40,588 nucleotides of DNA from Acidobacteriota bacterium (GTDB lineage Bacteria > Acidobacteriota > UBA6911 > RPQK01 > JAJDTT01), in the NCBI GenBank assembly GCA_028874215.1, contig JAPPLF010000011.1, positions 1 through 40,588 on the forward strand, in the 5' to 3' direction. Below, in pieces: positions 1-40,588 of this stretch. Made by a program: the position numbers and the translations under genes. The notes beneath the pieces are model-generated. The model did no database searches. It was given only the letters and a program-made list of their open reading frames with translations, and was not told the origin of the DNA. Positions within the stretch are counted from its first letter, which is position 1. Each line of letters begins with the position of its first letter.

Positions 1-57
1 CCCCCCCCCCCCCCCCCCCCCCCCCCCGCCCGCCCCCCGCCCCCCCCCCCCCCCCGC
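1..57. other. poly-C contig-end artefact
   Basis: The first 57 bases are almost entirely C with a few G. This is unlike the rest of the window and would encode a run of proline inside a conserved dehydratase. The complement is poly-G, a known no-signal artefact of two-colour sequencing, so I infer a false contig end. The true ilvD sequence resumes near base 58-61. Confidence 0.75.
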
Positions 58-669
58 GGCCGGGCGCCGGAGGGACAAGAGGTCATCCGGCCCCTGTCCG
101 ACCCCATCAAGAAGACGGGGGGCCTCATCATCCTGCGGGGAAACCTGGCTCCCGAAGGGTGCGTGCTGAAGATCTCCGGCGTCGACCGGGACGGTCACAC
201 GGGTCCGGCCCGGGTCTTCGACCGGGAGGAACCGGCGTTCGCCGCCATTAAGCAAGGCCGGATCAAGGCGGGAGACGTCATTGTGATCCGCAACGAAGGC
301 CCCGTGGGCGGACCGGGCATGCGAGAACTCCTGCAGGTCACCGGAGCCGTGCAGGGTTCCGGCCTGGGCGACAAGGTGGCTCTGATCACGGACGGGCGCT
401 TTTCGGGCGCCACCCGGGGCTTCGTGGTGGGGCACGTGGCTCCCGAAGCGGCCGTCGGCGGACCCCTGGCCGCCTTGCGGGATGGCGACATCATCACGCT
501 GGACATCGAGGCACGGGTGATGAACGTGGACTTGAGCGACGAGGAGATCCGGGGCCGCCTCCGGAACTGGAAGCCCCCCGCGGAGCGGTCCAGGACCGGC
601 GTCCTGGCCAAGTACGCCCGTACGGTCTCCTCACCCTCGGACGGCGCCGTTACCTTTCCGCTCGACTGA
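1..669 (+). CDS. ilvD: dihydroxy-acid dehydratase, C-terminal part (5' truncated)
   Basis: This is the C-terminal ~200 residues of an IlvD/Edd-family dehydratase, which converts 2,3-dihydroxy acids to 2-keto acids in valine, leucine and isoleucine synthesis in the cytoplasm. Credible sequence starts at about base 61 with [15 protein letters not shown], followed by the typical [32 protein letters not shown] and [17 protein letters not shown] blocks. The family's usual length is about 560 residues, so roughly two thirds is missing beyond the contig edge. The iron-sulfur ligands lie in the missing part. The match to IlvD is better than to Edd or sugar-acid dehydratases, although those paralogues cannot be excluded from this end alone. 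Its last 20 bases overlap the end of the convergent DUF1801 gene. Confidence 0.9.
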
Positions 670-1054
670 TTCCGAGCGCGGCCCCGCGCTCGGCACAGGC
701 ATCCCGGATCAGCCCCCGGACGCCGGGCCGTTCGACGTCTTCAACCGTCCGCATCTTGACATGGCGCATCCTGACGCCGGTCCCTTCCAGCAGCTTCTCC
801 GGGTCCGCCAGGCTCGTGCCCCGGTAGAAGCCGAGATTGACCCAGGACTTGAACGGCATGATGTATGCGTACCCGTCGATCATTTTCCGGGGCCCGCAAC
901 CGTAAGTCGCGGCCCGGTCGCCCAGGCGCACCACTTCGCAGGCATCCGGATGAATCTCCAGGATCACTGCGCGCAGACGATGGACGACGGGTACCAGCGG
1001 TCCGGTCGAGAGCCGGACCAAATCATCGAACCGGCCAATCCTGGCCTTCGTCAT
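650..1054 (-). CDS. DUF1801 (YdhG-like) domain protein
   Basis: A 134-residue cytoplasmic protein with the DUF1801 signature: a conserved [19 protein letters not shown] stretch, then [22 protein letters not shown] and [12 protein letters not shown] near the C-terminus. Family members are small frataxin-like-fold proteins without an agreed biochemical role. Length fits the family. The ATG at 1054 has GGAGAG a few bases upstream. The gene is convergent with ilvD and its last codons overlap it. The membrane-protein gene that precedes it on the same strand ends 18 bp upstream, so the two may be cotranscribed. Function is unknown. Confidence 0.8.
672..693. terminator. bidirectional hairpin at the ilvD/DUF1801 junction
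   Basis: A perfect 10-bp inverted repeat, CCGAGCGCGG / CCGCGCTCGG, is separated by CC just after the ilvD stop codon and inside the last codons of the convergent gene. There is no U-tract, so termination is inferred from position and stability only. Confidence 0.45.
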
Positions 1055-1072
1055 GCGATCTCTCCGGCGTCC

Positions 1073-1732
1073 CTATGCCGATCTTCTCCTGCCCGCCACC
1101 ACGAGGGCGATTCCTCCGAACAGAGCTCCCACGATCATGGTGTAGCCCACCCAGACGGTCATTTGGGGAACCACGCCCGACCAGAAAAACTTCCCCATGG
1201 CGCTCATCTCCGGAAACCCCGGAGGCGCGGCGTCGTAGTGGGTGCCCCAGTTGCCCAGAACCGCCGGCAGCGTGATGAGGATCACCGGAATCCGGGCCGC
1301 GAGGGCGTAGTAGAACAGGACCCTGCCCAATGCGCACCAGCCCCGGCAGGCGATGGACATTCCGGCGATTCCGCCGACGGCCGGAACCAGCATGGCAACC
1401 GGGTAGTTCTCGCCCACGAGCCAGCTGCCCCCGATAATGATGGCCACAGCCGCCGCCAGCCCCGCCGCCGAATAGGCGAGCACCCGGCCCGCGGAGGCGG
1501 GAGCACTGCCCGACCTGACCAGCTTCAAGGCGAAGTGGATCCCGAAGACCGGCACCAGCCAGGCGATCCCCACAATGGCACCGCCGCCGCCCGCTTCGGA
1601 ATTGAACAACACCGGAGACCAACCGTTGAGCTCTCCGGTCAGGCGCAGGATGGTCACGGCCAAGGTGATCACTCCCGGCACCAGAATCATCTCTTTGACC
1701 GAACCCGGTCCATTGCTGCTTTCGGCCATCAT
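1073..1732 (-). CDS. polytopic membrane protein, unknown function
   Basis: A 219-residue hydrophobic protein that I do not recognise. Hydrophobic stretches suggest about five or six membrane segments, at roughly residues 15-30, 47-70, 83-107, 112-130, 138-160 and 188-213. A short basic C-terminal tail (AGRRRSA) should lie in the cytoplasm. No catalytic or transport motif is evident. The start chosen is the first of two ATGs at 1732, with GAGGGGAGGG immediately upstream. It sits 18 bp before the DUF1801 gene on the same strand, and its upstream region is shared divergently with the secreted propeller gene. Confidence 0.6.
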   Translation of the reverse strand: MMAESSNGPGSVKEMILVPGVITLAVTILRLTGELNGWSPVLFNSEAGGGGAIVGIAWLVPVFGIHFALKLVRSGSAPASAGRVLAYSAAGLAAAVAIIIGGSWLVGENYPVAMLVPAVGGIAGMSIACRGWCALGRVLFYYALAARIPVILITLPAVLGNWGTHYDAAPPGFPEMSAMGKFFWSGVVPQMTVWVGYTMIVGALFGGIALVVAGRRRSA

Positions 1733-1920
1733 GCCCTCCCCTCGTTTCTCTGCAAATCGACTTTAGTATGGATCACCAGCGCGGAAAGTCCACCCCAAGA
1801 ACAACCGTCCGGAGTTTGACTCAGTCCCGGTTTCAGCCTAGTCTCCAAGCGTCCATGGACGATAGTCTCCGTCACGACTCCAACAGGCCGCAAACCCCGT
1901 CGGCAGGAGAGACATTGAGG

Positions 1921-3393
1921 ATGAGACCCCTAACGCGTTCTTGCTTTTCCCGACGGCGTCCCACCTGCATCGGGCTCCGGTCCCGCTTGGCGATGTTCCC
2001 CCTGCTGGCCCTCCTGATGCAGGTCTCGGAGGCCGGAGACTGGACGCAGTTTCGGGGTCCCAACGGGTCGGGTGTCTCCACCACCCGGGATCTGCCGCAT
2101 CGTTTCGGCCCCCAGGAAAATGTCCACTGGAAAACTTCCCTTCCTCCGGGCCATTCCTCTCCCGTCTTTTCCCGGGAGAGCATTTTCGTGACCGGCTTCC
2201 AAGGAGAAATCCTCTCCACGACTGCTCTGGATCGGAAAACAGGAGAAATCCAGTGGACCCGGAACGTCGCCAGAAACAGAGAGGGCAAGCTCCACCGGGA
2301 CAACTCCCCCGCCTCTCCCAGTCCGGTGACGGACGGAAGCAACGTCTACGTCTTTTTCCAGGATCTGGGCCTTCTCGCCTACGACGCACGGGGAAACGAA
2401 CTCTGGCGGGTTTCGCTGGGGCCGTACAATACTCCTTTCGGGATCGCCGCCTCTCCGATTCTCGCCGGCAACCATGTCGTTCAGGTCTGCGACGGTGAAT
2501 CCGGATCGTTCATGGTGGCGGTGGACAAGGAGACGGGACGGATCGCCTGGCGAAATGAGCGTCCCTTGATGAGACGCGGCTTCTCGACGCCGGTCCTCTA
2601 CCGGCCTGACGGCGGAGAGCTCCAGGTCCTGGTTCCGGGGTCATTTCAACTGGTCGCCTATTCGGCGGCCACGGGCGAGAAGATCTGGTGGAGCCGAGGA
2701 CTGACGTGGCAGATGAAACCGACGCCGGTCATGGACGGAGACTTCGCCTACGTCCTGGGGTGGGCGGGCGCCGCCGACCCGGGCAATCAGGAGGACGTGA
2801 TCCCCTTTGACGAAGCCCTGAAGAAACACGATGGCAACGGCGACCGGAAACTCTCCGAGGAAGAAGCCGAGGGAGCGATTTCGCCCAACTTCTCCACGTC
2901 TTGGCGCAACATGGATCTTGATCTGGACGGCTACCTGGGAGAACGGGACTGGGAGCTGTTTCGTATGCGCCGGGCATCGGTCAACTCCATTCAGCGGATT
3001 CGCCTCGGAGGAACGGGCGACGTGACCGGGACCGCCCGGGGGTGGCAATACCACAAGAGCCTGCCCAACGTGCCCTCCCCTCTCCTTTACGACGGCGTCA
3101 TCTACCTGATCAAGGACGGAGGCATCGTCACTGCTCTCGATCCGGACACCGGAGCCGTCCTGAAGCTGGCCAGGCTGACGGAGGCCATGAGCCGGTATTT
3201 CGCGTCTCCGGTCGGAGGCGACGGCAAGGTCTACCTGCTCGGAGAGAACGGCGACGTCCCGGTCCTGAAGGCCGGACCGGAATGGGAGGTGCTGGCCGTA
3301 AATCGAATGGGTGAGGATGCCTACGCCACGCCGGCGCTGGTTGACGGCAAGATCTATTTACGCACCGTCAGCGCCCTCTACTGTTTCGACTGA
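1921..3393 (+). CDS. secreted PQQ-like beta-propeller protein with two EF-hands
   Basis: A 490-residue exported protein. The mature part opens with DWTQFRGPNGSG, typical of PQQ-like propeller proteins of planctomycetes, verrucomicrobia and acidobacteria. Repeated 'W.....G....SP' and 'G.iYl....G.v.AlD..TG' blades run through the protein, for example VYVFFQDLGLLAYDA and VIYLIKDGGIVTALDPDTG. Between blades, at about residues 300-345, two calcium-binding EF-hand loops are inserted, DGNGDRKLSEEE and DLDLDGYLGERD. The PQQ-dehydrogenase active-site signature is absent, so a scaffold or binding role is more likely than an oxidoreductase. The ATG at 1921 has AGGAGA 10 bp upstream and precedes an export signal. 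Longer in-frame starts back to 1768 look non-coding. Confidence 0.8.
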   Translation: MRPLTRSCFSRRRPTCIGLRSRLAMFPLLALLMQVSEAGDWTQFRGPNGSGVSTTRDLPHRFGPQENVHWKTSLPPGHSSPVFSRESIFVTGFQGEILSTTALDRKTGEIQWTRNVARNREGKLHRDNSPASPSPVTDGSNVYVFFQDLGLLAYDARGNELWRVSLGPYNTPFGIAASPILAGNHVVQVCDGESGSFMVAVDKETGRIAWRNERPLMRRGFSTPVLYRPDGGELQVLVPGSFQLVAYSAATGEKIWWSRGLTWQMKPTPVMDGDFAYVLGWAGAADPGNQEDVIPFDEALKKHDGNGDRKLSEEEAEGAISPNFSTSWRNMDLDLDGYLGERDWELFRMRRASVNSIQRIRLGGTGDVTGTARGWQYHKSLPNVPSPLLYDGVIYLIKDGGIVTALDPDTGAVLKLARLTEAMSRYFASPVGGDGKVYLLGENGDVPVLKAGPEWEVLAVNRMGEDAYATPALVDGKIYLRTVSALYCFD

Positions 3394-3677
3394 AAACCCA
3401 CACCGGACCGCGGGATTCAAGGCGGAATTCGACCAGTTGGCGAAGCCGCGCGCTGCCGAGGATATTTCCGGCGGAGCCTTGCAGCCATCAGCTTCGCAAG
3501 TATAATCTCCACCTGTGTACGCCAAGCGATCCGGCTGATCGAAATAAATGGCGTGCGCGTCGGCGGTGAAAGCCCTGGACGGCGCCGAGCCCGGTGAGGC
3601 GCCCTGCCGACCAGGCGCGGGAAACTCTCAAGATCGGACATTCGACAAGGTTGGAGGTATCGGTTTTTTTATGCCTT
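3394..3677. other. gene-free leader region before the phosphate operon
   Basis: About 285 bp between the propeller gene and the Pho-type promoter. I see no credible gene, strong hairpin or repeat here. A T-run (ttttttt, 3664-3670) lies directly before the promoter. Confidence 0.5.
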
Positions 3678-3710
3678 CTTCATTTTTTCTTCATATTCCT
3701 TTCGTATCCT
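3678..3710 (+). promoter_or_regulatory. PhoB-type promoter (Pho box plus -10) of the porin-pst operon
   Basis: CTTCAT occurs at 3678 and again exactly 11 bp later at 3689, followed by AT-rich tails. A weaker third unit, TTTCGT, starts at 3700. From the end of the second hexamer there are exactly 10 nt to TATCCT (3705-3710). This is the geometry of PhoB-activated promoters, where 11-bp direct repeats replace the -35 box. The predicted start of transcription is near 3717, about 23 nt before the GTG start. The sequence and spacing are seen; PhoB control is inferred from the downstream genes. Confidence 0.75.
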
Positions 3711-3739
3711 CCGAGTGCGGAAACTGAAACGGGAGCCCC

Positions 3740-5023
3740 GTGAAGCGCACAGGTCTGCTCATCCTCAGCTCGCTTCTGCTGCAACCTGGTGGCGCCTTCC
3801 TGACCGCCGGGCTGTCGTCGACTGTCCAGGAGAAAGGCCCCCGGGCGCAGCAGGACGAGCCTGGAAAAAAGGAATCGGCAGACCGACCTCAGGACCCGGA
3901 CTCCCTCCGGCCCTACTGGAAGGATGGAGTCCGGCTCGAAACTCCGGACAAGCGTGTGAGTCTCAAGATCGGCGGACGAATCCAGGCCGACTGGATGTGG
4001 ATCAACGAGGATCAAGCCGTGAGGGACGCCATCGGAGACCAAACCAGCGGCAGTGAATTCCGCAGGACGCGCCTATACATGTCGGGCGACCTGTACGGTA
4101 ACTTGAGCTTCAAGAGCCAGTTCGACTTCGCCGGAGGGTCGACGGCGCTGAAAGACGTATTCGTCGCCTTCAAGTCGATCCCCGGATTCGGGAACGTCAA
4201 GGTCGGCCACTACAAGGAACCATTCAGCCTGGAGGAACTCACCAGCAGTAACTACATGACGTTCGTGGAGCGATCGGTGGCCAACGTCTTCTCCTACTCC
4301 AGGAATGTGGGACTGACCTTCTACAACTCCCAATTGGGCCAGCGATTGACCTGGGCCGCCGGCGTCTTCCGGGATACGGACAACGGCGGCACCAGCCTGG
4401 GAAACGGAGTCGGCAGCACCTTTCGCCTGACGGGTGTACCGGCCCTCGACAAGCAGAAGGACCGGCTGGCGCACCTGGGTGTCAGCTACAGTTTGAGACG
4501 GCCCAGCGACGGCGTCCTGCGTTGGCGGCAGCGCCCGGAACTCCACCTGACCGACCGTTACGTGGACACTCGTTCCTTTGCGGCCGATCGGGTTCAAATG
4601 CTGGTCCTGGAGGGCGCCGTGGTGAGCGGACCCTTTTCGGTCCAGTCCGAATACACCCACTCGGCGGCCCGGTCGCGAATCGCCGGAGACCCGGTTTTCG
4701 GGGGCTTCTATGTCTATGCCAGCGTCTTCCTGACCGGCGAGCAGCGGAACTACAAGGCTTCCTCGGGGTTCTTCGACCGGCTGCGGCCCCGAAAGAATTT
4801 CGCGCCGGGAGAGGGACCTGGGGCCTGGGAGCTGGCGCTCCGGTATTCCAGGCTCGACCTGACCGACCGCGCCATCCAGGGAGGCCGCCTCAACAACGTT
4901 ACGGCGGCCGTGAATTGGTACCTGAATCCGGTGGCCCGGGTCATGTTCAACTATGTCCACGGCGACCTGTACGAGGTCGGCACCACCCACGCCGTGGTCA
5001 CGCGGCTCCAACTGAATTTCTAA
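3740..5023 (+). CDS. phosphate/polyphosphate-selective porin (OprP/OprO family)
   Basis: A 427-residue outer-membrane protein of the Porin_O_P type. It has an N-terminal export signal, then the family hallmark LKIGGRIQADWMWINED (about residues 75-91), FRRTRLYMSGDLYGNLSFKSQFDFAGG and a run of amphipathic beta-strands. The last strand ends in an aromatic residue (VTRLQLNF), as expected for BAM-dependent insertion. The family forms anion channels used for phosphate or polyphosphate uptake across the outer membrane. The GTG start at 3740 has GGGAG 4 nt upstream and sits just downstream of the Pho-type promoter. It is the first gene of a tight run with pstS, pstC, pstA, pstB and phoU, which supports phosphate as substrate. 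Some family members have other substrates, so selectivity is inferred from context. Confidence 0.87.
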   Translation: MKRTGLLILSSLLLQPGGAFLTAGLSSTVQEKGPRAQQDEPGKKESADRPQDPDSLRPYWKDGVRLETPDKRVSLKIGGRIQADWMWINEDQAVRDAIGDQTSGSEFRRTRLYMSGDLYGNLSFKSQFDFAGGSTALKDVFVAFKSIPGFGNVKVGHYKEPFSLEELTSSNYMTFVERSVANVFSYSRNVGLTFYNSQLGQRLTWAAGVFRDTDNGGTSLGNGVGSTFRLTGVPALDKQKDRLAHLGVSYSLRRPSDGVLRWRQRPELHLTDRYVDTRSFAADRVQMLVLEGAVVSGPFSVQSEYTHSAARSRIAGDPVFGGFYVYASVFLTGEQRNYKASSGFFDRLRPRKNFAPGEGPGAWELALRYSRLDLTDRAIQGGRLNNVTAAVNWYLNPVARVMFNYVHGDLYEVGTTHAVVTRLQLNF

Positions 5024-5053
5024 TATCTGCAACCAGATGAGGAAACCGGATCG

Positions 5054-6037
5054 ATGACGAAAATGATGCGCTGGCTGTGTCTTTCGGGGTTTCTCCTGAC
5101 CTCTTGCGGCGGTGGCGACGATTCAGGCGGGATGCGCGGCCGAGTCAGGGTCGATGGTTCCAGCACGGTATTTCCCATCACCGAGGCCGTCGCCGAGGAA
5201 TTTCTGAAGGTCCATGGCAGGGTCCAGGTCACGGTGGGGATTTCCGGGACGGGCGGAGGATTCAAGAAGTTCAGTGCCGGTGAAACCGACATCAACGACG
5301 CCTCCCGTCCCATCAAACCCATCGAGGAGGAGGCCGCCAAGGCGAACTCGGTCCAGTTCATCGAACTGCCCGTGGCCTTCGACGGGATTTCCGTCGTCGC
5401 CAATCCCGAAAACGATTTCCTGGACCATTTGACCGTGGAGGAGTTGAGAAAGATCTGGCAGCCCGGGAGCATGGTGAACAAATGGAGCGACATCCGTGCG
5501 GAATGGCCCGACAGGAAACTCAACTTGTACGGGCCCGGACCCGATTCGGGGACCTTCGATTACTTCACCGAGGCGGTCAACGGCAAGTCCCAAGTCTGCC
5601 GTCCCGACTTCACTGCCAGCGAGGATGACAACGTCCTGGTTCAAGGCATCTCGGGAGATCCGGACGCTCTGGGCTTTTTCGGGTTCGCCTATTACGCCGA
5701 AAATGCCTCGCGCCTGAAACTGATCCCCGTCGACGGGGGCGACGGACCCGTTTATCCGACGCACGAGACCATCAACCAGAACACGTACAAGCCACTCTCC
5801 AGGCCCGTTTTCATCTACGTCAACGACCAGGCCCGCCGGGAGGAGGTCGTGGCGTTCGTGGAATTCTACCTCCGGGAGGCTCCCAATCTGGTTCAGGAAG
5901 TGGGTTACGTGGCGCTGCCGCCAGAAATCTACGAGTTGGCATTGCACCGCTTCACCAACGGCATCACGGGAACGGTCTACGGCGGCGGGCATGCTGCAGG
6001 CGTCTCATTACTGGATCTGTTCCAGGTGGGCAGCTAG
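5054..6037 (+). CDS. pstS: phosphate ABC transporter, phosphate-binding lipoprotein
   Basis: A 327-residue periplasmic phosphate-binding protein that delivers phosphate to PstCAB. The signal peptide ends in the lipobox LLTSC (residues 14-18), so the mature protein should be lipid-anchored. The ligand-binding blocks are typical of PstS: VDGSSTVFPITEAVAEEF, GISGTGGGFKKFSAGETDINDASRPI and YGPGPDSGTFDYFTEAV. These carry the SST, GTGGGF and SGT phosphate-contacting motifs. Length is in the normal range. It follows the porin by 30 bp and precedes pstC by 38 bp in one operon. Confidence 0.95.
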   Translation: MTKMMRWLCLSGFLLTSCGGGDDSGGMRGRVRVDGSSTVFPITEAVAEEFLKVHGRVQVTVGISGTGGGFKKFSAGETDINDASRPIKPIEEEAAKANSVQFIELPVAFDGISVVANPENDFLDHLTVEELRKIWQPGSMVNKWSDIRAEWPDRKLNLYGPGPDSGTFDYFTEAVNGKSQVCRPDFTASEDDNVLVQGISGDPDALGFFGFAYYAENASRLKLIPVDGGDGPVYPTHETINQNTYKPLSRPVFIYVNDQARREEVVAFVEFYLREAPNLVQEVGYVALPPEIYELALHRFTNGITGTVYGGGHAAGVSLLDLFQVGS

Positions 6038-6075
6038 CCGCCAACTAAAGTTCCTCCGCACAATTCACCTCAGAA

Positions 6076-6975
6076 ATGACACTCCAACTCCGGAAGAAAG
6101 GGAAGGTTCGCGAGAAGCTCATCGGTTGGCTCCTGCTGGGTTGCGCCTGCGTCTCGGTGGCCACGACCGTGGCCATCATCCTGGTTCTGCTGACGGAATC
6201 GGCCCTCTTCTTTCGCGAAGTCCCCATCCTGGATTTCCTGTTCGGCACCCGCTGGACGCCGCTGCTGGAACCCCGCTCCTTCGGCGTCCTGCCCTTGCTC
6301 TCCGGAACCCTGCTCATCGTGATCGGCTCTTCCCTGGTCGCTCTTCCGGTCGGCTTGGCCACGGGCATTTATCTGTCTGAATACGCTTCGGACCGGATCC
6401 GGGAGGTGGTCAAGCCGGTTTTGGAAATCCTCGCCGGCATCCCCACTGTCGTGTACGGGTACTTTGCCCTGACGTTCGTCACGCCGGTTCTACAGACGTT
6501 GTTCGACCAGATCCGCATCTTCAACGCAGCGAGCGCCTCCATCGTCGTGGGCATCATGGTGCTGCCCATGGTGGCCTCACTCTGCGACGACGCCTTCCGG
6601 GCCGTGCCCAAGTCGCTCCGGTATGGGGCCTATGCCCTGGGCGCCACCCGGCTGGAAGTCACCTTGGGCGTGACCCTTCCGTCGGCGACATCGGGTGTGG
6701 TGGCATCGTTCGTGCTCGCGGTCTCGAGAGCCATCGGAGAAACCATGGCGGTCACCCTGGCGGCGGGAGCGACTCCGAAGTTGACGCTGAATCCCGCGGA
6801 GAGCATCCAGACCATGACGGCCTACATCGTCCAGGTCAGTCTCGGAGACACTCCGGCCGGCACCATTGAGTACCAGACCATCTTTGCGGTCGCCGCCCTG
6901 CTTTTCGCCATCACCTTGTTCATGAACGTGGTCGCCAACCGGGTCCTGCGCCGGTTCCGGGAGGTGTACGAGTGA
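6076..6975 (+). CDS. pstC: phosphate ABC transporter permease PstC
   Basis: A 299-residue inner-membrane permease of the BPD_transp_1 family with about six membrane segments. It pairs with PstA to form the phosphate channel. The cytoplasmic coupling helix that docks on PstB is clear in [20 protein letters not shown] (about residues 182-201), followed by AIGETMAV, both typical of PstC. The start at 6076 is an ATG following pstS closely. The end overlaps the pstA start by 4 bp (GTGA), which indicates translational coupling. Confidence 0.94.
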
Positions 6976-7829
6976 AGAGTCTGGCCGCTCGCCGGCGTCT
7001 GGCTTCCATCTTCCGTCACGTCTGCGCCATGGTGACCTGGGGCGGCGTCCTGCTGCTGGCGATGCTGCTTTATCACGTCAGCCGCCAGGGAGTGGGTTGG
7101 CTCAACTTGGAGTTCCTCCAATCGTTCCCCTCCCGTTTTCCCGATCGGGCCGGCATCAAGTCGGCGCTCTGGGGAACCTGCTGGGTGATCAGCTTCACCG
7201 CCCTCTTTTCCATCCCTCTGGGAGTGGCGACCGCCATCTACCTGGAGGAGTATGCAAGGAAGGGGAGGCTGGCGCGCTGGATCGAAATCAACCTGTCCAA
7301 TCTTTCGGGAGTCCCCTCCATCGTCTTCGGCATCCTGGGACTCGTCATCTTCGTGCGGATGATGTCACTTGAGCGAAGCGTGCTGGCCGGCAGCCTGACC
7401 TTGGCGTTGCTGATCCTGCCGGTGATCGTCATTGCCGCACGGGAGGCGATCCGGGCCGTGCCCCAGTCCATCCGGCACGCCTCGTACGCCCTGGGAGCGA
7501 CTCGTTGGGAGACGGTGCGGCACCATGTTCTGCCGTCCGCCTTCCCTGGAATCCTCACCGGCGTCATCCTGGCCGTTTCCCGCGCCATCGGCGAGACGGC
7601 TCCCCTGATCATGATCGGAGCCCTCACCTACGTGGCCTTCGTGCCGGAGAATCCGATGTCGCCTTTTACGACTCTTCCCATCCAGATCTTCAATTGGTCT
7701 TCACGGCCCCAGCAGGAATTCCACTATGTGGCCGCCGCCGGCATCATCGTGCTGCTGGTAGTCTTGCTTCTGATGAACGCGACTGCCATCTATATCCGGC
7801 ACCGGCTGGGGAGAAAAACGGGAAGATAA
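6972..7829 (+). CDS. pstA: phosphate ABC transporter permease PstA
   Basis: A 285-residue inner-membrane permease, partner of PstC. It shows six predicted membrane segments, the PstA-type [12 protein letters not shown] motif, [15 protein letters not shown], and the coupling helix [20 protein letters not shown] near residues 172-191, followed by [10 protein letters not shown]. It starts with GTG at 6972, overlapping the pstC stop by 4 bp. Length is normal for the family. The pstB gene follows after about 20 bp. Confidence 0.94.
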
Positions 7830-7850
7830 GTCCAGACTGAATTGTTGGCC

Positions 7851-8603
<753 letters not shown>

Positions 8604-8621
8604 GAGAATCGGCGGGCCGTA

Positions 8622-8644
8622 GCCCGACGATACCGGCGTCGGGC
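8622..8644 (+). terminator. hairpin between pstB and phoU
   Basis: GCCCGACG and CGTCGGGC form a perfect 8-bp stem with a 7-nt loop in the 64-bp gap between pstB and phoU. There is no U-tract, so it is more likely an mRNA-processing or partial attenuation element than a full terminator. This would let phoU be expressed at a level different from the transporter genes. Confidence 0.4.
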
Positions 8645-8667
8645 AGTCCCGGTCCGGGAGGCTAACC

Positions 8668-9357
8668 ATGACCAAGCACATGGTGCGCGACTTCGAAAAC
8701 CTGAAGCGGAAGCTCCTCGGCTTGGGAGGCATCGTCGAGGAGGCCATCAACAACGCCATCCTGGCGTTGCTCGACCGCCGGCACGACTTGGCGGAAGAGG
8801 TCATTTCCGGAGACCGCCAGATCGATCTCAAGGAAGTGGATCTGGAGGAGGACTGCCTCAAGGCCCTGGCGCTCTATCAACCGGTCGCCGGAGACCTTCG
8901 ATTCATCATCACGGTGCTGAAAGTCAACAACGACCTGGAGCGCATGGGCGATCTGGCCGTCAATATCGCCGAACGCGCCTCCTACCTCTCCGTTCACCCG
9001 GCGCTGAAGGTTTCGCTGGACTTCGCACAGATGGTGACCGGCGTCCGCCGGATGGTGCGGGACAGCCTGGACGCCCTCATCCGGATGGACACCGACCTGG
9101 CCCGGACGGTCCTCAGCATGGATGACGAGATCGACGCCATCAACCGGGATATGTTCACCTCGCTGCAAGAGCTGATGAGACAGGAATCCGACACGGTGGA
9201 GCGGTCGGTCCACCTGCTGTCCACCTCCCGGAACCTGGAGCGGATTGCGGACCTTTGCACCAATATTGCCGAAGACGTGGTCTTCATGGTGGACGGTGAT
9301 CTGATCCGACATCGGAACAAGGACTACCGGAAACCGATTCCCCCGGATCGGAACTGA
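8668..9357 (+). CDS. phoU: phosphate signalling protein PhoU
   Basis: A 229-residue cytoplasmic protein made of two repeated three-helix bundles. Each bears the family metal-binding motif: ERMGDLAVNIAERA in the first half and ERIADLCTNIAEDV in the second. PhoU links PstSCAB to the PhoR/PhoB sensor pair and represses the Pho regulon when phosphate is plentiful. Length is near the usual 230-240. The ATG at 8668 follows GGGAGGC. It is the last gene of the porin-pst operon. No phoR or phoB gene lies in the window. Confidence 0.94.
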   Translation: MTKHMVRDFENLKRKLLGLGGIVEEAINNAILALLDRRHDLAEEVISGDRQIDLKEVDLEEDCLKALALYQPVAGDLRFIITVLKVNNDLERMGDLAVNIAERASYLSVHPALKVSLDFAQMVTGVRRMVRDSLDALIRMDTDLARTVLSMDDEIDAINRDMFTSLQELMRQESDTVERSVHLLSTSRNLERIADLCTNIAEDVVFMVDGDLIRHRNKDYRKPIPPDRN

Positions 9358-9468
9358 TCGGCGGCGCTGCTCGAGTCGACACGGCGACCGGCGATTCGTT
9401 CCCACCGGCGAGCCTGTCCACCACACCCCTGCGCAAGGTTAGAATGGGGTCATATTCGGAAATCCGAG

Positions 9469-11784
9469 ATGCCCATCCGCGGGTTCATTCTGCAAGCGAC
9501 CTATCGCATCGAGTCCCGGCGTCCCGTCGTGCATCTCTTCGGCCGGTTGGAAAACGGCGATCCGTTTCTGGTCCGTGACGACCGGGAGATCCCCCACTTC
9601 TACATCGCTTCGCGGCACCAGGCCCGGGCGCGGCAACTGAACGCGCGGTCCCTGGTCCCGTCCCGCTTTCGCGCCATGGATGGAACTCCTCTGGCGCGAG
9701 TCAATCTCCGGATGCCGTCCGACACTCCCGCTCTGCGCAATCGCCTCATCGAGCATCACATCCCCTGCTATGAGGCGGACATCCCCTTCGCCACCCGGTT
9801 CCTGATCAATCGCGGGATCCGCGGTTCGCTGGAGATCGACGGAGAGGGGCGCCGAGTTCCCGGACTGGGATGGGTCTACCAGAACCCCGATCTGGCTCCG
9901 GCGAACTGGACACCACGGCTTTCGACCCTTTCCCTGGATATCGAGACCGACCCCGGCGCCAAGACCGTGTTTTCGGTGGCTCTGCACGGCTGCGGGACGT
10001 CGGAGGTCCTGCTGCTGGACCCGGACGGGGGCGAATCGGCGGGAGGGGCCGTCTGCTTCCGGCGGAAGGAGGGATTTCTACGGGCTTTCTGCCGGAGAGT
10101 CCGGGAACTGGACCCGGACGTCCTCACCGGCTGGAACGTGGTGGACTTCGACCTTCGTGTCCTGGACCGCCTGAGCCGTGACTGCGGTGTTCCACTTCGG
10201 TTGGGGCGAGGACGCGAGTCCATGAGGCTGCGGCCGTCCCGCTCCCCGTGGGTCAATCGGGAGGCCCGGATTCCGGGCCGGGTGGTGGCCGACGGGATCC
10301 ACCTTCTCCGGGGATCCTTCGTCCGGCTCGAACGCTACACCCTGGACTTCGCCGCCCGTCACGTGCTGGGAGAGGGGAAGACGCTCCACGGGGCCGACCG
10401 GCCGGCCGAGATCGTGGAGAGCTTCCGCAACGACCGGGAACGATTCGTCCTCTACAACCGGACCGACGCCCGGCTCGCCCTGGAAATCCTGGAAAAACTG
10501 AAGGTCATGGACCTGGCCGTGGAGCGAAGCCGGTTGACCGGCCTCCCCATCGACCGGGTGAGCGGGTCCATCGCGGCCTTCGACTTCCGCTACCTGACGG
10601 AGCTCCACAAGAGGCGCATCGCCGCTCCCAGTGTCGGCGCCGCCTCCAGCGCGGCCCCCAGTCCGGGGGGACACGTCCTGGAGCCCGAGCCGGGCCTCTA
10701 CGAACAGGTTCTGGTCTTCGACTTCAAGAGCCTTTACCCCAGCCTGATCCGCACCTTCCAGATCGATCCCCTGGGCTACCTCGCCCGGCCCGATCCGGAT
10801 CAGGACCCCATCGTGGCCCCCAACGGGGCCGCCTTCCGGCGCGAACCCGGCATCCTGACGCAACTGCTGAACCATCTCTTTCCGCGCCGCGACGCCGCCA
10901 AGGCCGCAGGCGACCAAGTCGCCAGCCACGCCATCAAGATCCTCATGAACTCCTTCTACGGCGTCCTGGGCACTCCGGCCTGCCGCTTCTACCGGCCCCA
11001 ACTGGCCGCGGCCATCACCACCTTCGGCCGGGAGATCCTGCTCTGGTCCCGGGACCGATTCCGGCACTACGGTTACCGCGTCCTATACGGAGACACCGAC
11101 AGCCTCTTCGTACTCTCCGGCGAGCAGACCACCGCCGCGGCCCAGGCCCGGGGAGACGAATTGGCGCGGCGCCTCAACCGGGACCTGGTGAGCCATGTCT
11201 CGGAAAAGTGGAGGGTGAAGAGCCGCCTGGAGTTGGAGCTGGAGCGGCTCTACCGGAAATTCTTCATCCCGGCGACCCGCCAAGGGGGGCGCGGCGCCCG
11301 CAAGCGGTACGTGGGCTTCGTCGGCGACGGGCCCGATGCCGAGGTGGTCTTCACCGGCATGGAGGTGGTCCGGACCGATTGGACCGCACTGGCCAGGACG
11401 GTCCAGAAGGAACTGTACCGGAGGCTCTTCGCCGAAACCGACGTCGGCCCCTACCTGCGCGATACCGTGGCGAGCCTCCGCGCGGGCCGTCTGGACCACC
11501 TGCTCGTCTACAGCAAGACGCTGGGGAAACCGCTCGACGAATACCGGAGCACGACTCCCCCGCACGTTGCCGCGGCCCGCAAGATGACCGGGAAGCCGGG
11601 ACGCCGGATCTCCTATCTCATGACTCTGGCCGGTCCGGAACCGGTAGGCGAGACCACGGCCGGCATCGACCGTGAGCACTACGTCCAAAAACAGGTTCGC
11701 TCGGTGGCCCAACCGGTCCTGGACCACCTGGGCCTGAAGTTCGCGAAGGTCATCGGTGATGATCGTCAGCTGGAGCTGTTCTGA
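9469..11784 (+). CDS. polB: DNA polymerase II (family B)
   Basis: A 771-residue family-B DNA polymerase, close in length to E. coli Pol II (783). The 3'-5' exonuclease motifs are intact: Exo I LSLDIETD (about residues 153-160), Exo II TGWNVVDFDLRVL and Exo III YNRTDARLAL. The polymerase motifs are DFKSLYPSL (motif A, about 420), KILMNSFYG (motif B, about 490) and YGDTDSLF (motif C, about 540). A KKRYVGF-like block is present as RKRYVGFVG. Pol II works in damage tolerance and replication restart. The extreme C-terminus DRQLELF resembles a beta-clamp-binding peptide (QLxLF), as in E. coli Pol II. Its 3' end overlaps the convergent MFS gene by 35 bp. No SOS box was identified upstream. Confidence 0.93.
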   Translation: MPIRGFILQATYRIESRRPVVHLFGRLENGDPFLVRDDREIPHFYIASRHQARARQLNARSLVPSRFRAMDGTPLARVNLRMPSDTPALRNRLIEHHIPCYEADIPFATRFLINRGIRGSLEIDGEGRRVPGLGWVYQNPDLAPANWTPRLSTLSLDIETDPGAKTVFSVALHGCGTSEVLLLDPDGGESAGGAVCFRRKEGFLRAFCRRVRELDPDVLTGWNVVDFDLRVLDRLSRDCGVPLRLGRGRESMRLRPSRSPWVNREARIPGRVVADGIHLLRGSFVRLERYTLDFAARHVLGEGKTLHGADRPAEIVESFRNDRERFVLYNRTDARLALEILEKLKVMDLAVERSRLTGLPIDRVSGSIAAFDFRYLTELHKRRIAAPSVGAASSAAPSPGGHVLEPEPGLYEQVLVFDFKSLYPSLIRTFQIDPLGYLARPDPDQDPIVAPNGAAFRREPGILTQLLNHLFPRRDAAKAAGDQVASHAIKILMNSFYGVLGTPACRFYRPQLAAAITTFGREILLWSRDRFRHYGYRVLYGDTDSLFVLSGEQTTAAAQARGDELARRLNRDLVSHVSEKWRVKSRLELELERLYRKFFIPATRQGGRGARKRYVGFVGDGPDAEVVFTGMEVVRTDWTALARTVQKELYRRLFAETDVGPYLRDTVASLRAGRLDHLLVYSKTLGKPLDEYRSTTPPHVAAARKMTGKPGRRISYLMTLAGPEPVGETTAGIDREHYVQKQVRSVAQPVLDHLGLKFAKVIGDDRQLELF

Positions 11785-12970
11785 ACGATTCCTCAACGCT
11801 GTCAGTTGAGGGCGTGGTTTCAGCAGGCTCGATGAACTGGGCAATGATCAGAATGATCACCGCCACCACGGATCCGATCTGGAAGATGAGGGCGTACCCG
11901 AATCGATCCCACAGGAATCCGCCGACCAGTGGCAGGGTCACCGCCGCCACGTGGTTCAGCGTCACACCTAGTGAGATGGTCGGGCGCAGGTCGGCGGTGC
12001 GGGCGATCCTGTTGAGATAGGTGCTCAAAGATACGGAAGCCAGAAACAGAAGGCGGTCCACGCAATAAAGGGCATAGAGCACCCACTTGTTCTGAATGAA
12101 GGAGTAGCCCCAGAAGATCAGGATCAACATCGAGTAGGCGGCGCTGAGAATCTTGCGCTCTCCCAACCGGTCGATCAGGCGTCCGACCGTGGGCGCCGCC
12201 AGGACCGCCAGCAGGGTGCTGACGAACATGAGGACGATGATGTGCTCCGTGGTCGCGCCATGGACGAAGACCATGGAGAAGACGGCGAAAATGACGAAGA
12301 CCTGGCGCCGGCACCCTTGGAAGAAGGTCAGGAGATAATAGATGAAGTACTCACGGCGGAAGACGAACCGGTCCTCGGATGTGACGGCCGCAGGGAGACG
12401 GACCGGAAAGATGGCGAATCCTCCCAGGATCACCGCCAGACCGGCCGCCAGGAAGACCCAGCGGAACCCCACGAATCCGATGAACCCGAAGGTCAGGACC
12501 ATGGCCAGCAGAAATCCCGACTCGTCGATGCTCCGGAGTTGCCCCAGGCGCCTCCCTTTGTGGGCGTCCGACAGGGTCAGGGCCAGGGTCTCCCGCTGCG
12601 GAAGCCAGCCGTGAAAGCCCACGCTCCATACCAGAGAGGCCAGGATCAGGCTGCCGACGGAGTGGACGCCGAAGTAGGCGGCGACGCCAATGCCGGTCAA
12701 GATAAGCAGAAACCCCGCGAGACGAGCGGCCGGAAACCGGATGGAGATGGCGACCAACCCCACCGTCAGGAACCCTGGGATTTCCCGGATCGACTCCAAG
12801 ACGCCGAATTGATGGGGCTGGATCCCGATCTCCTCGACGATGAAGTTGTTGAAGGTGGTCATGTAGACCGCGAACCCGGCGCTCAAGAGTCCGGAGGACA
12901 GCGCCAGCAGCTTGAAGTCCCGGCTCCATCCCCAAAGTTCAGACGTGATTTTTTGCTGATTTTTCGCCAC
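11750..12970 (-). CDS. MFS transporter
   Basis: A 406-residue inner-membrane protein with about twelve hydrophobic segments, of the major facilitator superfamily. It shows the loop motif GRLIDRLGERKIL between segments 8 and 9 (about residue 270), an internal counterpart of the MFS motif A. A second family-like stretch is GWLPQRETLALTLSD with HKGRRLGQLRSIDESGFLLA. The substrate cannot be read from the sequence. I chose the GTG at 12970 because the residues upstream of it are not membrane-protein-like and would run into the divergent gene's start. No ribosome site is obvious there. The 3' end overlaps polB by 35 bp in the antisense direction. Confidence 0.82.
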   Translation of the reverse strand: MAKNQQKITSELWGWSRDFKLLALSSGLLSAGFAVYMTTFNNFIVEEIGIQPHQFGVLESIREIPGFLTVGLVAISIRFPAARLAGFLLILTGIGVAAYFGVHSVGSLILASLVWSVGFHGWLPQRETLALTLSDAHKGRRLGQLRSIDESGFLLAMVLTFGFIGFVGFRWVFLAAGLAVILGGFAIFPVRLPAAVTSEDRFVFRREYFIYYLLTFFQGCRRQVFVIFAVFSMVFVHGATTEHIIVLMFVSTLLAVLAAPTVGRLIDRLGERKILSAAYSMLILIFWGYSFIQNKWVLYALYCVDRLLFLASVSLSTYLNRIARTADLRPTISLGVTLNHVAAVTLPLVGGFLWDRFGYALIFQIGSVVAVIILIIAQFIEPAETTPSTDSVEESFRTAPADDHHR

Positions 12971-13096
12971 GGGTTGATCGGTCGCACCCGTATACGCGCT
13001 GAGCCCGGGAGTGTCAATTGGGCCGCCATGATTCCAGGAGCTTCGGCGGCGGTTCGCCGACTCTCCGCCACGTCTGGAAGTGCTATAGTGTGACCC

Positions 13097-14290
13097 ATGG
13101 CACATGACCGGCGCGGGTTCCTGAAAGGCCTGACCGCGACCGTGAATCCGGTTCGGGACCCCTTCGGAGAGATTCTGGAATCGGCCCGGTCCGCGGGATC
13201 GGAAGCGGCATTCGGGTCCCTGATCTCGAACCTCAAGGCGGAGAAGAAATATCCGCTGCTCTTCGAAGCCAGACTGATGCAGAAGCGCCATCAGTTGGGG
13301 CTTCCGCTGATCCTGACCGAATCGGCTTCCGGACTCGATCCCAAGACTCAGGGTGAATACGAGCAGGCCACCATCGCCGCCGCCCGGGAGGTGGGAGAAC
13401 ACTTCCTGGCGGACGGCGACATCATCGCTTCCTGGCCCTATTTCCGGGCCATCGGCGAGAACGGTTCCATCGCCGGGGCGATCGAGGCCATCCCCGCCGA
13501 CGAAGCCGAGGACGCCGTCATCGAGATCGCCTTTTACGAAGGGGCGAATCCCAGCAAGGGATTCGAGATGATCCTGGCCCGCTACGGAACCTGCCGGGCC
13601 ATCACCTCATTCTCCCAGTTTCCGAGTTCGGACGGACAGGAGGAGTCGGGACGGCTACTGGTGCGGACGCTCCACGCGGAGCTGTTGGCCAACCTGAAAA
13701 GCAGCGTCCGGCGCCGGGACGGGACGGCTCCGGACACCGGGAGCATCAGCGAGCTGATCGCCGGCCGGGACTGGCTCTTCGAAGGCAACACCTACTACAT
13801 CGACACCTCCCACGTCAGTTCCGTGGTCCAATTGAGTCCCCGATTGGAAGATCGAGACTCTCTGATCCTGGCCCTGGAACTCACCGACTACGGGCGGTGC
13901 CTGTCGGATATGTTCCAGTACCCCGGCGAGCCTCCGTTCGAGGACCTCTACACGGACCACTCCTTCTACCTGAAGGCGCTACTGGGCCGGGAGGTCTCGG
14001 AGGGGGTGGCGCATTTCCGGAAGAAGCTGGGTGGATCGGATTCGGACCCGGATGGGACCTCCGCCGCCCAGGCCCTGGTGCGCCTGCTGGAGAGGATCGA
14101 ACGCTACGACGAGGCCATCGAGGTCGGGGTGAAGTATCTGAAGGACTTTCCGGCTCACGAACTGAAGTGTTTGTCGGTCCCGCAGCTCTGCCAGATTTCC
14201 GGAGACTACGACCGCCTCCGCGAGGTGTCCCAAGACCAGGGAGACCTGCTGAGCTTCACCGCATCCGTGCTCTACGATTCCAAGAGCTGA
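13097..14290 (+). CDS. conserved hypothetical protein, helical, unknown function
   Basis: A 397-residue protein that I do not recognise. The N-terminus reads DRRGFLKGL, like a twin-arginine motif, but no hydrophobic core follows, so export is doubtful. Residues 35-240 are mixed alpha/beta, with a segment on input handling such as GTCRAITSFSQFPSS. The C-terminal ~80 residues (ALVRLLERIERYDEAIEVGVKYL) look like a TPR-like helical repeat. There are no catalytic motifs. It is transcribed divergently from the MFS gene, with 126 bp between the starts and a TATAGT hexamer 12 nt before the ATG at 13097. It is followed by a strong terminator hairpin. Confidence 0.65.
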   Translation: MAHDRRGFLKGLTATVNPVRDPFGEILESARSAGSEAAFGSLISNLKAEKKYPLLFEARLMQKRHQLGLPLILTESASGLDPKTQGEYEQATIAAAREVGEHFLADGDIIASWPYFRAIGENGSIAGAIEAIPADEAEDAVIEIAFYEGANPSKGFEMILARYGTCRAITSFSQFPSSDGQEESGRLLVRTLHAELLANLKSSVRRRDGTAPDTGSISELIAGRDWLFEGNTYYIDTSHVSSVVQLSPRLEDRDSLILALELTDYGRCLSDMFQYPGEPPFEDLYTDHSFYLKALLGREVSEGVAHFRKKLGGSDSDPDGTSAAQALVRLLERIERYDEAIEVGVKYLKDFPAHELKCLSVPQLCQISGDYDRLREVSQDQGDLLSFTASVLYDSKS

Positions 14291-14297
14291 ATGGATC

Positions 14298-14336
14298 TTC
14301 GGCGTCCCGCCGGGGAGTGCCCCGGGGGACGCCGAA
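14298..14336. terminator. strong bidirectional terminator
   Basis: TTCGGCGTCC (14298-14307) pairs perfectly with GGACGCCGAA (14327-14336). The inner CCGGGG-AGTG-CCCCGG extends the stem. It lies in the 65-bp gap between two convergent genes and is followed by a T-rich stretch on the plus strand. Confidence 0.75.
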
Positions 14337-14355
14337 TTCTTGTTCTCTCGAGCCG

Positions 14356-15207
14356 TCAGGAACCGGCGGCGACGACCTTGTTCTTCAGGACTCCGACCCC
14401 GTCGATCTCCACGGTGACCTCGTCTCCGGGCTGCATGCCCTTGGTGGTCCCCGGGGTTCCGGTGAAGATCAGATCTCCCGGTTCCAGTGTCACGTACTTG
14501 CTGATGAAGCTGACCGACTCGGCGATGCCGTGGATCATGTCGGAGATCTTGGCTTCCTGGCGGACCTCCCCATTGACCTTGAGCACCATGTTCAAGTCGC
14601 TGAAATCCACGCCTGAGAGGATGTAGGGCCCGGTGGGGCTGAAGGTATCCGCGGCCTTGGCCCGCCACCATTGGACGTCGTTTCTCTGCCAGGTCCGGGC
14701 GCTGATGTCGTTGCCGCAGGTGATGCCCAGGACATAGTCCATAGCCTGCTCAAGCGACACGTTCCGGGCCCGCTTGCCGATGACGATGACGACTTCGGCC
14801 TCGTAGTGCACCGGATCCGTGTCGGTGGGCTGGACGATATCTCCCCCCTGGGGCAGCAAGGAGGAGGGCAGCTTGATGAAGGGTTCCGGATAGGGGTTCG
14901 GCTCCGAATCCCCGATGTGGGACTTGTAGTTCCCGGCCAGGGCCAAGACCTTGGAGGGGTTCTTGCTGGGCACCAGAATGGTGACTTCCGAAAGGGCATG
15001 GGTGGTTTCGGTCTTCTCCCAATCGCCGTAGAGGTCCCCGCTCAGTTGACGGACCTGATCCCCCTCCAGAATGCCGTACGCTTCCTGGCCATCCACGCTG
15101 AAACGCAGATACCGGGTCCCTTGATCCTTATGGCTCGAAGCCTGACAGGCCTGGGTGAATCCCAACCCCGCCAGCAACAGGAATATGCTTGTCCGTCGCA
15201 ACATCAT
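14356..15207 (-). CDS. exported FAH-family (fumarylacetoacetate hydrolase-like) enzyme
   Basis: A 283-residue protein with the FAA_hydrolase fold, used by enzymes that cleave or isomerise keto-acids such as 5-oxopent-3-ene-tricarboxylate and acylpyruvates. Metal-ligand blocks are intact: HYEAEVVIVIGKRARNV (two Glu) and YVLGITCGNDISARTWQ (Asp), followed by DTFSPTGPYIL and GDLIFTGTPGTTKGMQPGD. Unusually, it begins with an export signal, RRTSIFLLLAGLGFTQAC, that ends in a possible lipobox Cys at about residue 21, so the enzyme may be a periplasmic lipoprotein. The ATG at 15207 is preceded by GGAGGACC. It is convergent with the preceding gene across a terminator. The substrate is unknown. Confidence 0.85.
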   Translation of the reverse strand: MMLRRTSIFLLLAGLGFTQACQASSHKDQGTRYLRFSVDGQEAYGILEGDQVRQLSGDLYGDWEKTETTHALSEVTILVPSKNPSKVLALAGNYKSHIGDSEPNPYPEPFIKLPSSLLPQGGDIVQPTDTDPVHYEAEVVIVIGKRARNVSLEQAMDYVLGITCGNDISARTWQRNDVQWWRAKAADTFSPTGPYILSGVDFSDLNMVLKVNGEVRQEAKISDMIHGIAESVSFISKYVTLEPGDLIFTGTPGTTKGMQPGDEVTVEIDGVGVLKNKVVAAGS

Positions 15208-15363
15208 TCAGGTCCTCCAATACGTCGATGACTAACCGGGAAGGGCGTCAGCATATAGCGGCTTTTCCGGCCCTGTCAACGGGAAGACGGACACGCTCGG
15301 AGACCGTTCACGCCCGACGGCCCACGACGTGGATCAGGATGAGAATGGCCGTCGCGCCCGGCC

Positions 15364-15510
15364 ATTCCGGAAGGGGACGGCCATTCCGAAAGGGGACAGT
15401 CTGTTTCTGCGGGGGACGATTCCGGAAGGGGACAGTCTGTTTCTGCGGTCTGTTTCTGCGAGGAACGCGGAAGGGGACCGCGCGCGGAACGGGAAAGTCT
15501 GTTTCCCTGC
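15364..15510. repeat. REP-type repeat cluster
   Basis: Several tandem copies of a unit reading ATTCCGGAAGGGGACAGTC followed by TGTTTCTGCGG, some shortened, occur at 15364, 15383, 15419, 15449, 15462 and 15486. Each full unit contains a GGGACAG-T-CTGTTTC hairpin with wobble pairs. The same unit occurs just upstream of the tyrosine transposase at 16286, which makes them REP elements mobilised by that enzyme. Confidence 0.8.
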
Positions 15511-15547
15511 ATGTTTCTCCGCACGCCTCTACGCTGGGGGAGAAGAG

Positions 15548-15985
15548 CTAGCGAGAACTCCGCTTGCCTTTTTTGAAGGCGATCTCTCGTCTGTTTCCGT
15601 TCGCATCCTGCACGATCCACCGCCCGTGTCGCTTCCCCTCCACGAACGGGCCTTGTGCGACAGTGCCATCCGCGAGCCGCACCACCCATCGCCCGTGTTG
15701 CCTGCCGGTCCGGAGCTGCCCAGTCTCCTCGGATGTTTTCTTTCCCTTCGCCCAGACCCATTTGAGAGTCCCCACCCCTTGAGCCAAGCTCCCGGCGCAC
15801 TCGCCCGTCCAAGTCACCGTCTGGTTACGCATGAGGTGCCCGTTCCAGATGTAGCATCCTGGCCGGTTGGCCACCTCCATCCAACACTCAGCGCCTTGCG
15901 CCTGCCCGCCGCAGGAGACGCGTTCAACTGTCGCCCAAGCGAGGTTCCCCAGCAAAACGAGTAGTGCCCCGGTTGCGATCAGCAT
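15548..15985 (-). CDS. exported MORN-repeat protein
   Basis: A 145-residue protein with an export signal (MLIATGALLVLLGNLAWA) followed by short MORN-like repeats of the form 'G....G.w......G....G.f..GkrhG.W'. The clearest are QLRTGRQHGRWVVRLADG and PFVEGKRHGRWIVQDANG. MORN repeats are beta-hairpin units that bind lipids or proteins; here the protein should act in the periplasm or outside. The ATG at 15985 has AAGGAG 5 nt upstream. An in-frame ATG at 16009 is possible but lacks a site. Two cysteines near the mature N-terminus (SCGGQAQGAEC) could form a disulfide. REP clusters flank the gene on both sides. Confidence 0.72.
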   Translation of the reverse strand: MLIATGALLVLLGNLAWATVERVSCGGQAQGAECWMEVANRPGCYIWNGHLMRNQTVTWTGECAGSLAQGVGTLKWVWAKGKKTSEETGQLRTGRQHGRWVVRLADGTVAQGPFVEGKRHGRWIVQDANGNRREIAFKKGKRSSR

Positions 15986-16120
15986 GGGCTCCTTCTCTTT
16001 CCTTCTCATTGACCCGCATTGCGAATGTCTGACATCACCGCAAAATCAAAGTCGCCTGCCTGAATCGCCGGTCAATGTGCGGATCCAGGGTAATCCCTCC
16101 CAGATAGTAAACGAAGGGCG

Positions 16121-16171
16121 CATTCCGTTCCGGAAGGGGACCGTTCCGGAAGGGGACAGTCTGTATCTCCG
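16121..16171. repeat. REP-type repeats upstream of the transposase
   Basis: Two abutting copies of the CCGGAAGGGGAC unit are present. The second continues into AGTCTGTATCTCCG, matching the cluster at 15364-15510. They end about 115 bp before the transposase start. Confidence 0.75.
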
Positions 16172-16285
16172 TATGCTGATTTTCTTGAGTTTCCTTCGCC
16201 TTTCCCGGTTCTGAGTCGTTCTTGTTATCAGAGGCACGAACCGATCTCCGCCGATTCCGAGTTCGGACGACCTAGGACCACCGCC

Positions 16286-17203
16286 ATGCCCCGAACCGCA
16301 CGGCACAAGAGCACCGAAGCCGCCTTCTATCACCTCACCAATCGAGTCGCCGGCCGACCCGATTGGTTCCCCTTGGAAGACCCCCAGGCCCGTCGCAAAC
16401 TCCTGGACATGATGGTGTTTTACGTCAATGCCTACCGCTGCCGTCTGGCCGCCTTCCAGATCATGGGCAATCACTATCACCTCATCGTCCATTTCGAGAA
16501 GCCCCGGTCGTTGTCCCGCAAGGAGTTGAAAAAGAGCACCCACAAGCTCTATGGCGAGCAGGCCGAGAAGAAGACCGCCGATTGGACCGACGTCCAGTGG
16601 GAGGCTCTCAATCGGCGTCTGTTCGACGTGTCGAGGCTGATGGCGGACGTCAACGGACTCTATGCCCGGTGGTTCAACCGCCAGTTCGGCCGGCGAGGCC
16701 ATTTTTGGAGTGATCGTTTCAAGAACTCGGAACTCTTGGGAATGGAAGCCGTACAGGACGCCGTCCTGTACGTGGAACTCAACGCCGTGCGGGCGGGACT
16801 GGCCAACCGGCCGGAGCAGTGGAAGTGGGGCTCGGCCCGCTGGCGACGGTTGGGCAAGGATGAGGACCTGATTCCCCTGGAGGAACTGTTTCCGTCGGTT
16901 CCCGGAACCGACGTGTACGGTGGTTACCGGGCTCGCTTGTACTATCGGGGAGCCGTCCCCACCAAAGACAACCAAGCCGCGATCCCGCAGTGGATCCTCC
17001 AGCAGGAGGAGCGGCGTGGATTCGCCCGAGCCGGAGCGTTCCGCCAGCGTTTGCGATTCCTGACGGACGGTTTGGCCGTGGGGCCAGCCGAGAAGGTGGC
17101 GCAGTTGCTGGACGCGTATCGGCAGCAAGGCCGGTATCGACGTCGCCGACACCCAATCCCCCAACTGGGCGGAGTGCTGTTTTCCCTGCGTCCACGGATA
17201 TAA
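16286..17203 (+). CDS. REP-associated tyrosine transposase (RAYT, Y1 HUH family)
   Basis: A 305-residue Y1 HUH single-strand transposase. The HUH metal motif is NHYHLIVH (His63 and His65). The single catalytic tyrosine is Tyr162 in AVLYVELNAVRAGL, a context typical of RAYTs. The N-terminus RTARHKSTEAAFYHLTNRVAGR is also typical of TnpA-REP proteins. The basic C-terminal region (RQQGRYRRRRHPIP) probably binds DNA. These enzymes are domesticated or semi-mobile and act on REP hairpins, copies of which lie just upstream and near the MORN gene. The frame is intact. The ATG at 16286 is the natural start. Confidence 0.9.
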   Translation: MPRTARHKSTEAAFYHLTNRVAGRPDWFPLEDPQARRKLLDMMVFYVNAYRCRLAAFQIMGNHYHLIVHFEKPRSLSRKELKKSTHKLYGEQAEKKTADWTDVQWEALNRRLFDVSRLMADVNGLYARWFNRQFGRRGHFWSDRFKNSELLGMEAVQDAVLYVELNAVRAGLANRPEQWKWGSARWRRLGKDEDLIPLEELFPSVPGTDVYGGYRARLYYRGAVPTKDNQAAIPQWILQQEERRGFARAGAFRQRLRFLTDGLAVGPAEKVAQLLDAYRQQGRYRRRRHPIPQLGGVLFSLRPRI

Positions 17204-17234
17204 TCTCGTAAGTGGTGCAATAATTATAGTTATG

Positions 17235-17254
17235 ATCTATTCTCCAGAATAGAT
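17235..17254. other. short inverted repeat downstream of the transposase
   Basis: ATCTATTCT and AGAATAGAT are perfect complements separated by CC, in an AT-rich pocket 31 bp after the transposase stop. It could be the terminator of that gene, an end of the element or a protein-binding palindrome. No T-tract follows. Confidence 0.45.
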
Positions 17255-17458
17255 TACCTCATTGAATCCCACTTTAAAAACCGGAATCCATGCGACCGTA
17301 TTGGAGGTCCGTGGACGGTAACCGTTGTAACCGTTCGGTCAGGCCGTGAAGGCTTGTACCCGGACGAGGTTGGAGGTGCCTGCAATCACAGGCGATCCGT
17401 GGGTTCTGCTCACTGCGCCTCCCAAGGTACCGGCACCAAGGCACGGCCCGAACCCCGG

Positions 17459-18046
17459 TCAGTCCCGCTTGCTGACCGGCCTGCCGCCCCAGCGCAGCGG
17501 CGGGACCGGCTCGCCGCGCTCGCAGCACTCGATCAACTGGTCCAGCCTTCGGAGACGGGTCTCCTCCTTCTTGGCGCTGTTGATCCAGGCCGATACGCCC
17601 TTTCGGTACGCCAGCCGGGTGGCTCGGAAGAAGCCCCATGCCTTGGGACGGGCCCGGATCCGTTTCTCCAGCGACGCGGGCAGGGCCCTGGCGGCCGTCT
17701 GGTAGTCCGGCAAGGACGTGGCCCGGGCCTGGAACACCGCGATCCCGGCCTCTTCCACGAGCCCTTCGGCCATGAGGGCTTCCATCCGCGAGACGTTGCG
17801 CTTGCTCCAGCGGCTCCCCGCCCGGCGTGGAGTGAACCGGATCTTGTAGCTCGTGGCGCCGAGACTCTTGCGGAGACCGTCGATCCAGCCGAAGCAGAGC
17901 GCAACGTCGACCGACTGTGCCCAGTCGATGCTCGGTATCTCTGTGTGCTTCTTGTAGAAACCAATCCACTGTTCGTCCAGCTTGTCGTGATGGTCGCGGA
18001 ACCAATCCCTGAGTTCCTCGGCGTTGGCAAAGAATCGGAGCGGCAT
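17459..18046 (-). CDS. OmdA/YdeI-family protein
   Basis: A 195-residue protein of the YdeI/OmpD-associated (OmdA) family. Hallmarks are ELRDWFRDHHDKLDEQWIGFYKK near the N-terminus, VDVALCFGWIDGLRKSL, YKIRFTPRRAGSRWSKRNVSR, and a C-terminal RLAYRKGVSAWINSAKKEETRLRRL helix pair. The family is linked in some bacteria to resistance to cationic peptides, but the activity is undefined. The ATG at 18046 is chosen because family members start close to MPLRFF. An upstream GTG at 18118 would add an unlikely Arg/Ser-rich leader. It stands alone, with no clear operon partners. Confidence 0.8.
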   Translation of the reverse strand: MPLRFFANAEELRDWFRDHHDKLDEQWIGFYKKHTEIPSIDWAQSVDVALCFGWIDGLRKSLGATSYKIRFTPRRAGSRWSKRNVSRMEALMAEGLVEEAGIAVFQARATSLPDYQTAARALPASLEKRIRARPKAWGFFRATRLAYRKGVSAWINSAKKEETRLRRLDQLIECCERGEPVPPLRWGGRPVSKRD

Positions 18047-18568
18047 GGTGTTTTCTCGGACGCGGCTCGAACGGACAGCCGAGCTGCCGCGACGCCGAGC
18101 CGGCGACGCGCGGTTCAATGCCTACTATGTTGACGAACAATAGGGGGATGCTAGCATCAGACGAAGCAAGTTTATGGCTACGATCCTGATTCCGTTTCCC
18201 CCGTACCGGCGGGGATGGACCGAGAGTTCGCAACGATTTGGTCGGATCGCGTGATGTGTAAGGACTTTACGGCCGACGATCACCTGCCGTTATCCTTTCC
18301 AAGAGAGTTCTTACCGCCGCGAAGAGTGGTTCAAGCCCGACAGCAACCCAACGTGCATTGGTCACTGCGGCGAGGATGCCAGCAGCCCGCTCTTCCACGG
18401 GTTGACCGAACGGTTACGTACGAACCGCGTCCGTCCCGAATCACCATCCGCCCATGGCCTGTGGGCTGGCAACTCGGGCGGCCACTTTCCTACACCTTTT
18501 TCATGGCCGCCAACAGCGTGGCAGCAGGCCGGGAACGCGATCATCAGCCCCCTGGTTAGAAATGCGGT
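18047..18568. other. gene-free region
   Basis: About 520 bp with no supported gene. One frame on the plus strand (18255-18572) stays open for 105 codons but has no convincing start or recognisable content, so I leave it uncalled. I see no strong hairpins or repeats here. Confidence 0.4.
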
Positions 18569-18994
18569 CTAGAGAGGCCAGTCGCGGAGGAGCCGTTCCG
18601 TTTCCTCCGAATGGGTGGTTTCGTCGCGTACCATGTCTTCGAGCTGGACCACCAATCCTTTGTCACCCAGTTCTTCCGCATGCTGGGCCCGCTCCGTATA
18701 GTCACGCATCGCCTGTCGCTCGGCCGCCAGGACCTGCTCGACCATCTCCCTGTTTGTAGCAGCCGCCGGGACCGGCCGGGGCACCGTGGTCGGCTCGCCG
18801 CCCAAGGCCACGATCTTGTTTGCCAGGTACTGGGCATGCAGCTGCTCGTCGGCCACTTCACCGAGAAAGAACTGAGACAACTGAGGCCTGTAGGGCCCCG
18901 TCGTCTTGGCGGCGTAGGTCAGGTATTGGATGATCGCACCCAACTCTCCGGCCAGGTCTTCATTCAGATTCTCGATCATCTCCTGCTTGGTCAT
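18569..18994 (-). CDS. ferritin-like diiron protein (bacterioferritin-type)
   Basis: A 141-residue four-helix protein of the ferritin-like superfamily. Carboxylate and histidine ligands are seen in NEDLAGELGAIIQYLTYA (first Glu), GEVADEQLHAQYLANKI (ExxH), LAAERQAMRDYTERA (Glu) and VRDETTHSEETERLL (DExxH-like). It resembles bacterioferritin-like proteins that store iron or detoxify peroxide, but is shorter at the C-terminus than classical Bfr. No heme-ligating Met in the Bfr position is evident to me. The ATG at 18994 has GGGAGCGG upstream. A longer frame beginning at 19102 has no ribosome site. Confidence 0.8.
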   Translation of the reverse strand: MTKQEMIENLNEDLAGELGAIIQYLTYAAKTTGPYRPQLSQFFLGEVADEQLHAQYLANKIVALGGEPTTVPRPVPAAATNREMVEQVLAAERQAMRDYTERAQHAEELGDKGLVVQLEDMVRDETTHSEETERLLRDWPL

Positions 18995-19124
18995 GTTCCG
19001 CTCCCTTTCTGCCCCATAGTCCGGTCGTCGCTCTTGTCCCTGTAACACGGCCAGGATGGAATGAACCAACTCCCAGTTTTTGTCTTTCGTTTCAACCTGC
19101 ACCGGTTTGACCAGTCCTTCTGCC

Positions 19125-19475
19125 CTACATCCCGAACAGTGCCTTGCGCAGTTGGGTTTGGACTTGCCTTTGAACCTCCCTTCCGTCGAAGTAATGGGGA
19201 CTCCCGTGGATGTTGTCGAATTGGAGGTCTTCTCCTCTCAGCAGGCTTTTCAGCGACGGGATCACGTCTTCCTTGTGATACCGCGCCAGTCGTCTCCCGG
19301 TGTCCGAGACTATGACCAGTTCCGCCTCCAAGACAAGGGTGTACTCCCCGGTGTCAGACGGAACGTGGAGTACGGCGTTCGGCGCGATGTAGTCCGGACG
19401 GCTGTGGACAACTCCAACGGTGAAGGCCAAAACGGCTGCAACGGCAATGACAACGAGTTGAGTCTTGGGTGTCAT
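19125..19475 (-). CDS. small exported or membrane-anchored protein, unknown function
   Basis: A 116-residue protein that I do not recognise. It has an N-terminal hydrophobic segment (TQLVVIAVAAVLAFTVGVV, residues 5-23) that is an uncleaved anchor or signal peptide. The ~90-residue domain that follows includes YIAPNAVLHVPSDTGEYTLVLEAELVIVSDTGRRLARY, predicted to be beta-rich, and a polar helix at the end. The start at 19475 is supported by GAGGAGGCGAG. It lies between the ferritin-like gene and the double-Cache gene on the same strand. Confidence 0.6.
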   Translation of the reverse strand: MTPKTQLVVIAVAAVLAFTVGVVHSRPDYIAPNAVLHVPSDTGEYTLVLEAELVIVSDTGRRLARYHKEDVIPSLKSLLRGEDLQFDNIHGSPHYFDGREVQRQVQTQLRKALFGM

Positions 19476-19536
19476 GTTTCTCGCCTCCTCTATTCTGGAA
19501 TCCTGTAGACCTTGCCGGGGTACGAACAGCATCCTG

Positions 19537-19686
19537 TTACTGCACCGGGGTCACAGGCACGCTGGTCAGGTGAAACTGACCGTGGTCCAGATAGTCCACC
19601 CGGAGGGCTATCATGTAGACTCGATTGTTGCCAATCGCAACCCTCAACGGCCCTTTTTCAAAATCCGATCTTGGTGGGAATCCGCG
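19537..19686 (-). pseudogene. decayed C-terminal tail of the shared secreted-protein domain
   Basis: Directly after the stop of the double-Cache gene, in a different frame, the minus strand stays open for about 50 codons. It reads GPLRVAIGNNRVYMIALRVD...HLTSVPVTPVQ and then stops. This matches the last strands of the domain that ends the Cache protein (GSLRCTAL...FTTLPVVPL) and the metalloprotease N-terminal domain (GSLLVES...STIPVV). No start codon, signal peptide or remaining domain precedes it, so I read it as the remnant of another family member. Confidence 0.5.
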
Positions 19687-19690
19687 CTAC

Positions 19691-21463
19691 TTATTCCTCC
19701 GATGCCATCTCCTCGTCAGGCCTCATATGTCCACTCAACGGGACCACCGGCAGCGTGGTGAAGATCCCGTTGTTGGCGTCCAACTCCACGGCAACGCCGG
19801 TAAATTCCGGATTTCTTTCTCCTGCCAGGGCCGTGCAGCGCAAGGACCCGGTGAAATTGGACGTATCGTGCTCGAACAGCTCGCTGATGAACATGGCGGT
19901 CTGCCCGTTGGCCGGCAGCGTGACCTCCTGCATTTCGATCATCTCTCCACTCATCATCAAGTGGCAGGTCAACGTCAGTTCCGACTCACTCAGATTGCGC
20001 AGGGCCGCTCCCGTGTCGATCCCTCCCATCTGACGGCGGACCGGGATGATGGCGCCCTGAACCGATTGGCTGGCTCCCACGCCGGCCACCCCGATACCGG
20101 GGGCGTCAAAGCGAAGCACCCCGCCGATGGGGCTGTCGAGGCCTTCGGTGACCACCTTCACCGAGCCGGTCGTGAGGTCGCCCATGCCGTTGGTCGAAAT
20201 GGTGATCTCTCCCAGGACCGGCAGTTCGGACTGGAGGGTCAGGGCACCGAAGTCTGTGGCTTCCAGATTCCCTACGATGTCCACCATCGATTCTGGATCG
20301 ATGAGTTCGCCGCCCTTGCCGTAGAAATAGACCAGCGGCCGGATCGGCGTGGCGGCCAGGTTCACCAACACGACGTCGGAGCTGACGGAGTCGCCGTTGG
20401 CGAAATGGGCAAAGTCCAGCGCCATCTGGCTTCCCTTGTAGAAACCGGAGCCGAGGATCAGCGTCAGGCCGGGGAATACGGGGAAATCTTCAGGAAGTGT
20501 GAAAGGGGCGGCGTAGCCGACCTTGGCGGAACCTGTGTCCTCGTCCCCGACCACCGAGGGGTCGTCCCAGTAGTATTCAACGAAGCCTCCCCCCGCTTGG
20601 GCCTTCTCGATCAGCCTTCTCACAACTGGGAAATCGTTGATGGTCTGAGAATCGATCAGGTTTCGGCCGACCTGGTCCGGACGCGTCGCGTGAAAGAGGA
20701 CAACCCCCTCTTCCGTCAGAATGTACAGGTAGGTGGATCCCTGTCTCCAAGGCCCTCCCTCTCTGCGGTATTCTTCCACCAATTGAAGCAGGTCGGCGCC
20801 GAACTCATTAAAGACTTCCCGGTTCCATCCAACAGCTCCATGGACGAAAGCCTTGAGCGTCTCCCGGTCCACGACATCGCCGGCGGTGATCGCCGGCGGG
20901 TCGGGAAATTCGCCGATGTCGGTCACAACATCAGAGAGATCCTGGTAGTAACCACCGACCAGCAAAAGAGCCCCTCGACCCAGCGGAGATGTGTATTGGA
21001 CGGTGTAGCAGGTTTTGGGATTGGGGTCGGCCGGGTCTGAGGGATCGTCCCAGGAATATTCGACAAAGTCTCCGTCTTCCATGCTTTGGGCCGCCGCGAG
21101 CATTTTCGGAAAGACCTTCTCACCACGGTCGTCTTCAACGTTCGACAGGTCGATTCCGACGAAGTTCTGATCCTTTGCATGAAAAAGCACGGTGCCGCTC
21201 AACCGAAGAAGGATCAGATAGGTGTTTTCGTGTTTCCAATCCGCTTCTTGCAAGGTATCCACCAGTGCGGCGCCTTCATCGGGATCAGTAATGCTGATGA
21301 TGTAATTTCTTGCGCCGAGGACAAAAGCCTTCAGGGTTTCCCGATCCTTCACCTCACGGGCTGTGGGAGGGTCGTCCTGAGCCAGCAAGGATGGAAGGGA
21401 ACCAGATGTGACGGCCAAGCTCAGCAATATTCCGCAAATAGTCATCGTTCGTATGGACTTCAT
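19691..21463 (-). CDS. secreted protein: two Cache domains plus shared C-terminal domain
   Basis: A 590-residue exported protein. After a signal peptide (cleavage near LLAQD, residue 29) come two similar sensor-like Cache_2 units at about 38-175 and 198-345. Both begin DRETLKAFV.GA and contain an L-SGTVLFHA/EEGVVLFHA strand, GIDLSN or GRNLID, and FVEYSWDDPS or FVEYYWDDPS. The C-terminal ~235 residues (from FAHFANGDSV) form an uncharacterised beta-rich domain also present in the proteins at 31008-33161 and 36617-37903. Cache units normally sense small ligands outside receptors, but here there is no transmembrane or signalling domain, so it may be a soluble ligand-binding protein. The ATG at 21463 has GGGGGAGA upstream. 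The 11-21-11 operator lies about 110 bp upstream. Confidence 0.75.
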   Translation of the reverse strand: MKSIRTMTICGILLSLAVTSGSLPSLLAQDDPPTAREVKDRETLKAFVLGARNYIISITDPDEGAALVDTLQEADWKHENTYLILLRLSGTVLFHAKDQNFVGIDLSNVEDDRGEKVFPKMLAAAQSMEDGDFVEYSWDDPSDPADPNPKTCYTVQYTSPLGRGALLLVGGYYQDLSDVVTDIGEFPDPPAITAGDVVDRETLKAFVHGAVGWNREVFNEFGADLLQLVEEYRREGGPWRQGSTYLYILTEEGVVLFHATRPDQVGRNLIDSQTINDFPVVRRLIEKAQAGGGFVEYYWDDPSVVGDEDTGSAKVGYAAPFTLPEDFPVFPGLTLILGSGFYKGSQMALDFAHFANGDSVSSDVVLVNLAATPIRPLVYFYGKGGELIDPESMVDIVGNLEATDFGALTLQSELPVLGEITISTNGMGDLTTGSVKVVTEGLDSPIGGVLRFDAPGIGVAGVGASQSVQGAIIPVRRQMGGIDTGAALRNLSESELTLTCHLMMSGEMIEMQEVTLPANGQTAMFISELFEHDTSNFTGSLRCTALAGERNPEFTGVAVELDANNGIFTTLPVVPLSGHMRPDEEMASEE

Positions 21464-21490
21464 GTTGGTTCTCCCCCGTGGGTCAGTCTG

Positions 21491-21735
21491 GGCGGACACA
21501 GCAAGCACGAAATAGCTGATTGCCCATGGAACCGTCTCCTTGGAAAGCGATAGACAGGCTATACTATTCGGGTGAAACTGGAGTGAAAGTGCGGTCAGAT
21601 AGGGCGAAAATATTGTGAAAAGATCGATCCTTTGTGGGCTGCGGAGAGCAGCGCACCCGGATCCTCCAACGAATCGACGTCCAGGGATGCTGAACCGAGT
21701 CTCAGTCCAGGGTCCGACACGGAGGGGGGAATTCA
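21491..21735. repeat. duplicated promoter/leader region, copy 1
   Basis: About 245 bp here match 33268-33506 in the same orientation. They begin at GGCGGACACAGCAAGC, run through the shared TATACTATTCGGGTGAAACTG and the operator, and continue into a GGATCCTCC-containing stretch. The first ~87 bp differ at only a handful of positions. The GGATCCTCC part also matches the leader of the sensor gene near 36061-36125. Confidence 0.85.
21558..21620 (-). promoter_or_regulatory. 11-21-11 operator and promoter of the double-Cache gene
   Basis: On the minus strand, TTTCAC-like hexamers end the plus-strand blocks GTGAAA at 21572 and 21583, GCGAAA at 21604 and GTGAAA at 21615. Starts are therefore spaced 11, 21 and 11 bp. 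Next to the proximal hexamer is the sequence CCGAATAGTATAGC, giving a TAGTAT or TATAGC -10 candidate 5-8 nt away. Three other sites in the window have identical spacing. Direct repeats of 11 bp are the way OmpR/PhoB-type winged-helix dimers bind. Confidence 0.75.
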
Positions 21736-21875
21736 GAGTCCCGGCAAACTGAGGCGAGAGATCGAGGCGTTGCGGGATCGCATCGCCAAGCTGAGCGCCG
21801 CCAGCCTGCGGATCAGCGTGAGCCTCGTCGTTCGCACCGTCCGGAACGAGGTTATCGGTAGGGCTTGGCGTCTAT
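21736..21875 (+). pseudogene. decayed 5' end of the hybrid sensor kinase gene
   Basis: The frame reads LRREIEALRDRIAKLSAASLRISVSLVVRTVRNEVIGRA. It aligns with the start of the sensor at 33709-36060 (LRQETELPRDRISRLTAAILRISES and on to REVVDGA). DNA similarity is also plain (DRIxxL, LRIS codons). The start codon position has changed, and the frame leaves the alignment after about 45 codons, with no GAF or kinase part. It sits the same distance from its operator as the intact gene does. Confidence 0.75.
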
Positions 21876-22003
21876 CCCCATTCGGCCCCTGCTCTCAGAT
21901 AGGGGTGTCCTCGTCTCCTGTGGAGGATTCGGTTCCCGGCCAGAGTTGAGTCACTGCACTCTTATCGGGATGTGTCCGGGAGGACCGGTTGGAGACGAGG
22001 AAG

Positions 22004-22078
22004 GGGCGGCAGGTGAACCGCCGCCCGTGCCTCGATCACTACCATGAGTAATCTGCTGCCGGGCACCACTCCCGGCAG
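22004..22078. other. two adjacent strong hairpins
   Basis: GGGCGGC (22004-22010) pairs with GCCGCCC (22020-22026). CTGCCGGG (22056-22063) pairs with CCCGGCAG (22071-22078). They lie downstream of the small gene at 22233-22406 (minus strand) and downstream of the sensor remnant (plus strand), where they could end transcription. Neither has a U-tract. Confidence 0.4.
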
Positions 22079-22232
22079 AACCCATCCTACAAGACATACG
22101 CCCACGGCGGGAAGATTCGTCAACGGGACAGGTTCCGGAGCACAGCCTGGCCAAGACATCCGCAGCAGTGGCAACGTTCCTCGCCCGGACCAAGCCGGAA
22201 CTCCCTGCATCCCGCACCGGTTCGTTCGAGTC

Positions 22233-22406
22233 TCATGAGTGTGGCCAGCACGCGGCCTCGCAGGTTTGACCGTAGCGGGGACAATTTCTCCGAAAGCGCC
22301 GGTAGCCGCAGTCCGGACAGCGGTAAGCGCGACGGGTGCGGAGCCTCTCCACCGCCTGCTTTCTGAGGTCCTCCAGCCGTTGCTCGTTAATATCAGGGGC
22401 GCTCAT
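22233..22406 (-). CDS. 57-residue zinc-ribbon-like small protein
   Basis: A short frame beginning at the ATG at 22406 encodes a polar helix (DINEQRLEDLRKQAVERLRTRRA) followed by a cysteine-rich tail. The tail has RCPDCGYRRFRRNCPRYG, then QTCEAACWPHS and a stop. Five cysteines, with a CPDCG knuckle, suggest a zinc ribbon or a similar small metal-binding fold, possibly a DNA- or RNA-binding helper. The third to fifth cysteines are oddly spaced, so the ligand set is unclear. No clear Shine-Dalgarno sequence is seen. The start region is shared with the structured repeat at 22400-22730, so the frame could be part of that element. I do not recognise a family. Confidence 0.45.
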   Translation of the reverse strand: MSAPDINEQRLEDLRKQAVERLRTRRAYRCPDCGYRRFRRNCPRYGQTCEAACWPHS

Positions 22407-22730
22407 CAGGCTCTAGCCTGCCACACCACAGGTGTCTGTTCTGGGCCTTACCGCCAAGGATAATGAGACGGGAGCGACCCCCCAGGGGGTGTTGCGCAAA
22501 TGTGAATTGCGCAACGCCCCCGCGCCCGCACCGGGCAGCAAAAAGGGGGGGTCGCTCCCGTCCACCTTCGATTTCCCCGTGCGGCCACCCTGTGGCCAAC
22601 AATATGGCCGTAACTGCATGAAAGGAAAAAAGATCCGGGAAAACGTGTTTATGAATCGCCGTGAGCGCATATTGTGAATCCATCCCGCATTTCCCATGCA
22701 CCCTCCCGGATCGGCACGAGACTCCCTTTG
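22400..22730. repeat. structured dispersed repeat, copy A
   Basis: The region matches 30195-30530 in the same orientation, in blocks: GCGCTCATCA, GCCACA/CAGGTGTC, GGGAGCGACCCC, GGGGGTCGCTCCCGTCCACC, TTTCCCCGT and GGATCGGCACG-like. A perfect 17-bp inverted repeat (22467-22483 with 22546-22562) encloses a second hairpin. In that hairpin GGGGGTGTTGCGCAA (22485-22499) pairs with 22507-22521 apart from one wobble. The layout suggests a small non-coding mobile or REP-like element. Confidence 0.7.
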
Positions 22731-23020
22731 CGCCCAGCCGAAACGAGTCGCCGTAGACCTTTGCGACTGCCATGTTCGGAACTGTCTCGGCGAACGTCCC
22801 GCGACGTTCGAAATACTGCTCACTTGGCCCGGCCCGACAGCCTCGTCAACCGGCGCAAGACCGCTCGAAGCTCATGGACCCCGGGATCGGTTCGGGTGTC
22901 CAGGCCCCTTAGGTTCCCCACACCGGGCGCGTCGGATCAATGGATCGGATCGGTTTGCAGGTCTTGACGTTCGCCGGCCAAGAAACTCGCCCCGCCGCTT
23001 GAGCTACTCCTCTCCTCCAA
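22731..23020. other. gene-free region before katG's 3' end
   Basis: No gene is supported here. The only structure I see is CGAACGTC (22791-22798) facing GACGTTCG (22803-22810), a perfect 8-bp inverted repeat with a 4-nt gap. It is a possible protein-binding palindrome or terminator of katG, though it is more than 200 bp from that gene's stop. Confidence 0.4.
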
Positions 23021-25235
<2,215 letters not shown>

Positions 25236-25243
<8 letters not shown>

Positions 25244-25694
25244 CGGTTTCTCCTCCGTTTCCTTCGTTCCCGCTGCCGCGCGCATCGCGGCAGCCGGGGC
25301 AGTACCCCCAGTAGATGACCTCGGCCTCATCGATGTCGAAGCCGTGAGCGTCGGCGGCGGTGAGACAGGGCGCCTCACCGACGGCGCAGTCGATATCGAC
25401 CGTGACGCCGCAAGTGCGACAGACGAGGTGGTGGTGATTGTCGCCGACTCGATTCTCGTACCGCGCAGGCGATCCTGCGGGTTGAATCCTGCGAGCCAGG
25501 CCCCTTTCGACGAGCATTCCCAAGGTGTCGTACACCGCCTGCCGGGAAATCGATCCGATGCTCCGCCGCACATACTCGGCGAGTTCGTCCGCAGTGGAGT
25601 GCGGGTGGGACGCCACCGCCCGCAGCACGGCGAGGCGCTGGGCCGTGACTTGCAGCCGGTGCTGCCTCAGGAGCCGCTCGGCGTCGTCGTTCAT
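25236..25694 (-). CDS. furA: Fur-family regulator (FurA/PerR type)
   Basis: A 152-residue metal-dependent repressor. A winged helix lies at about residues 10-85 ([42 protein letters not shown]). The metal-binding dimerisation domain has [12 protein letters not shown] and, at the C-terminus, CPGC, giving two CxxC pairs for the structural zinc. Fur/PerR proteins of this kind sense iron or peroxide. Being the first gene of a furA-katG operon, it probably represses itself and katG until oxidised, as in mycobacteria. The ATG at 25694 starts the usual N-terminus. A palindrome lies 22 bp upstream. Confidence 0.88.
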
Positions 25695-25716
25695 GACACT
25701 GAGTCAATCATAAACT

Positions 25717-25731
25717 CTGGACTGTGTCCAG
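25717..25731. promoter_or_regulatory. palindrome in the furA-katG promoter, candidate FurA operator
   Basis: CTGGAC-TGT-GTCCAG is a perfect inverted repeat with 6-bp arms, 22 bp upstream of the furA start, in an AT-rich stretch. Its position fits autoregulation. The bases differ from the classical Fur or PerR box, so the assignment is by position only. Confidence 0.45.
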
Positions 25732-25753
25732 TATTAGAATTAGTAATATACTA

Positions 25754-26073
25754 GACGGTGCTCACAGTTGGGCAATGCTGCGGACCGGCCACGCTGCAAT
25801 CCGGCAGCGCCGCCGATTAGGATCGATGCGGTTCACGGCAGCGAGGATTCGGCTACGAGGGGTGCGGTCTCGGTCTCCATGTGTCCATTCTGCGAGCTAG
25901 CTTGATGGAAGGCGATTAATTTCGGCAAATCCCGTTATCGTATTCTTGTCCTGAGCTATCGGAGGACTAACCTACCCGTTGTCAACGGGCATTGACATCA
26001 GTCCCAAGCAGTTGACGCGCGACGCGACCCAACTCATGCTAATTTGGCGTGGACGCGGACAAGAACTTGGAAC
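25754..26073. other. intergenic region upstream of the P450 gene
   Basis: About 320 bp without a gene. It holds a perfect short hairpin, CCCGTT-GTC-AACGGG (25975-25989), and a weak promoter candidate, TTGACG (26012-26017) followed after 17 nt by CATGCT. No 11-21-11 operator is present here. Confidence 0.4.
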
Positions 26074-27462
26074 ATGATGCACTCGTCAGCTTCCGCGAGC
26101 GTAGAATCCCCATCTGCCGGAACCGACCGGGTGAAGCTGCCACCCTTGGTGCCTGGCCGCCGTCTCAGCAACCTGATCGCCAGGTACCGGGACACGCTCG
26201 GGCTCTACCAATGGCTTCACTGTGAGTACGGGCCTATTGTTCGATACAAGATCCTAGGTTTCGAGTTCTGCCTGATTTCGGCCCCCGAACTGATCGACGA
26301 CGTGCTTTACGCAAAGAAGTCGGCATTCGTGAAGGGGTTCATCTACAAGCGAAGCCTGATCTTGCCCCGGCCGACGATCATCACGGGAGACGGCGAGGAG
26401 CACAAGCGGCGCCGCCGCCTCGTCCAGCCATATTTTCACCGGAAGAACCTCGGCACCTACTCCACCATCATGGCTGAACAAGCGGCGGCGATCTGGGACC
26501 GGTTGAGGGATGGTGAAGTCTTCGACATGGAAAATGCGGCGCAAGATCTGACCCTTTCCATTTCCCTCAGGGTTTTCTTCGGAAACACCGTACAGGTCGA
26601 TACCGAGATGCTACGGAAGGTACTCAAGCTGTGTGTCATCGACGTTGGTTCGTCCCTGCTACCGAGTCGGAGTCTGCGCCGGTTGATCCTGCATTCGTTT
26701 CGGCGGCTCCAGCGCGCGTACCGGAACATGGCCGACCAAGTCGTCACACTGACTGACACCGCCCGCGCTGACAAAACGGCGCGGAACGACCTGGTCTCGT
26801 ATTTGGCTCGCGCCGGCGACGAGGACGGAGTATTCGCCTTCAGTGAGGAGGAAGTGGTCGACAGCGTTATCGAGATGCTGATCGCATCCTTGACCACAAC
26901 CGCGACCACGATCACTTGGGCAACGTACTACCTCGCGCGGAACCCCGGGGTGCGCGAGCAGATGGAGCGTGAGGTCGATGAGACGTTGAAGGGACGAGTT
27001 CCGACCCTTGAGGACTACGAACGTCTCCAGTACACGGGGGCTGTGATTGCCGAAGTGCTGCGGCTGGCACCGCCGGCCTACTACCTGGGACGGAAGGCAA
27101 TACGGGATTGCAACGTCGGAGATTTCTTCATTCCTGCTGGCTCCAATGTGCAGCTCTTCTACTATTTGGCACAAAGAGAGGAACGCTACTTCCCGCAAGC
27201 TGAGGTGTTCCGGCCGGAACGCTGGCTCGAGAGACAGCCGGCACGGCCACGCTGCTCGTACATGCCGTTCAGCTTGGGCAGTCGCGACTGTGCCGGCAAG
27301 GCGTTCGCGCTGATCAACCTGACGTTCGCCCTGGCAAGCATCGCCCAGCGGTGGCGGTTTGATCTCGTGTCCGAGGAGATGCCAGAGTTGAACACCCTTG
27401 CATCTTACGCTTTCAAGAATGGTCTTCCGGTCAAGGCGAGCGCCCGTAGCCACGGGTCCTGA
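26074..27462 (+). CDS. cytochrome P450
   Basis: A 462-residue soluble P450. The heme-binding loop is FSLGSRDCAGKAF with Cys406. The K-helix ExxR is EVLR (Glu327-Arg330), and FRPERW is the meander motif. The I-helix reads MLIASLTTTATTITW: the usual acid before the conserved Thr (A-G-x-D/E-T) is replaced by Thr, and the Gly by Ser. This may alter oxygen activation or indicate non-hydroxylating chemistry. The substrate is unknown. The gene is convergent with an MpaB-like oxygenase and a sulfotransferase, suggesting a joint role on a lipid or terpenoid-like compound. The ATG at 26074 is preferred; an upstream TTG at 26044 is possible. No redox partner is nearby. Confidence 0.88.
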   Translation: MMHSSASASVESPSAGTDRVKLPPLVPGRRLSNLIARYRDTLGLYQWLHCEYGPIVRYKILGFEFCLISAPELIDDVLYAKKSAFVKGFIYKRSLILPRPTIITGDGEEHKRRRRLVQPYFHRKNLGTYSTIMAEQAAAIWDRLRDGEVFDMENAAQDLTLSISLRVFFGNTVQVDTEMLRKVLKLCVIDVGSSLLPSRSLRRLILHSFRRLQRAYRNMADQVVTLTDTARADKTARNDLVSYLARAGDEDGVFAFSEEEVVDSVIEMLIASLTTTATTITWATYYLARNPGVREQMEREVDETLKGRVPTLEDYERLQYTGAVIAEVLRLAPPAYYLGRKAIRDCNVGDFFIPAGSNVQLFYYLAQREERYFPQAEVFRPERWLERQPARPRCSYMPFSLGSRDCAGKAFALINLTFALASIAQRWRFDLVSEEMPELNTLASYAFKNGLPVKASARSHGS

Positions 27463-27505
27463 TCCCCGATTCAGCGGCTCTCGATTCCCATGCCTCGCCC
27501 GACGG

Positions 27506-28651
27506 CTACCGGTCGACTCCGTACATTCGTAGGTCGTACTCTCCCTGCTCAATCCAGAACCTCACTCCCATGTACTGACGGAGCTTCCAGGGAATCAGCG
27601 ACGGGAATCGTTCGAGAATCCAAGTCAGCGAAATCCCGGCTGTGCAAAGCAACCGTCGCTTTTCCTCGGGATACCCTAAACGATCAGCCAGCCGGTCACC
27701 CAGCAGCCTCCTCGAAAGCGCACAGAGGAGGTTGACAAACTTGCGGGCCACAAATGGGTTCTCGATTTTCAGGAACTCCGGGGCCGCCTCGATGAGCGCT
27801 CTGCACAGGAGCTTCGAGTTTTCGTCCGGATCGAACTCCAGGCTGCAAGCCACCTTCGTCAGGTGGCGTGCCTCCGTTTCGGACGTGAAGGAGATTTCAG
27901 TGCTGACGCCGAACAGGTAGCTGACATAGCGCCAGATCTGCAGGATGCTCTCCACGTCCTCTTGGCGGAACCGTCCTCCGAGACGCCGCATCCCATCGAT
28001 GACAAAGAGCGAAAAGATGATCGTCCCCATCGCCATGTGCGCCTGGTTCAGGGGCAGCCCCAAGGTCATGTCCCACCGGCCCGACTTGAGGATCTGGCTC
28101 CGAATCCGGGCGTGCAGAATCCGCGTGATGACTGCGAACCTGAAGCCGTCTGCATGACGTCGCATGCTGCCCGGCATGAAGACCTCGGTAAAGAACCGCG
28201 TCGCGACGGCATAGCGCCGGGCGGTGTTGCTGAGCAGGGCGTTTGAAAAGGCCAGGGGTTTGTTGCCGGTCGCAAGATAGGCGTGGGGCAGCGCGTAGAC
28301 CGCAAATGACATGGCCGGCAACAGGGCGTTCCGGATGATCTTCGCGCTCGCAAGTTTCATGCGGTCCCATTCGATCCAGGATGGAATGTGATCAAGCTGC
28401 TGAAAGAGCGCCACCAGTTCGGCCGGGGGGTTGTCCACCGAACCGATCCCGCTATCGATAGCCTGCATCAACATTCGGTATCCCTTTCGGTGCGTCGTCC
28501 GATCGAAGCAGTTCACGACGTCGTCGGCCAAGGGATCCCCGATGTGCAGGTGCTCCAAGTACGTGTCAACGGAATGTCCATACTCTGCCCGGGCCGAGGC
28601 GATTCGTTCCTCGGACAAGGGGGGATAGGGCGAACCGCCTGGACTGATCAT
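27506..28651 (-). CDS. oxygenase MpaB-family protein (DUF2236)
   Basis: A 381-residue alpha-helical protein of the MpaB/latex-clearing-protein family, heme b oxygenases that cleave isoprenoid or similar hydrophobic chains. The heme-ligand region is visible as RFAVITRILHARIRSQIL (about residue 176), followed by GLPLNQAHMAMGTIIFSLFVIDGMRRLG, which matches the family's conserved core. There is no signal peptide, so it should be cytoplasmic. It follows the sulfotransferase gene with essentially no gap: the stop of that gene abuts an in-frame TTG at 28657, and the ATG at 28651 is chosen. Transcription probably comes from the operator-bearing promoter near 29930. Substrate unknown. Confidence 0.82.
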   Translation of the reverse strand: MISPGGSPYPPLSEERIASARAEYGHSVDTYLEHLHIGDPLADDVVNCFDRTTHRKGYRMLMQAIDSGIGSVDNPPAELVALFQQLDHIPSWIEWDRMKLASAKIIRNALLPAMSFAVYALPHAYLATGNKPLAFSNALLSNTARRYAVATRFFTEVFMPGSMRRHADGFRFAVITRILHARIRSQILKSGRWDMTLGLPLNQAHMAMGTIIFSLFVIDGMRRLGGRFRQEDVESILQIWRYVSYLFGVSTEISFTSETEARHLTKVACSLEFDPDENSKLLCRALIEAAPEFLKIENPFVARKFVNLLCALSRRLLGDRLADRLGYPEEKRRLLCTAGISLTWILERFPSLIPWKLRQYMGVRFWIEQGEYDLRMYGVDR

Positions 28652-28657
28652 TCGCAA

Positions 28658-29701
28658 CTAAGCCAGGGAAGGTCGGGTACTGTAGCCCAGTATGGACTGG
28701 CCGGGCTCGCACGCATCCGCCAGGGTCCGATGCTCGTCCGGAGCGAGGCGAGGCCAGCGAGCCTCTTGTGGACGGACGACTGAAGCAGCAGACTCGATCC
28801 AACGGGAATCCTCGAATTCCGAACCGACGAACCGGATGAATCGGCCGAGTTCCTCGCGCGGGTGGGCGAGAAGCTTCTCGTATGACACTGCCAGGACTCG
28901 TTCTGGCGGCAAGGCGTTCAGGTACTTTGTACCTCGCTCAATCATGTCGCTCCAGAACCTCCCGAACGATGGAAGCTCGATGACTTGCCGCCGGTAGTGG
29001 TCAGCGGAGAAGATGAATTTGAACCACATCCAACTTAGCCAAGGAACCCAAGGACTGGTGCCAGGCACGTTGAACGGGTGGAACGGGTCGATCCCGAGCC
29101 GGCGCATCCTTCCTGCGGCCAGCACGCGCCAGCGGAAAAAGTGATGCCTTTGCATGGACAAGGCCGTGTCCCGGCCGTCTCGATAGAGGTGCACGAACCG
29201 CGCGTCGGGAAATAACCGCGCCAGTGTCGGCACGAACGGCAGCGAAGCCCCGGAACGCTCGATCCAGACCGACTTGCCGAAGCGGCGACCAAGCCATTCG
29301 AAAACGAACCGGTATTGGTCAGCAAGCGATTCGTCGCCTCTTTCGCGCAATGCCGCGGCCAGCTCGTCCCAGGTGCGCTCCGCGTCGTCTGTAATATGGG
29401 GCATCGTCGAACCCATGATCGGCGGAATATTGTGCCGCTGGTATCGCGATCCAGGAGCGAATTCGTAAAGGAATTCGTCCAGCTGCAACCCGTTTTCGAG
29501 CAACGCCCGCCCTTCGGGCGTCAGCGAGTTGAGACGTCGAAAGGTCGCCTCCCCGGACAGCCGCTGGCCGAGGAACGCCTGGCTGGCCAACGAGGTGAAA
29601 AACTCCGAGACGCTGAGCAGGTCGGGGTGCTGCCGGACCATGTTGGACAGCATCGTCGAACCGCACCGTCCTGTGCCGACGATGAGAACTGGAGCGAACA
29701 C
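28658..29701 (-). CDS. sulfotransferase family protein
   Basis: A ~347-residue PAPS-dependent sulfotransferase (Sulfotransfer_3 type). The 5'-phosphosulfate loop is VLIVGTGRCGSTML at the N-terminus. The 3'-phosphate site is FVHLYRDGRDTALSMQRH in the middle, and VLAVSYEKLLAHPREELGRFIRFVG is the usual late helix-strand region. It transfers sulfate to hydroxyl groups of carbohydrates, lipids or small molecules; the acceptor is not evident. The start is uncertain: the GTG at 29701 fits the family N-terminus, while a TTG at 29725 is also in frame. It forms a two-gene unit with the MpaB-like oxygenase. Its promoter region, about 220 bp upstream, carries one of the four 11-21-11 operators. Confidence 0.85.
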   Translation of the reverse strand: MFAPVLIVGTGRCGSTMLSNMVRQHPDLLSVSEFFTSLASQAFLGQRLSGEATFRRLNSLTPEGRALLENGLQLDEFLYEFAPGSRYQRHNIPPIMGSTMPHITDDAERTWDELAAALRERGDESLADQYRFVFEWLGRRFGKSVWIERSGASLPFVPTLARLFPDARFVHLYRDGRDTALSMQRHHFFRWRVLAAGRMRRLGIDPFHPFNVPGTSPWVPWLSWMWFKFIFSADHYRRQVIELPSFGRFWSDMIERGTKYLNALPPERVLAVSYEKLLAHPREELGRFIRFVGSEFEDSRWIESAASVVRPQEARWPRLAPDEHRTLADACEPGQSILGYSTRPSLA

Positions 29702-29920
29702 GGAGGAAACCCCCGGCAGAAGCAACAGACGCTAAGGTGGACCAGCAATCCGACTGGCGGGCAACGCGCCGCCCAAATTGCGAGCCCCTTGCGCCGCACA
29801 CGCCCTGGTACGACAACCCAAGCCAGTTGGTATTCTGATGTGGTTCGGACCTTCCTTGGCCTTCGGGAAGAATCCGGCCGGTACGTGAACTCCCATAGGG
29901 CTCCAAGAGCGAATGAGAAT

Positions 29921-29986
29921 ATTATGGCAAAATCCCTATGAATCTAGCGTGAAATCCGAGGATAATCGGGAGAAAATACCGTGAAA
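29921..29986 (-). promoter_or_regulatory. 11-21-11 operator and promoter upstream of the sulfotransferase
   Basis: Plus-strand blocks ATGAAT (29938), GTGAAA (29949), GAGAAA (29970) and GTGAAA (29981) are TTTCAC-like hexamers on the minus strand, with 11, 21 and 11 bp between starts. The proximal unit (ATTCAT) is the weakest. Eleven nt further lies CATAAT (29926-29921), a good -10. The leader to the sulfotransferase start is about 210 nt. The spacing is identical to the three other operators. Confidence 0.7.
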
Positions 29987-31007
29987 TTATGCGGCGAAGC
30001 GCCCTTCTTCCGTCTGCTCCGCCGAGCGTAGAAGAATTTCAAACTCGGCTACTCCGGCGAGGCGATGCAAGAATAGCGGGCAGTCAGGGGAGTGTTTCAG
30101 ACTACGAAAAAAGGAATGATGCCGGTCTGAATTGGCGGCCATCTGCAAGCACCTTGGCCGCTTGGTGAGGAGCCAGTTCCAGGTTACTGTTCCGGGCGCT
30201 CATCACGCTCTAATCTGCCACATCTCAGGTGTCATCTAAGGCCTTCCCGCCAGGGATCAATTGGACGGGAGCGACCCCTTCAAGGCGATGGCACGGAGAG
30301 TGCACATCAGCCCGGCCCGCATTGCCGATCCGGGAGGCAAGAAGGGGGGGTCGCTCCCGTCCACCTCCGCTTTCCCCGTACGGGATCGCCGAGCCGCGAG
30401 ACGATCCGTAACCCGAACGGGGACAGCAGGTTAGAGAAAAGTCTCCGTGCACGTCGAAGAACCCTCATGGTGCACATGCCCCCCATTGTCTCGTGTGCAC
30501 TCCCCGATCGGCACGGAACCCCACTTTTCAACGGTCAAGTTTGAGCTCCCGGACATCGGCTCAAACGCCAGATCCCGAAGCCTGCCCGGAGAACCACCAC
30601 GGCGGATCAACGGAGCCGGACGGACGCCGGTTGCCGACTCTCGCCAACCAGACAGCTCGCCCAGTCGTCCGTGAGCCGCCCCCGGTTTCGTTCGACAAGC
30701 CCCTCTGTGCCCCAGGGCTGTAGCTGCGCTCAAGGGGGAGGCGAAAATTTCGACGTCTACGGCGCCGTGACAGCCGCGCTGATGTGGGCAATCCGTTGGC
30801 AACGTTGGCAGAAGCGGAAAACCGCTCCATCAGGATGCCTCGCGGCGGCTCTTCCACCTCGGGGTCGACCAGGTCGTTGGGGTAGTGGGGTCAGGGAGCT
30901 ACGCCGTGTCGATCTGGGAAGTGCCAGGTTGGACACAGTTCATACTATTCTGGTGTGAATCGGCCTGCGCTTTGGTTGTCGATGGGCGCCACGGAACGGG
31001 CAGTGAT
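29987..31007. other. gene-poor region with repeat copy B
   Basis: About 1 kb without a supported gene. It contains the structured repeat (30195-30530). Before it, on the minus strand, a short frame starts MSARNSNLELAPHQAAKVL (ATG at 30203) and is stopped after ~34 codons just after a six-base T run. The same peptide segment is found at 33524-33572 on the plus strand (RNGNLELSLHLAAKVL), so it is a small decayed repeat. The rest holds nothing I can name. Confidence 0.45.
30195..30530. repeat. structured dispersed repeat, copy B
   Basis: Second copy of the element at 22400-22730. GGACGGGAGCGACCCC (30263-30278) pairs perfectly with 30347-30362 around a ~68-nt loop. The loop differs from copy A and lacks its inner TTGCGCAA hairpin, but both flanks are related. 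Compensated arms with a diverged loop suggest that the stem is what is maintained. Confidence 0.7.
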
Positions 31008-33161
31008 CTACTCATCCCAGACCGCTTGGTCCAGATAGCATCCGGTATCGTATTCTTCGCCTGAGAACCACATGGGCGCACACCAGACCTCGAACTCCGC
31101 CACCTTGCCGCCGCTGACGCTCACGTCATAGCTGCCGTCCGTATTCTTCTTCACATCGACACTGACGCCCCCGCCGATCTCACGCGTCTCGCCGTCGCTT
31201 AACAGTGAATAGTCGTCCCGGCCCCAGCTCACGTCAGCAAGAAAGTTCGGATTCTCCTTATCGTAAAGAGCCGGTCCAACTCGGGCTGCCGTGCCCGTTC
31301 CAGCGGTCTGGTCGTAGCGGCTGACCAGCACTCCTTCGTATCTGCGAGGCCGGTATTCCCCTGGAACCGAGGGGTCGTACACGTCGATGTTCGCCCTGAA
31401 TTGTGAAGGGCGTTCTTCCAGAACCTCCAAGGTCGTGAAAGCGTTGGGACGGCCGGAATGCACAACCAGAAACTGATACCCGCTTTCACGCGGTTTGCTC
31501 AAGGTGTAGGTGGCGCTATCGACCAGGTGCAACGCCACATCTTCAGGTTTGATCCAGCCTGCGGCGTAGCGATTGATCGCCAGGGTCGATGGCATCTCAT
31601 GATCCCAGCCCGATATCGGTGAGAAGGCTAGGCTGGACATGATGTCAAAGAAGTTGGAATAGGGGTTAGGCGGCGAGATTTCTTCGCCGGCTTCAGCCCG
31701 CCACGGCACCTCCGAATAGGAGTGCGGCCACGCCATCCACCCGTGACCCATTTCATGGACGATCGTTTCCATGTAGGCAGCCTGGAAGCTCACGAGACCA
31801 AAGCGGGCCCAACCATTGTACGCCTCCCCTCCCGTATCGGAGGCCACGTCATTGACCAGGATGCGGTTCAGTCCCCCCGGTGCTCCGTACTCGCAGCCCT
31901 CCAGACAGGCTCCGACAAGCTTGAACTGCTGGGTCTGCGCATCCCCCGGTCCACCATCCCCCTCGACGTCGAATTCGTTGCCCTCACGGAAGGTAATGCG
32001 GAGACTGTCCTGCGAGATCCTCCTGAAATAGGGCGCGACATGCTGATTCAGAAGTTCGACTGCCCGAGCCATGCTCATATCGACACGGCTCCCATCGTCA
32101 TCGACCCACCCCGAAGCATCCGACGGCACCCGGGCAACGTCGACCCATATGTCCAGATCGCCCAGGGAGTAGTAGGTCGGATCGGCAGGCGGATCCAAGT
32201 GGAAGGAGTCGGGGTATTTTTTCAGCGGTGTGCATCCGTGAAAGCCCATATGACCATACCGCAAATAGCTCCCATTCCCGAAGTAGCGGATTAACGTGAG
32301 GGGATCAGACCCGCCAAGATCGATCAGTCCGGCACGCATCCATGGAGAAGTCTGTTTTTCTTCCTGCCGGCAGGAATAGGGCGCCGACTCTCTCCACCAC
32401 GGCTCGGGCTTCAGGTCGTTCCAATGGGCGAACGGATCCACAGAGTCTTGATTGCCCTCGGAGTCTTGCGTCAGTGAGACAACCGGAATCGTGGATAGAA
32501 TGCTTTCACCCAACCGAAGCCCCACCAGGGCAAACAGGCCTTCGGATTCCACGAGGAGCGAGCCTTGAAATACGCTGGAGAGGTCGGGGAAGAGCTCCGT
32601 CAGGAATCTCGCTGTCTGACTCCCCGAAAAATCAAAGGGCCGCTCATCCACGAGAGTTCTATTTTTATCGTAAAGCTTCAGATGGATGGAACTGGGTGTT
32701 TCCCGATAAATGGCGATCCCCGTGTCCAGGTCGGAAGACCGCTCAACGGACAGGGCAAAGCGCTTTCCCGTCTGGCTTGACGGCACATTGGCTTCCAGTC
32801 CCGAGGCAAATCTGAAGGTGGCAACTCCGGAAACTTCCTCCTGGTCCAGCTCTACGCGCACGAAACCGGTTCTGAGTGGATCGGATGTGCCCAGAGTCCT
32901 CAAGACCGTGCTGGAGTTGGGCGCAAGGGTCAAATCGACCTCCGAAGCAGCCCCGCTTTCAAAGGGCAGCGGTGCCGGATCTCCAAGAGTGTCGTAGACA
33001 CTCAATGTCCCCGTAGCAGTCGCCTCCGAATGGTTGCTCACGACGAAAGTCATCCTGAGGCCATCCCCATCTCCGTAGTGAGGAAAGTAGAACGTTTCGG
33101 CGTGGGTGTACGAGTGGGTTAGGAATAGAATCGCCAATATGCATCGTACGGAAACGACCAT
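31008..33161 (-). CDS. secreted zinc metalloprotease with shared N-terminal domain
   Basis: A 717-residue exported protein. A signal peptide (to about residue 21, HSYTHA) is followed by the same uncharacterised domain as in the Cache protein and in 36617-37903 (about 22-230: FYFPHYGDGDG, SVERSSDLDTGIAIY, TARFLTELFPDL, VGLRLG, STIPVV). Then comes a large protease-like region with HEMGHGWMAWPH (His469, Glu470, His473, and His480 as possible third ligand). This HExxH spacing differs from the HExxHxxGxxH of metzincins. The best comparison is an M6-like or otherwise unassigned zincin. A C-terminal beta-rich region follows. The ATG at 33161 has GGGAGGATC upstream. An 11-21-11 operator lies 190 bp upstream. 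Confidence 0.75.
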   Translation of the reverse strand: MVVSVRCILAILFLTHSYTHAETFYFPHYGDGDGLRMTFVVSNHSEATATGTLSVYDTLGDPAPLPFESGAASEVDLTLAPNSSTVLRTLGTSDPLRTGFVRVELDQEEVSGVATFRFASGLEANVPSSQTGKRFALSVERSSDLDTGIAIYRETPSSIHLKLYDKNRTLVDERPFDFSGSQTARFLTELFPDLSSVFQGSLLVESEGLFALVGLRLGESILSTIPVVSLTQDSEGNQDSVDPFAHWNDLKPEPWWRESAPYSCRQEEKQTSPWMRAGLIDLGGSDPLTLIRYFGNGSYLRYGHMGFHGCTPLKKYPDSFHLDPPADPTYYSLGDLDIWVDVARVPSDASGWVDDDGSRVDMSMARAVELLNQHVAPYFRRISQDSLRITFREGNEFDVEGDGGPGDAQTQQFKLVGACLEGCEYGAPGGLNRILVNDVASDTGGEAYNGWARFGLVSFQAAYMETIVHEMGHGWMAWPHSYSEVPWRAEAGEEISPPNPYSNFFDIMSSLAFSPISGWDHEMPSTLAINRYAAGWIKPEDVALHLVDSATYTLSKPRESGYQFLVVHSGRPNAFTTLEVLEERPSQFRANIDVYDPSVPGEYRPRRYEGVLVSRYDQTAGTGTAARVGPALYDKENPNFLADVSWGRDDYSLLSDGETREIGGGVSVDVKKNTDGSYDVSVSGGKVAEFEVWCAPMWFSGEEYDTGCYLDQAVWDE

Positions 33162-33175
33162 TTGATCCTCCCAGC

Positions 33176-33227
33176 CAAGCCAGATACGTCATCACAATCA
33201 GCAAGCCAGATACGTCATCACAATCAG
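33176..33227. repeat. perfect 26-bp tandem repeat in the metalloprotease leader
   Basis: The 26 bp at 33176-33201 are repeated exactly at 33202-33227, 15 bp upstream of the metalloprotease start codon in the mRNA leader. Each unit contains ACGTCATCACAATC. It is either a recent slippage duplication or a leader element. Confidence 0.85.
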
Positions 33228-33267
33228 ATAGTGGTCGGAACCCACGCTGCAGGACTTGGGCCATCCT

Positions 33268-33506
33268 GGCGGACACAGCAAGCGCGAAATAACTGATTGC
33301 CCATGGAACTGTCTCCTTGGAAAGCAATAGACAGGCTATACTATTCGGGTGAAACTGACGTGAAATAGCGGCCAGATATGGCGATTTTATCGTGAAATTA
33401 TCGATTGTCGTTTGCGGGCTGCGGAGAGCGGTGCACCCAGATCCTCCATCGAATCGACGTATAGGGACGATGAACCGAGGCTCGGTCCGGGGTCCGAGGA
33501 GGTTGG
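33268..33506. repeat. duplicated promoter/leader region, copy 2
   Basis: Matches 21491-21735, including promoter, operator and the GATCCTCCATCGAATCGA leader that resembles the leader of the sensor gene (around 36061-36125, opposite orientation). Similarity to the sensor stops at GAGGAGGTTGG, immediately before where its start codon would be. Confidence 0.85.
33335..33397 (-). promoter_or_regulatory. 11-21-11 operator and promoter of the metalloprotease gene
   Basis: Plus-strand GTGAAA at 33349 and 33360, GCGATT at 33381 and GTGAAA at 33392 give 11-21-11 spacing and face the metalloprotease gene as TTTCAC units. The -10 region (CCGAATAGTATAGC on the minus strand) is the same as in the Cache promoter. 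The third hexamer is degenerate. Confidence 0.72.
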
Positions 33507-33708
33507 AGCCCCTTCCTTATCCTCCCGAAACGGCAACCTGGAACTGTCCCTTCATCTGGCGGCCAAAGTGCTAATAAACGGGGGATCGGTCCCGCGTCGC
33601 CCAGAAGCACGGTTCAGGAAAAGCCGTCCCAGCGCCACCAAGAGGGATTAGCCTACAAGAAGATCAACTGATCGTGGTCTGTCAGGAGCCACTGCGGATC
33701 GGGAGACC
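33507..33708. other. short gene-free stretch with a repeat fragment
   Basis: Between the decayed sensor leader and the 3' end of the hybrid sensor gene. It holds the NGNLELSLHLAAKVL-like fragment (33524-33572), an inverted match of 30133-30197, and nothing else I can support. Confidence 0.45.
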
Positions 33709-36060
33709 TCACGGATCATTTGGCCTGGGCATGCGGTAGCCGACCCTGCGCTCGGTAAAGATGTAGGCCGGACTGGCCGCGTCATCGCTCAACTTACGGC
33801 GGAGCAGCTTCACGAAGGCGCGCACCGGACGATGGTCTCCGGATTCATCCCGGCCCCACACTTGGCGCAGCAGGGTGGCGTAGGTCGTGACCCGTCCCGC
33901 GTTGACCGAGAGCGCTCGCAGCAACTCGTATTCGGTGGCCGTAAGTGGCACCGGGCGGTCGGCCAGGGTGACCCGGCGTCCCTCGTAGTCGATGGTCAGG
34001 TCCCCCAACCGAAACGATTCGGGTGGCTTATATCGCTTACGCAGGGCAGCCCGGACTCTCGCCACCAATTCCGTCGGCGAGAAGGGCTTGACGATGTAAT
34101 CGGTGGCTCCGGCATCCAGGGCCCGGACGACGGTTTCATCCCCGCCGTAGCCAGAGATGAAGATGACGGGCAACTCGGCCAGTTCGGGGACACGTTGCAT
34201 CAACTCGATGCCGTCGGTCCCGGGCAACACCAGGTCCAGCAGCACCATTTGGGGCTGTTTCATCCTGACCAGATGGGAGACCTGGTCCGTTTCCCCCGTC
34301 AGCAGCGGATCGTAGCCGCCCGCCGTGAGAGCGTCCCGAACGTAGCCGAGCGTCTGAGGGTCATCTTCCACGACCAAGATGCGCGGTTTCTCCGGACCTT
34401 CCACGGGCGGGCGAGACGAACTCCTCGCAGAATCGGCCGACGCATTCCTCGCAGATTCTTCGGCCACCGGAATCGTGAAGGTGAACCGCGTTCCCAGACC
34501 GGGCCCTCCACTCTCGGCCCGAATCCGCCCACCATGGGCCTCCACGAGACCCTTGCAGATAGCTAGACCCAGGCCAGACCCCCCGATCCCGCGACCGGCG
34601 ACACGCGTATGCTTGCGGAACAGGTGCGGCAGCAGTTCTGGAGCCACTCCCCGGCCTTCGTCCGCGACTGAGATCGCCACATAGACACCGTCGCTCACAG
34701 CGGCGACCTCGATGGGGGTCGACTGGGGAGCGTTTCTGGCTGCGTTGGACAAGAGATTGTTCAGAACCTGGACGATTCGCTGCCGGTCGGCCTCAACCCG
34801 GGGCAGGTCCGGCGGGAGGTCGATGCAGACGGTGTGCCGGCCGCCCCCGCTCAGGAACGTGTTCCTAGCTTGGTCCACCAAGCTAGCGACATCGACGGCC
34901 TCGGGAGCGACCGAGAGCGTGCCCGCCTCGATACTTCCTGCATCCAACAGGTCGTTGATCAGGCCCTGCATATGATCGGCCTGCTCGTCGATGATGCGCA
35001 GGAACTGCCGTATTGCGACCGGATCCGGTGCCGGTGAGGTGCCCAGTGCGGTGGTGGTCGAGCCCTTGATGGAGGTCAACGGAACCCGTAGCTCGTGGCT
35101 CACCATGCCCAGGAAATCGGCCCGCATCCGCTCCAACTCCTCCAGCGGCGCCAGATCCTGCAGGGTGACGACCATGGACTCGAGGGCGCCGTCGGCGGAA
35201 TGGATCGGCGTAGCATTGATCAACGTCGTAATGCTCCGGCCGTCGGGAACCTCGAGGACGATCTCTTCGGCGCGCACCGTCTCGCCACTGCTCAGAGCCT
35301 GGGCCAGAGACAACTCTTCAAGCGAGATCCCCCGTCCGTCAGCGCGCCGAAACGTCAGGGATTCAAGCAGTTGCTCCGGGTCCCGGCCCGGCTGGCCGAG
35401 GCTCCTGACGATTCGCTTCGCCTCCCGGTTGAGCGACACTGGTTTGCCGGTTCGGGCATCAAAGATGATGATCCCCACTGGCGAAGTGTCGACCAGGACC
35501 TCCAGGTTGGCTCGGGCCCGCTGTTCGCCCCGGTGTGTGCGGGCATTGACGATGGCCGTGGCCGCCTGCGCGCCGAACAGCACCAGGACCTCTTCGTCCT
35601 CGCTCGTGAACTCTCGTCCGCCTTCCTTCTCGCCGAGGAAGAAGTAGCCGGTATGCACGCCTCGATGCCGCATGGGCGTGCACTGGAAGGTCTGCGACGG
35701 AATCGGGCCTGGGGAATGGCCGTGCGACCGGACGTAGCCGGGAAAATCGCGCAGTCTCAGCGGGCCCGGGAGATCCCGGAAGTGTTCAAACAAACGGAGT
35801 CCGTCGGGCCATTCGGCCACCCGTTGGTGCTCGGCGGCAGTGATGCCGGAGGTGACGAACTCCAGGGCCTGTTCCGACTCGCCGAGTGTCACCACCCCGC
35901 CGAAGCGGGCGCCGGTCAGCGCGCGGGCGCCGTCGACGACCTCGCGCAAGACGGTACTGAGGTCGAGGCTCTCGCTGATACGCAGGATCGCCGCGGTCAA
36001 CCTGGAGATGCGGTCCCGCGGCAGCTCGGTTTCTTGCCTCAAATCGTCGCGACTCTTCAT
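33709..36060 (-). CDS. one-protein two-component regulator: GAF-PAS-HisKA-HATPase-REC-OmpR wHTH
   Basis: A 783-residue cytoplasmic protein joining sensor kinase and transcription factor. Domains in order: DosS-like GAF (about 30-175, LFGAQAATAIVNAR); PAS (180-300); HisKA with phospho-accepting His322 in MVSHELRVPLTS; HATPase_c (420-533) with NNLLSNAARNAP, DEGRGVAP and GSGLGLAICKGLVEAHGG; receiver (559-675) with Asp566/567, phospho-accepting Asp609 in LLDLVLPG, and Lys658 in IVKPFS; and an OmpR/PhoB winged helix (682-777) with LTATEYELLRALSVNAGRV and RRVGYRMP. There are no membrane segments, so the signal is intracellular. The usual export of phosphate to a separate regulator is unnecessary. 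The divergent operon and three other promoters carry 11-bp direct repeats suited to this DNA-binding type. The ATG at 36060 begins MKSRDDL. Confidence 0.92.
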   Translation of the reverse strand: MKSRDDLRQETELPRDRISRLTAAILRISESLDLSTVLREVVDGARALTGARFGGVVTLGESEQALEFVTSGITAAEHQRVAEWPDGLRLFEHFRDLPGPLRLRDFPGYVRSHGHSPGPIPSQTFQCTPMRHRGVHTGYFFLGEKEGGREFTSEDEEVLVLFGAQAATAIVNARTHRGEQRARANLEVLVDTSPVGIIIFDARTGKPVSLNREAKRIVRSLGQPGRDPEQLLESLTFRRADGRGISLEELSLAQALSSGETVRAEEIVLEVPDGRSITTLINATPIHSADGALESMVVTLQDLAPLEELERMRADFLGMVSHELRVPLTSIKGSTTTALGTSPAPDPVAIRQFLRIIDEQADHMQGLINDLLDAGSIEAGTLSVAPEAVDVASLVDQARNTFLSGGGRHTVCIDLPPDLPRVEADRQRIVQVLNNLLSNAARNAPQSTPIEVAAVSDGVYVAISVADEGRGVAPELLPHLFRKHTRVAGRGIGGSGLGLAICKGLVEAHGGRIRAESGGPGLGTRFTFTIPVAEESARNASADSARSSSRPPVEGPEKPRILVVEDDPQTLGYVRDALTAGGYDPLLTGETDQVSHLVRMKQPQMVLLDLVLPGTDGIELMQRVPELAELPVIFISGYGGDETVVRALDAGATDYIVKPFSPTELVARVRAALRKRYKPPESFRLGDLTIDYEGRRVTLADRPVPLTATEYELLRALSVNAGRVTTYATLLRQVWGRDESGDHRPVRAFVKLLRRKLSDDAASPAYIFTERRVGYRMPRPNDP

Positions 36061-36149
36061 TCGCCCAACCTCGTCGGACTACCGGATGGGACTCGACTCC
36101 ATGGAGGATCCAGCTGCTTAGGTCTCTAAAACCACCAGCAGATCGATTA

Positions 36150-36214
36150 TTTCACAACACTTTCTCCATAACAACTAATACTTTCACGGCTGTTTCACGA
36201 ACACGATCTATACT
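36150..36214 (+). promoter_or_regulatory. 11-21-11 operator and promoter of the divergent operon
   Basis: TTTCAC at 36150, TTTCTC at 36161, TTTCAC at 36182 and TTTCAC at 36193: starts are 11, 21 and 11 bp apart. Exactly 10 nt after the last hexamer lies TATACT (36209-36214), the same geometry as the Pho promoter at 3678. The site lies between the sensor gene (minus strand) and the operon starting at 36368 (plus strand), and faces the operon. A leader of about 145 nt follows. Confidence 0.8.
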
Positions 36215-36367
36215 GATCCTGTTGCCTCTGATTTAGAGGGTTGCACGCCTTTTGTTACTCGCGCCGGAGCGAAAGGAACCGTTGGCGTGCCGGGTTCGGG
36301 GTGGAGCCGCCTCGCTGCTGGCCCTGGAGACGACCGGCCCGGCACGTGGACGGGAGAGGACAAACGG

Positions 36368-36583
36368 ATGTGGGGTTCCTATTACGACAAACGTAGCGTC
36401 GTCATTCAACTTGAAACCGCCGGCATGCACGCCCAGCAGGCCGAAGCCGTGGCGCATGCCATCGGCTACAGCAGGGATCCGGCGGTCACCCGAGCGGAGT
36501 TGAGGGTGGCTCTGCGCTGGGCAGCCTTGGGGATCGTCGCTGTCAACATCGTCGTCACAGTAGTCCTCATCAGATGCTTGTAG
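36368..36583 (+). CDS. small tail-anchored membrane protein (DUF1640/CCDC90-like)
   Basis: A 71-residue protein. An amphipathic helical part, VVIQLETAGMHAQQAEAVAHAI, resembles the start of DUF1640/CCDC90-type coiled-coil proteins. A short linker with AVTRAELRVALRW leads to a C-terminal membrane helix (ALGIVAVNIVVTVVLIRCL). Such proteins form membrane-anchored coiled-coil oligomers, sometimes linked to transporters; the role here is not known. The ATG at 36368 has GGGAGAGG upstream; longer in-frame starts at 36287 or before look non-coding. First gene of the operon downstream of the operator, 33 bp before the next gene. Confidence 0.6.
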   Translation: MWGSYYDKRSVVIQLETAGMHAQQAEAVAHAIGYSRDPAVTRAELRVALRWAALGIVAVNIVVTVVLIRCL

Positions 36584-36616
36584 CGACGGCTTGCAGGCGA
36601 AGTGGGTGAGGCTAGC

Positions 36617-37903
36617 ATGAAGAAACCCCTTGTCCCATTGGTTGCGTTGTTCAGATTGCCCGCCGTGGTGTATGCGGAGCGAAGACCCGATCGGACATTG
36701 GAGGCGTTGGAGAATGCTCTGCAAAAGTTCGAATCGCTACGTCAAAACCAGACTGCTGACAGTGATTGGGAAGTGTTGGTGAATTCTCCAGAAGAGGGCT
36801 TTGCTGCTGCCACAGGGGACCGGACTACGTTGTTGAGCGCAGTATGTCTCCCAGATGCAAATTCGTATGGGGCCATTCTTCTTTGGCGAGGAGAGGATTC
36901 TCTCGGCACCGATTACGATGATTTTGAAGACCAACCAGTCACCCTCAACTGGCGCGATCCAGACTCCACGCAGCGGACAGAGTGGATGCACCTGTCAGAC
37001 GATGATGGGGTGTTTGACTCCGTCTCGCTCCTTGACCGACTGAAACCTCAGGAAACTGACGATTTCCTGGATCGACTTACAGGCCACGCTGAACTGAACA
37101 TCATCGTGGCGGTTACAGAGAACGGTCGCACGAAACAGGCGACGTTTTCATTGGCTGGAGCCCCCTCGGCAGAAACAGTCAAGGCTTGCGGTAAGGAACA
37201 GACATCGGCCGGGACAACACTCTATTTTCCCGACTATGTCGATGGGGGAGGGTGGACCATACAGATGGTGCTCAGCAACCTCGACCCGAGCCGGAATGCA
37301 TCGGCGGCCGTGACCGCCTTCGATCCCCAGGGGCGGGAGGTTTCGGGACTCTTCGGCTCTGGGAGCCGCTTCGACATTCCCTCTCTTGGCAGTCGGCTCA
37401 TGCGAAGCCCGGGGACGGGGGACATTAGGCGCGGTTGGATCGAGGTCGATGCTGATTCCAGTTTAATCCGTGGATTGTTGACCTACCGCAACGCCGATTC
37501 CGGCGTGGAGGTCGGCGTGGAACCGGTCGAGTTGGGAGATCAATTCACTTTGTTCGTGGAAGAGTCGAGCGACATCGGAACCGGCGTGGCGATCTTCAAA
37601 CGGGAGGCTGCCGCTCGAATCGAGCTCCGAATCCGGAACAAGGAGGGCTACGACCCGGTAGAGGGGGTGTTCGTGCGGCACGGGGACTTTCACCAACGGG
37701 CTTGGAAAATTCAGGAATGGTTCACCGATAGGGGAGTCCATACTCAGTTCCTGAAGAATTTCCGTGGACTACTGTTTCTGCGGACGGATGACGGTTCACC
37801 GTTCGCACCAGTTGGACTGAGGTTCGGAAAGCGAACGGGATCACTCTCGGCAGTTCCGGTGTTCCGAGGCGGGAACGTCTCGGGCGGTCTGCCGTCCGAC
37901 TGA
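36617..37903 (+). CDS. secreted protein with the shared uncharacterised domain
   Basis: A 428-residue exported protein. A signal peptide covers about the first 20 residues (KKPLVPLVALFRLPAVVYA). An unrecognised N-terminal region of ~180 residues follows, acidic and beta-rich, with TLLSAVCLPDANSYGAILLW. From about residue 200 it carries the domain seen in the Cache and metalloprotease proteins: LYFPDYVDGGGWTIQMVLSN, RRGWIEVDADSSLIRGLLTY, FVEESSDIGTGVAIF, FRGLLFLR and PVGLRFGKRTGSLSAVPV. The ATG at 36617 with GGTGAGG upstream is better than the GTG at 36602. It lies in the divergent operon, 33 bp after the small membrane protein and 24 bp before the solute-binding protein. Confidence 0.7.
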   Translation: MKKPLVPLVALFRLPAVVYAERRPDRTLEALENALQKFESLRQNQTADSDWEVLVNSPEEGFAAATGDRTTLLSAVCLPDANSYGAILLWRGEDSLGTDYDDFEDQPVTLNWRDPDSTQRTEWMHLSDDDGVFDSVSLLDRLKPQETDDFLDRLTGHAELNIIVAVTENGRTKQATFSLAGAPSAETVKACGKEQTSAGTTLYFPDYVDGGGWTIQMVLSNLDPSRNASAAVTAFDPQGREVSGLFGSGSRFDIPSLGSRLMRSPGTGDIRRGWIEVDADSSLIRGLLTYRNADSGVEVGVEPVELGDQFTLFVEESSDIGTGVAIFKREAAARIELRIRNKEGYDPVEGVFVRHGDFHQRAWKIQEWFTDRGVHTQFLKNFRGLLFLRTDDGSPFAPVGLRFGKRTGSLSAVPVFRGGNVSGGLPSD

Positions 37904-37927
37904 CTACACATTCAAAGGAGGTGTCTG

Positions 37928-38797
37928 ATGCGGAGAACTCACGCCGTGTGTGCTCTGGTCGTTATTGTCCTGATTGGCCCTGTTAGCGTACAGGGAATGG
38001 CCCAGGGGTTCTCTTGGTGGGCCTACGATAGCGTTCTGGAGGAGATCCAGGACAGGGGAGCGCTGAAAGTCGGACTGGGCCTGTTCACGCCTTGGTCGGC
38101 CTGCGATACAAACGGTGAGCTGATCGGCTTTGAGATCGATGTCGCGACCAAATTGGCCGAGGATATCGGGGTGATGGTGGAATTTGAGCGGACGAACTGG
38201 CACTACATCATTCCGGCCCTGGTGGCAGAGGAGTTTGACGCCATCATCAGTGGCCTGGCGATCCTTCCAGGGAGGAATCTCAAGGTCAATTACACGTCAC
38301 CGTACAACGGGATCGGTGTCTACTTGGTGGCGAGCGTAGCGAAAGCCTCCGACTTGGAAACATTAGCCGACTTCAACAGTTCCAGCGTCACGATCGCGAC
38401 TCGGCGGGGAGCCTCATCCGTAGGCTTTGTGGCGAGTGTTTTTCCCGATGCAATGTTGCTGTTGGTCGATACCGATACCGAGGTCATCCAGGCCGTCGTT
38501 TCGGGGGACGCTCATGCTGCGGCATCATTCGAGCCGAATCAAGAGACGTGGGTGGAGGCCAACCCGGAGACCCTGTACCTGCCATTCGAGGAGCCGTTTG
38601 CTTCGGAGGTGGGAGCGATGGCCATCCGCAAAGGCGATCTCGACACCTTGAATTTCTTCAATAGCTGGATTGCGGCCAACAAGGCCAATGGTTGGCTCGA
38701 ACAGCGCCGCCATTATTGGTTCGAGACCCGCGAATGGGCCGATCAGGTCGCGACCGATCCCGACACGATCGCTGAGTGCGATGAATCCTTTCAGTAG
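37928..38797 (+). CDS. periplasmic solute-binding protein, family 3 (amino-acid type)
   Basis: A 289-residue exported protein of the SBP_bac_3 family, which binds amino acids or similar polar solutes. The signal peptide ends near VQGMAQ (residue 26). Typical blocks are LKVGLGLFTPWSACDTNGELIGFEIDVA, FERTNWHYIIPALVAEEFDAIISGLAILPGR and YTSPYNGIGVYLV. The Arg that contacts the ligand carboxylate in this family fits PGR. There is no lipobox Cys and no permease or ATPase gene nearby, so it either serves a distant transporter or works as a ligand sensor. A near-perfect ribosome site, AAAGGAGGTG, precedes the ATG at 37928, so high expression is likely. Confidence 0.85.
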   Translation: MRRTHAVCALVVIVLIGPVSVQGMAQGFSWWAYDSVLEEIQDRGALKVGLGLFTPWSACDTNGELIGFEIDVATKLAEDIGVMVEFERTNWHYIIPALVAEEFDAIISGLAILPGRNLKVNYTSPYNGIGVYLVASVAKASDLETLADFNSSSVTIATRRGASSVGFVASVFPDAMLLLVDTDTEVIQAVVSGDAHAAASFEPNQETWVEANPETLYLPFEEPFASEVGAMAIRKGDLDTLNFFNSWIAANKANGWLEQRRHYWFETREWADQVATDPDTIAECDESFQ

Positions 38798-38941
38798 CTG
38801 GCCGGGGGTGGGAGCGCCTAGACGGTCCGCTATGTGCCGGATGGACTTTTCCTCCGGGTGGTCCGTGCAATTCCTCGAAGCCCCAAGTTCACCATTTGGA
38901 GAAAACCCCCTCCCGAACCCTTGATCTCTTCCGAGGACCAC

Positions 38942-39322
38942 ATGTCTTTAGAACACACCTTGTCTGATCCCCCCGATCAACTCAATAAACGGGCTTTCAT
39001 CGGGAATTCAATCGTCATCAAGGGGGATGTGAGCGGCGATCAGGATCTGGTCGTCCATGGCCGCATCGAAGGAACGGTGTCGCTCCCCGGATACAGCATC
39101 ACCGTGGGCCATGATGGCCTAGTCAAAGGCGACATGATCGCCAAGGTGATTCGGATCGAGGGTACTGTGGAAGGAGAACTTCAGGGTGAAGACAAAATTC
39201 TTCTAGATCGATCCGCAAAGGTTCGAGGCAAAATCACCTCCCCCCGAGTCGCTCTGGAAGATGGATGCCGGTTTAGCGGTGGCATCCACATGACTGGCGT
39301 TGGGGAGCGCGATGCTGAATAA
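38942..39322 (+). CDS. bactofilin
   Basis: A 126-residue bactofilin, a polymerising right-handed beta-helix protein that forms nucleotide-free filaments at membranes. The core shows the repeating pattern FIGNSIVIKGDVSGDQDLVVHGRIEGTVSLP, then VKGDMIAKVIRIEGTVEGELQGEDKILLDRSAKVRGKITSPRVALEDG, which is the PF04519 fold. The N-terminal SLEHTLSDPPDQLNKRAF tail may help membrane binding. The ATG at 38942 has GAGG upstream; there are ~145 bp to the previous gene. In other bacteria bactofilins place cell-wall or surface machinery, which would fit the neighbouring CsgG-like gene. Confidence 0.88.
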   Translation: MSLEHTLSDPPDQLNKRAFIGNSIVIKGDVSGDQDLVVHGRIEGTVSLPGYSITVGHDGLVKGDMIAKVIRIEGTVEGELQGEDKILLDRSAKVRGKITSPRVALEDGCRFSGGIHMTGVGERDAE

Positions 39323-39583
39323 CCGGAGTTCGGCACTGGGAGCGATTCTGGGGGGCAAAGGTGTTGCGCCGGGGGCGAGAGTCGCTTGGCAGGTGGCATC
39401 GCTTGAGACGCCAGCATCGGATGTGGCCCCCCGAAAACGGCACCCTTACGGTTGTCACACTCGATCACACGGCCTTGGACAAGGGGCTTCTTGACACGAT
39501 AGGAGTGAACCACAACGGCCCTGACTACAAGGCGTGGCGGGCGGGCTTCATTGTTGCTAGTGGCCGCAGATGGAGGATTTCAC
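39323..39583. other. intergenic region between bactofilin and CsgG-like genes
   Basis: About 260 bp. One plus-strand frame is open through it and into the next gene, but it has no ribosome site and no recognisable content. Nothing else is seen. Confidence 0.4.
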
Positions 39584-40531
39584 ATGAAACGGATCGGGGC
39601 TGTCTTTCTAACGATCGTACTCTATTCCACCGGACTGTTTGCGCAGAAGAAGCGGGTGGCAGTGATGGACTTCGATTTTTCCACCATTCAGAAATGGTGG
39701 GAAAGCAACTGGGACGTCGGCAAGGGAATAGGTGACCTGATCGTTGACGAATTGGTCAACAATGGCACCTTCAGCGTGATTGAGCGAAAGCAGCTCGACA
39801 CCATCTTGGCCGAGCAAGACTTTTCAAATAGCAACCGCGCCAATCCCGGATCCGCGGCCGAGATCGGAAAGCTCCTGGGAGTGGACGCCATCATCATCGG
39901 CAGCGTCACCCAGTTTGGGGTCGAGAAGAAGGGATTCGGCCTGGGTGCCATCGCCGGTAAGCTGCGGAGATTTGGGGGCGGAGGCATAGGTACCAAAAAG
40001 GGGAAAGCAGAGGTCAAGCTGACGGCCCGAATCGTGGATATCAACACAGCCGAGATCTTAGCTTCCGAGAGGGGAAACGGTAAGTCGGAGCGCTCCGGCC
40101 TGCTGCTGGGAGGCATCGGCGTGAGTGGAGGCGGTTTTGGCGCAGGGGGGATCTCGATGACCAGCAGCGACTATCGCGAGACGGTGCTGGGTGAGGCAAC
40201 TGAGGCCGCCGTTAGCGAACTGTCCGACAAGCTAATCAGGAAAGCCGACCGAGTGCCCGCGAGGGTGATCCTGGTTCGTGGCCTGGTGGCCGACGTGGAC
40301 GGCTCGACGTTGACTCTGAACGTGGGTTCCTCAGCGGGTGTCAAAGTCGGCGACACGCTGAAGATTTTGCGGGTGACACGAACGGTCAAGGACCCTGCTA
40401 CCGGCAAGGTTCTGCGAGAGGTCGCCCAGGATCAGGGGCAGGTCCGTATCGACGATGTCGCCGCCGGTTTCTCGGTTGGCACTGTGACCACCGGGTCCGA
40501 TATTCAGATCGGAGATCTGGTGCGGAATTGA
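39584..40531 (+). CDS. CsgG/FlgT-related periplasmic or outer-membrane protein
   Basis: A 315-residue exported protein. After a signal peptide (KRIGAVFLTIVLYSTGLFA) comes a CsgG-family domain: KRVAVMDFDF, IGDLIVDELVNNGTFSVIERKQLDTILAEQDF, and LLGVDAIIIGSVTQFG. A Gly-rich segment follows (LLLGGIGVSGGGFGAGG). The C-terminal ~80 residues (LVRGLVADVDGSTLTLNVGSSAGVKVGDTLKILRV) resemble the beta-barrel module found in FlgT and related proteins. No lipobox Cys is present, unlike true curli exporter CsgG, so I would not call it a pore. The ATG at 39584 has GGAGG 7 nt upstream. It is the last gene seen of the operon; 57 bp remain to the window end. Confidence 0.85.
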   Translation: MKRIGAVFLTIVLYSTGLFAQKKRVAVMDFDFSTIQKWWESNWDVGKGIGDLIVDELVNNGTFSVIERKQLDTILAEQDFSNSNRANPGSAAEIGKLLGVDAIIIGSVTQFGVEKKGFGLGAIAGKLRRFGGGGIGTKKGKAEVKLTARIVDINTAEILASERGNGKSERSGLLLGGIGVSGGGFGAGGISMTSSDYRETVLGEATEAAVSELSDKLIRKADRVPARVILVRGLVADVDGSTLTLNVGSSAGVKVGDTLKILRVTRTVKDPATGKVLREVAQDQGQVRIDDVAAGFSVGTVTTGSDIQIGDLVRN

Positions 40532-40588
40532 TTCTAGTCTGAACTTCCAGCCTGCCTGACCGATATTTTCGCTTCAAATCATTGATTT

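Follow-up and report, generated by a model that had tools for sequence, protein, structure and literature searches.

A probable divergent target unit of a one-piece hybrid regulator, with an orphan solute-binding protein, in an acidobacterium

The gene run and its setting

We have analysed a 40588-bp stretch of DNA (the window), one whole contig (C11) of a 5.7-Mb, 97.5% complete acidobacterial genome (G000), in comparison with three genomes of the same genus (G001, G002 and G003; completeness of G001 and G002, 98% and 94%). A run of five genes extends on the forward strand to 57 bp before the contig end at 40588 and is divergent from a gene encoding a hybrid regulator. The features of the locus are as follows.

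33709..36060, reverse strand: hybrid regulator, 783 aa, GAF-PAS-HisKA-HATPase-REC-Trans_reg_C (Pfam), divergent from the run
36150..36198, forward strand: operator of the run, boxes TTTCAC/TTTCTC/TTTCAC/TTTCAC at 36150, 36161, 36182 and 36193
36209..36214, forward strand: putative -10 element TATACT, 10 nt past the last box, as read from sequence
36368..36583, forward strand: g1, 71 aa, hydrophobic helix at the C-terminus, faintly CCDC90-like (PF07798, E 0.29, below cut-off)
36617..37903, forward strand: g2, 428 aa, secreted, tandem beta-sandwich module at residues ~193-420
37928..38797, forward strand: SBP, 289 aa with signal peptide and C59/C284 pair, an orphan solute-binding protein of family 3 (PF00497, E 1.7e-24)
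38942..39322, forward strand: bactofilin, 126 aa (PF04519, E 2e-20)
39584..40531, forward strand: secreted protein with CsgG and FlgT_C domains (PF03783, E 6.4e-41; FlgT_C, E 1e-9)

A first-pass annotation had described a small protein with a transmembrane tail, a secreted module protein, an SBP, a bactofilin and a CsgG/FlgT protein without lipobox; all are found at or near where it had placed them, and Pfam confirmed the assignments. Tight spacing is limited to g1, g2 and SBP, with gaps of 33 bp (g1-g2) and 24 bp (g2-SBP), the latter including a good ribosome-binding site for SBP, followed by gaps of 144 bp (SBP-bactofilin) and 261 bp (bactofilin-CsgG). A weak scan of the coding strand of these gaps for sigma-70 promoters and terminators returned nothing above chance. 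Four of the genes are comparable with G003 (g1 was left out), giving dN/dS values of 0.13 for SBP, 0.22 for g2 (part), 0.25 for bactofilin and 0.26 for CsgG. This indicates purifying selection and thus that the four are real genes and not decaying ORFs; their dS values relative to G003 differ, ranging from 0.11 to 0.37.

The bactofilin is assigned by its domain, which scores 73.3 bits against a curated cut-off of 27.9. The last gene product has the CsgG domain of outer-membrane secretion channels together with FlgT_C, as in the CsgG curli channel and FlgT, from which it differs in that FlgT_C is fused behind CsgG, the signal peptide (ending ...YSTGLFAQKKR as read from the sequence) lacks a lipobox Cys, and no curli or fibre genes are recognised among its Pfam-scanned neighbours up to the contig end. 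In G003 the gene after CsgG encodes a Na+/H+ antiporter on the opposite strand, so that CsgG is probably the final gene of the unit. No permease or ATPase gene adjoins the run, no tRNA was detected in the window, and a search for anti-phage defence families gave no match.

The closest relatives in the public collection are named as Acidobacteriota MAGs, one being labelled Aminicenantes (COS4_bin_49). Isolate prefixes such as COS and RHO hint at the sponges Coscinoderma and Rhopaloeides, both of which have been sampled for MAGs (PMC8163846). The records with these prefixes would belong to such sponge samples, and the acidobacterium carrying the window probably lives in a sponge.

Four-box operators and a family of hybrid kinases

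Upstream of g1 the sequence reads TTTCAC AACAC TTTCTC, 15 bp, TTTCAC GGCTG TTTCAC, 10 bp, TATACT, a layout of four nnTCAC boxes at offsets 0, 11, 32 and 43 (spacing 11-21-11). At the paralogous loci C83, G001-C51 and G003-C187, TATAAT stands at the identical distance from the last box. The pattern TTTCACN5TTTCAC with up to 2 mismatches has 9 matches in the window versus 1.8 expected, none of the shuffles reaching 9, and its exact form occurs at four sites in the 5.7-Mb genome, three of them on this contig. The well-formed operator claimed by the first-pass annotation is therefore real and takes the form of a four-box layout. The palindromes TGTTTCACGAACA and CTCTGATTTAGAG were also considered as operators and rejected, their frequency not being clearly above chance. 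PhoB/OmpR-type operators are direct repeats with an 11-bp period close to the -10 element. The window operator resembles these in period and position but consists of two box pairs with the inner boxes 21 bp apart, has paralogue-specific letters and is associated with a regulator fused to a kinase.

A genome-wide scan for four TCAC cores with up to 2 mismatches, using the reversed pattern as a control, gave match-to-control counts of 15:1 in G000, 12:3 in G001, 3:0 in G002 and 6:1 in G003 (36 versus 5 in sum), compared with 4:3 in sum across four genomes from other genera, which does not exceed the control. The operator type is thus restricted to the genus among the genomes scanned. Three further operators lie in the window, and the features associated with them are listed here.

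33349..33397, reverse strand: second operator, preceding the gene for the M6-like/module protein and retained in G003 (contig C59)
31008..33161, reverse strand: M6-like protein, 717 aa, secreted, g2-type module at ~15-235 and an M6-peptidase-like region with HExxH (TIGR03296, E 1.3e-4, below cut-off)
29938..29986, reverse strand: third operator, preceding genes for a sulfotransferase and an MpaB/Lcp-like oxygenase
21572..21620, reverse strand: fourth operator, preceding the gene for the secreted Cache-module protein
19691..21463, reverse strand: Cache protein, 590 aa, secreted, Cache domains, a C-terminus resembling the g2 module (read from sequence) and no recognised output domain

Downstream of the four operators, therefore, lie the g1-g2-SBP run, the M6-like protein, the sulfotransferase-oxygenase pair and the Cache protein, with module proteins behind three of the four. 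The g2 module has 27 matches in the source genome and is predicted as an all-beta tandem (pLDDT 92.6). Its first half resembles Thermotoga TM1070 (1nc7; Z 11.5 with an rmsd of 2.1 over 97 residues, against Z 6.4 for the next row), and DUF5719 (PF18986) matches weakly in 8 of 21 module members (best E 4.2e-6). The window's own g2 copy has no Pfam match and Foldseek returned no convincing full-length match. Unlike DUF5719 and TM1070, the module consists of two sandwiches in tandem and occurs in secreted proteins. Its position in the chain varies, which would argue against a C-terminal sorting signal. Bactofilin genes adjoin or closely follow operators at C61 and C108, and in G003 (C59) a partial bactofilin, cut by the contig end, lies behind an operator-driven M6 module gene. 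Judged by gene position, bactofilin is a recurrent neighbour of four-box operators.

The adjacent regulator is a hybrid two-component protein, its kinase, receiver and DNA-binding domains forming a single chain, and belongs to an expanded family. The source genome has ten copies, the other nine sharing 64-69% identity with it across the matched stretch, and matches number five in G001, three in G002 and five in G003; no homologue at E <= 1e-100 was found in the searched genomes of other genera. Operator boxes are present upstream of 18 of 20 sampled kinase paralogues and all point away from the kinase. At 14 of these 18 loci the operator scores at least 13/16, those at C61 and C66 having a lower score of 12/16, and most lie 120-139 bp before the assumed start. 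Furthermore, box 2 ends in CAG for 5/5 kinases with the recognition helix (I/V/L)VHA(F/L/V)VKR and for 0/13 others (Fisher 1.2e-4, shared ancestry ignored). The simplest interpretation has every kinase binding the operator that separates it from its divergent target; the near-fixed geometry and the helix-operator covariation are strong, if indirect, evidence that the run is regulated by its adjacent kinase.

Bacteroides HTCS regulators adjoin polysaccharide-utilisation loci. They likewise unite a histidine kinase, a receiver and a DNA-binding domain in a single chain, have many paralogues and regulate surface or secreted ligand-handling genes (PMC11253607). The window regulator shares the one-chain architecture, the expansion into paralogues and the location next to secreted ligand-handling genes. 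In contrast, its input is GAF and PAS only (Pfam), of cytoplasmic type and not the membrane sensor of the Bacteroides proteins, its output is an OmpR-type winged helix acting, presumably, on a four-box operator, and no SusC/D-type genes are recognised. The first-pass annotation had envisaged a response to a solute; this finds no support, as GAF and PAS are intracellular types and nothing connects SBP to the regulator.

Gene order in relatives and the orphan binding protein

G003, the nearest relative, keeps the order g2-SBP-bactofilin-CsgG, with protein identities of 84.5%, 94%, 82% and 94%, respectively. Conservation of gene order thus holds in this one species-level relative and fails in G001 and G002, where the set as such is absent. 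In these two genomes the SBP orthologue (69-70% identical) is solitary, its homology with the window beginning at the ribosome-binding site and ceasing ~50 bp beyond the stop codon, after which the contexts differ. A close CsgG orthologue is absent from both, and the bactofilin is located elsewhere or is a remnant, that in G001 comprising the last ~43 codons (85% nucleotide identity), which immediately follow a serine-tRNA-like sequence (the tRNA judged by eye). The SBP-bactofilin spacing is conserved between the window and G003, whereas the bactofilin-CsgG gap is reduced to 127 bp in G003 and is largely not alignable. The G003 contig starts inside g2 and so leaves out the region where the operator of the run would lie. 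No operator was found upstream of SBP and CsgG orthologues elsewhere, so that only two related genomes speak for these two genes as members of the regulon.

Relatives of CsgG at 50-69% identity occur across the order and class, following in five genomes a conserved ~190-aa secreted protein (c1), which was not found in genomes of the window's genus. By this pattern, CsgG is a conserved order-level gene that reached this locus in one lineage, and the SBP-bactofilin-CsgG trio is not a conserved machine but a recent arrangement peculiar to that lineage. In a literature search for bactofilin and CsgG as a described pair, the papers containing both words were, by their titles, on functional amyloids only.

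A run of chance neighbours, in which the operator targets g1-g2 while SBP, bactofilin and CsgG are independently expressed, having drifted or been inserted in one lineage, would account for the limited reach of SBP homology, the solitary SBP of the congeners, the G001 bactofilin remnant beside a tRNA-like sequence and the unequal dS of the four genes. We nevertheless consider it unlikely, given the 24-bp g2-SBP gap with its good ribosome-binding site, the failure of the weak scan to detect sigma-70-type promoters in the gaps and the order kept in G003. Less credible again is a dedicated five-gene system on one transcript, in which SBP would sense a solute, bactofilin scaffold the membrane and CsgG build or place a surface structure, essentially the proposal of the first-pass annotation. 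Although the order shared with G003 under purifying selection, the conserved SBP-bactofilin spacing and the recurrence of bactofilin near related operators are in its favour, the set is absent from two congeners, CsgG pairs with c1 elsewhere, the bactofilin-CsgG gap is large and non-conserved and no curli-type partners are recognised, and the idea of a set dedicated to a surface structure is therefore not supported.

SBP has the domain and signal peptide of an ABC solute-binding protein and, as the first-pass annotation had remarked, is without transporter partners: in addition to the empty neighbourhood, the 97.5% complete genome has no more than two HEQRo permeases above cut-off, and these accompany a different SBP on C23, leaving no spare permease of this type. 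In Desulfobacterota, Spirochaetota and other taxa, the wider family (35-50% identity) is found beside permeases (BPD_transp_1), at some loci together with an ATPase. The group to which the window protein belongs is characterised by C59 and, where the sequence permits, C284; in a quick tree it falls to one side of a 99% branch. A permease is present at 0/18 loci of this group versus 48/62 others (p 1.3e-9, uncorrected for ancestry and with some contigs short). Members of the group come from MAGs assigned to Acidobacteriota, Binatota, Desulfurellaceae and Gammaproteobacteria, many probably from sponges, and the 63-72% identity of the window SBP to members from the first three suggests horizontal sharing.

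The nearest solved chain is 9e2b (E 5e-65), for which a literature search for a name or ligand returned no relevant paper, and an AlphaFold model from an 8-row alignment (pLDDT 34) was not used. SBP shares the fold family of family-3 amino-acid ABC binding proteins such as 9e2b, as well as the carboxylate-binding Arg (R116). In amino-acid SBPs an Asp binds the ligand amino group; here this position is F201, a difference which, with the extra C59/C284 pair and the missing permease and ATPase, sets the protein apart. A secreted cyclohexadienyl dehydratase-type enzyme, which would explain the missing transporter and agrees with reconstructed dehydratase ancestors among the closest solved relatives, is highly improbable because the general acid Glu173 (PMC7683729) is replaced by Asn204 (aligned to AncCDT-1, numbering inferred from Tyr177) and mostly by Thr or Ser in sister proteins. 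With R116 kept, F201 in place of Asp and N204 in place of Glu173, a non-amino-acid carboxylate is a reasonable guess for the ligand of SBP as an orphan binder.

Proposed mechanism and significance

We regard it as likely, short of firm confidence, that the run is the divergent target unit of the one-piece hybrid regulator, within a local regulon of secreted proteins that includes an acquired orphan SBP. The genes, the operators with their near-fixed geometry, covariation and genus restriction, and the orphan status of SBP are all evident from sequence; from these we infer regulator binding, activation, transcript extent and function. A cytoplasmic signal would be read by the GAF and PAS domains of the regulator, leading the kinase to phosphorylate its own receiver; the winged-helix ends would then attach to the four TTTCAC boxes and bring polymerase to the -10 element ten bases downstream. 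The transcript likely spans g1-g2-SBP, judged by spacing, with bactofilin and CsgG perhaps expressed by read-through or from their own starts, and the same hybrid regulator probably drives the three further local promoters. The resulting regulon would consist mostly of secreted proteins with a common beta-sandwich module. SBP would be an orphan ligand binder, probably horizontally shared and operating without an ABC transporter, behind which bactofilin and CsgG may have come to sit in one lineage. The function would be extracellular ligand capture or display rather than fibre building.

What was a puzzling list of genes thereby becomes a regulatory unit that can be tested. The kinase family, the four-box operators and the code relating recognition helix to operator form a natural data set on the avoidance of cross-talk by fused two-component regulators. 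The orphan SBP clade, spread across several phyla in MAGs of probable sponge dwellers, suggests that secreted ligand binders can circulate without transporters. Speculatively, and with considerable doubt, a genus-specific family of one-piece kinases, each with its own operator code, may control a private set of secreted proteins for ligand binding or display (module proteins, the orphan SBP and output-less Cache proteins) together with bactofilin, and may thereby constitute an uncharacterised surface-sensing or display system of probably sponge-associated bacteria.

Secreted proteins and operator-driven genes

The CsgG/FlgT_C protein and a secreted protein of ~190 aa form a pair conserved across the taxonomic order and class, at five loci (L159, L160, L162, L163 and L165), at which the partner, ending in a sequence resembling WKYSGYSLxFExGxLKEIR, has no Pfam match. 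A secreted protein at 19691-21463 (-) combines Cache sensor domains with a C-terminus like the beta-sandwich module of g2, the secreted 428-aa protein of the window, and contains no kinase or chemoreceptor output. Lying under an operator of the same type as that of the orphan solute-binding protein's operon, it is a putative second ligand binder lacking its usual partner. Another operator precedes the following pair:

27506-29725, minus strand: sulfotransferase and MpaB/Lcp-like oxygenase, downstream of the operator at 29986

Homologues in congeneric genomes and local duplication

g2 may be a shortened form of a longer protein, as its homologues in genome G002 (locus L174, 6084-12467) are parts of proteins of 732 and 1357 aa, the latter with fn3 and cadherin-like matches. 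In genome G001, a 3' remnant of a bactofilin, resembling an insertion or deletion scar, lies directly behind a serine-tRNA-like sequence (L226, 6447-6570).

Local duplication has left traces in the window: two genes driven by operators have promoter regions that duplicate each other at 86-88% (21491-21717 and 33268-33497), and two further stretches (22379-22584 and 30176-30383) share 78-86% similarity. The leader of the M6-like gene carries a perfect 26-bp tandem duplication (33176-33227).

Kinase regulators and their operators

One-chain kinase regulators (window 33709-36060; loci L173 and L185-L204) are expanded at genus level and accompanied by divergent four-box operators, with the recognition helix covarying with the operator box letters, an expansion that merits separate study.
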